Made by a program: the position numbers and the translations under genes | Source: Coriobacteriaceae bacterium | GTDB lineage: Bacteria > Actinomycetota > Coriobacteriia > Coriobacteriales > Eggerthellaceae | Assembly (NCBI GenBank): GCA_015062685.1 | Contig: SUUE01000001.1 | Coordinates: 209,704-273,703 of the forward strand | Direction: 5' to 3' | Length of the DNA: 64,000 nt | The notes under the pieces: model-generated | What the model saw: only the letters and a program-made list of their open reading frames with translations | Database searches by the model: none | Told to the model about the DNA's origin: nothing | Shown here: positions 1 through 64,000 of the stretch, one piece after another | Layout of the letters: the number at the start of each line of letters is the position of its first letter | Numbering within the stretch: the first letter of the stretch is position 1

Positions 1-290
1 GGCCCGTCGGGCTGCTTGGGGCCTTCCGCGCCCCAGCCCTCGATGCCGCCGGCGAGGCTGCCGTCTATCTGCTTCTCGAGCGCGACCTTGGCGCCCAGCT
101 TCTGGACGGCGCCGATGGACGCCCTGACGTCGCTCGAATCGAGCACGCCCTCCAGCCGCGAGGTGCCCTCGGCCATGGCGGAAAACAGGATCGCGCGGTG
201 CGAAATCGATTTATCACCCGGCACCGAGCATGTGCCGTCGAGCGGACCGTGCAGCGGTTCAATTACTTTTGGTTTGCGTTCGTCAGACAT
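1..290 (-). CDS. aroA: 3-phosphoshikimate 1-carboxyvinyltransferase (EPSP synthase), N-terminal part, truncated by window edge
   Basis: Reverse-strand translation from ATG at 290: MSDERKPKVIEPLHGPLDGTCSVPGDKSISHRAILFSAMAEGTSRLEGVLDSSD..., with the AroA PGDKSISHRA motif. Confidence 0.85.
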   Translation of the reverse strand, partial: MSDERKPKVIEPLHGPLDGTCSVPGDKSISHRAILFSAMAEGTSRLEGVLDSSDVRASIGAVQKLGAKVALEKQIDGSLAGGIEGWGAEGPKQPDG

Positions 291-453
291 GGTTAGCTCC
301 TTTGCGCTCGAGCGAGCTCTTCGCGAAGGCCGCACCCTTGCGGATTCGCGCTTCGCTTACTGGCATTCTATCATCTTGCACGCGCTTCGCACGCGTCTAC
401 ACGAGCGCGTCAGACGACATGCCGAAAGCGTTACATTACATGCGGTTGGAAGG

Positions 454-2304
454 CTATTCCGCGAGCTTGTTGACGCGGCGGTCGTACGTGAGGATGCCGT
501 TCGTCTCCTCTTCGATATCGCTCACTTGAGTATAAACGTATCCCGCCAGCCCCTTGGGCTCGAGTGCGTCCATCTCGGCAAGCGAGCCGAGCACGGCCGC
601 GCGCCATTCGTCGCGGTCGTCGAAGGGCTCGTAGCCGTACGCCTCGTCGAGCGAGCTGTGGCCGTCCACTCGGTGCGTGAAGCCGCCGAATTCCGAGGTG
701 AAGAACGCGCGCCGCGCGCCGCCATCGCGCCACACGCGATGGTCGCGGAAGTAGTTGTGCACGCTCTGGAAGTCTCCTGCGCCCTGATCGTACCAGCCGC
801 TCACGGCGTCGACGAGGCGCTTGGGGTCAAGCTGGCACACGAGGCTGCACGCCGCGCGCGACCGGAACTGCCCCCAGCCCTCGTTGAAGAGCGACCAGCC
901 GATGATGCACGGGTGGTTGCCGAGGCCCGTCACGGTATCGCGGCACGTCGCGAGCCACTCCTCGCGGTAGGCCTCGCTGGCCGCGCCGAGATTTTCCCAA
1001 TGGGCGGGCACGTCGTCGCGGTAGTGGCGCCAGCTGAACCTGAAGAGCGTGGGCTTGTAGCTCCAATGCCACGTGTTGATCTCGTGGCCGCCGCCGCTCA
1101 CCATGTCCTGCAGCACGAGCATGCCCATGCGGTCGCAATGGTAGTACCAGCGCTCGGCCTCCACCTTGATGTGCTTGCGCATGAGGTTGAAGCCGGCCTC
1201 GTGCATGGCGCGGATGTCGAACGCGAGCGCCTCGTCGGCGGGCGCCGTCATGAGGCCGTCCGGCCAGTACGCCTGGTCGAGGATGCCCTTTATGAACAGG
1301 GGCTTGCCGTTGAGGAAGACGCGCTTGCGCCCTGCAGGGCCCTCGCGCATCTCCACCTTCCTGAACCCGCAGTAGCTTTCAACACGGTCGTTGCCGTAGA
1401 CGATGCGCAGCCCGTAGAGGTGCGGGGCCTCGGGGCACCAGAGCTTCGCGTCAGGCACGTGCAGCGCCACCGCGCACGTGGCATCGGCCTCGCACGATGC
1501 GGTGGCCAGGGGTTCGCCCCGGGTGTCGAGGCCGTCGAAGATGGACACCTCGACGCTGCCCGGCGCCCCACTGGCGCCGCTCAAGCGCAAGCCGACGGCC
1601 ACGATGCCGGTGTCGGGGTCTGGGTCGATGACGGCCGACTCCACGCGCGCCTGCGGAACGCTTTCCACCCACACCGTCTGCCAGATGCCGCTCTGGGCCG
1701 TGTACCAGATGTCTCCGCGATCGAGCCGCTGCTTGCCGCGCAGGTGCGCGCCGTATTCGCTCGGGTCAGCCACGCATACGAGCAGCTCGTTTTCGCCCTC
1801 ATGCACATGGCCGGTCACGTCGATGCCGAACGGCGTGTAGCCGCCCACGTGCGTGGCCACGACTTCGCCGTTCACGCGCACCGCGCACGCGTAGTCGACC
1901 GCCTGGAAGTGGAGCAGCGTGCACTCCCCCGCCTCGCCGGCCGAGAGTTCAAACGTCGTGCGGTACCACAGCAGGCTGCCCGGCTTGAGCTGGCGCCCCA
2001 CGCCGGAGAGCGGCGCCTCGGGCGAGAACGGCACGATGATGGGCGTGTCGATATGCTCGGGAGCGCTCGCTTCGGACGTGACCACGACCAGGTCGGCGCC
2101 CTCCTCGTAGGCGCCTTCCACGAACGCGCAGCTCCACTCGCCGTTCAGGACGCGGAAGGACTCGCGCGCGAACTGTGGCGTCGGGTGCTCCTCGAGCACG
2201 TGAGCCGGGTCGAGCGCCTCGCCCCACGGCGTGTAGAGCACGGCGAGCTCCGACTCCTTGTGCTCCTTCGGCTTCGCGCCGAGAACCTTCTTCAAGTGAA
2301 GCAT
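454..2304 (-). CDS. Glycoside hydrolase family 2 protein
   Basis: 616 aa ORF with GH2 jelly-roll/Ig/TIM-barrel style motifs (FNLMRKHIKVEAERWYYHCDRMGMLVLQDM, LFNEGWGQF acid/base, FFTSEFGGF nucleophile). Confidence 0.9.
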   Translation of the reverse strand: MLHLKKVLGAKPKEHKESELAVLYTPWGEALDPAHVLEEHPTPQFARESFRVLNGEWSCAFVEGAYEEGADLVVVTSEASAPEHIDTPIIVPFSPEAPLSGVGRQLKPGSLLWYRTTFELSAGEAGECTLLHFQAVDYACAVRVNGEVVATHVGGYTPFGIDVTGHVHEGENELLVCVADPSEYGAHLRGKQRLDRGDIWYTAQSGIWQTVWVESVPQARVESAVIDPDPDTGIVAVGLRLSGASGAPGSVEVSIFDGLDTRGEPLATASCEADATCAVALHVPDAKLWCPEAPHLYGLRIVYGNDRVESYCGFRKVEMREGPAGRKRVFLNGKPLFIKGILDQAYWPDGLMTAPADEALAFDIRAMHEAGFNLMRKHIKVEAERWYYHCDRMGMLVLQDMVSGGGHEINTWHWSYKPTLFRFSWRHYRDDVPAHWENLGAASEAYREEWLATCRDTVTGLGNHPCIIGWSLFNEGWGQFRSRAACSLVCQLDPKRLVDAVSGWYDQGAGDFQSVHNYFRDHRVWRDGGARRAFFTSEFGGFTHRVDGHSSLDEAYGYEPFDDRDEWRAAVLGSLAEMDALEPKGLAGYVYTQVSDIEEETNGILTYDRRVNKLAE

Positions 2305-2364
2305 GCGATCTCCTCGTCAGTCGATGCCTATTCGCCCGAAGGACGCGCGGAGCGCGCCCCTACA

Positions 2365-2468
2365 TGAGACACGGGGGTCAGGGCCCTTTGTCTCATTGCA
2401 AAACCATTGCGAGCGAAGCGCGGTGGCGCGTCCTCAATGAGACAAAGGGCCCTGACCCCCGTGTCTCA
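2365..2468. repeat. Dispersed inverted-repeat element (copy 1), ~32-bp perfect TIRs GAGACACGGGGGTCAGGGCCCTTTGTCTCATT
   Basis: Direct inspection; second copy at 38087-38191 with identical arms and a diverged loop. Confidence 0.92.
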
Positions 2469-2504
2469 CCCCGTCGTAGAGCGCGCCCACAGATACGGGA
2501 AGCC

Positions 2505-3122
2505 CTAGCGCACGAAGCTCGTCATCTGCATGGGCTCGCGCTCGGGCACGCCGAAGTGCTCCTTGCCCAGCGCGATGCTCTTCATGAGGAACGCCATGTT
2601 GCGCGCGAGGGTGCGCATCTGCTGGATGCCCTCCTCGTCCTGCGATGCCTCGCCCGGAAGCCTGCCGTGCACGCCGTTCCAGTACTGGCCCGACGCGATG
2701 GGCATGCCCGAGATGCCGAAGTACTTGTTCAGCTCGTCCCACGTGGCGGTGAGGCCGCCCCGGCGCGCGCACGCCACCGCGGCGCCCACCTTCATGGTCT
2801 TGTCGAAGCTCGAGCTGTAGAACAGCCTGTCGAGCAGGCTCACGAGCGTGCCGTTTGCAGACGCGTAGTAGACGGGCGATGCGAGCACGAGGCCGTCGGC
2901 CTGCTCGAACTTGGCCGCCACCTCGTTGACGATGTCGTCGTAGACACACTTGCCGAGTTTCGAGCACCCGCCGCATGCCACGCACCCGCGGATTACCTCC
3001 TTGCCCACGTTCACGACCTCGGTCTCGATGCCCTCCGCATCGAAGACGCGGATCATCTCGTCGAGCGCCACCTGCGTGTTGCTCTCCTTGCGCGGGCTCG
3101 CGTTGATCATGAGAACCTTCAT
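2505..3122 (-). CDS. Flavodoxin family protein / NADPH-dependent FMN reductase-like
   Basis: MKVLMINASPRKESNTQVALDEM... flavodoxin-fold start; CGGCSKLGKC; ASPVYYASANGTLVSLLDRLFY. Confidence 0.85.
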   Translation of the reverse strand: MKVLMINASPRKESNTQVALDEMIRVFDAEGIETEVVNVGKEVIRGCVACGGCSKLGKCVYDDIVNEVAAKFEQADGLVLASPVYYASANGTLVSLLDRLFYSSSFDKTMKVGAAVACARRGGLTATWDELNKYFGISGMPIASGQYWNGVHGRLPGEASQDEEGIQQMRTLARNMAFLMKSIALGKEHFGVPEREPMQMTSFVR

Positions 3123-3237
3123 GGTTTTCTCCATCCCACCGTGGTTTACCTCTCGCGAGTATTGTAATCGCACAGCAGGAATCGAGCTCGCGGCGGGGCG
3201 TTCCTGTAACCCAATGTTCGCGGGATCGCGAGGGAGG

Positions 3238-3996
3238 CTACTGGAGGGAATCCACTTCCCGCTTCGTGAGCTCGCGCCATTTGCCTGAGGGCAGGCTGCC
3301 GAGCTCGAGCGGGCCGAACGAGGCGCGGTGCAGCTTGCGAACCTTGCGACCCACGGCCTCGAACATGCGCTTCACTTGGTGGTAGCGCCCCTCGTGGATC
3401 GTGATGCGCACCACGCGGCGCGCTTCGTCGTCGAACTCCACCACGGCGGGCTGCGTGGGGCCGTCGTCCAGCTCGACGCCCTGGCGCAGCGCGTCGGCCT
3501 GGCGCTTGCCCAGCGGCGCGTCGAGCGTGGCGATGTAGGTCTTGCTCACGTGCTTGCTCGGGTGCAGCAGGGCGTTTCCGAGGTTGCCGTCCGTCGAGAA
3601 AAGGAGCAGCCCCGTCGTATCCGCGTCCAGCCTGCCGATCGGGTAGAGGCCGGGGAATTCGCGCGTGGGCACGAGGTCCGCGACGATCGGCCTGTCGGAC
3701 TGGGCCTTCATGGTGGTTATGACGCCGGCGGGCTTGTTGAGCATGATGGTGACGGGGCCGTCGGAAAGCTTCACTTCCGCGCCGTCAACCGTCACGACGT
3801 CTACGAGCGGGTCCACCTTCGAGCCAAGTTCCGTCACGACCTCGCCGTTCACGCGCACGCGGCCGGCGGTCATGAGGTTCTCAGACGCGCGCCTCGAGGC
3901 CACGCCCGCGCGCGCGAGGAACTTCTGGAGGCGCATCGGCACGATGCGGCCGCCGCGGCCGTCCTCGGGCCTGTCCTCGTAGCGGGTGCCCTCCAT
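3238..3996 (-). CDS. rluB: 23S rRNA pseudouridine synthase, RluB/RsuA family
   Basis: S4-domain start MRLQKFLARAGVASRRASENL; catalytic YPIGRLDADTTGLLL. Confidence 0.9.
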   Translation of the reverse strand: MEGTRYEDRPEDGRGGRIVPMRLQKFLARAGVASRRASENLMTAGRVRVNGEVVTELGSKVDPLVDVVTVDGAEVKLSDGPVTIMLNKPAGVITTMKAQSDRPIVADLVPTREFPGLYPIGRLDADTTGLLLFSTDGNLGNALLHPSKHVSKTYIATLDAPLGKRQADALRQGVELDDGPTQPAVVEFDDEARRVVRITIHEGRYHQVKRMFEAVGRKVRKLHRASFGPLELGSLPSGKWRELTKREVDSLQ

Positions 3997-3999
3997 TGG

Positions 4000-4731
4000 C
4001 TACTCGTCGTCCATGTTGAACGTGAGCGAGTCGAAATCGACCTTCTCGACCACCCCGAAGAGCGCTGCCTGCGCATCGGTGGCCATCTGCTCGGGGCTCG
4101 GCATGGCGTTCTCTGCGGGCAGCAGCTCGGTCTGCGCAGGCGCGCCCAGGCGCTCGCGGATGAGCTGTGCCGTCTTCTCGTCGGGCGCGAACTCCTCCAG
4201 GTTGGGCAGGTCGGCGATAGAGCTCAGGCCGTACTTCTCGAGGAACGTCGCGGTGGTCGCGTAGAGCGTGGGGTTGCCCGGCGCGTCTGCCGTGCCCGCC
4301 TCGCGCACGTAGCCGCGCTCGACGAGCGTGCCGATGGGGCCGTCGGACGTGACACCGCGGATGGCCGACACCTGCGAGCGCGTGACCGGCTGCGAGTAGG
4401 CGATGATAGCGAGCGTCTCGAGCGCCGCGCTCGAGAGCCGCCTCGTGTCCCACGACAGCACGTACTTCTCAACGAGCTCGTGGTAGGCGGGGTGCGTGTA
4501 GAGCCGCCAGCCGCCCGCGACCTGGCGCAGCTGGATGCCGCGCCCGCCCTCGTCGAGCTGGCGCTTCAGCTCGTTCAGGGCGAGCTCGATCTCCTCGACG
4601 TTCTCCTCGAAGAGCTTGGCGAGCGTCACGGCGCTCACCGGCTCGTCGCTCACGAACAGCAGCGATTCAATCGCCGCCGGCAATTCCTCGAGCGTCATTT
4701 CCTCAAGCATCAAGCGCCTCCAATTCGGCAT
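4000..4731 (-). CDS. scpB: Segregation and condensation protein B
   Basis: ETLAIIAYSQPVTRSQVSAIRGV motif; adjacent to scpA. Confidence 0.92.
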   Translation of the reverse strand: MPNWRRLMLEEMTLEELPAAIESLLFVSDEPVSAVTLAKLFEENVEEIELALNELKRQLDEGGRGIQLRQVAGGWRLYTHPAYHELVEKYVLSWDTRRLSSAALETLAIIAYSQPVTRSQVSAIRGVTSDGPIGTLVERGYVREAGTADAPGNPTLYATTATFLEKYGLSSIADLPNLEEFAPDEKTAQLIRERLGAPAQTELLPAENAMPSPEQMATDAQAALFGVVEKVDFDSLTFNMDDE

Positions 4732-5572
4732 CGCCGTCTACGTTTGACTCGGTATCTTCTGCCCCGGCCGCCTGGGCGCCCTGCCCCGCGCCAATCAGGC
4801 CGTCGTCCTCGTTGTCGTCGAACACGAGGTCGCCTGAGCCCTCGATGTACGATATGTCAATATCGCCGAAGGCGTGGTCCTGCACGATGTTGACCATCGA
4901 GCGCTTATAGAGCTCGAGCACGGCCAAGAACGTGACGACCACGATGGGCGTGGGCGTGTCGCCGCCCACGAGCTCGGAGAAGCGCACGCGCTTCTTGTTC
5001 TTGATGCGCGTGTGGAGCGCGCGCACGTGGATCTCCACGGGAATGGGCTTGGCGGCGATGTGGTCCGATTCGAGCAGCGCCACCTCGCGGCGCGCGTAGG
5101 CGCCCGCCGCCATGAATGCGATGGACTCGAGCGGCACGTCGCGCAGGAAGTCGGGCATGGCCTTCAGGAACTCCTGGTCGGGGCCGAACACGCGCGGGTG
5201 GAGCCTCATCTGCGCCTGCTCGCGGCCTTCGAGCATGGCGGCCGCGCTCTTGAACTTCTTGTATTCGAGCAGCCTGGCCACGAGCAGGTCGCGCGCCTCG
5301 GTCGGCCCGAGCTCGACGAGCTCCTCCGTGGTTTCGTCGCGCTCGCGCGGCACGAGGCTCGCCGCCTTGATCTCGAGCAGCGTGGACGCCACGAGCAGGA
5401 AGTCGCTCGCTACGTCGAGGTCGACCACGCTCATCTTGGATATCTCGGCCAGGTACTGGTCGGCGATCTCGGCGATGTTGATAGACCCGATGTCCACCCT
5501 CTGGCGGCTCACCAGGTAGAGGAGGATGTCGAACGGCCCCTCGAAGTTGTCTGTGCGCACCCTATACGACAT
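4703..5572 (-). CDS. scpA: Segregation and condensation protein A
   Basis: YRVRTDNFEGPFDILLYLVSRQRVDIGSINIAEIADQYL motif; overlaps scpB by 29 bp. Confidence 0.92.
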   Translation of the reverse strand: MSYRVRTDNFEGPFDILLYLVSRQRVDIGSINIAEIADQYLAEISKMSVVDLDVASDFLLVASTLLEIKAASLVPRERDETTEELVELGPTEARDLLVARLLEYKKFKSAAAMLEGREQAQMRLHPRVFGPDQEFLKAMPDFLRDVPLESIAFMAAGAYARREVALLESDHIAAKPIPVEIHVRALHTRIKNKKRVRFSELVGGDTPTPIVVVTFLAVLELYKRSMVNIVQDHAFGDIDISYIEGSGDLVFDDNEDDGLIGAGQGAQAAGAEDTESNVDGDAELEALDA

Positions 5573-5587
5573 TCACGCCCCGCGAAC

Positions 5588-6271
5588 CTAGTACACCGGG
5601 AATATGACGTTGAACAGGTTGAGCGCCGTCGCGTTCAGGTAGAGCCCGATCGGGTCGACATGCAGGAACTGCGGCACCGCGATCACCAGCACCAGGAAGA
5701 TCGGCAGCGCGTACTGCTGGATCTTGTAGTAGGTGGGCAGGTACTTCGTAGGGCAGAAGAACGCGAAGATGGACGAGCCGTCGAGCGGCGGGATGGGCAG
5801 CAGGTTGAAGAACATGAGGAACAGGTTGATCTGCACGTAGTACGGCAGAAAGTAGGCGAACACGTAGAGCAGCAGCTCGTTGTTCATGGCGAGCTGGTAG
5901 ACCGGCAGCGTCATGGAGCACACCCATGCGATGCCCGCGCCCACGAGCGCCTGCAGCAAGTTCGCGGCGGGGCCCGCCAGACCCACGATGAGGTCGCCCT
6001 TGCGGGGGTCCTTGAAGTAGCGCGGGTTGTAGGGCACCGGCTTTGCGTAGCCGAACACAGGCATGTGCATGGCCATGAGCATGACAGGCAGCAGCACCGT
6101 ACCGAACGGGTCGATGTGCTTGATGGGGTTGAACGACAGGCGCCCCTGCCCCTTCGCGGTGGGGTCGCCCAGCTTGTAGGCGGCGAAGGCGTGGCCCATC
6201 TCGTGTAGGACGATGGCCGGCACGAACGCGATGATCGAGCATATGATGTATGGCAGGTAATCTGATGTCAT
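5588..6271 (-). CDS. Site-2 protease family (M50) membrane metalloprotease
   Basis: VLHEMGHAFAAYKLGDPTAKGQGRLSFNPIKHIDPFG; NLLPIPPLDGSSIF. Confidence 0.92.
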   Translation of the reverse strand: MTSDYLPYIICSIIAFVPAIVLHEMGHAFAAYKLGDPTAKGQGRLSFNPIKHIDPFGTVLLPVMLMAMHMPVFGYAKPVPYNPRYFKDPRKGDLIVGLAGPAANLLQALVGAGIAWVCSMTLPVYQLAMNNELLLYVFAYFLPYYVQINLFLMFFNLLPIPPLDGSSIFAFFCPTKYLPTYYKIQQYALPIFLVLVIAVPQFLHVDPIGLYLNATALNLFNVIFPVY

Positions 6272-6435
6272 GCGCCCATGATACCCGTTAGCGCCCCGCC
6301 CTGGCGGAACGCCTCAAGTTCTCCGTAGGTTAACTCATCTCGATTCTCGCCGAACATGGCGCTCTCGCGGGTTACTATTACCCTATCTATAAACGATTCT
6401 GCAATTGCAGGCGCATAAACGAAGGAGTGGTTCAC

Positions 6436-6918
6436 ATGGCTCGTTACGCTAAGATCCTCGCCGCCCTCGACGGCAGTGCCTCCCAGGAAGCCGTTATCCG
6501 CAGGGCGTTCTCGATCGCTCACGACAACAACGCGGAAGTGCTGCTCGCGCACGTCATCGACTCGACCCTCTTCGAGACCGGCGGCGTAACCGGCGACGAC
6601 ATCGCGCAGGCGAACAAGGAGTCCATCGAGAAGGACCTCGCCCGCTACCTCAACCGCGCCAACAGCGATCCGCACATCACCTCCGTTGACATCGTCGTGA
6701 AGGCGGGCAACATCGCCGAGACCCTCGTCAACGACATCGCGAAGCCCTTCGGCCCCGACCTGGTAATCTGCGGCGTGCGCGGCCTCTCGAGCATCAAATA
6801 CGCGTTCGTCGGCAGCGTGTCCACCTACCTCGTGCGCAACGTGGACTGCGACGTGCTGGTTGTGCGCCCCGAATCCATCGAGGACGTGGACTACGCCGAA
6901 TACGAGGACTACGAGTAA
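6436..6918 (+). CDS. Universal stress protein
   Basis: MARYAKILAALDGSASQEAVIRRA...GPDLVICGVRG...DVLVVRP; RBS GAAGGAG upstream. Confidence 0.9.
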   Translation: MARYAKILAALDGSASQEAVIRRAFSIAHDNNAEVLLAHVIDSTLFETGGVTGDDIAQANKESIEKDLARYLNRANSDPHITSVDIVVKAGNIAETLVNDIAKPFGPDLVICGVRGLSSIKYAFVGSVSTYLVRNVDCDVLVVRPESIEDVDYAEYEDYE

Positions 6919-7022
6919 GCGCTTCTTGCGGGGGCTCGCGCAACGCCGCCCCCGCACGTTCCACCCGGTCTAGTCTCGTCGCCGTTTCGCATTAAACGAT
7001 GGCGAAGAAGGAGGCGATTGAC

Positions 7023-7619
7023 ATGAACGGCCTTTTCGCGGAAACCCTGAGGAAGCTCAGGACCGACAGCGGGCTCACGCAGAGGGAGCTCGCGGCGCGC
7101 ATGTACGTCACCCGCCCGACCGTCGCCCGATGGGAGAGCAACAGCCGCCTCCCCGACGCGGCGATGCTGTCGCGGCTCGCCCGATGCTTGGGCGTCGACA
7201 TCGGAACGCTGCTTTCCGCCGCGGCCGAAAGCGACGAAGCCCCCAATGTCATCATGGTCGACGACAGGAAGGTCGTCCTCGCGGGTGGATTGCCCGTTCT
7301 CGAGGATGTCATGCCCAACGCCACGGTCGTGGGCTTCACGCGGCCGACGGAGGCGATCGAATACGCGAAGGGCAACCGCGTGGCCCTGGCGTTCCTGGAC
7401 ATAGAGCTGGGCAACACGAGCGGCTTCGACCTATGCCGCACGCTGCTCGACGTGAACCCTCGCACGAACATCGTGTTCCTGACCGCATATGCCGAATACT
7501 CCCTAGATGCGTGGAGCACCGGAGCGAGCGGTTTCATGGTAAAGCCGATCACGGCCGAGGGCGTTCGCGAGCAGCTCGCCCGTCTGCGCTTCCCGCTCTC
7601 GACAGGAAGCTCGACCTAA
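7023..7619 (+). CDS. XRE-type HTH + response-regulator receiver (REC) fusion protein
   Basis: N-terminal XRE HTH (LRKLRTDSGLTQRELAARMYVTRPTVARWESNSRLPD), then REC-like domain (IMVDD..., LAFLDIELG, FLTAYAEY, MVKPI). RBS AAGGAGG supports ATG at 7023 (ORF track starts at 6999). Confidence 0.85.
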   Translation: MNGLFAETLRKLRTDSGLTQRELAARMYVTRPTVARWESNSRLPDAAMLSRLARCLGVDIGTLLSAAAESDEAPNVIMVDDRKVVLAGGLPVLEDVMPNATVVGFTRPTEAIEYAKGNRVALAFLDIELGNTSGFDLCRTLLDVNPRTNIVFLTAYAEYSLDAWSTGASGFMVKPITAEGVREQLARLRFPLSTGSST

Positions 7620-8890
7620 TGATCGGCCTCGAAGACATCATCTACATCTTCGTTTGCGGGGCAATGCTGACGGTCTCGGCGCTTGGCCTCGAATCGGCCG
7701 TTACCACGCCCAGCCTGAGCCGTTGGGAAAAGCGCTTCTTCAGCGCCTTCTTCTCCGCCCTCGCGCTCTGCTCCGCCTCCTTCTTCCTGGAATTAGTCGC
7801 CTTCATGCAACCGGAATTGGCGGTCCTGCGACTGATGGCCTACTTCATCCAATCGCTCTGCGGCAGCGTCGCGTTCCCCGTGCTCGCGGTGCACCTGCTC
7901 CATTGCTGCGGCGAAGACTGGAGACGCGGCACTTTGACCCGCATCGTGTTCGCGCTATGGGCCGTCTTCATCGCCATGCTCGTGGCGGCACAGTTCTCCA
8001 ACGCCTTTTGGGAATTCGGCGCGGACGGTCAAGTTACCTTCGGGCCCGCTTACAACCTGCTCGTCGCGCCCTTCCTCGCAATGCAGCTCGTCACGCTGGC
8101 GGGAGCCTTACGCAGGCGCGCCAAGCTGCCCCGATGGCGCTACCGCGCTATCCTGGTCTGCTTGGTGCCCGTCACGATCGCCGTCGTCATCCACATGTTC
8201 ATCGCGCCCGCCTTGACGCTCATCGACTTCACCCTGACGCTTTCCGTCTATTCGGCGTACCGCTCCATCGTTTCCGATGCGATAGAGCAGAGTCTGCGCC
8301 AGCAAAGGCAAATAGCGAACCAGAGCGCCAGCATAGCGGTGCTGCAGATGCGCCCGCACTTCATATACAACACCATGACGACCGTCTACTACCTGTGCGA
8401 CCAAAACCCGGAGCTCGCCAAGCAGGTGACGATGGACTTCACCACCTACCTGCGCAAGAACCTCGCCGCCATAGCCGGCGATGACGCCATACCCTTCTCC
8501 GACGAGCTCGAGCACGCACGCGCTTACCTGGCCGTCGAGCAGGCGCAGTTCGAGGACGAGCTGCTCGTCAGCTACGACATGCCGCACACGCGGTTCCGCG
8601 TGCCGCCGCTGACGCTTCAGCCCCTTGTCGAGAACGCCGTCAAGCACGGCATGGACCCTGACGCCGGGCCGCTGCATATCTGGATACAGACCAGGAAGAC
8701 GAGCTCTGGCAGCGAAATCGTAGTTGAAGACGACGGGCCCGGGTTCGACCCTGCCATTGCCGACGACCCCCACACCACCCTGGCCAACATCAAAGAGCGG
8801 TTGCGCCTGATGTGCGACGGACGCATGAGCATCACGCCCCGCGAGGGCGGCGGCGCCAGCGTGCTCGTGACGATCCCGCACCAAGAGTAG
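7619..8890 (+). CDS. Sensor histidine kinase, LytS/YesM-like (His_kinase + HATPase_c)
   Basis: ATG overlaps upstream stop (taATG). Membrane segments, then MRPHFIYNTMTTVYYLC..., LQPLVENAVKHGM, VEDDGPGFDP. Confidence 0.9.
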   Translation: MIGLEDIIYIFVCGAMLTVSALGLESAVTTPSLSRWEKRFFSAFFSALALCSASFFLELVAFMQPELAVLRLMAYFIQSLCGSVAFPVLAVHLLHCCGEDWRRGTLTRIVFALWAVFIAMLVAAQFSNAFWEFGADGQVTFGPAYNLLVAPFLAMQLVTLAGALRRRAKLPRWRYRAILVCLVPVTIAVVIHMFIAPALTLIDFTLTLSVYSAYRSIVSDAIEQSLRQQRQIANQSASIAVLQMRPHFIYNTMTTVYYLCDQNPELAKQVTMDFTTYLRKNLAAIAGDDAIPFSDELEHARAYLAVEQAQFEDELLVSYDMPHTRFRVPPLTLQPLVENAVKHGMDPDAGPLHIWIQTRKTSSGSEIVVEDDGPGFDPAIADDPHTTLANIKERLRLMCDGRMSITPREGGGASVLVTIPHQE

Positions 8891-8916
8891 CGGCGCGCGA
8901 AACGGGCAGAGAGAAG

Positions 8917-8948
8917 GGGGCGTTCCAAAACGTCACCCCTTTGTTTTA
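8917..8948 (+). terminator. Putative rho-independent terminator after the histidine kinase
   Basis: AAGGGGGCGTTccaaAACGTCACCCCTTTGTTTT stem-loop with T-rich tail. Confidence 0.55.
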
Positions 8949-9045
8949 CAGGCAATTGAATCTCTTCGGTATCATTAGAACGTCAGCACCTGACGTGTAG
9001 TTGCTACCTAGCACATGAACCGCCATACGAAGATGTAGGGTTGCC

Positions 9046-10554
9046 ATGCTCGACAAGATTAGAAGCAAGGGCGTTTTGCTGGGGTTCTGCTTCACCCTCC
9101 TATCGGCCATGATCTCCTTCGTGTTCAGCTGGGTGTTCTTCTTAAACGAAGACATCATCGCGAACATGGGCGAATTCCTATACGACTGCGGAATCGACGT
9201 CACGGGTGCGTTCGTCTGCGCGGCCCTGTATTACGGAAGCATGAGACAGGAAGGCAAAGGCACGAAAGCATTCAGCGCATTGATTGTCTTGGTGAGCGCC
9301 GGTTTCCTCGTGAACGCCATCATGCACTTCTCCGCGCTCGTATTGGACAATCAAACGTTAAGCTTCATGTTCATCATGCTCAGCAAACTGCTCGACCTCG
9401 TGATGATCTACTTCTTCTACCTCTACATCAGAACCTCGCTCGGTTTCAAAGGCAAGCTCGTGGAGTGGGCAGACAAAGGCATCCCCATTCTCATGGCGCT
9501 TCAAATGCTAGTCTTGCTAACCAACGTCCTCTTCCCAGTTACGTTCTCGGTTGACGATAACGCGATATACCACGCCACCGACCTCAACCCAATCGAGGAT
9601 ATTTATCTAATCGTGGCATCGGTCATCCTAACCATTCTGGTCGTCAAATGCGAAAGACCCCGCAGCCAGAAAATCGCGGCCCTGATGTTCATCTTCCTTC
9701 CGATTATCAGCTTCGCAATGACCTACGGAGAATTCGGCAATGCGTCGAACTACGGGATGATCCTGATATCGCTCGTCGTCATGTACTGCATCATCTTCAA
9801 CTACAACAACGCCAAACTGTTATCCACGCAATCCGAGCTCAACACGGCTACTGAGATTCAGGTGGGCATGCTGCCCTCGCACCCTCCTTCGGGAGAATCG
9901 TTCGAATTGCATGCGAGCATGAACACCGCAAAAGAAGTGGGAGGCGACTTCTACGATTGCTTCATGATTGACCAGGACCGCCTGTGCATCGTCATAGCGG
10001 ACGTGAGCGGCAAGGGTATGCCCGCAGCCCTTTTCATGATGAGGGCAACGACCGTGATTAAGGACCACGCGCTCATCCGCGACAGCACATCGGAGATCCT
10101 GACCGCCGCCAACGCGCGCCTGTGCGAAAACAACGACGAGGGCATGTTCGTGACCGCATGGATCGGCATCCTGAACATCAGGACGATGACGCTGCAGTAC
10201 ACCAATGCGGGGCATAATTACCCTGTGCTCCTGCGCAAGGGCAAGCCCTGCGAGCCGCTCGCGACGGTGCACGGGCTGTTCCTCGCAGGGTTGGACTTCA
10301 CGGAATATCAGCAGAGCGAGATCGAGCTCGAGCCAGGCGACCGCCTTCTGCTCTACACCGACGGGGTGACCGAGGCCCATGACCAGGAAAACAATCAGTA
10401 CGGCGAAGAACGACTCAACGGGGTTCTTGAGAGCACGAGGGACTCCAGCGGCGACCTAGTGCTCGAAAGAATCCTCGAAGACATCAAGGCCTTCTCCCGG
10501 ACCGCCCCCCAGTTTGACGACATAACCATGGTTGTCCTTACCATCAACGCATAG
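9046..10554 (+). CDS. Membrane-anchored SpoIIE/RsbU-type PP2C phosphatase
   Basis: Several N-terminal TM segments, then EIQVGMLPSHPPSGESFELHASMNTAKEVGGDFYDCFMI...ADVSGKGMPAALFM...LLLYTDGVTEA. Confidence 0.9.
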   Translation: MLDKIRSKGVLLGFCFTLLSAMISFVFSWVFFLNEDIIANMGEFLYDCGIDVTGAFVCAALYYGSMRQEGKGTKAFSALIVLVSAGFLVNAIMHFSALVLDNQTLSFMFIMLSKLLDLVMIYFFYLYIRTSLGFKGKLVEWADKGIPILMALQMLVLLTNVLFPVTFSVDDNAIYHATDLNPIEDIYLIVASVILTILVVKCERPRSQKIAALMFIFLPIISFAMTYGEFGNASNYGMILISLVVMYCIIFNYNNAKLLSTQSELNTATEIQVGMLPSHPPSGESFELHASMNTAKEVGGDFYDCFMIDQDRLCIVIADVSGKGMPAALFMMRATTVIKDHALIRDSTSEILTAANARLCENNDEGMFVTAWIGILNIRTMTLQYTNAGHNYPVLLRKGKPCEPLATVHGLFLAGLDFTEYQQSEIELEPGDRLLLYTDGVTEAHDQENNQYGEERLNGVLESTRDSSGDLVLERILEDIKAFSRTAPQFDDITMVVLTINA

Positions 10555-10565
10555 GAGGAAAGAAT

Positions 10566-10658
10566 ATAGAGCTGACGACGCAAAAGAACGGAACCGACCT
10601 GATCGTGAACCTGAGCGGAGAGGTCAACACGCTAACCCTTACGTTATTCCAGACATAG
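10566..10658 (+). pseudogene. Remnant of STAS-domain anti-sigma-factor antagonist
   Basis: After AGGAGG: AUA-initiated frame IELTTQKNGTDLIVNLSGEVNTLTLTLFQT*. Resembles the first ~25 aa of RsbV/SpoIIAA-like proteins, then stops. Confidence 0.65.
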
Positions 10659-10726
10659 ATCACATGAGTGTCGCCCCCGCTGCCAAGCCCTTCGGCCTCT
10701 CCCGGTCAGCGCTTGGCGAAGCTGCG

Positions 10727-11431
10727 CTATTCCACCACCACGTAGTGCACGTACATGGGGCCGTGGACGCCTTCCACTCGGACGAGCTCTATGTCGGCCG
10801 TGGCGGACGGGCCGCTGATGAAGCAGACCTGCGAGGGCAGGCTCTCCCCTTCGAGCCCCTTCATCACCTCGAGCATCGTCGGCTCGATCGTCTCGGCGTC
10901 GACGACGGCTATGTGCACGAGCGGCAGCAGGCTCACGGCGCGGCCGCATTTCGGGCCGCACGGCTGCACGACCGTGCCCGTTTCCGCTATGCCGCCTGTC
11001 GCGTATGTGATGCCGTACGTTGCCGCGAGCGCGGCGTCGACGCTCGCTTCGCCCTTCTCGGGATTCCACACCGCCACGTCGGTCACGAGGCTCTCTGCCC
11101 GTAACGCGTCGTAGAGGCCGGCAGCCGCGAAACGCTCGTCGTCGGCACAGACGACCGAGCATGCATCGCCCGTCTCGGGCGCGCCCGCAGCCACGATGGA
11201 GGCGACCGCCTCGGCGAGCTCGCCGGCCTTGCAGCGCTTCACCTGCACGCGGATCTTCTCGGCTTCCTCCACGAACATGCTGACGAGTTGGGCCTTCGTC
11301 TTGCCGTCGGTCACGCGCGACGGCGTGAACTCCCATGCGGGCTTCTCCACGCGCTCGGCTACGCCGTCGTGTTCGAGCTGTTTCGAGATGGGGGCGAGCA
11401 GGTCATCGAGCGTTTTGTTCCCCAGAGCCAT
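10727..11431 (-). CDS. lutC: LUD-domain protein, lactate utilization LutC-like
   Basis: LUD-like protein directly downstream of LutB in a lutABC order. Confidence 0.75.
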   Translation of the reverse strand: MALGNKTLDDLLAPISKQLEHDGVAERVEKPAWEFTPSRVTDGKTKAQLVSMFVEEAEKIRVQVKRCKAGELAEAVASIVAAGAPETGDACSVVCADDERFAAAGLYDALRAESLVTDVAVWNPEKGEASVDAALAATYGITYATGGIAETGTVVQPCGPKCGRAVSLLPLVHIAVVDAETIEPTMLEVMKGLEGESLPSQVCFISGPSATADIELVRVEGVHGPMYVHYVVVE

Positions 11432-12885
11432 TAGCGCTCACCGCCTTCCGCCATCGCCTGTTCCTGCTTGTGCTCCTTGAACCAGGTGCGGAAGCGCGAT
11501 TTCGAGAGCACGTCGAAATCGCGCGTCGACGTCCAGCCGTTCACGACCGGGATCCATGCGGTGCTGGCATCGAGCGCGCCGTCCTTCGCCATCAGCTCCA
11601 TTATGGGCGCGCCCACCTTCATGCCCAGCATATAGACGGGCACGCTCGACCAGAACAGGCTGAGCGCCTTGAATATGGGCACTTCCACCTTGTGGTTCTT
11701 GCCCTGCTCCACGATGTTGATGCGGTGCTGGCGCACCAGGTCATGGATGGGGATGCTCACCGGGCAATGCTCCGTGCACGCGCCGCAGAGCGAGCAGGCG
11801 TACACCATGTTGTCCACCTTGTCGTAGCCCACGAGCCCGGGTGTGAGCACGAGACCCATGGGGCCCGGATAAATGGAGCCGTAGCCGTGCCCCGTGATGT
11901 GGCGGTAGACCGGGCAGATGTTGAGGCAGGCGCCGCAGCGCATGCAGCGCAGCATGTCCTGGAACTCGCTATTGGCCAGCTCGTGGCGCCCGTTGTCCAT
12001 GAGGACGATGTGCACCTCCTCGGGGCCGTCCGCCTCGCCCGCGCCGCGCGGGCCGCTGTCGAGCGAGAAGTACGCCGTCATCTTCGACCCCACCGCGCTG
12101 CGCGGCAGCAGCGCCATGACCGTGTCGAGCGACTCCAGGTCGGGCACAATGCGGTCGATGCCCACGAACACGACCTGCACTTTCGGGAGGGAATCGACCA
12201 TACGGCCGTTGCCCTCGTTAGTTACGAGCGTCACCGAGCCGGTCTCTGCCACGGCGAAGTTGCACCCGCGGATGCCCACCTCGGCTTCGAGGAACTCGTG
12301 GCGCAGTATCTTTCGCAGGAAGTGCGTGATCTCCTCGGGCACGTCCGAGCCCTCGTAGCCGCGCTTCTCGCGGTAAATGTCCGCGATCGCCGTGCGGTTG
12401 AAATGGAGCGCCGGCACCACGATGTGCGAGGGCTTGGAGCCCGCGGTCTGCAGGATGTTCTCGGCGCAGTCGGTCTCGGTCACCCTGACGCCGGCCTCCT
12501 CGAGGATCTCGTTCAGGCCCACTTCCTCAGTCATCATGCTCTTGGATTTCACGGCATAGGCCGCGCCGTGGCTCTCGAAGATGTCGAGCACTTCCCAGAG
12601 CGCATCGTCCCCCGTTGGCGCGTAGTGCATGATGCAGCCGTTCGCCTCGGCGTTCTGCGCGAACTGCTTCACGTAGTAGTCGAGGTTCTCGGTCACGTGG
12701 TTGCGCACTTCCATGGCGTGCATGCGCAGCTGCTGCCAGCCCTCGCCCATCTCCTCGACGAGCTGGCCGCGCTTGGCGTAGAAAGCCTCCTGCGCCGCCT
12801 TGATGGCATTGTGCTTGAAGTCGTCGGCGAGGCACTCGTCCACGCGCTCGGCGAGGGTCGCCTCGGTATTGTAGAGGATGCTCAT
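11431..12885 (-). CDS. lutB: LutB iron-sulfur protein (lactate utilization)
   Basis: CMRCGACLNICPVYRHITGHGYGSIYPGPMG; CSLCGACTEHCPVSIPIHDLV. Confidence 0.9.
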   Translation of the reverse strand: MSILYNTEATLAERVDECLADDFKHNAIKAAQEAFYAKRGQLVEEMGEGWQQLRMHAMEVRNHVTENLDYYVKQFAQNAEANGCIMHYAPTGDDALWEVLDIFESHGAAYAVKSKSMMTEEVGLNEILEEAGVRVTETDCAENILQTAGSKPSHIVVPALHFNRTAIADIYREKRGYEGSDVPEEITHFLRKILRHEFLEAEVGIRGCNFAVAETGSVTLVTNEGNGRMVDSLPKVQVVFVGIDRIVPDLESLDTVMALLPRSAVGSKMTAYFSLDSGPRGAGEADGPEEVHIVLMDNGRHELANSEFQDMLRCMRCGACLNICPVYRHITGHGYGSIYPGPMGLVLTPGLVGYDKVDNMVYACSLCGACTEHCPVSIPIHDLVRQHRINIVEQGKNHKVEVPIFKALSLFWSSVPVYMLGMKVGAPIMELMAKDGALDASTAWIPVVNGWTSTRDFDVLSKSRFRTWFKEHKQEQAMAEGGER

Positions 12886-12888
12886 GGC

Positions 12889-13635
12889 CTACTCCTTGGA
12901 ATCGAGGATCTGCGCGATGTGCATGACGCGGATGTCGCGGTCCAGCCTGCCGTCCGCGCGCATGCGCCCGAGTGCGCCCTTGATGTTGAGCAGGCACGGC
13001 ACATCGGCGCCGCAGATGACGTTCGCGCCGGTGTCTATGATCGTCTGGCATTTCTCGTAGACGATCTCGCCCGCGATGACGGGCTGCTTGAACGAGAACG
13101 TGCCGCCGAAGCCGCAGCAGCGGTCGGCGTGCTCCATCTCAATGTATTCGAGACCCTTCACGCTCCTGAGCAGCTCGAGGGGCGGCTCGGCCACGCCGAG
13201 CAGCCTCGTGACGTGGCAGCTCTTGTGGTACGTGACGGAGTCGTGGAAGCTTGCGCCCAGGTCGGTCACGCCCAGGCGGTTCACGATGAAGTCGGTGAAC
13301 TCGAAGAAGCGCTCCTTGAGCTTGCGGGTTCGCTCGAGGTATTCGGGGTCGTCCTGGAACACGAGCGGGTAATCGTTGATGATAGCGTTCATGCACGAGC
13401 CCGTGAGGGAGACGATGGTGTCATACTCGCTCGTCTCGTAGGCGTCGACGATCATCTTCGCGGCGGGCACCGTTTCCTTTCGGTACCCGGAATTGATGAG
13501 GCCCTGGCCGCAACACACCTGCTCCTCGGGCATCTCGACATCGCACCCCAGCCGCTCCAGCACGTTCACGGCGGCAATGCCGACCTCAGGGTAGATCATG
13601 TCGACCATGCACCCCGGGAAAAACGCTACCTTCAT
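12889..13635 (-). CDS. lutA: LutA (Fe-S)-binding protein with CCG domains
   Basis: MKVAFFPGCMVDMIYPEVG...CCGQGLINSGYR...HADRCCGFGGTFSF; ORF extends upstream but ATG at 13635 is the natural start. Confidence 0.88.
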   Translation of the reverse strand: MKVAFFPGCMVDMIYPEVGIAAVNVLERLGCDVEMPEEQVCCGQGLINSGYRKETVPAAKMIVDAYETSEYDTIVSLTGSCMNAIINDYPLVFQDDPEYLERTRKLKERFFEFTDFIVNRLGVTDLGASFHDSVTYHKSCHVTRLLGVAEPPLELLRSVKGLEYIEMEHADRCCGFGGTFSFKQPVIAGEIVYEKCQTIIDTGANVICGADVPCLLNIKGALGRMRADGRLDRDIRVMHIAQILDSKE

Positions 13636-13825
13636 CCGTCCCCCTTCTCTCTCAGCCCACCACAGCCAGAAGGAACCGGTCGGTTTCCAACAACCGCTTC
13701 TCGAAAGAACGCTACGAGGAGAACTATACCAGCGCCACGGCCCGCTCCTTCGCAGGTAGGCCACGACGTACCAAACGGTAACCATCGCAAGGACCGTTCT
13801 CGGGAAGCGCGACCTTCAGCTTAGC

Positions 13826-14030
13826 TGGCAGGAACGAGCGCTATTCTGAAAATGCGCGAGTTTCATCCATTCAAAAGCCGATTTCTGGCACGATTTGCCG
13901 CTAGTCTGAAACGGAATGGCAGGATACGGCGCTAGTCTGAAAGAGTTTGGCGCGATATGCCGTTAGTCTGAAAAATCGCCTTCAGACTAATGGGGAATCC
14001 TGCCACGAAAGCCCGGTTTGCTGGATTGAA
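13826..14030. repeat. 205-bp modular palindromic element, copy 1 (subtype A: direct units at offsets 0/60/91/122, inverted unit at 155-179)
   Basis: 25-nt unit TGGCAGGATnnnGCGCTAGTCTGAA repeated; same layout in four other intergenic regions. Confidence 0.93.
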
Positions 14031-14155
14031 CCCCCGGATCGGAAGCCTCGCTGCTCTAGAAGCACCGTTGTCCCAGATGCTAATGGCTCCAGCACCGCTA
14101 GATTCCCATTGTTCCCAGATGCCCATAACCCAGGGGGCCTCATGCCCCCGATACA

Positions 14156-14181
14156 AAAAGGACCCGCCGGAGCGGGTCCTT
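14156..14181 (-). terminator. Rho-independent terminator of the r-protein/secY operon
   Basis: Reverse strand AAGGACCCGCtccGGCGGGTCCTTTTTG just downstream of secY. Confidence 0.8.
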
Positions 14182-14207
14182 AATTAGTGCGTTCTGCCAA
14201 CCGGTGG

Positions 14208-15509
14208 CTACTTGAAGAAGCCGTCGTAGTTGTGCATCTTGAGCTGGCTTTCCACCTTCGTCATGGTGTCGAGCGCAACGCCGATCATGATCAGGATGGA
14301 CGTGCCGCCGAACGCCTGGATGAGCTGGTTGCCCGTGAAGTAGAACAGGATGGACGGCACAACCGCGATGGCCGCGATGAACAGACCGCCCGGGAGCGTG
14401 ATGCGCTTCAGGACGTTCTTGATGTAGTCCGTCGTGGCCTTGCCCGGGCGGATGCCGGGGATGAAGCCACCCTGCTTGCGGATGTTGTCCGCGGTCTCCT
14501 CGGGGTTGAAGACCATCGAGGTGTAGAAGTAGGCGAAGAACACGATCAGGATGAGCGTGAGGATCCAGTTGAGCGGACCCGTGGACACCCAGTTGGCGAA
14601 CGTGTTCAGCCAATCCACGTTGAACAGCGCGGCAAGCTGCGCCGGGAAGTAGATCAGGCAGCTCGCGAAGATGATGGGGATAACGCCAGCGGCGTTGACC
14701 TTCAGCGGGATGTAGGTGTTCTGCCCGCCCATCATGCGACGACCCTGCACGCGCTTCGCGTAGTTCACGGGGATGCGGCGCTGAGCGCGCTCCACGAAGA
14801 TGATCGCGGGGATGCACGCCAGGACCACGATCAGGATCAGCACCGTGATGGCGATGCCCAGGCCCGTGACGCCGTTCAGGTTGATCGAGCTCCAGATGGC
14901 CTGCGGCACGCGCGACACGATGCTGATGAAGATGATCAGCGACATGCCGTTGCCCACGCCGCGCTGCGTGATGAGCTCGCCCATCCACATGATGAACGCC
15001 GTGCCAGCGACGAGCGTGAACACGATCACGACGCTCGTGAGCTGAATGGGCACCTCGGTGGAGAACTTCACGCCGTACGCGTCGGACTGGAAGAGCAGCA
15101 GGTAGCCGATGGCGTTGATCAGACCCAGGACCAGCGTCATGTAACGCGTGATCTGCGTGATGCGCCTACGGCCCGTCTCGCCCTCCTTGGCCCAGCGCCC
15201 GACGGCGGGGATAACGCCCTGCATCAGCTGCATGATGATCGATGCGGTGATGTAGGGCATGATGCCCAGCGAGAACACCGAGAAGTTAGACAGGGCGCCG
15301 CCCGAGAAGAGGTCCAGCATGCTCATGGACACGCCGCCAACGCCACCATCGGCGTTCTGCGACGCGAAGAGCTGCGAGAACTCCTGCCAGGGCACGCCCG
15401 GAACGGGCAGGTAAGCACCAACTCGATACAGCGCGAGAATAGCAAGAGTGAACAGGATCTTCTTGCGAAGCTCCGGTACCTTGAACGCGTTGATGAGTGA
15501 ACTTAGCAA
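14208..15509 (-). CDS. secY: Preprotein translocase subunit SecY
   Basis: [38 protein letters not shown]...; canonical SecY. Confidence 0.97.
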
Positions 15510-15952
15510 GGCTCTTCAACCTTTCCGCCAGCAGCCTCGATCTTCGCCTTAGCGGAGGCCGAAACCTTGTCAACCTTGACCGTGAGCGCCTTGGAGAGGT
15601 CGCCGTCGCCGAGCACCTTCACGAGGTCCTCGTAGTGCTTGATGATGTTCTTCTCGACCAGGGAGTCGTGATCCACGACGTCGCCAGCCTCGAAGCGCTC
15701 CTCGAGCAGCTTCACGTTGACGGGCACGTACTCCACGCGGTTGATGTTGGTGAAGCCGGGCAGCTTCGGGAGACGACGCGCCAGAGGAGTCTGGCCGCCC
15801 TCGAAGCCAGCGCGCTTGCCGCCACCAGCACGGGAGAGCTGACCGTTCTCACCACGGCCAGCGGTCTTGCCCTTACCAGAACCGGGGCCACGGCCGACGC
15901 GCTTCTTGGCATGACGCGAACCCGGTGCGGGGTAAAGATCTTTCAGTTCCAT
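15503..15952 (-). CDS. rplO: 50S ribosomal protein L15
   Basis: [38 protein letters not shown]; start trimmed from the ORF track. Confidence 0.95.
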
Positions 15953-16038
15953 TTCAAATCCTTTCGCTCTACGGGGCGGTTCCTTCCCCACCCCGTGCTG
16001 GCAGCTCGCTCGCCAGCAAACTTCCTTTGTTGCTGCAA

Positions 16039-16062
16039 GGACGCGCGGAGCGCGCCCCTACA
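16039..16062. repeat. REP-like palindrome GGACGCGCGGAGCGCGCCCCTACA
   Basis: Recurs at 2341, 39224, 47524 and 48907 in the same form. Confidence 0.85.
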
Positions 16063-16189
16063 AGTGCATTTGCACGAGGCGTTCCCGTACAAGCGCATTT
16101 GCACCCATGGCATTATAGCCAACTTGCAACAGTATTGCTCCGCCAATATCGTTTCCCAACTCAACTTCCCCACCCCACACGGTAGCCTT

Positions 16190-16312
16190 TCGGCGCCGGA
16201 GGGGCGAAGCGAGGTCAAGCCAAAGGAGGAGCGAGATCCACTTTTCCGCCCGTTCTTGGCGGAAAAGTTAGCTCGCGACGACGACGCGGTGAGCGTAGCT
16301 CCTCCGGCGCCG
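16190..16312 (+). repeat. Covarying-stem structured element, copy A
   Basis: Outer arms CGGCGCCGGAGG/CCTCCGGCGCCG; inner hairpin ACTTTTCCGCC-cgttctt-GGCGGAAAAGT; conserved flanks shared with 23788-23929 and 36890-37029. Confidence 0.88.
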
Positions 16313-16372
16313 ATAGGCGGGCAGCCTGAAAGCTAACGGTGGGGAAGCTCGCGCTCCCCCACCGAAAGTTCC

Positions 16373-16561
16373 TTAAAGCTCTTCGACGGTGATGAGGTGC
16401 TTCACCTTGAAGATCATGCCACGCACGCTCTCGTTGTCCACGATGTCGTGCGTCTTGCCGATACGGCCCAGACCGAGCGACTTGAGGGTCTGCTCCTGGT
16501 CGTACTTGCGGCCGATTGCGCTTTTAACCTGCGTCACGCGCAGCATCTTCTGGTTTGCCAT
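16373..16561 (-). CDS. rpmD: 50S ribosomal protein L30
   Basis: MLRVTQVKSAIGRKYDQEQTLKSLGLGRIGKTHDIVDNESVRGMI. Confidence 0.95.
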   Translation of the reverse strand: MANQKMLRVTQVKSAIGRKYDQEQTLKSLGLGRIGKTHDIVDNESVRGMIFKVKHLITVEEL

Positions 16562-16563
16562 TC

Positions 16564-17109
16564 TTAGGCCTCCTCGGTGGTAGCGGCCTGCTTGCGGCCC
16601 CAGATGTAGTCGACCGACACGCCGCGGCGTGCTGCGACCTCTTCGGGGCTCTGCATGTTCTTGAGGCCCTCGGCGGTCGCCTTGACGATGTTCATGGCGT
16701 TGTTGGTGCCGAGCGACTTGGTGATGACGTCCGTCACGCCAGCCAGCTCCATGACCGCACGGACCGGGCCGCCGGCCTTGACGCCGGTACCACGGATAGC
16801 CGGCTTGATCAGCACGCGGCCAGCGCCGTACTCGCCCATGATCTCGTGGGGCACGGTGCCCTCCTCGGTGAGCGAGATGTGGAACATGTTCTTCTTGGCA
16901 TCCTCGACGCCCTTGGAAATGGCGGTCGGGACTTCCTTGGACTTGCCCAGGCCAACGCCCACGTTGCCCTGGCCGTCACCAACGACCACGAGAGCGGTCA
17001 GCTGCATGCGGCGGCCGCCCTTGACGGTCTTCGCAACGCGCTTGATGGTAACGACGCGTTCCTGAAGCTCGGGAACGTTGGATTCCTGCTGTTGCTGTTT
17101 ACGAGGCAT
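16564..17109 (-). CDS. rpsE: 30S ribosomal protein S5
   Basis: [46 protein letters not shown]. Confidence 0.97.
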
Positions 17110-17123
17110 ATCGCTATTCCCTT

Positions 17124-17498
17124 CTAGAACTTCAGTCCTGCTTCGCGGGCGGCATCCGCAACGGCCTTCACGCGGCCGTGGTACAGGTGGCCGCCGCGGT
17201 CGAAGACGATTTCGGTGATGCCGGCCTCAATGGCCTTCTTTCCGACGATCTCGCCCAGGGCTGCAGCGCCCTCGACGGTGCCGCTCTTCTTGCCCGTGGC
17301 CTTGAAGTCCGGGCCGAGCGTCGACACGCCCAGGATGGTCTTGCCAGCGACGTCGTCGATGACCTGGACGTAGATGTTGTTGTTGGAGCGGGTCACGCAC
17401 ATGCGGGGACGCGCTGCCGTGCCGGAGATCTTGCCGCGCACGCGACGATGACGGCGTGCCAGACCAGTCTCCCTCTTCCTTGCGTTCTGAGTCTTCAT
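17124..17498 (-). CDS. rplR: 50S ribosomal protein L18
   Basis: [35 protein letters not shown]. Confidence 0.96.
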
Positions 17499-17525
17499 GA
17501 ATTACTCCTTAATCGGTCTGGCTGT

Positions 17526-18068
17526 TTATTCGCCCTTGGCGGCCTTGCCGAGCTTGCGGCGGACATACTCGCCCTCGTAGCGGATGCCCTTGCCCTTGTA
17601 GGGCTCAGGCTTGCGCCACTTGCGGATGTCAGCGGCAACCTGGCCGACCTGTTCCTTGCTGCAGCCGCTCACGATGATCTCCGTGGGCTGCGGGCACTCG
17701 AAGGCGATGCCCTCGGGGCACGCGACCACGACGGGGTGCGAGTAGCCGAGCTGCATCTCGAGGTCCTTGCCCTTGACGGCGGCACGGTAGCCGACGCCGA
17801 TGAGCTGCAGCTTCTTGGAGAAGCCGTTGGACACGCCCTCGACCATGTTGGCGATGAGGGAGCGCACCAGGCCGTGCTGGGCCTTTGCATCGCGGGAGTC
17901 GTCGATGCGGTTGACGATGATCTCGTCGCCATCCTGCTCGATGGTGACGAACGGGCGGAAGGTGCGGCTGAGCTCGCCCTTCGGGCCCTTGGTGGTGACC
18001 GTAAGACCGTCGATCGTCACAGTGACGCCGGCGGGAACGGTGATAGGCATCTTGCCAATACGAGACAT
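17526..18068 (-). CDS. rplF: 50S ribosomal protein L6
   Basis: MSRIGKMPITVPAGVTVTIDG...KGKGIRYEGEYVRRKLGKA. Confidence 0.97.
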   Translation of the reverse strand: MSRIGKMPITVPAGVTVTIDGLTVTTKGPKGELSRTFRPFVTIEQDGDEIIVNRIDDSRDAKAQHGLVRSLIANMVEGVSNGFSKKLQLIGVGYRAAVKGKDLEMQLGYSHPVVVACPEGIAFECPQPTEIIVSGCSKEQVGQVAADIRKWRKPEPYKGKGIRYEGEYVRRKLGKAAKGE

Positions 18069-18084
18069 ATCTATCGCTCCTTTC

Positions 18085-18483
18085 CTACCAAACGTACGCG
18101 ATGACTTCGCCGCCGACGCCCGCCTTGCGCGCGTCGCGGTCGCACATAACGCCCTTGCTCGTGGAGATGATGGCGGTACCCAGGCCGCCGAGCACGCGGG
18201 GCAGCTCGTCCTTGCCGGCGTAGATGCGCAGGCCGGGCTTCGAGATGCGCTTGATGCCGCGGATCGTCTTGGACTTGTGGTCGCCGTACTTGAGCGTGAT
18301 CTCGAGCTCGCCGCGCGGGTCGCCGTCGATCACCTCGTAACGCAGGATGTAGCCTTCCTCGGCCATGACGCGAGCGATCTCGACCAGCTTCTTGCTCGTC
18401 GGCATCGACACCGTCTCTTTGCCCACCATATTCGCATTGCGAATGCGCGTGAGCATATCTGCAATGGGATCGGTCAATGTCAT
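18085..18483 (-). CDS. rpsH: 30S ribosomal protein S8
   Basis: [31 protein letters not shown]. Confidence 0.97.
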
Positions 18484-18579
18484 TGTTTTCTCCTTATGAG
18501 TCGTGATGAACCGTAGCCGCTCGGTTCACGAGCGCCCATGACGCCCATGCCTGAACGGCGGGTACACCCGTCGCCGTGC

Positions 18580-18765
18580 TTACCAGGAAGCCTTCGTAAC
18601 GCCGGGGAGTTCGCCCTTGTTGGCCAGCTCGCGCAGGCACACGCGGCACAGGCCGAACTTGCGGTAGTAAGCGCGGGGGCGTCCGCAGCGCGTGCAGCGG
18701 TTGTGCTGGCGCGTCGAGAACTTCGGCTCGCGCTTCGCCTTGGCGATCATCGATTTCTTAGCCAT
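18580..18765 (-). CDS. rpsZ: 30S ribosomal protein S14 type Z (zinc form)
   Basis: 61 aa [61 protein letters not shown], with CxxC...CxxC. Confidence 0.96.
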
Positions 18766-18828
18766 GCAATTCCTTCTTTCTCATTGTCCGCCTCTCGGCG
18801 GTTTTCGCCTTGTCGGTTCTCGCTTGAA

Positions 18829-19383
<555 letters not shown>

Positions 19384-19477
19384 ATTGCTTTTATCCTTTC
19401 CGATGGATTAAACCCAAGATTTCCGACCTTGGGTCCCTGGTTTCCCAGGGCCATGTCTTTCTTGCATCCCAGGTTGT

Positions 19478-19622
19478 TCTGTAGGGGCGCACTCCGTGCG
19501 CCCGCCGCCGAAGGCGGCACATCACAACCCGAGATTTGCACCCTTGCGGGCGCGGGCGCTCGGGGAGCGCCCCTACGGTTCCACGGGCGCTCGGGGGAGC
19601 GCCCCTACAGCCGTATGGGCGC
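19478..19622. repeat. Cluster of three REP-like palindromes inside the rplX-rplE spacer
   Basis: CTGTAGGGGCGCACTCCGTGCGCCC, GGGCGCTCGGGGAGCGCCCCTACG, GGGCGCTCGGGGGAGCGCCCCTACAG. Confidence 0.85.
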
Positions 19623-19647
19623 ACAACGCGCGCCCATAAAACACCGA

Positions 19648-19980
19648 CTAATCGATGTCCTTACCGCACTTCTTGCACACGCGGTGCTTCTTGCCAGCTT
19701 CGTCGAAGCGGTGGCCGACACGCGTAGCCGCCTTGCAGCTCGGGCAAACGAGCATGACGTTGGAGACGTTGATCGGAGCCTCCATCGACATGATGCCGCC
19801 CTGGGGGTTGGCCTGCGTCGGGCGCTGGGCCTTCTTGACGACGTTGACCTTCTCGACGACAACGCGACCCTTCTTGGGCAGAGCGCTCATGACCTCGCCC
19901 TCTTTGCCCTTGTCCTTGCCGGCGATGACCTTCACGGTATCGCCCTTCTTGACATTCAAACCTGCCATGTTCCTTGACAC
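19648..19980 (-). CDS. rplX: 50S ribosomal protein L24
   Basis: [42 protein letters not shown]; start may be the internal ATG at 19968. Confidence 0.95.
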
Positions 19981-19984
19981 CCCC

Positions 19985-20353
19985 CTACAGCGTTTCCGGT
20001 GCCAGAGACACGATCTTCATGTACTTCTTCTCACGCAGCTCGCGGGCAACCGGCCCGAAGATACGCGTGCCGCGGGGGCTTCCGTCCTCGTTGATGAGAA
20101 CGGCGGCGTTCTGGTCGAACTTGATGTAGCTGCCATCGTTGCGGCGAACTTCCTTCTTCACACGCACGATGACGCAGCGCACCACGTCGCCCTTCTTGAC
20201 GCCCGCATTGGGGATAGCTTCCTTCACCGAGCAGATGATGACGTCACCGAGGCCCGCGTAACGGCGGCCAGTGCCGCCCAGGACCTTGATGCACTGCACC
20301 TTGCGGGCGCCGGAGTTATCGGCAACTGCGAGCATGGATTGCATCTGAATCAT
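19985..20353 (-). CDS. rplN: 50S ribosomal protein L14
   Basis: [39 protein letters not shown]. Confidence 0.97.
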
Positions 20354-20383
20354 TGCTGTACCTAACTTTCTTCCGTCGCCGAA

Positions 20384-20647
20384 CTACTTGGCGCGCTCGA
20401 CGATTTCGAGAAGACGCCAACGCTTCATCTTGGACAGCGGGCGCGTCTCCATGATGCGCACGGTGTCGCCGATGTGCGCGTCGTTGTTCTCGTCATGCGC
20501 ATGGAACTTCTTGGTCGTGGTCATCATCTTCTTGTAGATCGGGTGCGCCTTGCGCTCCTTGATCTGCACCACGATGGTCTTGTCGTTCGCATCGCTCACG
20601 ACGATGCCCTGACGGACCTTGCGGGAGTTGCGGGTTTCTTCTGCCAT
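20384..20647 (-). CDS. rpsQ: 30S ribosomal protein S17
   Basis: [32 protein letters not shown]. Confidence 0.96.
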
Positions 20648-20664
20648 GTTCTTCCTCCCCTCCC

Positions 20665-20865
20665 TTAGTTCAGAGCCCTGAGCTCACGTGCGCGCATCTC
20701 GGTCTGGATGCGGGCGATGTCCTTCTTTACCTGGCCCACGCGGGCGGTGTTGTCGAGCTGGCTCGTGGCCATCTGGAAGCGCAGGTTGAACAGCTCAGCG
20801 CGCGCCTCCTTGAGCTTGCCCTGCAGGTCTTCTGCAGAAAGCTCGCGAATCTCTGCCGGTTTCAT
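20665..20865 (-). CDS. rpmC: 50S ribosomal protein L29
   Basis: [43 protein letters not shown]. Confidence 0.96.
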
Positions 20866-21287
20866 TACTGCTGCCCCTCACTTTCGCGATTGACGATCTT
20901 GCACTTGATGGGCAACTTGTTCACAGCCAGACGCAAAGCTTCCTTTGCGACTTCGTCTTCGACGCCGGCGATCTCGAACATGATGCGGCCGGGCTTGACG
21001 ACTGCAACCCATGCCTCGGGATTGCCCTTGCCCGAACCCATGCGGGTCTCAGCGGGCTTCTTGGTGATCGGCTTGTCCGGGAAGATGGTGATCCAGACCT
21101 TGCCGCCACGCTTCATCTGACGAGTCATGGCAACACGAGCGGCCTCGATCTGGCGGTTGGTGATCCATGCGGCCTCGAGAGCCTGGATGCCCCACTCGCC
21201 GTTGTTCAGCCTGGTGCCACCCTTGGCCTTGCCCTTCATGGAGCCGCGCTGCACCTTGCGGTGCTTCACACGCTTAGGACTAAGCAT
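20865..21287 (-). CDS. rplP: 50S ribosomal protein L16
   Basis: [65 protein letters not shown]. Confidence 0.97.
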
Positions 21288-22013
21288 TTACTTCGCCCCC
21301 CTTTCGTTGCGGTCGCCTCCGCGACGGTCGCGACGCGGGCGGGACGGGCGGGACGTACCCTCGAGCTGGGGCTGCGGAGCCTTCTGGCCGGGCAGCACCT
21401 CGCCGTGGTAGATCCACACCTGCACGCCGATGGAACCCATCGTCGTAGCTGCGGTAGCGAAGCCGAAGTCGATCTTGGCGCGCAGCGTGTGACGCGGCAC
21501 GCGGCCCTCGGCGTACCACTCGCGGCGGCACATCTCCGCGCCACCGAGGCGGCCGGAGCACTGGATACGGATGCCCTCGCAGCCGCTCTTGCGGGCGGAC
21601 TGGACGGCCTTGCGCATGGCGCGACGGAACGCCACGCGGCCCTCGAGCTGCTCGGCAACCGACTGGGCGACCAGGTTCGCATCGAGCTCGGGGCGCTTGA
21701 CCTCGATGACCTCGATGGAAACGTTGCCCGTGGCAACCTGCTGCAGCTTCTTGCGAAGGGCGTCGATCTCGGAGCCCTTCTTGCCGATCACGACACCCGG
21801 GCGGGCGGTCGTGATGATGACCTTGGTCTTGTCGCCGGCGCGCTCGATCTCGACGCGAGCGACGGCGGCACGGGCGAGCTCCTTGTTCAGGAATTCGCGA
21901 ATGGCCAGGTCATTCTCAAGGTTGGCAGCGTAATCCTTGTCCGCATACCAGCGGCTGCGCCAATCCTCGGTGATGCCCAGACGGAAACCGGTGGGGCTTA
22001 CTTTCTGACCCAT
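21288..22013 (-). CDS. rpsC: 30S ribosomal protein S3
   Basis: [42 protein letters not shown]. Confidence 0.97.
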
Positions 22014-22019
22014 AAGGCT

Positions 22020-22361
22020 TTATGCCTCCTCTCGCGTTGCGACGATAATCGTGATGTGGCTGGTGCGCTTGCGAATACGGCTCGCGCTGCCCTTGGCGCG
22101 CGGACGAATGCGCTTCATGGTCGGGCCCTCGTCGACGAAGCACGTCTTGACATACAGCGACTCGGGATCGACATGGTAAAGGTTCTCTGCGTTGGCCACG
22201 GCCGAGTTCAGCGTCTTCTCGACGGTCTCGGCGATAGCGCGGTTCGTGAAGGCCAGGATCTCGCGAGCCTGGACGACCGACTTGCCACGGACCAGGTCCA
22301 CGACGATGCGCGCCTTGCGGGGCGAAACGCGGACGTAGCGTGCAATTGCTTTAGCTTCCAT
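22020..22361 (-). CDS. rplV: 50S ribosomal protein L22
   Basis: [41 protein letters not shown]. Confidence 0.97.
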
Positions 22362-22373
22362 TATTCACCCCTC

Positions 22374-22640
22374 CTATTTCTTGTCGCCGGCATGACCGCG
22401 GAAGGTGCGGGTGGGCGCGAACTCGCCCAGCTTGTGGCCGACCATGGACTCGGTAATGTATACGGGCACGTGCTTGCGGCCGTCGTGCACGGCGATCGTG
22501 TGGCCGACCATCTCCGGGAAGATGGTGGACGCGCGCGACCAGGTCTTCACGACGTTCTTCTCGCCAGCAGCGTTCATAGCCGCGATTCGGCTGAGAAGGC
22601 GCGGCTCGACGAAAGGCCCTTTCTTCAAACTTCTGCTCAC
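22374..22640 (-). CDS. rpsS: 30S ribosomal protein S19
   Basis: [23 protein letters not shown]...[45 protein letters not shown]. Confidence 0.97.
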
Positions 22641-22664
22641 TGTTTCTCCTTACGTGAAAGCCGC

Positions 22665-23495
22665 TTACTTCTTGCGCCTGCGGATGATCAGGCGGCTCGA
22701 AGCCTTCTTCGGGTTGCGGGTGCGATGGCCCTTGGTGGGAACGCCCCACGGGGTGACCGGATGACGACCCGAGGACTTGTTCTTGCCCTCGCCACCGCCA
22801 TGCGGGTGGTCGATCGGGTTCATGACGGTACCGCGGACGGTCGGGCGGATGCCCTTCCAGCGGCTACGGCCGGCCTTGCCGATCTTGATGTTGCTGTGCT
22901 CGGCATTGCCCACCTCGCCGACGGTGGCGCGGCAGGTCAGCAGAACACGGCGCATCTCGGAGGACGGCATGCGCAGGATGGCGTACTTGCCTTCCTTACC
23001 CATGAGCTGGATGCTCGTGCCAGCCGAACGGGCGATTGCAGCGCCCTTGCCGGGCTGCAGCTCGACGGCATGCACGAGGGTGCCGACGGGGATGTTCGCC
23101 AGCGGCAGAGCGTTGCCGGGCTTGATGTCGGCTTCGGGGCCGGAAACGACGATGTCGCCCACCTTGAGGCCCTTCGGATGCAGGATGTAGCGCTTCTCGC
23201 CATCCATGTAGTGCAGCAGCGCGATGCGCGCAGTGCGGTTGGGGTCGTACTCGATGGTCGCAACCTTGGCGGGCACGCCGTCCTTGTTGCGCTTGAAATC
23301 GATGATACGGTAACGGCGCTTGTGGCCACCGCCCTGATGGCGGGTGGTGATGCGGCCGTAGTTGTTGCGGCCGGCATGCTTCTTCAGCGGCGCAACAAGC
23401 GACTTCTCGGGCTTGCTCCTGGTGATTTCCGCGAAATCGGAAACCATCATGAAGCGGCGGCCGGGAGAGGTCGGCTTATACTGCTTGACTCCCAT
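22665..23495 (-). CDS. rplB: 50S ribosomal protein L2
   Basis: [33 protein letters not shown]...[10 protein letters not shown]. Confidence 0.97.
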
Positions 23496-23698
23496 CTTCC
23501 TTCTTCTTCCTTCTTCGTGAGGACCCGCCGCCTTTGCGACATCGCCCTCTGTGCTTTAGACCCTTGCTCGCACGCCTCGTCGTACCCCAAGGGTCCCTGT
23601 CCTTCGTGAATTACGCTCGCCGAATGGCGTCTGAAGAGGCAAACGCCCCGACCCCGTAATCCACGCGCCCGGGTGTATCCATACACGCGCAGACGCAA
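23496..23698 (-). promoter_or_regulatory. ~200-nt mRNA leader upstream of rplB with two strong hairpins (candidate r-protein autoregulatory leader)
   Basis: Reverse strand: GGCGTTTG-CCTCTT-CAGACGCC (23626-23647) and GACCCTTG-21 nt-CAAGGGTC (23559-23595). Confidence 0.55.
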
Positions 23699-23704
23699 AG
23701 AAAC

Positions 23705-23733
23705 ATTATAGGGATGGTGGGGCTGGCCTGCAA
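23705..23733 (-). promoter_or_regulatory. Sigma70-type promoter for the rplB-secY operon
   Basis: Reverse strand TTGCAG-N17-TATAAT (-35 at 23733-23728, -10 at 23710-23705). Confidence 0.8.
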
Positions 23734-23787
23734 GAACTCGTTTTTCAGCACACAAGCCGCCCACAAGTGGCGTTTGACGTGCTGTCC

Positions 23788-23929
23788 GCTTTTGGGGCGC
23801 GGGCGCGCGGGCTACGCTCGCCGCGTCGTCGTCGCGAGCTAACTTTTTTCGCAAGTTCGGCGAAAAAAGTGGATCTCGCTCCTCCTTTGGCTTGACCTCG
23901 CTTCGCCCGCGCGCCCGCGCCCCAAAAGC
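23788..23929 (-). repeat. Covarying-stem structured element, copy B
   Basis: Outer arms GCTTTTGGGGCGCGGGCGCGCGGGC / perfect reverse complement; inner hairpin ACTTTTTTCGC-7 nt-GCGAAAAAAGT. Confidence 0.9.
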
Positions 23930-23950
23930 TCCCCTCTCCCGGATAGCGAA

Positions 23951-23986
23951 AGGACCCGCGAGGTTGTCGCGGGTCCTTTTTCTTTC
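23951..23986. terminator. Rho-independent terminator between tig and the rplB promoter (T-tract strongest on + strand, possibly bidirectional)
   Basis: GGACCCGCGAGGTTGTCGCGGGTCCTTTTTCTTTCT. Confidence 0.65.
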
Positions 23987-24004
23987 TAGAAAGAAAGTCA
24001 GACG

Positions 24005-25309
24005 CTAGCCGACTATGGTGGGTTGGCCGTAGCTGATGTCGGCGGTTTCTACGAGGTGCTTGCAGGCGCGCAGGCGCTCGGCGGCCTCGCGGAGGGCGAA
24101 GCCCAGGCCGTTCTTCTCCATCTGCTTGCGGGCGCCGCGCGGGTTGCGGGGGTTCACCTGGAAGCAGGCGTCGTCGAGGTCCTGGTCGGTGTAGGACAGG
24201 CCGTGGTGCTTGTAGTAGGCGTCGAGGCAGTAGCCCTGGACGAGCGACTGGCGCATGGAGACCATCGTGGTCATGTTCACCTGCTGCTCGCCGCCGTTCT
24301 TCTCGCAGAACTCCTCCCAGCTCTGGCCGGAAGCGGCAACCTGCTGGCGCAGGTTCTTCTGCTGCTCGCGCATGGCGCCCTCGTAGATCTCGTCGGGGAT
24401 GCTGCCCTCGAAGCGCTCGGACAGCGCGCGTGCTGCCAGGTTGCGCTTGTAGTCCTCGTAGTAAGCCTCGCGCTCCTTGTTGATCTTCTTGCCGAAGTCC
24501 TCGCGCATGTCGGCGAGCGACTTGTACATGGGCATGTTCTTCTCGATCCACTCGTCATCGATGACGGGGACGACTTCCTTCTGCACCTCGAGCAGGGTCA
24601 CGGTGGTCTCGTAGGTCTCCATGATCTCGTTCATGTCCTCATCCAGGCCCGGTCCCTCGAAGGTGAACGTGCGGGTCTCCCCCACTTCCATGCCCACGAG
24701 GTTCTCGTCGAAGCCGACCGGCATGAGGTCCTGTCCCAGGCTGTAGGAGCGGCCCTCGGTGGTCAGGCCGGCGATGATCTCGCCGTCCTTCTTGGTTTCC
24801 ATCTTGATCTTGCAGTTATCCTTCGCCCCCAGCGGGTGCGGGTCGGTGGCGACGAACGTGGTGTAGTTGCTGGCGAGCTCGCCGATCTGCTGGTCGATGG
24901 CTTCCTCGTCGCTCTCGAACGGCTGGGCGTTGAACTTCACCGGGCCGTAATCGCTCAGCTCGTAGGTGGGCTTCGGCACCACGTCGAGCGTGAACTGGAA
25001 CGACTTGCCGCGCTTCATCATGGTGTCCGCCTGGGGAACCGGCGTGAACGCGGGGACCAGGTTGTGCTTGTTGAGCGCAGGAGCCACGAGCATCTCGACG
25101 GCCTGGGGCGCGACGGCGGAATCGAGGTCGCGGATGCCGAGCTGCTCGGCCACGACCTGCTGCGGGGTCTTGCCCTGCTGCGGGCGAATGCCCATCTGCA
25201 TGCAGAACACCTCGGACGCCCTGTTGAGCGCATCGCTCACGTCAGAGGTGGAAGCGGTAACGTCGAGCTTGATGTGCCCGTCGTCGGTTTTCTTCTTAAC
25301 AACCTTCAT
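24005..25309 (-). CDS. tig: Trigger factor (peptidyl-prolyl isomerase chaperone)
   Basis: 434 aa; MKVVKKKTDDGHIKLDVTASTSDVSDALNRASEVFCMQMGIRPQQGKTPQQVV; FKBP-like and C-terminal chaperone segments. Confidence 0.88.
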   Translation of the reverse strand: MKVVKKKTDDGHIKLDVTASTSDVSDALNRASEVFCMQMGIRPQQGKTPQQVVAEQLGIRDLDSAVAPQAVEMLVAPALNKHNLVPAFTPVPQADTMMKRGKSFQFTLDVVPKPTYELSDYGPVKFNAQPFESDEEAIDQQIGELASNYTTFVATDPHPLGAKDNCKIKMETKKDGEIIAGLTTEGRSYSLGQDLMPVGFDENLVGMEVGETRTFTFEGPGLDEDMNEIMETYETTVTLLEVQKEVVPVIDDEWIEKNMPMYKSLADMREDFGKKINKEREAYYEDYKRNLAARALSERFEGSIPDEIYEGAMREQQKNLRQQVAASGQSWEEFCEKNGGEQQVNMTTMVSMRQSLVQGYCLDAYYKHHGLSYTDQDLDDACFQVNPRNPRGARKQMEKNGLGFALREAAERLRACKHLVETADISYGQPTIVG

Positions 25310-25420
25310 ACTAAAAAGCCCTCCCTTGTGGGTTGTGAACGCAAAGAGGTATTTTAGCGTAATTACGCCCCGCGGGACAGGGGGTATTGTGGGCCTCCGA
25401 CGGCAATGAGCGGTCGGGTT

Positions 25421-25594
25421 GCGCGCTTCGCGCGCGGGCGCTCGGAGAGCGCCCCTACAGGGCGTTTCGCCAGGGAGGGCGTCTTCTGCTCGGAAGCGCC
25501 TGTATGGGCGCGCTTCGCGCGCGGGCGCTCGGAGAGCGCCCCTACAGGGCGTTTCGCCAGGGAGGGCGTCTTCTGCTCGGAAGCGCCTGTAGGG
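25421..25594. repeat. Two-copy tandem direct repeat, period 87 bp, containing REP-like palindromes
   Basis: GCGCGCTTCGCGCGCGGGCGCTCGGAGAGCGCCCCTACAGGGCGTTTCGCCAGGGAGGGCGTCTTCTGCTCGGAAGCGCCTGTA... at 25421 and 25508. Confidence 0.9.
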
Positions 25595-25631
25595 GCGCTC
25601 TCCGAGCGCCCGCCGCCGAAGGCGGCATTTC

Positions 25632-28253
25632 TTATTCGTTCGACTTGAGGCTTTCCACCATGTCCACTTTGCGGAGCTTGGGCAGCATGAGGAGCATCGA
25701 GATGCCCGAGAACACGAGCGTGAGCACGTAGCCCCATATGAAGCTTGGCGTGTGGATGGCGCGGCCGAACATGACCTGGTCCACTTCGGCGGTCGTGACC
25801 ACGAAGCCCTCCAGCAGCACGCCGAGCCCGAGGCCGATGGCGCCGCCGATGATGGCGAGCAGCGCGATCTCGCGGAAGATGTAGGCGTACGTCTCGCGCC
25901 GCGTGAAGCCGAGCACCTTGAGCGTCGCGATCTCGCGGATGCGCTCCTCGATGTTGATGTTCGTGAGGTTGTAGAGCACGATGAAGGCGAGCAGCGCGGC
26001 CGACACGACGAGCACGACCACGATGAGGTCGACGCTTCGCAGCATGGTGCGGTAGGTCTCGATGGCCTCGTCGTTGTAGGAGAGCGTCTTCACGAGGCCG
26101 CTCTCGCGCAGCAGCGCGTCCAGCCGGTCGCGGGCGGCGTCGTCGTCGACCACGTTCGCGAAGATGGCGTTCATGGCGGGCGGCGAGCCCACTTCCCGCT
26201 CGAACGTCTCGGGCGTCACGTAGACGTAGTTATATATGTAGTTCTCGAACAGCGCGCCCACCTCGTAGCGGTAGTCCGTGGGAAGCGCGTTGCCCATCTC
26301 GTCCTGGGGGCTGAGCGTGATGCTGTCGCCCGTGCCGATGCCCAGCTCCTGCGCGATCTTCTCGTTGACGATGGCGGTGCCGCCCTCGATGGCGAGCGGG
26401 TCGTGGCCGAGCCTCGTGCGGATGGTGCGCATCTCCGCGAACGCAGCGGCGTCCTCGGGCACGACGATGTCGATGCGCTTGCCCGATGCGCGCGGACCGC
26501 TCGAGAGCATGGTCTCGACGTGCGCGTTCGTGCGGCTCTCGACGGCACCCGACTCGTCGAGCAAGTCGTTCACGTGGGCGCGCTGCGAGTCGTCGAGCTT
26601 ATCCTCGAGCATGATTAGCGCGTTGTGGTGGATGATCTCGCCGTACTGCTTGTCGATGATGTCGTTGATGGCGTCGTGCAGCCCCAGCCCCGTGAGGAGC
26701 AGCGCCGTGCAGCCCGCGATGCCTATGACGGTCATGACGAAGCGCCGCTTGTAGCGGAAGATGTTGCGGCACGTGACCTTCCACGTGAACGAGAGACGGC
26801 TCCACAGCGGCGTGATGCGCTCGAGCAGGATGCGCTTGCCCGCCTTCGGGGCGCGCGGCAGCATGAGCGCCGAGGGCCGCTCGCGCAGCGTGGCCGCGAC
26901 CGAGGCCCACGTGGCAACGAGCGTGACGCCGATGGCCAGGCCTGCCGAGAGCGCCGAAATGCCCGCGTCCACGGGCAGTGGGCCAGCCGGCACGTAGTAC
27001 ATGATGGCGTAGGCGTTCATGATGACACCGGGGAGCAGCTTCGAGAGCACGGCAATGCCGATGGCCGAGCCCAGGGCGCTCGCGAGCAACACGTAGCCGA
27101 CGTACTTGAGCGTGATGCTGCCGCGGCTGTAGCCGAGCGCCTTGTACGTGCCGATGAGCTGGCGCTCCTCGTCCACCATGCGCGTCATGGTGGTGAGCGC
27201 CACGAGCGCGGCCACGAGGAAGAAGATGAACGGGAAGATGCTCGCGATGTGGTCCACGCGGTCCGCGTCGGCGATGAACGACGCGGTGCCCGTGTTCTTG
27301 TCGCGGCCCATGACGAGCCAGGTGGGCGGCTCCGGGTCGTCGACCTCGGCCTGCGTGTGCGAGAGGCGGTACTCCGCGAGGTCGAGCAGCCCGTCGTAGG
27401 TGGTCATGTTGCCGTAGAGGCTGTTCGTGATGGAGTCGAGGCGCGCCTGGCAGCGCTCGCCCTCGATGGATTCAACCTGCGCTTTCGCCTCGTCGACGAT
27501 CTGGTCGTAGGCCTCGGTGCCGTAGTCTGCCTCGCGCGCGCCCTTCACCGTGAGCAGCGCATCGGTGTAGGGGTAATCGCCGGTGAAGGTGCTGTCGGTC
27601 ACGTAGACCACCTGCTGCACCACGCCCGATCCGAGCGTGCTCGGGTCGATGGCCGCCGATGAGATGTAGAACGGCATGTGCGCCGTGCCCACCACCGTGA
27701 GCGTGCGCGTGGCGAACGTATCGTCGAGATCGCTCGTGCCTTGTTCGAGCTTCACCTCGCTGCCGATGCCGATGCCCTGGCTGAGCACGCGGTCGGCTGA
27801 GATGAGGCACTCCCCCGGCTTCCCGGGCCAGCGGCCCTCCTCCAGGATGAGGCGGTTCAGGTAGTTCGGGTCGTCGGATTCCACCGTCATGCCATCGGCC
27901 GCCATGCTGGACGACGCGGCTGCAGCGGGCAGCGCGTGCACGCGCGTCGTGTAGGTGGTGCCCTCGATCTGCGCGAGCGCGTCGGCCTGGCGCGCGCCCA
28001 TGACGGACTCGACGGCCGGCAGCTCGGCGAGCGCGCTTAGATCGTCGTCCTCGAGCCCCATCGTGCCCACGACGCGCACGTCGTAGGTGCGCGTGGCGTC
28101 CAGGTAGCGATCGAGCGCCACGTGCATGTCCGGCGCCGTCATGCGCAGGCCCGCGTAGAAGCCCGCGCCGAGCGCCACGATAGCGAGCAGCGCCAGGAAC
28201 CGCCCCGGCTTGCGGCTGATCGTTCGCAGGAACTCTTTCAGATGCGCGCTCAT
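25632..28253 (-). CDS. ABC transporter permease with FtsX domains (MacB/LolC-like)
   Basis: 873 aa; FtsX signatures (RMVDEERQLIGTYKALGYSRGSI; NIEERIREIATLKVLGFTRRETYAYIFRE). Confidence 0.9.
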   Translation of the reverse strand: MSAHLKEFLRTISRKPGRFLALLAIVALGAGFYAGLRMTAPDMHVALDRYLDATRTYDVRVVGTMGLEDDDLSALAELPAVESVMGARQADALAQIEGTTYTTRVHALPAAAASSSMAADGMTVESDDPNYLNRLILEEGRWPGKPGECLISADRVLSQGIGIGSEVKLEQGTSDLDDTFATRTLTVVGTAHMPFYISSAAIDPSTLGSGVVQQVVYVTDSTFTGDYPYTDALLTVKGAREADYGTEAYDQIVDEAKAQVESIEGERCQARLDSITNSLYGNMTTYDGLLDLAEYRLSHTQAEVDDPEPPTWLVMGRDKNTGTASFIADADRVDHIASIFPFIFFLVAALVALTTMTRMVDEERQLIGTYKALGYSRGSITLKYVGYVLLASALGSAIGIAVLSKLLPGVIMNAYAIMYYVPAGPLPVDAGISALSAGLAIGVTLVATWASVAATLRERPSALMLPRAPKAGKRILLERITPLWSRLSFTWKVTCRNIFRYKRRFVMTVIGIAGCTALLLTGLGLHDAINDIIDKQYGEIIHHNALIMLEDKLDDSQRAHVNDLLDESGAVESRTNAHVETMLSSGPRASGKRIDIVVPEDAAAFAEMRTIRTRLGHDPLAIEGGTAIVNEKIAQELGIGTGDSITLSPQDEMGNALPTDYRYEVGALFENYIYNYVYVTPETFEREVGSPPAMNAIFANVVDDDAARDRLDALLRESGLVKTLSYNDEAIETYRTMLRSVDLIVVVLVVSAALLAFIVLYNLTNINIEERIREIATLKVLGFTRRETYAYIFREIALLAIIGGAIGLGLGVLLEGFVVTTAEVDQVMFGRAIHTPSFIWGYVLTLVFSGISMLLMLPKLRKVDMVESLKSNE

Positions 28254-28286
28254 ACGCCCCTTCTCATTACACCAGAGAGTCGCGAT

Positions 28287-28415
28287 GTTTCGGCAGCCTT
28301 CGGGAGGTTCGCCCTGTGCCGGCGATTACGCAGCCGCAACATCTCAATGTTGGCAAGCGCTTCCGGCGAGCACCCCGAGTCGGCACGGGGCGAGCCGCCC
28401 GAAGGTTGCCGAAAC
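28287..28415. repeat. Single ~129-bp inverted-repeat structure between ABC permease and ATPase genes
   Basis: GTTTCGGCAGCCTTCGGGAGGTTCGCCCTGTGCCG ... CGGCACGGGGCGAGCCGCCCGAAGGTTGCCGAAAC; inner CAACATctcaATGTTG. Confidence 0.85.
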
Positions 28416-28427
28416 CTATCGACCCCC

Positions 28428-29129
28428 CTACCACTCAAGGGTCTCGGCGCTCACGGGGTGTTCGTTCACCTCCACGCGGTCCGCGCGGCCCTCGCGCACG
28501 TGGATGACGCGGTCGGCGATTGCGGTGAAAGCCGAGTTGTGCGTGATGAGCACGACGGTCTTGCCCGTGTCGTAGCAGGTGGTCTGCAGCAGGCGCAGGA
28601 TCGCCTTGCCCGTGCGGTAGTCGAGCGCGCCGGTGGGCTCGTCACAGAGCAAGAGCTTCGGGTTCTTCGCCAACGCACGGGCGATGGCCACGCGCTGCTG
28701 CTCGCCGCCGGAGAGCTGCGCGGGGAAATTGTCCATGCGGCTGGCGAGCCCCACCTGCTCGAGCACTTCGGCCGCGTCGAGCGGGTCGGTGCAGATCTGG
28801 CTCGCTAGCTCCACGTTCTCCTTGGCGGTGAGGTTCTGCACCAGGTTGTAGAACTGGAACACGAAGCCGATGTCGTAGCGGCGGTAGTACGTGAGCTCCT
28901 TCTCGTCGAACGCGCTCACCTCGCGGCCGTCCAGGACGATGCTCCCCGACGTGCACGAGTCCATGCCGCCGAGCATGTTGAGCAGCGTCGTCTTGCCCGC
29001 GCCCGACGGGCCCACGACCACGACGAGCTCGCCTTGCTCGATCTCGAACGACATGCCGGATACGGCCGAGACTTCCACCTCGCCCATCTGGTAGACCTTG
29101 CACACATCACGGAACTCGACAAATGCCAC
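28428..29129 (-). CDS. ABC transporter ATP-binding protein (MacB/LolD-like)
   Basis: Walker [43 protein letters not shown] start with GGGGG RBS. Confidence 0.92.
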
Positions 29130-29244
29130 GGGAACCCCCTTCGTTTTTGCCAATAATACACGAAAGCGCCCGATGTGAGCGCTTCCGTGCTGGAGGGGGC
29201 TGATGTGTTGCGCGAGACGTTGCCGTCCCGTTACGCGCAAGGCG

Positions 29245-29937
29245 CTACTTGGCCCTCGTGACGTTGCAGAGCAGCTCGTCGAGGCCCGCGCCGTCCGCGG
29301 AGGTGGCGGTGGCCACCAGGAAGTAGTCGCCCTGCTTCTCGATAAGGGCCTGCTGGGCGAACGTCTGGCCGTTCACGAGGACGGAGCGCTTCATGGCAGC
29401 GAACTCGTCGCCGCTCTCGTTGTTCTTGTAAGTGCCGGCCTCGCCCGACCCGGTGGCCATGTACTTCGCGAAGCCGTCGGCGTCGAGCGCCTTGGCCTCG
29501 GGCGTTCCCGCGTAGACCACCGAGATGCTGACCGTCGGATAGGCGTCGCCGAAGGAAGCCGCCGCGTCGAAGTATTCCGCACCCTGCTGGAGCCGCTCGA
29601 CGGCCTGCTCGTTCGTGAGGTCGCCGCCGTTCAGCTCGGCGAGCTGGTCGGCGGTGTAGAACTTGAAGCCCTCGGGCAACTTGAACTGCACCTTGAAGTA
29701 GTCGTTCGCGTACGTGTCACCGCTGATGGCGCCCTTGACGGTGGGCGCCGATGCGGAACTTGCGCTCGTTGACGATGCGTCTGACACCGCGGAGGATGCC
29801 GCCGAGGTGGAAGCGGAGGCGCTGCCCGAGCTCGCCGCGCTCGAGGCCGCCTGGGAGCCCGACCCGCCGCACGCCGAGATGACGAGCGCCATGGTCAGCG
29901 CCGCTGTCAGGGCGATCGCCCTTCCGAATGTCTTCAT
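29245..29937 (-). CDS. Putative lipoprotein, Ser/Ala-rich linker
   Basis: Lipobox MKTFGRAIALTAALTMALVISACGGSGSQ; no recognised catalytic domain. Confidence 0.75.
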   Translation of the reverse strand: MKTFGRAIALTAALTMALVISACGGSGSQAASSAASSGSASASTSAASSAVSDASSTSASSASAPTVKGAISGDTYANDYFKVQFKLPEGFKFYTADQLAELNGGDLTNEQAVERLQQGAEYFDAAASFGDAYPTVSISVVYAGTPEAKALDADGFAKYMATGSGEAGTYKNNESGDEFAAMKRSVLVNGQTFAQQALIEKQGDYFLVATATSADGAGLDELLCNVTRAK

Positions 29938-30083
29938 GCTGCACCTCCCCTTCCGGGCCCCGCTGGGCCCTTCGCTTCCCAACGCAGTGCATACAGCTGC
30001 ATAGTATCAACTCCCCGCCCCTTCCCGTATTCCAGTTTGGCAACGGTTGCGCGGGGCGCAGGGCTCGTTGCAGGTGGGTATGC

Positions 30084-30288
30084 TGGCAGGATTTCGCGCT
30101 AATCTGAAAAATGTCGGGTTCCATCCACGATTACGGGCTTTCGTGGCAGGATACGGCGCTAGTCTGAAAGGCTTTGGCGGGATATCGCGTTAGTCTGAAA
30201 GCAATTGGCAGAATATGGCGCTAGTCTGATTGATTCGTTTCAGAATAGCGCGAAATCCTACCACGAAAGGCAGTTTTTCTTTCTCGAG
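30084..30288. repeat. 205-bp modular palindromic element, copy 2 (subtype A: 0/60/91/122)
   Basis: Units at 30084, 30144, 30175, 30206 and inverted unit ending 30263. Confidence 0.92.
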
Positions 30289-30330
30289 GTGCCTCAGACG
30301 CACTGGGAACTGGCACGGCGAGGCCGGGCA

Positions 30331-33126
30331 CTACTTGAGGGCCTGGGCGGCGTCGGCTTGGGAAGCGCGGCGGGCGGGGATGTAGCCCGAGGCCACGGCC
30401 ACGAAGGCGCCGAAGACAACGGCGAGCGGAATGGCCCATAGCGGCGCGGACACCATGAGGCCCTCGCCCGTCAGGCGGCCGATCAGGAAGTTGACGAGCG
30501 GTTGCGCGGCGAAGCCCACGACCGCGCCGAACGCGCCCGCAATGGCGCCGATGATCACGTTTTCCCAGTTGAAGAGCGCGCGCACGTCGCGCTTCGAAGC
30601 CCCGAGCGCGCGGAGCAGCGCCACCTCGCGCTTGCGTTCGATGGCCGAGACGTAGGTGACCGAGAACACCATGATCACGCTCACGGCGAGCGCGATGGCC
30701 ACGAGCGCGCCGAGTGCACGCGACACGGCGTCGATCGTTCCTGCGACCGTCGTCATCCACGCCGCGCCCTCGTTCGCGTACGCGAGCGGCACGGCGCAGC
30801 TGTCCGCCGCCGTCATGCGCTCGTTGTAGGCGTCGATCTCGGCCTTCAGCTCGGCGTCGTTCTCGAAGCTCTTCGCGTAGATGGCCACCTCCATGGGCGA
30901 ATCGGCCTTCGCGCCGAGCCACTCCAGGTTCTCCTCGTACTTCGCGTTGAGCGACGCCGGGGCGTAGCGCTCGATGGCGCCGATGAACGCCTCGTCCGAA
31001 AGCGAAGCGGCCAGGTCGATGTCGGACTGCGCTATGCGCACGGACCCGTCGGCGCCTATGTAGTCGCCGAACATCGAGCGCAGCGTCTTCACCTGCTCTG
31101 ACGTGAGGTTCTCGACGTACTCGCGCTTCGCCTTGGAGAAATTGCCCATGTCGAGGATCTTCTTGATGATCTGGCGGTCGCGCTCCACGGCAGCGCGCTC
31201 GCTCGCGCTGATGAACTCGTCCTCGAACGACTTGCCGGTGAATACGTCCGTGCCGGGGTGCGCGAGCTGGTCCTTCACGATGTCGCTGTTGAGCGCGCAG
31301 CTGGCCAGGTAGGGCATGAGCTCGGACGTGTACGCGAGCGTACCGGCTTCCATGCCGTCGTCGTAGCCCTCGCGCGGCTTCACGACGCCCACCACCTTGA
31401 GCTCGTAGGCGTTCGAGACCAGGTTCTCCCTGAAAGTTCGGTCGCCCTCGCCGTTCTCCCAGCCTGCGCCCTTCTTGCGGTAGTAGTCGCACATGGGCAC
31501 GACGCGGTAGGTCATGCCGAGGAGCTCGTCGTAGGAATACGAATCCTTCTGGGCGGGAACCGACGCCGTGCCGTCCACGAGCACCTGAGTCGCGGCGTCG
31601 GCAAGGTCGGACAGGTCGGCGATGCCCGAAGCGTACTCGAAATAGTCGGTGAAGTGGCCGTTGCCGTTCGTGATGATCACGATCTCGTCGGCGCCCTGGG
31701 GCATGCGGCCGGCGAGCACCTCGTAGGGCGAGTCGCCCGTGCGCTCGTTGTAGATGAGCTCGCGCATGAGCGCGCCCTTGTCGGGCAGGTTCTCGAGCAC
31801 GACCTCCTCGGCCTGGTTGCCGAACGTGTGGGCGATGTCGATGTCGTCCATGAGGGTGACCTTGCCCTTGTCGATGATCTTGCGCCCGCGCTCGTCGTAG
31901 ACGTTGAGCATAATGTCGTAGCGTTCCTGCACGTCGAATGCGAGGTCGAGGATGCGGCACTGCGGGTCGTCGCGCACCGCGCCCATAAACGCGTTGAGGT
32001 CGCTGCTCTGGCGGTTCTCGAGGGCGGCGTAGAACATGGCGAGCGCGAGGTGGTCGACGGCCACGCCGCCCTCCACGTCCTGGCCCACGTAGACGCCCGA
32101 TTGCGTGAGCATCGTGGCGGCATCCAGCAGGGCGCTCGCGCTGCCGTCCTCCTTCACCTGGATGGGGGCGCGCAGGAGCGACTGCGAGGCGATCTGGGCC
32201 ATGTAGGCCTGAGCGCCCGCGTTGAGCGCGAGCATGAGCACCATGCCGAGCAAGCCGATGCTCGCGACGACGGCCGTGATGGCGGTGCGGGCCCGTTTGT
32301 TCTTGCTGTGGCGGCCCGCCAGCGCGCGCATGGTGAAGCGGCCGTCGGTGAATTTGGCCTGCGCGTGGCGGTTGGCGGCGTTGCCGTTGGTTGACGGGCG
32401 CTCGGGGAGCGCCCCTACGGGGTCAACCGCAGATGACGCGTTGGGCGAGTCCGAGATCACGTGGCCGTCGTCGAGCTCGATGATGCGGGTGGCGTAGCGT
32501 TTCGCGAGGTCGCGGTCGTGCGTGACGACGATCACGAGGCGGTCGCGGGAAATCTCCTCGAGCAGGTCCATGATCTGCACGCCGCTCGCGTAGTCGAGCG
32601 AGCCTGTGGGCTCGTCGGCGAGCACGATCTGAGGGCGCTTCACGAGGGCGCGCGCGATGGCCACGCGCTGCTCCTGGCCACCCGACATCTCGTTGGGCAT
32701 GCGGTCGGCGCACTCGCCGATGCCGCACGCGTCGAGCGCAGCGAGCACGCGCTCGCGCTCTCCCCCGTCTTCGGCCTGCTTGCCGCCCTGCGGGTCGAAC
32801 GACATGCCAAGGCGCACGTTGTCGTAGACGTTCAGGTACTCGACGAGGTGGGCCTCCTGGAACACGAAGCCCACGAGCGAGGCGCGGTAGCGATCCCACG
32901 CCACCTCGGTGAATTCGGAGAACGACGCCCCGCCCATGACGAGGTCGCCCCCGAAGGCGCGGTCGAGGCCCCCGATGACGTTCAGGAGCGTGGTCTTCCC
33001 GCACCCCGAGCGCCCGAGCACGCACACGAACCCCGAGGAGCCGAAGCTGAGGTTCACGCCGTCAAGCACGCGGCGCGCGGCCTCGCCCTCCCCGTAGGTC
33101 TTCGATATGGAACGTAACTCGAGCAT
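30331..33126 (-). CDS. Fused ABC transporter: N-terminal ATPase + FtsX permease (MacB-type)
   Basis: 931 aa; [47 protein letters not shown], then TM/FtsX regions (AIERKREVALLRALGASKRDV). Confidence 0.92.
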   Translation of the reverse strand: MLELRSISKTYGEGEAARRVLDGVNLSFGSSGFVCVLGRSGCGKTTLLNVIGGLDRAFGGDLVMGGASFSEFTEVAWDRYRASLVGFVFQEAHLVEYLNVYDNVRLGMSFDPQGGKQAEDGGERERVLAALDACGIGECADRMPNEMSGGQEQRVAIARALVKRPQIVLADEPTGSLDYASGVQIMDLLEEISRDRLVIVVTHDRDLAKRYATRIIELDDGHVISDSPNASSAVDPVGALPERPSTNGNAANRHAQAKFTDGRFTMRALAGRHSKNKRARTAITAVVASIGLLGMVLMLALNAGAQAYMAQIASQSLLRAPIQVKEDGSASALLDAATMLTQSGVYVGQDVEGGVAVDHLALAMFYAALENRQSSDLNAFMGAVRDDPQCRILDLAFDVQERYDIMLNVYDERGRKIIDKGKVTLMDDIDIAHTFGNQAEEVVLENLPDKGALMRELIYNERTGDSPYEVLAGRMPQGADEIVIITNGNGHFTDYFEYASGIADLSDLADAATQVLVDGTASVPAQKDSYSYDELLGMTYRVVPMCDYYRKKGAGWENGEGDRTFRENLVSNAYELKVVGVVKPREGYDDGMEAGTLAYTSELMPYLASCALNSDIVKDQLAHPGTDVFTGKSFEDEFISASERAAVERDRQIIKKILDMGNFSKAKREYVENLTSEQVKTLRSMFGDYIGADGSVRIAQSDIDLAASLSDEAFIGAIERYAPASLNAKYEENLEWLGAKADSPMEVAIYAKSFENDAELKAEIDAYNERMTAADSCAVPLAYANEGAAWMTTVAGTIDAVSRALGALVAIALAVSVIMVFSVTYVSAIERKREVALLRALGASKRDVRALFNWENVIIGAIAGAFGAVVGFAAQPLVNFLIGRLTGEGLMVSAPLWAIPLAVVFGAFVAVASGYIPARRASQADAAQALK
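32396..32420. repeat. REP-like palindrome located in frame inside an ABC transporter CDS
   Basis: GGGCGCTCGGGGAGCGCCCCTACGG; encodes PVGALPERP in the ATPase-TM linker. Confidence 0.88.
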
Positions 33127-33240
33127 CTTGGAACATCACCTAACATCAGCATATAACAACGCGGCCCGGACGGGAGGGGCGGCTTGCGACCGCTCCGCCC
33201 CATCCGGGCGCGCAAACGTGCAGACGAGCTTGAAAGCTCT

Positions 33241-34368
33241 TTACTTGACGTACATCCTGTTGACGAAGTCCTCGCCGAGCAGGTCGCCCATGCCGAAATC
33301 GTTCGGGTTGAAGGCGAACAGCATGACGACGGCGTATCCGTCGAACTGGGCGCTCACGCTCACGGCGTACGTGTCCTTGGCCAGATAGACGCCGGTGCCA
33401 GCGCGCGTGATGCCGAACTGGTCGAGCGCGTCCTCGATCTGGCTCATGTAGCGATCTACGTACTTGGAGCTGCTGCCCATGCCGTTACCGCTCATGGCCA
33501 TGGCCATGCCCATGTAGTTCACGAAGTACTTCATGAGCGCGTCCATGCTGTAGTCGCTCACGGTGGCATGCTCGTAGGGCAGGCCCGCGCCGGAGACCAG
33601 CTTGGCCACTTCCTCGTTGGAGAGGTCGGGGTCGGAGACCACGGTGGCGAAGATGGCCATATGGCCCAGGTCGTAGCCTTCGACCTGCTCGTTAGCCAGG
33701 TCGATGATCGGCTGGAGGGACTCGTCAGCAGTGGACACGAGCACCCACTCGCCGTTCAGGTCCTTGGCCTTGGACGAGTCCATGATGTCGTTCCAGCTGG
33801 AGATGTCGCCGTTCCTGGCGCTGTCGAAGAGGTCGTTCACGAAGCTCGTCATCTTGTCGGACGACGTGTACAGGTTGAGCGAGGGGCCCGAACCCGTGTC
33901 GATCTCGGCCTTCTTCATCTTGCTGAGTTCGGCCTGCGCCTCGGTGGTCGTGCCGTTCACGAGCGTCTTCATGTTGACGCCGGAAGCGTTGACGCCACCC
34001 GAGCAGCGCGGGATGACGAGCAGCACGATGAGCAGGATGGCCGCGATTATCACGACCGCCGCTCCGATGATGATGGGCAGCTTGTTGGTGCTCTTCGCTG
34101 CCACGGGTGCGCCGACCGGCGCGCCTGCGGGCGCCGCCTCGGGGGCGGGCGCCGCGGCAGGCGCAGCGGCGGGCGCGCCCACGCCCGCGGGCTCTGCGGC
34201 CGCGGCGGGCATGGGCTCTGTTGCATTCACAGGAGCCGCCTGGACGGGCGCCTCCGCAGCAGGAGCACCATCGACTTGCGCGGGGGCAGCCTTCAGCGCC
34301 GCGCCGCACTCGCCGCAGAAAGCAGCACCATCGTTGTTCTGGTTACCGCATTTCGGGCAGAAAATCAT
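33241..34368 (-). CDS. Zinc-ribbon domain membrane protein with Ala/Pro-rich linker
   Basis: MIFCPKCGNQNNDGAAFCGECGAALK; single TM IIGAAVVIIAAILLIVLLV. Confidence 0.8.
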   Translation of the reverse strand: MIFCPKCGNQNNDGAAFCGECGAALKAAPAQVDGAPAAEAPVQAAPVNATEPMPAAAAEPAGVGAPAAAPAAAPAPEAAPAGAPVGAPVAAKSTNKLPIIIGAAVVIIAAILLIVLLVIPRCSGGVNASGVNMKTLVNGTTTEAQAELSKMKKAEIDTGSGPSLNLYTSSDKMTSFVNDLFDSARNGDISSWNDIMDSSKAKDLNGEWVLVSTADESLQPIIDLANEQVEGYDLGHMAIFATVVSDPDLSNEEVAKLVSGAGLPYEHATVSDYSMDALMKYFVNYMGMAMAMSGNGMGSSSKYVDRYMSQIEDALDQFGITRAGTGVYLAKDTYAVSVSAQFDGYAVVMLFAFNPNDFGMGDLLGEDFVNRMYVK

Positions 34369-34437
34369 AGTTGCTCCCTTCTCGCTTGACCTTACGTTAC
34401 CTTGCCTTGCCGTTCTATTCTACTATCCCTGCACGCC

Positions 34438-36585
<2,148 letters not shown>

Positions 36586-36764
36586 GTTTTTCCTCCTTTG
36601 GTCTTGGTGCAACGACCTGTTGGCTTCGGGCCGCTCATCAAAGCTCGAAAACAACAGCCCTCAAATGATAGTGGAACTTGTTGCCGAATTGTTGAGAAAA
36701 TCGGTGATGTGACGCTTTTGCATACTAAAGCGCTTGCTCGACCGACCGCTCCGACGGTCGGCCA

Positions 36765-36912
36765 CGCGGGCTTCGCTCGCCGCGTCGTTTCTGTAGGGGC
36801 GCGCTCCGCGCGTCCTCCGCTCCGGCGGCGGGCACCGCGGGCTGCGCTCGCCGCGTCGTTTCTGTAGGGGCGCGCTCTGCGCGTCCTCCGCTCCTGCGGC
36901 GGGCACCGCGGG
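36765..36912. repeat. Tandem repeat, period 71 bp (~2.1 copies) with REP-like palindromes
   Basis: CGCGGGCTKCGCTCGCCGCGTCGTTTCTGTAGGGGCGCGCTCYGCGCGTCCTCCGCTCCKGCGGCGGGCAC starting at 36765, 36836, 36907. Confidence 0.9.
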
Positions 36913-37029
36913 CTTCGCTCGACGCGTCGTCGTCGCGAGCTAACTTTCCCGCCAAATACGGGCGGGAAAGTGGATCTCGCTCCTCCTTTGGCTTGACCTC
37001 GCTACGCCCGCGGTGCCCGCCGCCGGAGC
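36890..37029 (-). repeat. Covarying-stem structured element, copy C
   Basis: Outer arms GCGGCGGGCACCGCGGGC / GCCCGCGGTGCCCGCCGC; inner hairpin ACTTTCCCGCC-7 nt-GGCGGGAAAGT. Confidence 0.9.
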
Positions 37030-37048
37030 TACCGTGTTTGGGACGATG

Positions 37049-38053
37049 CTACATGCGGGCTATGGGGGTGGAGAAGACGCAGTCGGGGCGGTAGGTGGCG
37101 CTCTCGGCATCGTAGCGGTAGAGGGCCTTGAGGGCGTTCGCTATGACGATGGCCACGAGCTCGCCGTCCTCGGGCGGGTTGGCGCTCGGAGCCACCCTGC
37201 TCGTGCAGGCGCATTGGTCGTTCTGCGGCGCGTAGGACAGCGGCTCTTTGAGCGACACCTGGTTGTCGAAGAGCTTGTTGCCGGATTCCACGAAGCGCTC
37301 GACGTCGTCGCAGAAGGCGAAGCGGACGTTCAGCGCCCTCACCGGGTCGAGGGCGGCTTGGGTCCCCAACGCCTCGAGCGTTTCGAGCGAGACGCAGTCC
37401 TCGAGCGATATCGCGCCGGACTGCAGGCGGCGCAGTGCCTTGAGATGTGCGGGGCAATCGAGCCCGCGGCCCAGGTCGCGCGCGAGGGAGCGGATGTAGG
37501 TGCCCTTCGAGGCGCGCACGTCGAATTCCCAAACGGGAAGCCCCAGCTCCTCGTCGCGCGATGCACCGCGGAAGATGGATTCGTACACCTCGATGGTGCG
37601 CGCAGGAATGCTCACTTCCCCGCCCTTGCGGGCCACTTCGTAGGCCTTCTTGCCGTCGAGCTTGACGGCCGAATACTGCGGCGGCACCTGCTCGTGCGTG
37701 CCCTTCAGCGATTCCACGCACATGCGGGCGAAACCTTGGTCCGTGTACTGGTCGGGCACATCGGCGCGCACGGTCGGCTCGCCTTCCGCGTCGTCGGTGG
37801 TGGTCTCGAAACCGAAGCGCACCGTGGCACGATAGGCCTTTTCATGGCCGGTCAGGTACTGGTCGAGCCGCGTCGCGGGGCCAATGCATATCGGAAGGAC
37901 GCCCGTGGCCATGGGGTCGAGCGTGCCCGTGTGCCCCACGCGGCGCTCGCCGAATATGCGGCGCACGCGGTTGACCACGTCATGCGAGCTCATGCCCTGG
38001 GGCTTGTCGATGCCAACGAGGAGCGAGAGGCCCGATTCGCCACGTTTTGCCAC
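37049..38053 (-). CDS. truB: tRNA pseudouridine(55) synthase
   Basis: LLVGIDKPQGMSSHDVVNRVRRIFGERRVGHTGTLDPMATGVLPICIG; GTG start at 38053. Confidence 0.95.
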   Translation of the reverse strand: MAKRGESGLSLLVGIDKPQGMSSHDVVNRVRRIFGERRVGHTGTLDPMATGVLPICIGPATRLDQYLTGHEKAYRATVRFGFETTTDDAEGEPTVRADVPDQYTDQGFARMCVESLKGTHEQVPPQYSAVKLDGKKAYEVARKGGEVSIPARTIEVYESIFRGASRDEELGLPVWEFDVRASKGTYIRSLARDLGRGLDCPAHLKALRRLQSGAISLEDCVSLETLEALGTQAALDPVRALNVRFAFCDDVERFVESGNKLFDNQVSLKEPLSYAPQNDQCACTSRVAPSANPPEDGELVAIVIANALKALYRYDAESATYRPDCVFSTPIARM

Positions 38054-38086
38054 TTTGATGCCGTCCTTCAGTCTTGTTCGTTGGGG

Positions 38087-38191
38087 TGAGACACGGGGGT
38101 CAGGGCCCTTTGTCTCATTGTGAATAACTATTCGCGCGAAGCGCGGTAACATCGCTCCAATGAGACAAAGGGCCCTGACCCCCGTGTCTCA
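38087..38191. repeat. Dispersed inverted-repeat element (copy 2), same 32-bp TIRs as 2365-2468
   Basis: TGAGACACGGGGGTCAGGGCCCTTTGTCTCATT ... AATGAGACAAAGGGCCCTGACCCCCGTGTCTCA. Confidence 0.92.
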
Positions 38192-38203
38192 CCCCCCTGC
38201 CCT

Positions 38204-39193
38204 TTACTCAAACAATGCGGTGAGCTTGCGCTCCATGAACTCTATGGCTTCGCCGATGGGCATGTCCAGGTTGAAGCCAGCCGCGGCCCTGTGGCCGCCG
38301 CCGCCGAGCTCGCGGGCGAGCGCCGATACGTCGGTGTCGTCCTTCGCCCTGAGGTTGCCGCGGATCCTGCCGTCCTGCTCGCGGATCAGGCACGCGACCA
38401 TGGTGCCCTCGACGGCGCGCACGGAGTCGATGAGCGGCTCGACGTCGGTCTTCGAGGCGCCCACGCGCTTCATGTCGTCGCTGTCGACCCAGCTCAAGGA
38501 CACTTTCCCGTTAGCTATGACGCGCATGTGGTCGATCGCGATGCCCTCCAGCTTGAGGGACGGGATCGTGCGGGTCTGGAAGACGTTCGTGGCGGCCCAC
38601 GCGGGGTCGACGCCGTTGGCCACGAGGCGCGCCGCCAGGTCGAACGCGGCAGAGTCGGCGTTCTGGAAGCGGAAGCCGCCCGTATCGGTCATGAGGCCCA
38701 CGTAGGCGCAGCTCGCGCTCTCGAGCGGCGGCACGTCCACGAGCAGCTTCGCGAGCTCCCACACGAGCATGCTCGCGGCCGCGCAATCGGGGTCCACGTA
38801 GACGTGGTTGCACATGGTGGTCTCGCTGGCGTGGTGGTCGACCGTGATCGAGTCGGCGGCGGAGTCGAGGATGGCGCAGGCGGCCTCGCCGATGCGCGCC
38901 CGCGTGGGCACGTCGAGGCCGATGAACACCTCGCAGACGCCGTCGAACGTGCTCGCGGGAACCATCTCGTCCATGCCCGGCAGGAACGAGAGCGAGCTGC
39001 CGACCGGCTCGTCGCGCACGAGCACGCAGGTGGCGCGCTTGCCCATGGCCTTGAGCGCATGCCAGAGCGTGAGCTGCGAGCCCAGGCAATCGCCGTCGGG
39101 GCTCATGTGACCGCACAGCACGAAGTTGTCGTGCGTGCGGATGACCTGCGCTATCTCCGCAAGTGTCGTGTTCGTTTGCGGCGTGACCGTCAT
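38204..39193 (-). CDS. nrnA: DHH-family phosphoesterase (NrnA-like bifunctional oligoribonuclease/PAP phosphatase)
   Basis: HDNFVLCGHMSPDGDCLGSQLTLWHAL; ITVDHHASE; GGGGHRAAAGF. ATG at 39193; the 868-aa ORF-track entry in this region is another frame. Confidence 0.88.
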   Translation of the reverse strand: MTVTPQTNTTLAEIAQVIRTHDNFVLCGHMSPDGDCLGSQLTLWHALKAMGKRATCVLVRDEPVGSSLSFLPGMDEMVPASTFDGVCEVFIGLDVPTRARIGEAACAILDSAADSITVDHHASETTMCNHVYVDPDCAAASMLVWELAKLLVDVPPLESASCAYVGLMTDTGGFRFQNADSAAFDLAARLVANGVDPAWAATNVFQTRTIPSLKLEGIAIDHMRVIANGKVSLSWVDSDDMKRVGASKTDVEPLIDSVRAVEGTMVACLIREQDGRIRGNLRAKDDTDVSALARELGGGGHRAAAGFNLDMPIGEAIEFMERKLTALFE

Positions 39194-39243
39194 GTAGTTC
39201 CTCTCGTGGTTATGGATTGGATGAGGACGCGCGGAGCGCGCCC

Positions 39244-39630
39244 CTACAGGTCCTCCGCGTCGGACGCTTCGTCGGCTTCGGGCTCGGGCATGCGCTTGCG
39301 CTCGGCGTCGAGGGCGCGGGCGATGCGCTCGGCCTCGTCGACGCTCGGGTCGATGAAGAAGCGCAGCTCGGGCGACGTGCGCCAGCTGAGCTTCTTCGCC
39401 AGCAGCGAGCGGATGCGCCCGCCGGCCTTCTTGAAGGCCTCCTGCGTCTCGTCGTAGGTGCCGGGGGTCGCCGTGTAGTAGACGTTGCACACGCTGCGGT
39501 CGAAGCTGACCTCGCACCCCGTGACGGTGACCATGCTCAGGCGCGGGTCCGAAATCTCGAACATGAGCGTCTCGGCAATGACCTGCCGCGCTTGCTCGTT
39601 CACCCGCCTGTTCGATGCGTTCTGTTTCAT
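39244..39630 (-). CDS. rbfA: 30S ribosome-binding factor A
   Basis: SNRRVNEQARQVIAETLMFEISDPRLSMVTVTGCEVSFD; stop codon lies inside a REP-like palindrome. Confidence 0.92.
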   Translation of the reverse strand: MKQNASNRRVNEQARQVIAETLMFEISDPRLSMVTVTGCEVSFDRSVCNVYYTATPGTYDETQEAFKKAGGRIRSLLAKKLSWRTSPELRFFIDPSVDEAERIARALDAERKRMPEPEADEASDAEDL

Positions 39631-39644
39631 TTTTATTCTCCGAT

Positions 39645-39692
39645 TCAACTAAAAAAGGGAGACTCCCCCTTTCCTCGGAGAGTCCCCTTTTC
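39645..39692 (-). terminator. Hairpin with T-tract in the infB-rbfA spacer
   Basis: Reverse strand AGGGGACTCTCCGAGGAAAGGGGGAGTCTCCCTTTTTT. Confidence 0.7.
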
Positions 39693-39708
39693 GTAAGCTT
39701 ATCTGCGC

Positions 39709-42441
39709 TTATTCGGTGCGCTCTACCTCTTTGATGATGTAGCCCTCGATGGTGTCGCCCACCTTGAGGTCCTGGAAGCCCTCGACGCCGAGGCCGCACT
39801 CGTAGCCGGCCTTGACGGTCTTCACGTCGTCCTTGAAGCGACGCATGCTCGCGAGCGTGCCCTCGTAGATGACCGTACCGTCGCGGACGATGCGCACCTT
39901 GTCGTCGCGGTGCATCTCGCCCTCGAGCATGTAGGAACCGGCGATCGTGCCGACCTTCGGCACCTTGAAGAGCTCGCGCACCTCGGCGATGCCGGTGTCC
40001 TCTTCCACGATGTCCGGCGAAAGGAGGCCGACGCGCGCGGCGTTGATCTCCTCGATGGCCTGGTAGATGACCCTGTAGAGGCGGATGTCCACCTTCTCCT
40101 TCTCGGCCTGCTGCTTGGACTTGCCAGTCGGGCGCACGTTGAAGCCGATGATGATGGCGTCGGATGCGCTCGCCAGCGTGACGTCGGTCTCGGTGATGCC
40201 GCCGACGGCCGAGTGCACGATGTTGATGCGCACCTCGGACTGGTCCATCTTCTCGAACGCGTCGCGCAGCGCCTCGATGGAGCCCTGGACGTCGGCCTTC
40301 ACGATGAGGTTCAGGTCGGTCTGCTTGCCCTCCTCGATGCGGCTGAACAGGTCGTCCAGGTTCATGTGGCTCTTCGTCTCCTGAGCGGCCAGGCGCTCGC
40401 GCAGCGCGCGCTCCTCGGCCAGCTTGCGGGCGTCGCGCTCGTCCTCGAACACGCGGAACTCGTCGCCCGCCACGGGGACGCTCGAGAGGCCGAGGATCTC
40501 GGCCGGGTCGGCCGGGCGCGCGGATTTCACCTGGTCGCCGTGCGGGTCGATGAGCGCGCGGACGCGGCCGTAGGACGTGCCGGCCACGACGCAGTCGCCC
40601 GGGTGCAGCGTACCGCGCTGCACGAGCACGGTGGCCACGGGGCCGCGGCCCTTGTCCAGGTTCGCCTCGATGACGAAGCCGGAAGCCAGCGCGTTCGGGT
40701 TGGCCTTGAGCTCCAGGACGTCGGCCTGGAGGATGATGGTCTCGAGCAGATCGTCGATGTGCAGCTTCTTCTTCGCCGACACCTCGACGAACATGTTGGA
40801 GCCGCCCCACTCCTCGGGGATGACGCCATACTCGGTGAGCTCCTGACGCACGCGGTCGGGGTTGGCGCCGTCCTTGTCGATCTTGTTCACGGCCACGACG
40901 ATGGGCACGTCTGCGGCCTTCGCGTGGTTGATTGCCTCGATGGTCTGCGGCATGACGCCGTCGTCGGCCGCGACGACCAGCACGATGACGTCGGTCACCT
41001 GGGCGCCGCGGGCACGCATTGCGGTGAACGCCTCGTGGCCCGGGGTGTCGATGAAGGTGATCTGCTTACCGTTGATGTCGACGACCGATGCGCCGATGTG
41101 CTGCGTGATGCCGCCGGCCTCGCTCTGGACGACGCCGGTGTGGCGGATCGCGTCGAGCAGCGACGTCTTGCCGTGGTCGACGTGGCCCATGACGGTGACC
41201 ACGGGCGGGCGCGGCTCGAGGTCGGCCTCGGTGTCGTGGTAGACCACCGCGTACTCCTCCTCAGGCGACACGACGCGCACCTTGCGGCCCATGTCGTCGG
41301 CCACGAGCTCGATCAGGTCGTCGCTCATCGACTGCGTGAGCGTGAGCACCTGGCCCAGCATGAACAGGCGCTTGATGACGTCGTTGGGCTGCACGCTGAG
41401 CAGCTCGGCCAGCTTGGCCACGGAAGCGCCCTGCGGCACCTCGACGACCGACTCGTCGAGCACGAGCTCGGGGTCCAGGCCCTTCTCGATGGCGGCCATC
41501 TCGGCGCGCTCGCGGGCCTCGGCCTCGCGCTTCTCCTTGCGCTTCTTGCGGCGGCCTTCGCCCTCGTGGGTGGAAGCGGCGGCAACGGCCGCGCGGGCGT
41601 CTGCGAGCACCTTGTCGCGCTGCAGCTTCTCCACCTGGACGGCCATCTTGGCGTAGCGGTCCTCGCCGGTGTCCTGCCCCTCGAGCTCGGGGACGATCTG
41701 CTCGGAGCGGCCCTTCTTCTTGCCCTTGCCGCCGCGCTGGTCGGCGCGCTGGGCGCCTTCCTCGGCGATGCGCTTCTGCTCGGCCTCGATCTGGTCGAGC
41801 AGCGAGCCGAAGTTGCTCTTGCGGCCTGCGACGGGCGCCTTCTTCTTGGGCGCTGCCTCGGCCTCGGGCGACTGATCCGCGACGACGGCCTTCTTGGCTC
41901 CGCCGGAGCGCTGGCGCAGGGCGGCCTCGACGGCCTGCTTCTTCGCGACGTCCTTGGCGATGGCCGCGCGGCGCGCTGCCGCCTCGGCCTCGGCCTTCTC
42001 GCGGGCGACGCGCTCGCGCTCGCTCTCAATCTGGTTCTCGAGGCCCGCGAAGGGGTTGATCTCAGGCGCGAGGCGCTTCGGGCGAGCCGCGGCTTCCGCC
42101 TCGGCCTCCTCGGCGGCCTGCTCGGCGGCGCGCTCGGCGCGCTCTGCCTCGCGGCGCGCGCGCTCCTTCTCCACGGCCTCGCGGCGGGCGCGCTCCTCCT
42201 CGGCTTCGCGCTCCTTGGCCTCCTGCTCGTCCTTGGTCAGCGGGCGCTCGACCTCTTCGCCGCCCTCGGCCTCGACGGGCACGGCCTCGCCGAGCTCCTT
42301 GCGGACCTTGTCCACGTAGGGCTCAGCCAGCATGCTCGCGTGGCTTTTCGCGGGAATCTTGAGATCCCGCAGCTTGTCCAGCATCTCCTTGCTGGAAAGC
42401 CCGTACTCCTTCGCGAGCTCGTGTACGCGCATGCTCGGCAT
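39709..42441 (-). CDS. infB: Translation initiation factor IF-2
   Basis: [54 protein letters not shown]. Confidence 0.97.
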
Positions 42442-42500
42442 ATTCTTCTCTCCTCTTCCCTATCCTTCGCAGGCTTGCCGCGGGCGGTGCGCCCGGGCGG

Positions 42501-42773
42501 CTAGCCCGTCTTCTCCACCTCGGCGATGATGCGCTCGGCATCCTCGCTTTGAATCGCCGTCTTCAGGGCGCGCTGCAGCTTCTTGGCCTTGAGCGCCTTG
42601 CGCAGGCACTCGGCCGAGCACGCGTAAGCGCCACGACCAGCCACGCGACCCGTGGGGTCGTAGGCAACCGAGCCGTCCGCGAGGCGCACGATGCGGATGA
42701 GCGACGCCTTGCCGGACTGCTCGCCGCAGCCGACGCAGGTACGCTCCCTCTTGTTCGCAATGGCCTCGGGCAT
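42501..42773 (-). CDS. ylxR: YlxR family RNA-binding protein (DUF448)
   Basis: KRERTCVGCGEQSGKASLIRIVRLADGSVAYDPTGRVAGRGAYACSAECLRKALK. Confidence 0.93.
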   Translation of the reverse strand: MPEAIANKRERTCVGCGEQSGKASLIRIVRLADGSVAYDPTGRVAGRGAYACSAECLRKALKAKKLQRALKTAIQSEDAERIIAEVEKTG

Positions 42774-42805
42774 AGTCGCTTCCCCTCGTTCCCCTTCTTA
42801 CTCGC

Positions 42806-44032
42806 TTACTCCTGGTCGGAGTGGATGCCGCAGTACCTGCTGCCGGGGCGCGCGTGGTTGCGGCACTTGATGCCGTCCTCGCTCACGTAGGCGCAGAACT
42901 CGGATTCCTCTTCCTCCGGCTCGTCTATGAGCGTTTCCTCGTCCACCAGGGCCTCGCCCACGAACGACGCGCTCTTGATATCGATGTGCCAGCCGGTCAG
43001 GCGCGCGGCCAGACGCGCGTTCTGGCCCTCCTTGCCGATGGCGAGCGACAGCTGGTCGTCGGACACGACCACGGTCGCGTAGTGGTTCTCCTCGTCGATC
43101 GTGACGGAGTTGACCTTCGCGGGCGAAAGCGCGTTGCCCACGTAGGCGGCCGGGTTGTCGGACCACTGGATGACGTCGACGCGCTCGTTGCGCAGCTCCT
43201 CGACGACCATGCGCACGCGGCTGCCCTTGGGGCCGACGCAAGCGCCCACCGGGTCCAGGTTCGCCTCGCGCGACGCGACGGCCACCTTGGAGCGGACGCC
43301 CGGCTCGCGGGCGATGGACTTGACCTCCACCAGGCCGTCATAGATCTCGGGGACCTCGATCTCGAAAAGGCGGCGGATCAGGTCGGGGTGCGTGCGCGAC
43401 ACGACGATGCTCGGGCGCTGCGCCTCGCCGCGGGCGCGCGGGGCGTCGCTGGACGGGTCGCGGACGTCGATGATGAGCACCTTCAGGCGCTGGTTGTGGC
43501 GGTAATGCTCGCCGGCGGGGCGCTCGTTGCGCTCGCCCGGGAAGCGCTTCTGGTCGTAGTGCGGCAGCTCGGCCTCGACGCCGTCGCGGATCTTGATGAT
43601 GGTGAAGTCGGGCGTGCCCTGCAGCACCGTGCCCGTGACGAGGTCGCCCACGCGGCCGGAGAACTCCTCGTAGATGGACTGGCGGCCAGCGTCGCGCACG
43701 ATGGCGGCGATGACGCCCTTGGCGTTCTGCGCGGCGATGCGGCTGACGTCGTCGGGGGTGACGTCGCGCTCCTCGAACTCGGAGTATTCCTCGATCTCGC
43801 GGCCGGTCTCCTCGTCGATGACGATGGTCGGCTCGCCCACGGGCACCAGCTCGTACACGTAGATCTTGCCCGTCTGGCGATCAATCGTCACGCGCGCGTC
43901 CCACTCGAGGTCGAGAATGCGCTGGTAGCTGTTGGCCAGCGACTCCTCCAGGCGCTCGATCAGGTAGAATTCGTCGATCTTGCGCTCGTGCGCGAGTTCC
44001 TGCAGCGCCTCGATCAGTTGTGATGTTGCCAC
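42806..44032 (-). CDS. nusA: Transcription termination/antitermination factor NusA
   Basis: S1/KH motifs; [39 protein letters not shown]. Confidence 0.96.
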
Positions 44033-44120
44033 GTCAGTTCCTTTCCCTATCCCTGCTATCTGCGAGGCCGCGACGGGCGCGACCCGATATTTCGTGCGGA
44101 TGCGTGTTGCATCCTATTCT

Positions 44121-44190
44121 TTGTAGGGGCGCTCTCCGAGCGCCCGTCTACCCTTGTTGAGCGGGCGCTCGGAGAGCGCCCCTACGGGCA
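44121..44190. repeat. Inverted pair of REP-like palindromes between nusA and rimP
   Basis: TGTAGGGGCGCTCTCCGAGCGCCCG ... CGGGCGCTCGGAGAGCGCCCCTACG. Confidence 0.88.
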
Positions 44191-44206
44191 ATCCCGCCCT
44201 CGGTCC

Positions 44207-44680
44207 TTAACCGAAGTCGATCTCGCCCTTGAGGTTCGCCTTCTTCATGTCCGTGATTGCAATGCTGAAAAGCTGGCCGTCGCAGTCGATGCTCACCGTG
44301 CCGGCGGCTGCGTCCACGGCGGCGATGGTGCCGGTGAACGTGGAGCGGCCCTCGATGGGGCCCGTCGTCTTGACGACGGCGCGGCTGCCCTCGAAGCGGG
44401 CGAAGTGGTCGATCGTGCGCAGCGGGCGGTCGATGCCCGGCGACGACACCTCAAGCAGGTACGCTCCGGGGAACGGGTCCAGCTCGTCCATGACGTCGTT
44501 GATCCACGCCTGCGCCGACGACAGCTCGTCGAAGCTCACGCCGTGGTCCGTGTCGATGTAGACGCGGATGGTCGGCGACTTCTTCGCGCCCACGATCTCG
44601 AGCGACACGATCTCGACGCCGCGCCCTTCCGCGCGCGATTCGAGCACGTCAAGCAGCGATTGTTCCCTCTTGCTGAGCAC
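44207..44680 (-). CDS. rimP: Ribosome maturation factor RimP
   Basis: IRVYIDTDHGVSFDELSSAQAWINDVMDELDPFPGAYLLEVSSPGIDRPLRTIDHFARFEG. Confidence 0.94.
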   Translation of the reverse strand: MLSKREQSLLDVLESRAEGRGVEIVSLEIVGAKKSPTIRVYIDTDHGVSFDELSSAQAWINDVMDELDPFPGAYLLEVSSPGIDRPLRTIDHFARFEGSRAVVKTTGPIEGRSTFTGTIAAVDAAAGTVSIDCDGQLFSIAITDMKKANLKGEIDFG

Positions 44681-44730
44681 CCAGCCCGGCCTTTCTCTTC
44701 AAGTTGCCCTTCTAGCCATTCCCCTTCATA

Positions 44731-44762
44731 CAAAAAGAAAGCGGGACATGCCCACTTTCCTC
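44731..44762 (-). terminator. Putative rho-independent terminator upstream of rimP
   Basis: Reverse strand GAAAGTGGGcatgTCCCGCTTTCTTTTTG. Confidence 0.6.
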
Positions 44763-44983
44763 GTTCGAAAGTTATGGTCAGCTTCGGCTCACCGAAGCAC
44801 ATCGCATTCTAGCATACGACATGCCCCGCGAGCTGGGCAAAACCGCTTCGCACGGCATCTGCACAATTTCGTTGGCAGGCGGTTGCGAGGCGCCGCGCGC
44901 GTTATAGGTGAGCGGGTTAGTTCGGGTTTGGGTTTGGGTTTGGGGCGCATGGGGGTTGGGGGTTGGGGCTTGGAGCGCAGCGC

Positions 44984-45188
44984 TGGCGGGATTTGGCACT
45001 ATTCTGAAAAATGCCCCGTTCCATCCATCAAAAACGGGTTTCATGGCAGGATACGGCGCTATTCTGAAGCGATTTCCGCGAAAACAGCCTGTTTGTGGCT
45101 AGATTCGGCGCTAGTCTGAAGGAATTTGCTCGTTTCGCTTCAGACTAATGCTGAATCCTGCCATGAACGCGCATTTTACTGGATTGGA
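44984..45188. repeat. 205-bp modular palindromic element, copy 3 (subtype B: 0/60/112)
   Basis: Units at 44984, 45044, 45096 and inverted unit ending 45163. Confidence 0.93.
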
Positions 45189-45281
45189 CACGCCCATGCC
45201 CATGCGTCCAAATCAAAGGAAAGCGCACGAACAGGCAAAACGCGCGAACGAGCGTAAACGCGAAGAGCCGCGGGCTGATAG

Positions 45282-46259
45282 TCAGAGGCCGAGCTCGTGG
45301 CGGAGCGCGAGGTTCTTCTGCTCCCAGTTGGCGGGCTTGCGGAGGCGAATGCCGAGGTGGGCGGTTATCTGGCGCACGGCGATCTCGAAGGCTTCGGGGT
45401 CGTAGAGGCGCTGCTTGTCGATGACGACCATGTTCCAGCCCAAGGCCTCGAGCGCGTCGAGGCGCCGGCGGTCGCTCACTATCGCCGCGTCGTGGTCTCC
45501 CCCGTAGTACTCGTAGCCAACGTGGTCGTCGGACCAGCACCCGTCGAGCATGAACCAGCCCTGCTCCACCATGCTCTCGTGTCGCCCGGGCTGCACGTCG
45601 TAGTTGAGCTCGGGAAAGCTCAGGCCGTAGCCGCCGCGGGATTTCGGGTAGACGAGCAGGATGTAGAGCTTGGTTTCCATGGGCGAGCGCGAGTTCGCAA
45701 TCACCCACCTCAGCGCACGGGAAGCCTTGACGGCACCGCGGAGGCCTTTCGCACGATCGACGAATCGCGCGAGCTTCTCGGGCGTGGTAACGGGAACGCG
45801 CTCGGGAAGGCCGTCGGTTGTCACGTCCTTGAAATAGCCTGCGCAGAGATTGGCGCCGAACTCGATGAGCTGCGGTTCGCTCATGAAGCGCGCCATCTGC
45901 ACGAAGCACAGTTCGGGGGAAGAGATGTACAGCGAGTCGTTGAACCTCCAGAAGGAACCAGCCGGAAGCTCGCCGCCGCAGAGGTGCGCCACCACCCTAT
46001 CGTTGGCGTAGGCCAGCTCCTTGCGCGGAACGACCAGGTTGAGGGGCGGGCCGCCGAAGCCGATGAACGAGTTGCTGAACATGTTGAGGACATCGACTGA
46101 CGCGCGGGCGCGGGGCAACGGGCTCGCCTTCGAGGGGCGTGCCGGCTTTGCGCGTTCGAGGTCCCACGTAAGGTAATAGGCCTGCGCGGTGGCATGCGAG
46201 AGGATGGCAACGGGCTTGCGGCCGCTGGTGTCTTTGAGCGTTTCGGCTTGCGTGGTCAT
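45282..46259 (-). CDS. Hypothetical protein with C-terminal PD-(D/E)XK/DUF559-like region
   Basis: C-terminal segment PMETKLYILLVYP...VGYEYYGGDHDAAIVSDRRRLDALEALGWNMVVI resembles the Vsr/DUF559 nuclease pattern; N-terminal half not recognised. Confidence 0.55.
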   Translation of the reverse strand: MTTQAETLKDTSGRKPVAILSHATAQAYYLTWDLERAKPARPSKASPLPRARASVDVLNMFSNSFIGFGGPPLNLVVPRKELAYANDRVVAHLCGGELPAGSFWRFNDSLYISSPELCFVQMARFMSEPQLIEFGANLCAGYFKDVTTDGLPERVPVTTPEKLARFVDRAKGLRGAVKASRALRWVIANSRSPMETKLYILLVYPKSRGGYGLSFPELNYDVQPGRHESMVEQGWFMLDGCWSDDHVGYEYYGGDHDAAIVSDRRRLDALEALGWNMVVIDKQRLYDPEAFEIAVRQITAHLGIRLRKPANWEQKNLALRHELGL

Positions 46260-46409
46260 GCGCCGAGCGTAGCTGAGCGGTCTTACAGCGCAAGGTGCCG
46301 CAAGTTTACGTTGCGTGGCGCGGTTCTTGCCGGGTGCTTGCAGGTTTGTGCGGCGTAGCCGACGGGAACGGGGCCCGAACCTTACACGATTCCAGCGGCG
46401 GCGCGGCTG

Positions 46410-47162
46410 CTAAGCGTTGCGGGACTGACGTTTCGCGATGAAATGGAGCACGAGGGCCACGACGAAGACGCCGAAGAGGATGCCCGCGGAATCGATGAGC
46501 ACGTCAGTGGGTTTGCCCGTGCGGCCGGGCACGAAGAGCTGGTGGATCTCGTCGCCGGCGGCGTAGATGGTCGCGAACGCCCAGGCCGCGGCGCAGAGCC
46601 GCTTGATGTGCGGGCCCAGGTCGGCGATGCGCGCGAGCGCGTGACGGGCGAGCTGGCGGCGCTTCACCTGCACGAGCAGGTTGAGCACGAGCGCGCCGAG
46701 GGCGGCGTATTCGAGGAAATGCGCGGTCTTGCGCACGGGATGGTTGAGCAGGTGCTGCCAGTAGAGCTGGTCGTCGGGCGACATCTGGTCGTAGCCGGGC
46801 ACGATGAAACCGACGATGTGCCATACGACGCCGAGGCTGAGCGCGTCCGACTCGTCGGCCGGGCGGGCGGACATGTAGAAGATGAAGACGCACATGGCGA
46901 GAACGGCGACTGCCGAGATGATCAGCGGCACCCACGACGCACTGGTGCGAGCGGTCTGCTGGGCGGGCGCCTGTGGCTGGGTGAGCGCCTGTGGCTGAGC
47001 GGGCGCCTGCAGCTGGGCGGGTGCTTGCGCCCCCGTCTGCGTTTCTGCCGCAGTCTGCATTTCAGCCTCAGCCTGCGTTGCTGCCCGACCCTCAGCCTGC
47101 ATCTGCGCTGTTGTCTGCTCCCCTGCCTGCATCTGCGCCTTGTTCTTCTCCTGCTGACCCAC
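46410..47162 (-). CDS. VanZ family membrane protein with Gln/Ala-rich N-terminal extension
   Basis: HPVRKTAHFLEYAALGALVLNLL; FVPGRTGKPTDVLIDSAGILFGVFV; GTG start at 47162. Confidence 0.85.
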   Translation of the reverse strand: MGQQEKNKAQMQAGEQTTAQMQAEGRAATQAEAEMQTAAETQTGAQAPAQLQAPAQPQALTQPQAPAQQTARTSASWVPLIISAVAVLAMCVFIFYMSARPADESDALSLGVVWHIVGFIVPGYDQMSPDDQLYWQHLLNHPVRKTAHFLEYAALGALVLNLLVQVKRRQLARHALARIADLGPHIKRLCAAAWAFATIYAAGDEIHQLFVPGRTGKPTDVLIDSAGILFGVFVVALVLHFIAKRQSRNA

Positions 47163-47233
47163 GCGTTCTCTTTCCCAGTTGCTCGTGAAATGTCGAGTTG
47201 GCACTTTACCACGAAGTCGGCGGCGATGCGGCA

Positions 47234-47438
47234 TGGCAGGATTCCCCGCTATTCTGAAAAATGAAGAGTTTGATCCAGCGAAAACGGGTTTCGCGGCAGG
47301 ATATGGCGCTAGTCTGAAGAGTATTTCCCCGATATGGGCGATTTGTGGCAGGATCTGGCTCTAGTCTGAAGGATTTTGCTCTCTGGTCTTCAGACTAACG
47401 GGAATTCCTGCCACGAAACGCGATTTCTCTGGATGGAA
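47234..47438. repeat. 205-bp modular palindromic element, copy 4 (subtype B: 0/60/112)
   Basis: Units at 47234, 47294, 47346 and inverted unit ending 47413. Confidence 0.93.
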
Positions 47439-47596
47439 GTTCGTTGGCGTGATTGCGAGGGCAACGGGAAGCGCCCTGCGGTTTAGGGCCGCGGGGCGCT
47501 TGATTGATCGGGGCTCTTTCGAGCGGACGCGCGGAGCGCGCCCCTACAAACCGCATGCGACAACGGGCGGGCGCATGGCTCTCGCTGGGCGCGCGT

Positions 47597-48733
47597 CTAC
47601 TTGGCGTAGATGAGCTCGAAGGGGCCGCCGACGTCGAAGAGGACGCCGCTCAGGTCGGTGGGCCAATAGCGGTTGGCCTTGGCTGCGTCGGGCTCGATCG
47701 CGATGAGCACGTGCTGGCCGTCGAGCTTGGCGAGCGCGGCCTTGTCGCCCTGGCCGAGGTTGAAGGCCTTGACGGCCTTGGGCGTGGCGGTGGCGTCGCC
47801 GGGGTAGATGCCGTTCACCTGCACGGCCGGGTTAACCTCGAGCCAGATGAGCTGGGTGTTGTCCTTCTCGAAGCCCTTCAGGTTGGGATCGACTTGCTTG
47901 GCGCGCTCGGCGTTGGTAGTCACGTGGAGCGTGCCCTCGAGAACGAGCTTGCCCTGGCCCTCGGCCTTCTTGCGCGCCTCGGCCGCGACGTCGGCGGTGC
48001 CGGAGCTGGCGCTGCTCGCGGACGGGCTCGAGGCGGACGAAGACGTGGACGAAGAGGCCGACGAAGAGGTTGCGGAACTGGACGCGGTCGAGCTCGCGGC
48101 CGAAGAGGATGCGGCGGACGATGACGCAACCTGCGAAGATGCGGATGCAGATGTCGAGGCAGATGCGGCTGCGGAGGACTTCGAGCTACTGCCGCCCATG
48201 AGCACGACGCCCACGATGACCGCGATAATCACGACGAGCACGACAATGCCCACGATGATGCCGATGATCTTGCCGTTCCCCTTGCCCTGCGGCTGGCCGC
48301 CGCGCGGACCGCCGGGGGCGCCGGGGCCGCCCGCGCCGGGGGCTCCGGGAACGCCGTAAGGATAGCCTGCGCCGGGGGCTTGGTACTGGGCGTTGGGCGT
48401 GGCCTGGTAGCCGCCGTTCGCGACGTCGCCCTGGGGAGCGTAGGTCGTGGGCATGACCTGCGTGGCGCCCATGCCGTAGAGGCCTTGCTGGGCGGCAGCG
48501 TCGTTGGGAAGCGCCTGGGTCTCGGGCGCCGGAGCGGGCGCGGGCGTTGCCTGCGCGGCGGCTTCGGGAATAGCCTGGGTCGCGGCTGCGGGCATGGCCT
48601 GCGTCTCGGCCGCCGGCATGGCCTGGGTGGGCTCGGCAGCAGGCGCCGACGTCATGCCGGACGTGTCGGCTCCGCATTCGCCGCAGAATTTCACACCGTC
48701 ATTGAGCTTGGCTCCGCATTGCGTGCAAAACAT
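47597..48733 (-). CDS. Zinc-ribbon membrane protein with long Ser/Ala low-complexity region
   Basis: MFCTQCGAKLNDGVKFCGECGADTSG; TM IIGIIVGIVVLVVIIAVIVGVVLMG; SSSASSSTSSSASSPSAS. Confidence 0.8.
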   Translation of the reverse strand: MFCTQCGAKLNDGVKFCGECGADTSGMTSAPAAEPTQAMPAAETQAMPAAATQAIPEAAAQATPAPAPAPETQALPNDAAAQQGLYGMGATQVMPTTYAPQGDVANGGYQATPNAQYQAPGAGYPYGVPGAPGAGGPGAPGGPRGGQPQGKGNGKIIGIIVGIVVLVVIIAVIVGVVLMGGSSSKSSAAASASTSASASSQVASSSAASSSAASSTASSSATSSSASSSTSSSASSPSASSASSGTADVAAEARKKAEGQGKLVLEGTLHVTTNAERAKQVDPNLKGFEKDNTQLIWLEVNPAVQVNGIYPGDATATPKAVKAFNLGQGDKAALAKLDGQHVLIAIEPDAAKANRYWPTDLSGVLFDVGGPFELIYAK

Positions 48734-49028
48734 GATGCACCTCGTTTCGTCGCGGTTTGACGTAATTCGAACTCATGCGCTTAGTGTATCGCCTGTAGGG
48801 GCCTTTTGACGGATGGGCAGCGTGTCAATGAGGTAACAGAATGCGGGCGCCAAGGGCGAATGCGTTGGTGTTGCATTTGGGCGTGCCCCGCGCGCAGGCG
48901 TGGATGAGGACGCGCGGAGCGCGCCCCTACAGGGCGGATGCGAGTCGGACTTCGGAAGTGGCGCGTGAGGTGCGTCGCGCGAGCGTATCGAGAAGGAACG
49001 GGTCAGCCTGGGTTGGCGATGGCTTGGC

Positions 49029-49233
49029 TGGCAGGAATTCGCGCTAGTCTGAAAAAATCGCAGTTCGATCCAGCGAAACGGCGTTTCATGGCAGGATATT
49101 GCGCTAGTCTGAAGGCTATTTCCCCATTTCGAACGATTTGTGGCGGGATGTGGCGCTAGTCTGAAAGAATTTGCTCGTTTGGCTTCAGAATAGCGGCATA
49201 TCCTGCCATGAAACGCAAATTCTTTGGATTGAA
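49029..49233. repeat. 205-bp modular palindromic element, copy 5 (subtype B: 0/60/112)
   Basis: Units at 49029, 49089, 49141 and inverted unit ending 49208. Confidence 0.93.
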
Positions 49234-49266
49234 GTCGGTTCGGAACGCACGCGAAACGACGTGCGG

Positions 49267-50088
49267 TTAGAAGCTCTGGTCGTACTTCTTGTTGAAGAGC
49301 TTGGCGGCGAGGAAGGCGGAACCCTTCTTGGCCCAGTTGACGGGCTCCATGTCCTTGACGGGGCGCTCGACGGACGGGATGGCGTTCGTGTCGAGCCAGG
49401 TGTCGAGGAGGAACTCGGAGAGGCGACCGGGGCAGCGGGCCTCGAAGGCAGACAGGCCGGCGTAGTCGAATTCGCGCTCGACTTGGCCGATGATCGGGAA
49501 AAGCCAGGTCATGTAGGCGTCGAAGAGATCGCGGCGCATGACGAACATGTTGAACATGTGCGCGCGCGTGCCTTCGAGGCGAGCGCGCAGGGCTGGAGCG
49601 CATTCGGGCGCGAGATCCTCGACGGTGGCGATAAGCAGGTCGAGGTGCTCTTGGCGGAAGGTGTGCGCGTAGTGGCTGCCGACGGACTCGATGACGTAGT
49701 TGCGCTGGCGCGGGAGGATGACGGGCGCTTGCGCGAGGAGCTCGCGGGCCTCGGCGGTCGTGAGCGTGCCGAAGTCGCCGGAGCCGGCGAAGTGACGGCG
49801 GTAGTGCACGAGACCGATGGCGTCAGGCGCGTCGGGCGCATCGGGCGTATCGGGCACCGCGCAGAGGCTCTTCCAGGCCCAGTAGGCAACCGTGAGCTCC
49901 GAAAGGTGCGGATTGAGCGCGGAGAGGCCTTCGCCAGCAGCGCCGCATTCGTCATCACGCGCGAAACCCGGGATGGTTTCGCGGCCCAGGGCGCCGGCCT
50001 GCACGGGAATGTACATGGCGTCCGACGGCATGCGGTAGGGCTTGTGCGCCGCGACCGCGATGGCGACCGTGTTTCCCAACGACGTCAC
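49267..50088 (-). CDS. DUF4422 domain-containing protein (polysaccharide biosynthesis-associated glycosyltransferase-like)
   Basis: IAVAAHKPYRMPSDAMYIPVQAG; LSELTVAYWAWKS; IGLVHYRRHF. Confidence 0.85.
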   Translation of the reverse strand: MTSLGNTVAIAVAAHKPYRMPSDAMYIPVQAGALGRETIPGFARDDECGAAGEGLSALNPHLSELTVAYWAWKSLCAVPDTPDAPDAPDAIGLVHYRRHFAGSGDFGTLTTAEARELLAQAPVILPRQRNYVIESVGSHYAHTFRQEHLDLLIATVEDLAPECAPALRARLEGTRAHMFNMFVMRRDLFDAYMTWLFPIIGQVEREFDYAGLSAFEARCPGRLSEFLLDTWLDTNAIPSVERPVKDMEPVNWAKKGSAFLAAKLFNKKYDQSF

Positions 50089-50097
50089 AATGCACCC

Positions 50098-51861
50098 CTA
50101 CTGCTGCGGCGCGAAGCTGAAGACCTTGAAGGTCTTGCCCATGACGGAATCTTTGATCTCATCAACCACCCGCATCTCGGCAGCGGGGTTGTAATGCTCT
50201 CGGACGTATTGCAGAACGTGCTTGGCGTACTTATCGCTCACACCCACCATGTAGACCTTATCGCTCTTCGCGAGGCTCTCCATAACGCCGCCATCAAGAC
50301 CGGTGTATTCCGACAGAGCCTCGTCGTAGAACGCGGCGCCATATTCCCAACCGCCCATCGACTGCGTCGCGCGCGTGATCTCGCGCGAGGGCAGGCATCG
50401 CCTCAGGTACATCTCTTCCCTCACCCGAATGACGTTGTAATCAAGCGCAAACGAGCAATCCGCATGCTCCTTCTGGTAGTTCAGCAGCTGGCTGTTCCCC
50501 TCGTCACTCTTTCCGAAAATCGCCTCGACGGTGTCGACGTCGGGCGACCCGATGGCGCCCATGTACGTTGCGAGCGTCACGACGAACGCGAGCAGCGCGC
50601 CCGCGGCGAACGTGCCGGCGCCCGTCGCAGCGTGCGCGGCCCTCGGGCTGAACGGCCCGCCCGCGCCAACGAGCACCGCCAGCGCGATGACGCTGAACAT
50701 CCATATCGGGTACTCGACGCGCAGGAGGATCCGGCCGGACATCGCGATGAAGAGCAGCTCGGCGAACGTGATCACGACCATGGCCAGGCAGGCGAGCCGC
50801 TCGAACCGCGGCGACCTGCGCCATGCGCCGTACAGCATCATGAGCACCGCCACGACGGCGAGCGTCATATACGGCCTCGCGCCGAGACGCATCACGTACT
50901 CCGCGCAGGTCTGGAGCACGCGACCCGCCGACATGCCGGGCTCGACGCACACGATGTCGGCGATTTCCTGCAGCTTCTCCGCGGTGAAGAAGCCCGTGTC
51001 GTTCGCCGTCCAGTTCTGCACCATCCAGTAGTCGTTCTCCGACACGCCGATCACCGCGAGCTGGTCGGCAACCTCATCGTAAGGCCTGATCGGATAGTAG
51101 TCGTACATGTCCGAGCGCGGGTTCGTAATGTCGTCCCAGTTCTTCCACTGGGGCTGCTGCATGATCGCGAACGACGTGGCCGCTAACGCCAGGCAGCACG
51201 CCGCAGCCACGGCAATCGGCACGAAAAGCCGCAGCCTCTCGCCCACGCGCAGATCGCGCATGCGCATGAACGCGACGACGCACAGCACGAGCAGCGCCGG
51301 GCCGCAAAGCGCCACCGCCTTCAGGCGAAGGAGGCTCGCGAGGCACATGAACAGGACGCCCACGACCGTGGTGGCCGGCGTGAAGCGCCGCTCGAAGAGC
51401 TGTACGGACAAGATGATCATGCCCGCGCACGCCAGGATGGCCGTGACGACGGTGAAGTTTATGTACTGCGTGCAGTAGGGAACGCCGAACAGCACGGTAA
51501 TCGCAGTGACGCCGAGCGCACCGCCGATGTTCAGGTGCCCGATCGCGTAATAGAGGATGACGAACGTAGCGGCGATCGAAAGCACGATCTCGACGATGAT
51601 GAAATAGTTGGGCCCCCAGGGCAGCACGTCGAACAGGAAGCTCACGAACGCCGAGAACCACGGATGGATGAACAGGGAGTAACCGCTATCGGGGTATGAG
51701 TTGCTGAGCAAGATGGAAATGGCCCAATCGTCATCGGTGCCCTGCGGGGAGAACAGCAGCTGAATCCAGAACGCAAGCAACGAGAGCGCAATCGCGAACG
51801 CCGCGCGCTTCCCCCGGCTTTCCTTGAGCAACTCGAAGTATTCCTTTGCCAGCTGACCCAA
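50098..51861 (-). CDS. Multipass membrane protein, possible GT-C-like glycosyltransferase
   Basis: 587 aa, many hydrophobic segments; in a polysaccharide-associated neighbourhood. Confidence 0.6.
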   Translation of the reverse strand: MGQLAKEYFELLKESRGKRAAFAIALSLLAFWIQLLFSPQGTDDDWAISILLSNSYPDSGYSLFIHPWFSAFVSFLFDVLPWGPNYFIIVEIVLSIAATFVILYYAIGHLNIGGALGVTAITVLFGVPYCTQYINFTVVTAILACAGMIILSVQLFERRFTPATTVVGVLFMCLASLLRLKAVALCGPALLVLCVVAFMRMRDLRVGERLRLFVPIAVAAACCLALAATSFAIMQQPQWKNWDDITNPRSDMYDYYPIRPYDEVADQLAVIGVSENDYWMVQNWTANDTGFFTAEKLQEIADIVCVEPGMSAGRVLQTCAEYVMRLGARPYMTLAVVAVLMMLYGAWRRSPRFERLACLAMVVITFAELLFIAMSGRILLRVEYPIWMFSVIALAVLVGAGGPFSPRAAHAATGAGTFAAGALLAFVVTLATYMGAIGSPDVDTVEAIFGKSDEGNSQLLNYQKEHADCSFALDYNVIRVREEMYLRRCLPSREITRATQSMGGWEYGAAFYDEALSEYTGLDGGVMESLAKSDKVYMVGVSDKYAKHVLQYVREHYNPAAEMRVVDEIKDSVMGKTFKVFSFAPQQ

Positions 51862-52076
51862 CTCTATAATCCCCCATCAAAAGCAGCACCTGACTGCAAC
51901 GGTTATACGTAGCGCAATCATTCTACCCTCAAGGCATCGCCGCCTGTACGAGAATGAAGTCAAGCGGGCCCCGCATAACGCCGCAAGCGCAGAAAGACGC
52001 CATGCGGGTATGGTAGAATCGGCAGGATTCGCTAAGGGCCACCGCACAAACGGGGCCAAGCATTAGGAGGAAACGC

Positions 52077-52895
52077 TTGGGCACTCTGGGCTCAATCCTT
52101 AAGGACAACTGGGAATGGCGAGGGCAGATATTCAACCTGGCCATCTTCGACCTTAAGAAGAAAGCGCGCGGCGCTGTGCTCGGCTGGGCATGGCTGCTCA
52201 TCAAGCCGACGATATACATGGCCGTCTTCTGCTTCGCACTCGCGATCGGCCTGCGCGGCGGGGGCGGCGACCCAACCTCCTACCCCTACTTCATGTGGCT
52301 CATCTCGGGCCTCACGCCGTGGTTCTTCATGGAGGAAATGATCGGCTCCGGCTCCGACGCCCTCCACAAGTACCCTTACCTGGTTAACAAGATGAAGTTC
52401 CCGCTGTCCGGAATCTCGACGCTCTACGCGCTTTCGAACTTCATCATCAACCTCGCGCTCATGGTCATACTGCTGATCGTATACGTAGCCGTGGGCATGC
52501 CTATCGACATCTACCTGCTGCAGATCCCGATCATCATGCTGCTCATGTTCGTCTTCTTCGACTTCTTCAGCATCCTGTGCTCGCAGCTCTCGGCGATCAG
52601 CCGCGACTTCTCCAACATGATGAAGATCTTGGCCATGCTGCTCTTCTGGGTGTCGGGCATCATCTTCGACACGAGCAACCTCGTGGAGATGGGATTCGGC
52701 TGGTTCGACACGGCTATGCTGTTCAACCCCGTCACGTTCTTCTGCGCCGCCATACGCGGGGCAACGTGCACCAAGACCTTCTTCTGGGACGACCCCGCCC
52801 TGCTGGGGTGCTTTGCCATCGTGTTCGTACTCACCGTCGTCATGGCGACGATAGTGTACAAGCGCTTCAACGAGGAGGTGGCAGATGTCCTCTAG
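52077..52895 (+). CDS. ABC-2 type polysaccharide/teichoic acid export permease (Wzm/TagG-like)
   Basis: LKKKARGAVLGWAWLLIKPTIYMAVFCFALAIGLR...YPYFMWLISGLTPWFFMEE; TTG start after AGGAGG. Confidence 0.85.
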   Translation: MGTLGSILKDNWEWRGQIFNLAIFDLKKKARGAVLGWAWLLIKPTIYMAVFCFALAIGLRGGGGDPTSYPYFMWLISGLTPWFFMEEMIGSGSDALHKYPYLVNKMKFPLSGISTLYALSNFIINLALMVILLIVYVAVGMPIDIYLLQIPIIMLLMFVFFDFFSILCSQLSAISRDFSNMMKILAMLLFWVSGIIFDTSNLVEMGFGWFDTAMLFNPVTFFCAAIRGATCTKTFFWDDPALLGCFAIVFVLTVVMATIVYKRFNEEVADVL

Positions 52896-53685
52896 CTTCA
52901 CCGCAGAAGAACAGCAGCTGCTCTCCGAGCTGGGCAAGCACGACGCCACGAGCGACGAGCTGGCAGTGCGCTTCGACCACGTGACGAAGATCTACCGCCT
53001 GTACAAGAACGACCGCGGGCGCTTCTTCAGCCTCATAAAGCGCAACAACAAAGCGTTCGTGGGCGAGGTGCGCGCGAGCGACGACCTATCATTCGAAGTG
53101 CGCAAGGGCGAGGCCGTGGCCCTCATCGGGCGCAACGGCGCAGGAAAGTCGACGGCCCTGAAGATGGTCACGGGCGTATGCCACCCCACCTCGGGAACCG
53201 TGGAGGTGAACGGCCGCGTGAGCGCCCTGTTGGAGCTGACGGCCGGCTTCGACGGCCAGCTGACGGGACGCGAGAACCTGGAGCTGCGCAGCCAGATAAT
53301 CGGCATGAGCCGCGAGGAATTCAAGAACGTCGTGGAACCTGCGGTAATCGAGTTCGCCGAGCTGGGCCTCTACATCGACCAGCCCATGAAGACGTATTCG
53401 AGCGGTATGAAGGCGCGCCTGGGCTTCGCGCTGGCAGCGTCGATCGACCCCGACATTCTCGTCGTAGACGAGGCCCTTTCCGTGGGCGACCGCAACTTCC
53501 AACGCAAGTGCATCGACCGGATGCGCGAGATCATGAGCCAGGAAGGCGTGACCGTCCTGTTCGTCACGCACGACTCGAACTCGGCAAGGGAATTCTGCAC
53601 CCGCGGCATCGTCCTCGAGCAAGGCCGCAGCATCTATGAAGGCGGGATCGACGAGGCGATTGCGTACTATGAGGAGCATTGCTAA
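52885..53685 (+). CDS. Polysaccharide/teichoic acid export ABC ATPase (Wzt/TagH-like)
   Basis: ALIGRNGAGKSTALKMVTGV; YSSGMKARLGFALAASIDPDILVVDEALSVGD. Confidence 0.92.
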   Translation: MSSSFTAEEQQLLSELGKHDATSDELAVRFDHVTKIYRLYKNDRGRFFSLIKRNNKAFVGEVRASDDLSFEVRKGEAVALIGRNGAGKSTALKMVTGVCHPTSGTVEVNGRVSALLELTAGFDGQLTGRENLELRSQIIGMSREEFKNVVEPAVIEFAELGLYIDQPMKTYSSGMKARLGFALAASIDPDILVVDEALSVGDRNFQRKCIDRMREIMSQEGVTVLFVTHDSNSAREFCTRGIVLEQGRSIYEGGIDEAIAYYEEHC

Positions 53686-54068
53686 AAACCGCCCACCTCA
53701 CAGCGACGCGTAAAACGCCCCCATCGTCACCGCTACTCCTTTGGCAGATTAGCCGTTCATCAGGCTATATAAGAGCACCCGTATCGCGACGGAGTGGCAT
53801 TCAATCGAATATAGAATCATGTACGCTACATGCCACAATAACCAGACGCTCACGCACGATGTCACTCGCAAGCATGGTAGCTATGCGCGTACAATGCTCT
53901 TGACTTATGTAGGAGCCGTCCCAATGCGCCCGGCCATCATCGTCACCCGCGAATAATCTTGACGCAATGGCGCCAGATGCACGGTTTGCTGAATATAACC
54001 CATAATCCAGTTGGCAAGGCTTTATGACACCTGCGACAACTAGCTAGCCTGCGTCGTTCACCAGTCTT

Positions 54069-54689
54069 TCACTCAACATCATTCACGTTGACGAAAAGCT
54101 GTTCAAACTCCGATTCCGTATACGTGTATACGTTCCTGAAAAGATACCCCTCGAGCTTCTTTAAGCCAAATCTATCTATCCTGGTTTTGGCAAGCTTGCT
54201 CACTTGATCTTGAATAGCATCGAAATGCCGCTCACGCTTCGGTTCATCTGAAGCTCGTTTCCCACCGCTCCACGATTCGTCATAGTTTTTATTCTTGTTG
54301 TATACAAGAACGAAATCCAACTCTTCCCTAGCAGAAGAAACATGGAAGTTGCAGAGATCGGCAAGGACTATAGTGCTGTCGTATGCCTTTTTGAGAACCC
54401 CAAACGCCTCCTTGCTACTAATGTGCCCATTCTTAAACTCTATGATTATGCCCTTGCCGGCGTTGTCTACAAATAGAGCATCTGCCGAACACGCTTCTTC
54501 GCAGCACGAAAGCGTCTCAAAATACTTCGTTTTCAACATGTCCAAATCATACACGGGTAAGTTGGACTTCGTCATGTATTCATGCTGCATCCTATTTGAA
54601 CAATGATCATCCAAAGATGTATTGCTAAGCGTGCTGATACACGCGCATAGCATCGGGCAATCAAAGCTAATAGATGCCATATTCATCAT
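54069..54689 (-). CDS. Putative PD-(D/E)XK-type nuclease partner of the upstream AAA ATPase
   Basis: ADALFVDNAGKGIIIEFKNGHIS (D-x(n)-ExK pattern); start region overlaps the 3' end of the ATPase gene. Confidence 0.6.
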   Translation of the reverse strand: MMNMASISFDCPMLCACISTLSNTSLDDHCSNRMQHEYMTKSNLPVYDLDMLKTKYFETLSCCEEACSADALFVDNAGKGIIIEFKNGHISSKEAFGVLKKAYDSTIVLADLCNFHVSSAREELDFVLVYNKNKNYDESWSGGKRASDEPKRERHFDAIQDQVSKLAKTRIDRFGLKKLEGYLFRNVYTYTESEFEQLFVNVNDVE

Positions 54690-55962
54690 CTTCTAGCTTT
54701 TGTAGCGGATACGAAAGCGTTTCATATATTACGTCGGTACTCGTTGTAACGTCTTTGACACGAACCCCATCCTCGGACTTCTGGGCAAAGTAATAGTGGC
54801 AGGCACCGGCCACTCTGTGCTTGCGTGAATAAACTTCAATTGATCGAAGGAAATACGGGCTATGCGTATTCAGCAAAATGTGCATTCCGAATTCTTTCTG
54901 CAAAAGCACAATGATTTCAGCGAACAGCAACTGCCATTCAGGATGAAGATGGATTTCTGGCTCATCGAGAATGAGCGTGCCATTTTGCTGAACCGCGCCA
55001 TTTGAGATCAGCATTTTCAAAATAGCGAACATCTTCATTCCTGCTGATATGTTTCTTATATCGACATCCTCTTCAATGCCATCGACGTGATATGAAAGCC
55101 CCCTCCGAGTAGATTGCGTTTTAATCTCACCCGGAACAGCCATCGAGAGCTTGTTGAAAACCGAATGCAGTTTCTGATTGATTATTGCCTCATCCACCGC
55201 AGTTGGCTCATCAAAAAAATCATTATTGTATATATCAGAAACAAGATGCTGCCGATGGCTTGCAAAACGCCGCTCCCCATCATCAGGAGGACCTAACAGC
55301 CTACCATCATCAACAACATAAGGATCGTCAATATAAATCGCTTCTGCCTGAAGAGACACTCCTTCTTCCTGTACATGCACTTTATTATTCGCAATTGAAA
55401 CGGTTAAATAATCGTTCTTTACCTTAAGCTTCACCAAAGCCGCATTGGAGGTACGCATATTATTAATTTGCTTATTGAACTCAGAATTGAAGATGTTGTC
55501 GAGCATGACCTCAACTACGGAATCATCAGGAGCTCGAAGGATCTGGAGTATCCTTTCGAATGAATACTCCACGATATCATCAACATTTTCTCCGTTCCTT
55601 AAATTCAAACCCTGAGCACAAGCGAGGATTTCAGCCCGAAGAGATTCATTGTCACTAACTAACGTTTCAGCATTTAAGACCATACGGTCAGCGGCAATCT
55701 TTAAGGGATCCAAACGCAGCATGCCGCCCCTGTTTCTAAAATACGCATCCTGAATCGCACGCATTATCGAATTCGCTTTACTGGCGGCTACGCGCATATT
55801 CAGCCTGCTGAAACCGTTGAAGATGCACCATAACGTTTTGCCAATTGTGCTCTTTCCGGCATCATTGGGACCCGCAATAACGGTGATTCCATCGATAACA
55901 ATATCAGCACTGCTAATCTTTCCAACATTTTCAATATGAAGGCGCATGCTACCTCCGCTCAT
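54667..55962 (-). CDS. AAA-family ATPase (AAA_15/AAA_21, OLD/RecF-like, no TOPRIM)
   Basis: Walker A GPNDAGKSTIGKTLW; TLILDEPEIHLHPEWQLLFAEIIVLLQKEF; LNTHSPYFLRSIEVY. Confidence 0.85.
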   Translation of the reverse strand: MSGGSMRLHIENVGKISSADIVIDGITVIAGPNDAGKSTIGKTLWCIFNGFSRLNMRVAASKANSIMRAIQDAYFRNRGGMLRLDPLKIAADRMVLNAETLVSDNESLRAEILACAQGLNLRNGENVDDIVEYSFERILQILRAPDDSVVEVMLDNIFNSEFNKQINNMRTSNAALVKLKVKNDYLTVSIANNKVHVQEEGVSLQAEAIYIDDPYVVDDGRLLGPPDDGERRFASHRQHLVSDIYNNDFFDEPTAVDEAIINQKLHSVFNKLSMAVPGEIKTQSTRRGLSYHVDGIEEDVDIRNISAGMKMFAILKMLISNGAVQQNGTLILDEPEIHLHPEWQLLFAEIIVLLQKEFGMHILLNTHSPYFLRSIEVYSRKHRVAGACHYYFAQKSEDGVRVKDVTTSTDVIYETLSYPLQKLEDDEYGIY

Positions 55963-56619
55963 ACACGCAATCCTTGTTTGGTTATCCTAGCATACCAACT
56001 GTGTCAGCAAGCACTTATACACTTTGCCCTAAACTCTTATTAAACTAATCCCTGTTTCAGAATATAAACGATCCGCTTCTTACTCGAGAGTTTAGAATCG
56101 TGCAGAATGAGTTGCGGCCACCACGCTTCCAAATGGTTCCATCGACGTCGCCAAACATAGATCGATCGTAATGGTCATTTGGCCCTATGTTTAGCGATAC
56201 TCCGGACCGAACGGCCGCTTGGACGAACATGAATTCGCCGTGGTCGCCATCAATCTCTATCGGAGTATGACCTCATCGCCTGACGCTAATCGACGAGTCA
56301 CGAGATGCTTACAGCCATAGCACGTCGCATTCATCCAACTGGTTTAGATGCCGGCATCACCGAACTCAACGTGTATAGAGCCCCTCGCTGTGTTCATTAT
56401 TCAACACATATTGAGTGGCTGCATCAGGCCTTGTTGGTGGTACCATCAATTTGTGAGTATTGCGGCGTTTGAGTAGCACCCGATTCGCGCTTTCCGTATC
56501 ACCCGACCAAGTGGCCTATTCGCGCAATCCGTAGCACCCGTTTCGCGGGCGCGTATCGCCGTGCAGCCTCCTTACAATCGTTACGCCATGTAACCGATCG
56601 TACGGAAGGAGCGTGCACC

Positions 56620-58191
56620 ATGGCGAGAAAGATAAGGGCGAAGCTGATAATGGAGCTTCGCGAGCAAGGGCTGTCGAGGAGGATGATAGCCAAGACGCGC
56701 CGCATGTCGATGGAGTCGGTTTGCGATGTGTTCGACATCGCGGCCGATCGCGGCATCGGCTGGGACGAGGTCAAGGACATGTCCGACGACGACGTCTACC
56801 GCCTCTTCTACCCTGACAGGCACGTCCGTGAGAGCATCTTCGAGGAGCCCGATTGGGAATACGTCCACAAGGAGATGGCCAAGGTCGGCGTAAACCTGCG
56901 GCTGCTTCACGACGAGTACAAGGAGAGGTGCCGCCGAACCGGCAAGGTGGCCATGGGCTACACCAAGTTCTGCGGCGACTACGGCGACTGGGCGGTCGCC
57001 AACAACCTCACGAAGCGCATCGAGCACAAGGCCGGGCAGGCCTGCGAGGTGGACTGGTCGGGGCCGACGCTCGGCAAGGGACTCGTCGACCCGACGACCG
57101 GCGAGGTCTCCAAGGTATACCTGTTCGTCGGCGTGCTGCCGTTCAGCCAGAACGCCTACTTCGAGCCGACGCTGGACATGAAGGAGCGAACCTGGCTCCG
57201 CTGCCATGTCCACATGTACGAGTTTTGGGGCGGCGTCCCCGACAGGACCGTTTGCGACAACCTCAAGGCCGGCGTGATCAAGCACCCGCGCGAGGGCGAG
57301 ATAGTGCTCAACGACGCCTACGAGGCTCTCGGCGAGCACTACATGACCGCCATCATGCCCGCCCAGGTCGGGAAGCCGAAGCAGAAGCCGTCTGCGGAAG
57401 GGACCGTCCGGGATGCGGCGACGTGGGTCATCGCCCAGCTGCGCAACCGCACGTTCACCAGCTTCGACGAGGTGGTGCTCGCCGTGCGCGAATGCAACGC
57501 TGCCTACAACGCCCATCCCTTCCAGAAGAGGGAGGGCAGCCGCGACTCGGTCTTCGCCGAGGCGGAGGCAGCGGAGCTCAAGCCGCTGCCCGACGTCCGC
57601 TACGACGTCGCCGAATGGGTCTACAACCGCTCGGTCAACCTCGACTTCCACGTCGTGTACGCCAAGAACCGCTATTCCGTGCCCCACCGCTACGTCGGGC
57701 GCAAGGTCGATCTGCGGGTCGGCGAGTCCACGCTGTCAATCTACCACGCCGGCGACCGCATCGCCACCCACCGGCTGCTGCCCGCGTACGTCAGGAACGG
57801 CTACTCCACCGACGAGTCGCACATGCCCGAGGCCTTTCTCAAGCCCGAGTGGGACGACGTGCGCATAAAGGGCTGGGCGAAGCGGGTCGGCCCGAACTGC
57901 GCGGCCGTCGTCGAGCGCATCTTCGACCGCGCCAAGGTCAAGGAGCAGGCGTACAACCCGTCGCTTTCCGTGCTCAACCTCTCTAAGAAGTACGGCGAAC
58001 AGCGTCTGGAGGCCGCATGCGCCCACGCCCTCCCGAAGCTGAACTCGCCGCGCTACAAGCATCTGAAGGCGATTCTCGATTCCGGGCTCGACGACCCGAC
58101 GGCACAGGTGCCGGCGCGGAGGAGGCCGGACGGCGGGCCGGGATCGGGCCCCAAGGGCCATGTGCGCGGTGCCGACTACTACAGGGAATAG
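56620..58191 (+). CDS. istA: IS21 family transposase IstA
   Basis: DDE residues in VDWSGPT, CDNLKAGVIKHP, KQKPSAEGTVRDA; followed by istB. Confidence 0.95.
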   Translation: MARKIRAKLIMELREQGLSRRMIAKTRRMSMESVCDVFDIAADRGIGWDEVKDMSDDDVYRLFYPDRHVRESIFEEPDWEYVHKEMAKVGVNLRLLHDEYKERCRRTGKVAMGYTKFCGDYGDWAVANNLTKRIEHKAGQACEVDWSGPTLGKGLVDPTTGEVSKVYLFVGVLPFSQNAYFEPTLDMKERTWLRCHVHMYEFWGGVPDRTVCDNLKAGVIKHPREGEIVLNDAYEALGEHYMTAIMPAQVGKPKQKPSAEGTVRDAATWVIAQLRNRTFTSFDEVVLAVRECNAAYNAHPFQKREGSRDSVFAEAEAAELKPLPDVRYDVAEWVYNRSVNLDFHVVYAKNRYSVPHRYVGRKVDLRVGESTLSIYHAGDRIATHRLLPAYVRNGYSTDESHMPEAFLKPEWDDVRIKGWAKRVGPNCAAVVERIFDRAKVKEQAYNPSLSVLNLSKKYGEQRLEAACAHALPKLNSPRYKHLKAILDSGLDDPTAQVPARRRPDGGPGSGPKGHVRGADYYRE

Positions 58192-58201
58192 GGGGCTTGC
58201 G

Positions 58202-58942
58202 ATGATAGACGAGGAAACCAGGAGGAAGCTGCGCGAGTTGAACATGGGCGAGATGGTCGAGGCGCTCGACCTGCAGGATTCCGACAGGACGACGATGGCG
58301 GTGCCGTTCGACGAGCGGGTGCGCATGATGGTCGATTACGCCTACGAGGCCAAGTACGCCTCGAGCGTGAAGCGGCTGGTGCAGCGTGCCAAGCTGCGCT
58401 TCCCGGATGCGGAGATTGGCGAGATGATATACGACGGGCGCGGCATCGACGGCGTCCTCATCCGCGAAGCGGGCACCTGCCAGTTCATGGAATCGGCGTC
58501 CAACGTGGTGATAGAGGGATGTACCGGGACCGGCAAAAGCTACCTTGCTTGCTGCCTGGCCAAACAGGCCTGCAGGAAGCGCCGGAGCGCCCGGTATGTG
58601 AGACTTCCCGACCTGCTGATGGAGCGCGACGAGCTCGCCGCCACCGAGCGGTCGAACGCCAAGATCCTGAAGAAGTACGCACGCTACGAAATCCTGATCT
58701 TGGACGAATGGCTCACCGAGGACGTGAACGACGTCGACATCTCCTTCCTGTTCGAGCTGATCGAGCGGCGCTATGCGACGAAATCGACCGTGCTCTGCAC
58801 TCAGTACACGCCGGCAGAGTGGCACGGCCGCCTCGGGGGCGGCGTGCAAGCCGACGCCATGGTCGATCGCCTGGTTCACGGCTCCGTAAGAATCGACTTG
58901 GGCGACGTCAACGTGCGCAAGCTGCTCGCCGGCAGGAAGTAG
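58202..58942 (+). CDS. istB: IS21 helper ATPase IstB
   Basis: ASNVVIEGCTGTGKSYLACCLAKQACRKRRSARYVRLPDLLMER; ILILDEWL. Confidence 0.95.
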   Translation: MIDEETRRKLRELNMGEMVEALDLQDSDRTTMAVPFDERVRMMVDYAYEAKYASSVKRLVQRAKLRFPDAEIGEMIYDGRGIDGVLIREAGTCQFMESASNVVIEGCTGTGKSYLACCLAKQACRKRRSARYVRLPDLLMERDELAATERSNAKILKKYARYEILILDEWLTEDVNDVDISFLFELIERRYATKSTVLCTQYTPAEWHGRLGGGVQADAMVDRLVHGSVRIDLGDVNVRKLLAGRK

Positions 58943-59280
58943 CGATACGCTTCTGCGAAACGGGCGATGCCCAAACGGCGTGAGCGCCGATACGCAAACC
59001 GCGAAAAGAGCGGTGCTCACGCCGCGTAATAATCACTCCCATCACCGTTGCCCATCTGACTTGATGACCTATCAAAAAACAAGGCTGAATCGCGCATAAA
59101 GCGACAATACAAAAAAGATGCAAGTCTATTGAATTGAGCCAGCTATTCTTAAAACATGTGAGTAAACCATCATCGACTTCAGCATGAAATGTAACGATGC
59201 TGAATTCATTCTCTCAAGCCACTCAATCGTCGTCTCGACATTTTCTTTATCTCCATCGACAGGCCTAATGTCCCTGCAAC

Positions 59281-62211
59281 TTAGCGTAGCCTGAATAGTG
59301 ATTCCACTTCTTCCTTAACTCGTTTGATTACAGTCTTCCTAATGTATGTGCAATCTCTAAGTACATCGGCGCTTCCAATTTGCCACTCATGGTAATTAGT
59401 GCCAGGTCTTCCAAGCATCCTTGCAACCTTTGTGTATTCGTTTGCGCGTTCTGCAAACCCTCCACCAGGAAACGCCTCGGGGAAAAAGCCTGTTACGAAC
59501 TCGACCTTTGTATCCTCGTCCTTATCAGTTGGAAACTGCGAGATGCGAATATGCCAATCGGAACCGTAATCGTCACCATCGCCCTTTCTTAACGCAACCC
59601 GTAGCGATAAAGGACCTTCAACGTACGAGGGCAAGTAAGGGCATAATCCGCCCATGAAAGTTTCAACGTATTCTCTGTATGATCGTTCGCATTCCAGAAG
59701 CGCTATCGCGCATCGCTTCTTTACGGTCTCTTCTTTGTACATATCCCAAACCCACCTGCTAGCGCAATCGACATTGTCGGGCTCTGGTGGTAGGAAGCGG
59801 AGATATTCCTCTCCGCTCATTTCGAGAAGCTTTATCAAGCAATATAGAACGCTATTTGGAATCGTAACGCCATCGATATTGATGAGATAATCGGGCTTTC
59901 CGTTGATAATAGCGCCGAATTCGTCAGCATTGCAGTTTCGAAGGGTGAGAATCTCTCTTTTCCCCGTATCGCTCCAACGACTGAGGCTTCTATTCCTCAG
60001 TGCGCCTTCAATCAGCCCGACACGCATGCCGAGCGGTTCCGTAAGAATTGTCGTAGACGACTTGAAGAAACTCTCGATATCATCGGATACCATCGAAATG
60101 GCTATTTCCCGCGCACAGTCGATGCCTCCATAGATGTTTTTGACACGATACACGTGAACTTCTGGCCTATCGGACGCTCTGAGGCTTAATATGGGCATGA
60201 CAATTCCATCAGCCGTTGTCATCGTTGGTCCTTGAGCATCATCGGACAATTCCACGGATATAGCGTCATCACCATCGTTGCGTTTCTCAAGAAGCTCGAT
60301 ATGCATAACGGTCGTATATGGGCTATACGACACGTTTGCACGAATTGGCGTATCGAGCGCCGACAGGGACCTCCAGAACGGTATATGGGGCTTCATGGCC
60401 TCAAGGTAGATGGCCGAGATGTTGATGTAGCTTTTCAGGGCTTGCCTCGCAATCGCTTCGATTTCTTCTTTGCTCGGAGCATCCTGCACCTGCTCAGAAA
60501 GGTTCTGGCGGCCCCGAAGGCAGTCCATATAAAGAGCCAGATTGTTGCACTCTAGGTAATCGAAAACAACTGCTTGCTTATCGCCGCTCTTTATACATCC
60601 GCATAACAATTGGAAGAGATTCGCGAGGAGCTTTTCGTGCCCATGCTTCTCGCAGAAAGACTTTATGTAGGACTTGCTTTGATGTGCGAGATAATCTGCA
60701 GCCAAGTATTCCTGCAATACACAATGAGAAAAGTCAGTGCCATCATGGGTTTTCACGAGCAGCCCGCTCCTTTTCCCATGTGCTTCGATTTGATTTGCCT
60801 CTTCAGCCGTCATGGCTGAGATGAGGAAGGATCTTAATGGAAGCGTTTCTGGGTCGAGGAGTTTCTTTAAAGCGTAGGATCCAAGCTGACGCCTAACATA
60901 GGATGAATCCATTTCTGCATCTGGCTCTATCTTAAAATCAAGCATGCTGGTAATACATTCGTCGTATACGGCAGATAAATTCCTTGGAACTGCGTTATCG
61001 CCTTGAACGTAAAGGAATCTCACGAGACAAGAAAGATGTAACGGGTTTTGCATCAGTTTGCGACCAGCATCGCTGAATCGACTCATCACGCTATGCGCAT
61101 GATATATGCCGTTGGCCTTCAGAAAACCGATGACTTGTTCGTTGCTTAAGCTATCGAGCCGCACACAGTCAATGCCAATAATCGAGCAGTCGCTTTCGAC
61201 ACGTGACGAGCAGATTATTTGCGATCTTTCGCGTCGAGCGTACAAGGCTAATTCGTTTAAAAGAAGATCACGATCTTTTCTCGCCTCATCAAGCCCATCA
61301 ACCATCAAACAGAACAAATCCGGGTTTGCCGCAACAAATTCCCCGCTTATCTCAGGTGTTGTTTTTGCGATTGCGCATGCTGCTCCATCTTCTAGTGAGC
61401 TGTATTGACGTGACCAGCCGCGCGCTTCAAGAATAACGGGAATTCGAGTGCTTTCGCCATCGAGATAATACCGTGCAAGCTCAGAGGCCAGGCTAGCGAT
61501 AAGCTCGCTTTTTCCTATACCAGGCTCGCCTGATATGAGCATAGAAGAGTTCGCCTTTGCAAGATCAGCAGAAGTGACGCTCTCCTTCGTGCGCCCCCTG
61601 TGAACAGTTCTCTCGATTGAGTCCGATTTGGTCATCTGGATAACCTGTTCGCAGTATCTCGCCAGAATGGGACGAACACGATCTCGCTCGGAAATGGCTT
61701 CGGTTTTAATTGCCTTTGCCCTTTCAAATGAGAACTCTGTATAGATTCTTGGCCAAGTCTTCGCAAGCTCCGATGGCGTTTCTGCTGAAAACTGCTTATC
61801 TGCCGCGTTTAGAACGCTCACGAAAAAACGAAACGACGTACCGTTCGTGATGCAATAAAGCGGTGCGCGCGTCCAGTGAGTATAGAACTCCGCCTGCGTC
61901 CTAGCGTCGTCGAGTTCCTCATCAGGACCCTTCACTTCCACTGCAAGAAGAGTGGTATCTCGATACTCATCGCTCAATGCCGTTTCGCGATCAGGCTTAG
62001 CAGTTTTTTTCGTGTAGCACATCGCATCGGCTTTTTTAGGTGAGGGCTTCGACCGTCCTTCGTTGTAGTAAACGGGAACCTCGGTTGAGATGAACTCCGA
62101 TGGATATCCGAGTATTGCGAGAAGCTTCATAACAACTTTTGCGCGCACGTCTTCTTCGCTGTTGAGCTGCTCCATCTCTATTGCTCTTACAAGTTCATCG
62201 CATCCCGACAT
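59281..62211 (-). CDS. STAND/NACHT NTPase with N-terminal HSDR_N-like PD-(D/E)XK nuclease domain (bacterial NLR-like, candidate antiphage protein)
   Basis: N-term KADAMCYTKK...LLAVEVKGPDEELDDARTQAEFYTHWTRAPLYCITNGTSFRFF; NACHT Walker A MLISGEPGIGKSELIASLA, Walker B LFCLMVDGLDEA; long C-terminal sensor-like region. Confidence 0.82.
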   Translation of the reverse strand: MSGCDELVRAIEMEQLNSEEDVRAKVVMKLLAILGYPSEFISTEVPVYYNEGRSKPSPKKADAMCYTKKTAKPDRETALSDEYRDTTLLAVEVKGPDEELDDARTQAEFYTHWTRAPLYCITNGTSFRFFVSVLNAADKQFSAETPSELAKTWPRIYTEFSFERAKAIKTEAISERDRVRPILARYCEQVIQMTKSDSIERTVHRGRTKESVTSADLAKANSSMLISGEPGIGKSELIASLASELARYYLDGESTRIPVILEARGWSRQYSSLEDGAACAIAKTTPEISGEFVAANPDLFCLMVDGLDEARKDRDLLLNELALYARRERSQIICSSRVESDCSIIGIDCVRLDSLSNEQVIGFLKANGIYHAHSVMSRFSDAGRKLMQNPLHLSCLVRFLYVQGDNAVPRNLSAVYDECITSMLDFKIEPDAEMDSSYVRRQLGSYALKKLLDPETLPLRSFLISAMTAEEANQIEAHGKRSGLLVKTHDGTDFSHCVLQEYLAADYLAHQSKSYIKSFCEKHGHEKLLANLFQLLCGCIKSGDKQAVVFDYLECNNLALYMDCLRGRQNLSEQVQDAPSKEEIEAIARQALKSYINISAIYLEAMKPHIPFWRSLSALDTPIRANVSYSPYTTVMHIELLEKRNDGDDAISVELSDDAQGPTMTTADGIVMPILSLRASDRPEVHVYRVKNIYGGIDCAREIAISMVSDDIESFFKSSTTILTEPLGMRVGLIEGALRNRSLSRWSDTGKREILTLRNCNADEFGAIINGKPDYLINIDGVTIPNSVLYCLIKLLEMSGEEYLRFLPPEPDNVDCASRWVWDMYKEETVKKRCAIALLECERSYREYVETFMGGLCPYLPSYVEGPLSLRVALRKGDGDDYGSDWHIRISQFPTDKDEDTKVEFVTGFFPEAFPGGGFAERANEYTKVARMLGRPGTNYHEWQIGSADVLRDCTYIRKTVIKRVKEEVESLFRLR

Positions 62212-62227
62212 GTCGTCGCTCCTTCTT

Positions 62228-63439
62228 CTACACCGCCCATACGGGCACAGCCTGCACGTTATCGCTCACGAAATATGGGGCCTCCGCCTGGCAGAGCACA
62301 TGGCCGAACCCCACCTCGTAATCAGGCATGCCCTCGAGGCAGGAGAAGCTCTTGACAGCATCTGAGCCCACGGTCGCGGCAGTTTTCACCTCTACAGGAT
62401 GCAGCGTCCTGCCGCGTTGGACGACCAGGTCGATCTCGCGCTTCTTGGCATCGCGGTAGAACCATATGTCCCGCAGGCTCGCGCCCGCGTTCATATGGCT
62501 CTTCAATACCTCACCTACGGCGAACGTCTCGAACATGTGGCCCGCCACGGCCCCCCGCTCGAGCGCGTCCGGCGTAGTCCAGCGGGCGAGATGGCACGCG
62601 AGGCCCGTGTCCGCGAAGAAGAGCTTCGGGGTCTTCGCGAGCCGCTTCTCGACGTTCGCCCAGAAAGGATGCAGCAGGTGGATGACGCCGGAGGCCTCGA
62701 GCACCGACGCCCACGACTGCACGGTCTTGTAGTCCACGCCCACCGTCCTGGCGATGTCGCTCGCGTTGAACAGCTGCCCCGTGCGCGCCGCGCAGGCGAC
62801 CATGAAGCTGTAGAACCGCGACTCGTCCTTCACGTTCACGAGATCGCGCACGTCGCGCTCGAGGTAGGCGCGCACGTAGTCGGTGTAGAAGGGGTCCCAC
62901 TCGATGCCCGGGTCCTGGAGCTCTGGCATGCTCCCCCGGTGGATGACCTCCCAGATGCTCTTGGGTGCCGGCGGCACGTCGGCCGCCTTGAGCTCTGCTG
63001 GCACGTAAGCGCGCGGTGCCGCAGCGACGCCGGTAATCTCGCGCAGGGAGAGCCCCGCCATCTGGATGATGCGGACGCGGCCGGCGAGCGACTCGCTCAC
63101 GCCTTTCATCAGGTGGTAGGTCTGCGACCCGGTGAGCACGACGGTGCCCTTCTCGTCGGATTTGTCCACGAGGAACTTCACGGTGGAGAACAGCTGCGGC
63201 GCCTTCTGCACTTCGTCGATGATGATCGGCAGCTCGTGGCTGCGGAAGAACAGCAGCGCGTCCTGGGTTGCCTGCAGGAGCGCCGAGGGGTCTTCCATGG
63301 TCACGTAGTTGTAGCGGCTCCCCAGATGGTGCCTGAGCATCGTGGTCTTGCCGACCTGCCGTGCACCCGTGACGAGCACGACCTTGCCCTGCCCGAGCAT
63401 GCGGTCGACGGTGCGTTCCACCTCGCGTTCGATATACAT
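62228..63439 (-). CDS. ATP-binding protein, AAA_14 + DUF4143
   Basis: GKVVLVTGARQVGKTTMLRHHLG; LPIIIDEVQKAPQLF; ERDVRDLVNVKDESRFYSFM; WFYRDAKKREIDLVVQRGRTLHPVEVKTA. Confidence 0.92.
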   Translation of the reverse strand: MYIEREVERTVDRMLGQGKVVLVTGARQVGKTTMLRHHLGSRYNYVTMEDPSALLQATQDALLFFRSHELPIIIDEVQKAPQLFSTVKFLVDKSDEKGTVVLTGSQTYHLMKGVSESLAGRVRIIQMAGLSLREITGVAAAPRAYVPAELKAADVPPAPKSIWEVIHRGSMPELQDPGIEWDPFYTDYVRAYLERDVRDLVNVKDESRFYSFMVACAARTGQLFNASDIARTVGVDYKTVQSWASVLEASGVIHLLHPFWANVEKRLAKTPKLFFADTGLACHLARWTTPDALERGAVAGHMFETFAVGEVLKSHMNAGASLRDIWFYRDAKKREIDLVVQRGRTLHPVEVKTAATVGSDAVKSFSCLEGMPDYEVGFGHVLCQAEAPYFVSDNVQAVPVWAV

Positions 63440-64000
63440 GAGCGCCTCCTGTCTTTCCGGAAGCATTATTGCTCAATTATCGAATGAGGTCAAATTTAGG
63501 AATAGTTATCCTAATAGTATCTATTTCGATATGGACATGAAGCGATAGCACAAACATCGATGAAGGTCCGAATTACCCTGCATGCCATCGAGCCATTTCT
63601 CAGTGCTTCGGAGCACAATGGCGCCTCCATGCGCATCGAATCCGAATACCAAAACACCAATGGCCTTAGCTTCTTGGTGTCTGCAGTTCGTCTTTGCCAC
63701 CATCCCTGGCCGCTAGCCCACACGTGCGCGGACAAGCCCGATAACGTAGCAGGCCGGACGATCACGCGTAGGGTGTGCGCCGCTGCCCGGGCGTGACGCA
63801 TGACGGACGCGCGCCCCGATAACGCTGCCATAGGCCAGATGGCGGCGTAGCGTGGGCTGAGCACGCGGCCGGAGGCAGACCGCGTCAGCGGGCTGCCGTA
63901 GGCGCGTATGCGAAGACCACGCGGAGCCGACAGCTGGCCGTGCGGGAGACTTCCTGGGCGCGCGGCCGGCATGTGGCACGAACGGGCCGAGCGCACACCC

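Follow-up and report, generated by a model that had tools for sequence, protein, structure and literature searches.

An overlapping OLD-type ABC ATPase gene and PD-(D/E)xK-like gene in a Coriobacteriaceae bacterium: a probable anti-phage module distantly related to WonAB

Introduction

A pair of overlapping genes in a Coriobacteriaceae bacterium (assembly GCA_015062685.1) raises the question of whether an ATPase and the small protein encoded behind it form an anti-phage system and, if so, of what kind. The genes lie in a 64,000-nucleotide stretch of contig SUUE01000001.1, here called the window, which was analysed as a whole. The original prediction, made from the DNA letters and their open reading frames, took the pair for an ATPase–nuclease module in a possible undescribed defence system.

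Modules with these components are on record. WonAB, from the WASA-1 prophage of V. cholerae, consists of an OLD-ABC ATPase and a PD-(D/E)xK nuclease, and its anti-phage activity requires both genes and both active sites (PMC12137116). The toxicity of WonB depends on WonA and, since translation stops while genomic DNA stays intact, an rRNA or tRNA target has been suggested for the nuclease (PMC12137116). The same source describes WonAB as close kin of an operon class recognised in silico, which couples an OLD-ABC ATPase to a protein of novel restriction-enzyme fold. The class has a frequency of 0.96% among bacterial genomes, and every WonAB homologue detected falls within it. The subclass is named OLD-ABC ATPase+Novel REase in a review (PMC12409358); both sources ascribe the operon class to Krishnan et al. 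2020, with an exemplar from Anaerovibrio lipolyticus, and the published exemplars are SHI83489.1/SHI83462.1 from Anaerovibrio and AWB73975.1/AWB73976.1 for WonA/WonB. In addition, a survey reports OLD-ABC ATPases paired with PD-(D/E)XK, HNH or PIN nucleases, with PD-(D/E)XK pairs lying beside BREX (PMC12839542). In the literature surveyed, activity data for modules of this kind come from WonAB and PD-T4-4 only (PMC12137116, PMC9519451). A literature search, with most subscription papers and preprints outside its coverage, returned no paper on the locus described here.

Results

The two genes overlap on the minus strand

Both of the proposed open reading frames are present. The ATPase gene (54667..55962, minus strand) encodes a 431-residue protein with an ABC/OLD-type head and no TOPRIM domain, to which a sensor or regulator role may be assigned, and the small effector gene downstream of it (54069..54689, minus strand) encodes a putative PD-(D/E)xK-like nuclease of 206 residues. 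If the small gene starts at its first ATG (54689), the overlap is 23 bp (54667..54689, minus strand), as had been suggested for its upper limit; a start at codon 2 reduces it to 20 bp, and one at codon 4 (54680), giving a protein of 203 residues, to 14 bp. The distance from codon 4 to the conserved residue S25 is close to the start-to-S25 distance of the family consensus, and because this start agrees better with the consensus the real overlap may be 14 bp. The two genes also overlap in 65 of 73 relatives, a rough count given that the start in each relative was picked as the one closest to an 8-bp overlap.

The larger protein is an OLD-type ABC ATPase without TOPRIM

The ATPase has the features of the OLD-type ABC family, namely Walker A and B motifs, signature and H-loop. 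The Walker A motif GPNDAGKS (aa 31–38; 55849..55872, minus strand) includes G31, N33, G36 and K37, all invariant among 38 aligned ATPases. The Walker B and D-loop segment LILDEPEIHLHPEWQ (aa 330–344; 54931..54975, minus strand) includes D333, E334, P335, E336, H340, P341, W343 and Q344, which are likewise invariant in that alignment. The H-loop THS (aa 366–368; 54859..54867, minus strand), part of the stretch THSPYFLRS (aa 366–374), places H367 33 residues beyond E334, and the reading frame ends 64 residues past this histidine, with TOPRIM absent. Overall, the motifs quoted in the original prediction are all present, and all ATPase motifs are kept in the focal protein and are invariant or nearly so among the aligned sequences. 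Matches to the Pfam models AAA_21 (2e-18) and AAA_15 (6e-18), the motifs and the TOPRIM-less 431-residue frame agree with one another in supporting the proposed OLD/ABC-type assignment.

Among PADLOC models HEC-02A scored best (5e-22), with NsnB, PD-T4-4_A (5e-21) and AriA at similar strength; as judged from sequence, these matches point to OLD/Septu-type ABC heads in general. The AlphaFold2 model of the ATPase (pLDDT 89.5, pTM 0.90) matched retron and Septu PtuA, Rad50 and SMC heads in Foldseek, and a sequence search of solved chains returned PtuA, AriA and OLD.

The small protein probably adopts a PD-(D/E)xK nuclease-like fold

The focal small protein is matched by no model in Pfam, NCBIfam or PADLOC, apart from one chance NCBIfam match (0.07), and a search of solved structures by sequence with the small-protein family gave no match. 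The unnamed PHROG phrog_25533 was matched by five of the seven members of the first alignment (best 4e-22), the focal protein not being among the five. HNH and TOPRIM matches were absent from the Pfam, NCBIfam and PADLOC results, in keeping with the earlier view that the effector is neither.

The sequence does carry the D-ExK signature that had been noted, in the segments DALFVD (aa 70–75) and IIIEFKNG (aa 81–88). An alignment of 74 small proteins was assembled from 73 full-frame relatives and the focal protein; its conservation counts omit nine of 82 positive loci, in which the small gene is short or broken, in some cases at a contig end. Four residues (D50, D70, E84 and K101) show no variation in this alignment, S25 and F85 occur in 73 of 74 sequences, and residue 86 is lysine in 72 and arginine in two (L117 and L124). 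The putative metal-binding residue D70 (codon 54480..54482, minus strand) stands where a core strand (residues 71–74) begins, and E84-F85-K86 (54432..54440, minus strand), the putative catalytic ExK, lies in a strand formed by residues 80–86. The gap between D70 and E84-x-K86 is mostly 13–15 residues across the family, which is the PD-(D/E)xK pattern. K101 (codon 54387..54389, minus strand) is in the helix that follows the ExK strand, and the distance from the ExK glutamate to this lysine is mostly 14–17 residues, rising to 91–93 in two rows of the alignment. We take these two rows to be L131 and L149, going by protein length; the Coriobacteriaceae small proteins (L131, and L149, which is the same as L187) are about 290–300 residues long.

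In the AlphaFold2 model of the small protein (pLDDT 89.5, pTM 0.86), D70 opens one core strand and E84 and K86 sit in the next. Foldseek comparison of the model with the PDB gave no match with E < 0.001; its first PDB matches were Hef, SgrAI, HamA, EcoO109I and NucS. VIA-align returned no match with Z ≥ 8, and rows 1–38 of its 50 (Z 4.2–5.9) are PD-(D/E)xK proteins, as judged from their titles and known folds. These rows include Can2, PspGI, EcoO109I, EndoMS, BspD6I and Card1, as well as FokI, McrC, SgrAI, XisH, Avs4 and BamHI; the first unrelated protein, KRas, appears at rank 39. Although every single match is weak, the uniformity of the fold list taken with the invariant residues makes a PD-(D/E)xK nuclease-like fold likely. 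The earlier concern that the small protein might have no nuclease fold was not borne out.

The weak fold scores would also be expected if the small protein were a catalytically dead or non-nuclease version of the PD-(D/E)xK-like fold, acting as a structural or ligand-sensing subunit, and one phage-borne overlapping small gene (in L170/L171) does lack the D...ExK motif. This explanation is distinctly unlikely for the family, in that D70 and E84 are retained in all 74 sequences across phyla and position 86 is always lysine or arginine, as would be expected for catalysis. The L170/L171 pair itself is remote, with an ATPase gene at 5004–6332 overlapped by the small gene at 6316–6888; the small protein has asparagine at the aspartate position and VRTES where IEFKNG is expected, and from its sequence it appears to be an effector that is dead or of another type, conceivably a decoy. 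A second, divergent pair occurs within locus L086 (about 15160–16964). Its ATPase bears LDEPEAHLHPMWQ and its small protein is truncated, yet retains SADGL...LIEFKSG; a partial phage ATPase in L036 resembles this second ATPase.

The two genes are conserved as a unit

Conservation of the pair was examined by searching with the ATPase and then inspecting the downstream gene at 88 loci (80 on genome contigs, five on viral contigs, two on plasmids and one in a phage-collection record). The five viral-contig loci (L031–L035) are full-length, and the phage-collection record was found through the small protein. A small-protein homologue lies directly downstream on the same strand at 82 of the 88 loci, and at 75 of the 80 on genome contigs. 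At five of the 88 (L033, L078, L098, L140 and L150) the small gene is absent though the contig continues; L094, also without it, stops at a contig edge. The phage-contig ATPase gene of L033 (5977–7314) stands alone beside a replicative-helicase-like gene, the nuclease gene being absent.

In the reverse direction, the small-protein profile was run against whole genomes of the host class, of the family of the L101 genome and of the genus to which Anaerovibrio sp. JC8 (L143) belongs. The gene was carried by 5/396, 21/397 and 2/16 genomes, respectively, the first two counts each including one genome chosen for having it. At E ≤ 1e-15 an ATPase gene lies directly upstream at all 22 places found, a count that leaves out the focal locus and L143 and includes L205, which matched in the genome search but not when re-checked with a profile built for this analysis. 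Eighteen of these places are new (two of them near-identical) and four were already known. Weaker matches, outside the threshold, comprise L206, at a contig edge; L209, with a remote ATPase; L207/L210, one degenerate place with no ATPase gene in the available flank; and L208, a broken small-gene copy with the ATPase in two pieces.

Moreover, the ATPase and small-protein distance matrices of 72 pairs are correlated (r = 0.77, with none of 2000 permutations as high and the best at 0.29), although this co-divergence partly reflects the common ancestry of the hosts. The pairing of the two genes far exceeds chance. The conservation as a unit that had been anticipated is thus seen from both directions (82 of 88 and 22 of 22), and the contrary outcome, a pair not conserved elsewhere, did not arise.

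The pair is rare, patchy and most likely acquired

The pair is rare and patchy in its distribution. Within the host family the small gene occurs in one of 138 genomes. In a tree of 72 rows, 47 belong to Bacillota, and further members come from Spirochaetota, Planctomycetota, Fibrobacterota, Deferribacterota and Actinomycetota; one archaeal bin also carries the family, with its small gene broken. The focal pair forms a long lone branch whose placement is unsupported.

Relatives are carried by a small mobilizable Klebsiella plasmid, by an Acinetobacter plasmid, on phage or prophage contigs and on a faecal mobile-element scaffold, the last of which presumably bears a relaxase-like gene. Searches with the focal small protein itself gave no match in plasmids or in viral contigs, and a Gram-negative, WonA-like branch was sought in the viral contigs and not found. 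The G+C content of the pair is 0.438 against 0.624 for the whole window; when segments of 1.9 kb were slid along the sequence, two out of 620 reached so low a value. In composition the pair looks foreign, and it was most likely acquired horizontally.

These data bear on two explanations in which immunity is absent or secondary. The resemblance of the ATPase head to Rad50 and SMC would suit a housekeeping DNA-repair pair without an immune role, an SbcCD/RecF-like ATPase with its nuclease; such a function is very hard to reconcile with a patchy family missing from 137 of 138 host-family genomes, with plasmid and phage carriage and with a foreign G+C content, and we regard it as highly improbable. 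Overlapping genes and mobile carriers would instead fit a toxin–antitoxin or addiction module that retains plasmids, prophages or islands, phage defence being secondary. The gene order, with the ATPase first, and the size and catalytic nature of the ATPase set the pair apart from common antitoxins and count against this proposal. WonAB, too, is a toxic nuclease with a regulator, but WonB is toxic only when WonA is active, which argues against simple sequestration (PMC12137116) and leaves an addiction module unlikely.

The pair is set among defence genes

The surroundings of the pair agree with the defence-island setting that had been described. An IS21-type transposase/helper pair (56620..58942, plus strand; Mu-transpos_C_2, 4e-19), whose helper is probably istB as read from its ORF, separates it from the next defence gene. 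This gene (59281..62211, minus strand; G+C 0.483) encodes a 976-residue protein with HSDR_N_2 (6e-09) and NACHT (9e-07) matches, by sequence a probable defence STAND NTPase. Beyond it lies PDC-S01 (62228–63466), and further along the same contig, past the window (L158), are HsdR, HsdM and HsdS, forming a complete type I restriction–modification operon, a protein with restriction-type matches and PDC-S02. ORF reading gives a McrBC-like pair in L158, of which the first protein has only restriction-type and PDC-S02 matches and the second has none.

For the relatives, a PADLOC scan covered 138 of the 143 nearest ORFs and an equal number of the 143 distant ones. The five omitted from each set were near-duplicate ORFs, ORFs that overlap the pair or are homologous to it, exceptionally long ORFs or those at the end of the list. 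Known defence genes are slightly commoner near the pair, with HsdS at 5/138 near and no family above 1/138 far. The excess among immediate neighbours is slight and allows a weak conclusion at most, because the counts are per model and models overlap.

Relation to WonAB and to other known systems

Septu (PtuAB), PARIS (AriAB) and Gabija (GajAB) have related ABC/OLD heads and a common ATPase–effector logic, and to this extent the parallel drawn with them at the outset holds. Their effectors are HNH in Septu, TOPRIM in PARIS and TOPRIM plus helicase in Gabija, and the focal pair has none of these. Indeed, no HNH match was obtained for the small protein or for six relatives scanned, excluding Septu; no match to a TOPRIM (DUF4435-type) AriB was found in Pfam, NCBIfam or PADLOC, excluding PARIS; and for Gabija the 431-residue ATPase lacks TOPRIM and no UvrD-like helicase gene is adjacent.

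PD-T4-4, from an E. coli ICE (PMC9519451) and listed with a PD(D/E)XK domain (PMC10952713), is likewise an ATPase–nuclease pair, and PD-T4-4_A matches the focal ATPase at 5e-21. The focal pair differs in that HEC-02A matches the ATPase slightly better and in that its small protein is matched by no PADLOC model, although remote kin could escape such models. HEC-02, a PADLOC candidate, supplies the best model of the focal ATPase (HEC-02A, 5e-22), but HEC-02B does not match the focal small protein; its matches in the family are weak (0.008 for the relative L032 and 0.0014 for one member). An ATPase in L082, presumed to be a true HEC-02A match (1e-130), is far from the focal family (4e-17 to the family profile).

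The closest correspondence is with the published class. Like the OLD-ABC ATPase + Novel REase operons as described, the focal pair consists of two genes, for a TOPRIM-less OLD-type ABC ATPase and a downstream protein with a probable variant restriction-enzyme fold; two of 16 genomes in the exemplar genus Anaerovibrio carry the focal family. The prevalence found in the host class and in the L101 family is of the same order as, to somewhat above, the published 0.96%. By its published description, WonAB, the best-studied counterpart in layout, likewise combines an ATPase with a PD-(D/E)xK effector and is carried on prophage or mobile DNA. The reported WonA residues K34, E300 and H333 (PMC12137116) allow the ATPase heads to be compared, although head dimensions are not a published definition of WonAB. 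The spacing from Walker B to the H-loop is 33 residues in both WonA (E300–H333) and the focal ATPase (E334–H367), whereas K34 to E300 in WonA spans 266 residues against 297 in the focal ATPase, making WonA about 30 residues shorter here; among 78 relatives with both motifs the corresponding spacing is 277–336. In addition, WonAB is reported mainly in Gram-negatives, whereas the focal family is centred on Bacillota.

With a head some 30 residues longer, and a likeness to WonA that is by description only, the pair is not filed as WonAB itself. Placed by published descriptions, it is best read as a distant member of the OLD-ABC ATPase + Novel REase/WonAB kind. The suggestion that the defence system is undescribed does not stand: WonAB (PMC12137116), the Novel REase class and the pairs of PMC12839542 place it in a known kind. 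What is new is narrower, namely that the small protein escapes every Pfam, NCBIfam and PADLOC model.

Discussion

We consider it probable that the locus was acquired horizontally and encodes an anti-phage module of two genes, for an OLD-ABC ATPase and a PD-(D/E)xK nuclease, that is distantly related to WonAB and acts by abortive infection. In such a scheme the ATPase would probably dimerise head to head over ATP, hold the small nuclease and, on sensing infection, free or activate it; the nuclease would then cut an essential nucleic acid and halt the cell before phage are produced. By analogy with WonB, the most likely target would be RNA of the translation machinery. For the focal pair, the assembly of the two proteins, the trigger, the nucleic acid that is cut and the fate of the cell are inferred. 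Several observations count against this explanation, namely that the WonA head is shorter, that the Foldseek and VIA-align matches are individually weak, that the neighbour enrichment is slight and that five of 88 ATPase genes lack the small gene.

A tentative possibility is that the same module cuts DNA, the ATPase recognising foreign or abnormal DNA and guiding a restriction-like cut in the manner of Septu or Gabija. Most of the folds nearest to the small protein belong to enzymes of DNA restriction or repair, the ATPase head resembles PtuA and Rad50, and type I restriction–modification genes share the island. However, nearest-fold lists cannot separate an RNA from a DNA substrate, no separate DNA-binding domain was found, and the closest tested system keeps genomic DNA intact and stops translation (PMC12137116).

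It is conceivable, though rather doubtful, that the Bacillota-centred branch is a separate effector family, in which S25, D50 and K101, conserved besides D70-E84-K86, would mark a nuclease with a substrate of its own (such as one particular site in a tRNA or rRNA) and the ABC head would respond to a trigger unused by WonAB, PARIS and Septu.

Overall, the pair and its relatives extend the WonAB-like kind to a large group, most of it from Bacillota, that goes unseen in standard defence annotation. The 74-member alignment and its named residues provide targets for asking whether ATPase-gated PD-(D/E)xK effectors generally strike the translation machinery and not DNA, and with a profile built from the small protein such modules could be counted in annotation.

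Follow-up and report, generated by a model that had tools for sequence, protein, structure and literature searches.

A candidate antiphage NLR of the NACHT family from a Coriobacteriaceae bacterium, with an HSDR_N-type N-terminus and a core that relatives join to other N-terminal modules

Bacterial NACHT (bNACHT) proteins of clade 14 carry a short C-terminal SNaCT domain. Closer in design to the protein described here are bNACHT25 and bNACHT32 of clade 6, single proteins with an N-terminal PD-(D/E)XK DNase, a central NACHT module, and a C-terminal sensing region. In bNACHT25, which combines PD-(D/E)XK and NACHT, DNA is degraded on infection and the active site is required; the protein ends in an NCH1 domain and acts with DnaJ (PMC12169576). 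AVAST type 1 systems also use STAND-type receptor logic and consist of an MBL nuclease (Avs1a) and a trypsin-STAND protein (Avs1b) (PMC12799240).

The window, by which we mean the whole 64,000-nucleotide stretch of DNA that was analysed, contains a complete gene (59281..62211, minus strand) in which ORF and Pfam analyses delineated an HSDR_N_2 domain, a NACHT module, and an uncharacterised C-terminal region, the presumed sensor. The 976-aa product has the layout of bNACHT25 and bNACHT32, its sensing function being presumed here. It differs from bNACHT25, to which it was compared by description only, in that the effector belongs to the HSDR_N_2 family; where bNACHT25 has NCH1, no C-terminal Pfam domain was found here, in a Pfam copy whose content of NCH1 and SNaCT is unconfirmed. 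Set beside the short C-terminal domain of clade 14, its C-terminus is about 470 aa long, likewise with no match in that copy. The MBL nuclease and trypsin-like module of AVAST type 1 are carried by Bacillota relatives of its NTPase and C-terminal core, but neither by the window protein itself. At about 790 aa, this core falls far short of the length of Avs1b (profile of 1924 positions), of which only the N-terminal ~220 residues match the relatives, and neither PADLOC nor NCBIfam contained an Avs receptor match for the window protein. The same full-length domain order and the same PD-(D/E)XK residues occur in HSDR_N-STAND proteins of Phaeobacter inhibens and Agrobacterium fabrum, although the Phaeobacter protein is only about 20% identical and both have different neighbours (SIR2-family genes nearby). 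They are annotated as "type I restriction enzyme HsdR N-terminal domain-containing protein", and we found no published function for them. Since PD-(D/E)XK effectors are already known from NACHT proteins, the gene does not represent a new kind. Its novelty, measured against the libraries searched, lies in the presumed sensor region and in the occurrence of this region together with at least four effector types; an earlier mention is possible, as many subscription papers lay outside the literature search.

The reading frame is intact and begins with ATG, and a frame of this length is very unlikely to have arisen by chance because the longest one among 200 Markov shuffles of the ORF stretch had 277 codons. 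A strong Shine-Dalgarno sequence, AAGGAG (62219-62224, minus), is located 7 nt 5' of the start codon, inside a 16-nt intergenic gap. The gene has a foreign base composition, with 48.3% GC compared to 62.4% in the window as a whole and 64.9% in its immediate upstream neighbour, which bears out its description as AT-rich in the first-pass annotation, made from the sequence alone. The three parts of the gene are even in composition (49.5, 47.6, and 48.2% GC), and because the low GC runs end to end without a break between them, the whole gene, rather than one domain, looks to have been acquired. Flank searches in the same genus for the exact ends of the AT-rich segment returned partial matches.

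The N-terminal effector region (residues 1-185; 61657..62211, minus) matches Pfam HSDR_N_2 over residues 19-131 (61819-62157, minus) with an E-value of 6.4e-9, above the curated gathering cut-off. In the alignment with the two alphaproteobacterial relatives from Phaeobacter and Agrobacterium, E19, D62, E92-x-K94, Q106, and Y110 are invariant; D62 is part of the KADAMCY motif and E92-x-K94 of LAVEVKGP. The family match, the acidic residue, the E-x-K, and the downstream Q/Y of a PD-(D/E)XK nuclease are thus all found in this region, and the HSDR_N-like, PD-(D/E)XK-patterned N-terminus that the first-pass annotation had read from these motifs holds up. The predicted fold rests on the Pfam match and the motifs: AlphaFold modelled the N-terminus poorly from an input alignment without relatives having an HSDR_N domain. 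A sequence search with the full-length protein against solved structures gave no match, and the N-terminal alignment gave none of significance, the second hit being a type I R subunit (E 0.58).

The NACHT NTPase module (residues 186-505; 60697..61656, minus) was delimited with Pfam, AlphaFold, and Foldseek. Pfam NACHT matched residues 224-316 at 9.2e-7, exceeding the curated cut-off. The module includes Walker A (GEPGIGKS, residues 228-235 with K234; 61507..61530, minus), in which P230, G231, G233, and K234 are invariant in relatives, and Walker B (LMVDGLDEA, residues 302-310 with D305; 61282..61308, minus), in which D305-E309 are invariant, and it is closed by a winged-helix motif, FSHCVLQEYLAA (residues 494-505), so that all three marks of a NACHT-clade NTPase are present. 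The AlphaFold model, built from a four-sequence alignment with a mean pLDDT of 51 overall, was usable only over most of residues 180-420 (pLDDT 60-85) and part of 500-560. A Foldseek search with the NACHT model identified vertebrate NLRC4, NOD2, and NLRP3 as nearest (E 2.6e-11 and weaker). The P-loop and Walker B named at first reading were therefore recovered by Pfam and by a moderate-confidence model that resembles vertebrate NLRs, and the structural modelling proposed with them proved usable for this module but was poor for the N- and C-termini.

Because the NACHT module reaches about residue 505, the C-terminus initially given as ~500 unrecognised residues is shorter, at about 470 aa (residues 506-976; 59284..60696, minus), and its lack of a recognisable family was confirmed. 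On their own, these 471 residues match no Pfam family above threshold; at E<=1 a sub-threshold Nif11 is the sole Pfam match, in a copy not confirmed to contain NCH1 or SNaCT, and PHROG yielded one sub-significant match. Modelled alone by AlphaFold, the region reached a pLDDT of 39. A homologous region is present in relatives from Coriobacteriales, Bacillota, Alphaproteobacteria, and Cyanobacteria, and its position and conservation point to a putative infection sensor. In the secondary structure of both AlphaFold models, predicted with low confidence, the order long helix, strands, helix is seen twice. By profile comparison and predicted secondary structure, we tentatively delimited one unit at residues 587-719 (60055..60453, minus; long helix, beta region, helix) and a second one at residues 836-976 (59284..59706, minus). 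Profiles of the two units, with boundaries that we chose ourselves and 50-60 shuffles as control, aligned over 121 columns at E 1.4e-5 when built from eight sequences; those built from twelve sequences scored 32 versus a shuffled maximum of 14.7, over 21 columns only. An internal duplication of the C-terminus is therefore possible but not established.

The gene is patchily distributed. Its C-terminal region occurs in two of the 331 genomes of the order, the window's own and one other, which we count in favour of a defence function, and in 3/398 genomes phylum-wide, the third being from a distant branch. The "phages" collection that we searched contained no match to the protein. Among genome contigs, the single-sequence query found no match, and a C-terminal alignment query found three loci. 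In Collinsella tanakaei YIT 12063, a NACHT protein (locus L013:5606-8449) is 46% identical over residues 182-975 only and keeps the frame down to the last residues; in the nuclease's place it has an unrelated, apparently helical N-terminus without a Pfam match. The same NTPase and C-terminal core, at 22-24% identity, is found on a Lysinibacillus fusiformis plasmid and on genome contigs of Sporosarcina luteola and Staphylococcus xylosus. All three proteins begin with a trypsin-like domain, that of Lysinibacillus being matched by the Avs1b N-terminus at 8e-20, and directly upstream of each is a gene for an MBL-fold protein (the two copies tested match Avs1a at 1.4e-90 and 3.3e-89). This nuclease-protease (MBL/trypsin) pair is an experimentally established antiphage effector that Hachiman, AVAST, Lamassu, and DRT have acquired on repeated occasions (PMC12799240). 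As that text nowhere contains the terms NACHT or bNACHT, the pair seems to be housed by the present core as well and would thereby gain another lineage of hosts.

In Sporosarcina (L014:928-4073), the MBL and trypsin-NACHT pair sits after genes reading as TniB- and TniQ-like. In Staphylococcus xylosus (L015:1252-8500), the gene ahead of the pair reads as glmS, the classical attachment gene of Tn7. These preceding genes suggest Tn7-like elements as carriers of the pair.

The HSDR_N-STAND proteins of Phaeobacter inhibens and Agrobacterium fabrum are plasmid-encoded. Their profile and that of the window family can be aligned across 864 columns (E 1.7e-13), so that the whole architecture is common to both, and the C-terminus alone still matches at E 4.7e-7 (score 59 versus a shuffled maximum of 22). 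The Phaeobacter gene (L005:10823-13297) is followed by SIR2-family and DUF87-domain genes, and IS481 copies flank it. A third, more distant branch can likewise be aligned to this family, across 677 columns (E 4.9e-23); the C-terminus by itself scores 95.7 versus a shuffled maximum of 21.2. Members of this branch include a protein with an N-terminal DUF4062 from a genome of Sporosarcina's phylum, a Priestia megaterium plasmid gene (L048:3179-6205) whose N-terminal alpha/beta-hydrolase (by annotation) is fused to the STAND and C-terminal core, a Nostoc plasmid gene (L047:2385-6436) that has a gene of the caspase family upstream of it, and an actinobacterial gene in which no N-terminal domain could be recognised. 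An N-terminal GKYNISIGQGQNIQIGD stretch in the Nostoc relative resembles an effector-associated adaptor domain. In one antiphage system, DUF4062 is reported by a preprint to act as a TIR-like NADase (PMC13174449). Alignments and profiles thus reveal NACHT plus C-terminus as a conserved core joined to N-terminal effectors that vary between relatives (HSDR_N_2, unrelated, trypsin-like, DUF4062, and alpha/beta-hydrolase), and that the same core stands behind other modules strengthens a tripartite reading as effector, switch, and sensor.

We consider it likely that the gene encodes a single-protein bacterial NLR of the STAND/NACHT family whose function is most probably defence against phage, by a mechanism of sensing, assembly, and cutting. 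In the uninfected cell, the NACHT NTPase would hold the protein inactive. The C-terminal ~470 aa would detect a phage product or a disturbance caused by the phage, upon which the NACHT modules would oligomerise in an ATP-dependent manner and bring the N-terminal PD-(D/E)XK domains together. These might then cut phage DNA, host DNA, or both and so bring phage production to a halt, probably at the infected cell's expense. The Pfam domains, the conserved catalytic residues, and the presence of the core behind other N-terminal modules support the bacterial NLR with which the first-pass annotation had begun. Also in favour of a defence role are the precedent of bNACHT25 and the position of this low-GC gene next to an IS21 element and not far from a type I R-M locus. 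PADLOC, to which it had looked for a system assignment, supplied none: no PADLOC or NCBIfam model assigns the protein to a known defence system, and the matches span the P-loop or HSDR_N only. As no defence library names the gene, candidate is the fitting word for its antiphage function.

Upstream, on the same strand, is a gene for a 412-aa ATPase with AAA_14 and DUF4143 domains by Pfam (62228..63466, minus), whose stop codon is 16 nt from the NLR gene. The two genes probably share one transcript, because the ribosome-binding site of the NLR gene is in the gap and a promoter-like site (63493-63465, minus) precedes the first gene, a weak signal given that 6 such sites were found where 3.4 were expected. 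This arrangement, and the match of the ATPase to PADLOC candidate PDC-S01 at 4e-106, could mean that the NLR is one half of a two-gene system in which the ATPase acts with it, for example as a regulator or a second nuclease. We regard such a partnership as unlikely: the upstream gene has the GC content of the host, and no DUF4143-like gene was seen adjoining the Collinsella, Sporosarcina, and Staphylococcus homologues (L013, L014, and L015). An obligate partner was judged unlikely for the same lack of conserved linkage. Because of the host-like GC and the absence beside homologues, it is more likely that the linkage is accidental, with the NLR gene having landed behind a resident gene whose transcript it uses. 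The C-terminus of the DUF4143 protein contains REIDLVV...HPVEVK, which reads as a PD-(D/E)XK pattern.

A restriction-like enzyme with McrBC-like logic, in which the NTPase would power the recognition and cleavage of foreign DNA directly, with no switch after sensing, is less probable still. In the R subunits of type I restriction systems the nuclease domain is HSDR_N, HsdR shares this N-terminal domain with the NLR protein, and just past the window there is a type I R-M locus. Unlike HsdR, however, the NLR gene has no SF2 helicase domain and no HsdM or HsdS partners in the same operon, its NTPase is a NACHT by Pfam, and relatives that exchange the nuclease for a trypsin-like or DUF4062 module yet keep the core fit such an enzyme poorly; for want of a helicase, we dropped this reading. 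That the gene now serves no defence function, being either a NACHT regulator or a mobile passenger in decay, would agree with its rare, patchy occurrence and the adjoining IS21 element but is highly improbable, given an intact frame with every motif kept, an alignment with Collinsella that reaches the last residues, and known effector domains of relatives that indicate conflict rather than metabolism.

The single-protein NLR, our preferred reading, adds a member from Collinsella's order to the bacterial NLR repertoire and uncovers a receptor core with a presumed sensor region undescribed in Pfam and with effectors that differ between relatives. More speculatively, and less likely than not in our view, the C-terminus may represent a new class of sensor, derived from a duplicated helix - beta - helix unit and responding to a single conserved infection cue in bacteria of at least four phyla. 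One core would then have been repeatedly refitted with a PD-(D/E)XK DNase, a protease-activated MBL nuclease, a DUF4062 NADase, and an alpha/beta-hydrolase, a natural effector-swap series on a fixed sensor. If the sensor does read the same cue in all relatives, effector exchange on one sensor becomes directly testable.

The region has the look of a mosaic of acquired conflict genes, lying between genes for polysaccharide export and the type I R-M locus. Just past the window on its right, the genes of this locus read as hsdR, hsdM, and hsdS (L019:12099-18333; contig C22 of the same genome, G000, about 274098-280332). Between the NLR gene and an ATPase pair is, as first annotated, an IS21-type element (about 56470-59021), which has several terminal repeats; istA/istB occupy 56620-58942, the terminal inverted repeats are at 56537-56559 and 58942-58964, and by eye we could make out no target-site duplication. 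The first gene of the overlapping pair (54069-55962, minus; 44% GC) encodes an AAA_15/AAA_21 ATPase, whose best PADLOC matches are HEC-02A, NsnB, and PD-T4-4_A (5e-22 to 5e-21); the second encodes a protein of 206 aa in which a D..IIIEFKN (E-x-K) pattern is seen. Of the ATPase/nuclease pair noted here at the outset, the ATPase was confirmed, and the partner has the D..E-x-K pattern but no family match; the pair resembles an ATPase of the OLD/AbiEii type accompanied by a small protein that may be a nuclease. Three combinations of an ATPase with an E-x-K pattern are found inside 10 kb. Elsewhere in the genome, a 1457-codon frame contains a second, weaker NACHT-like match (L051; G000 contig C12:136671-137123), below the Pfam cut-off.
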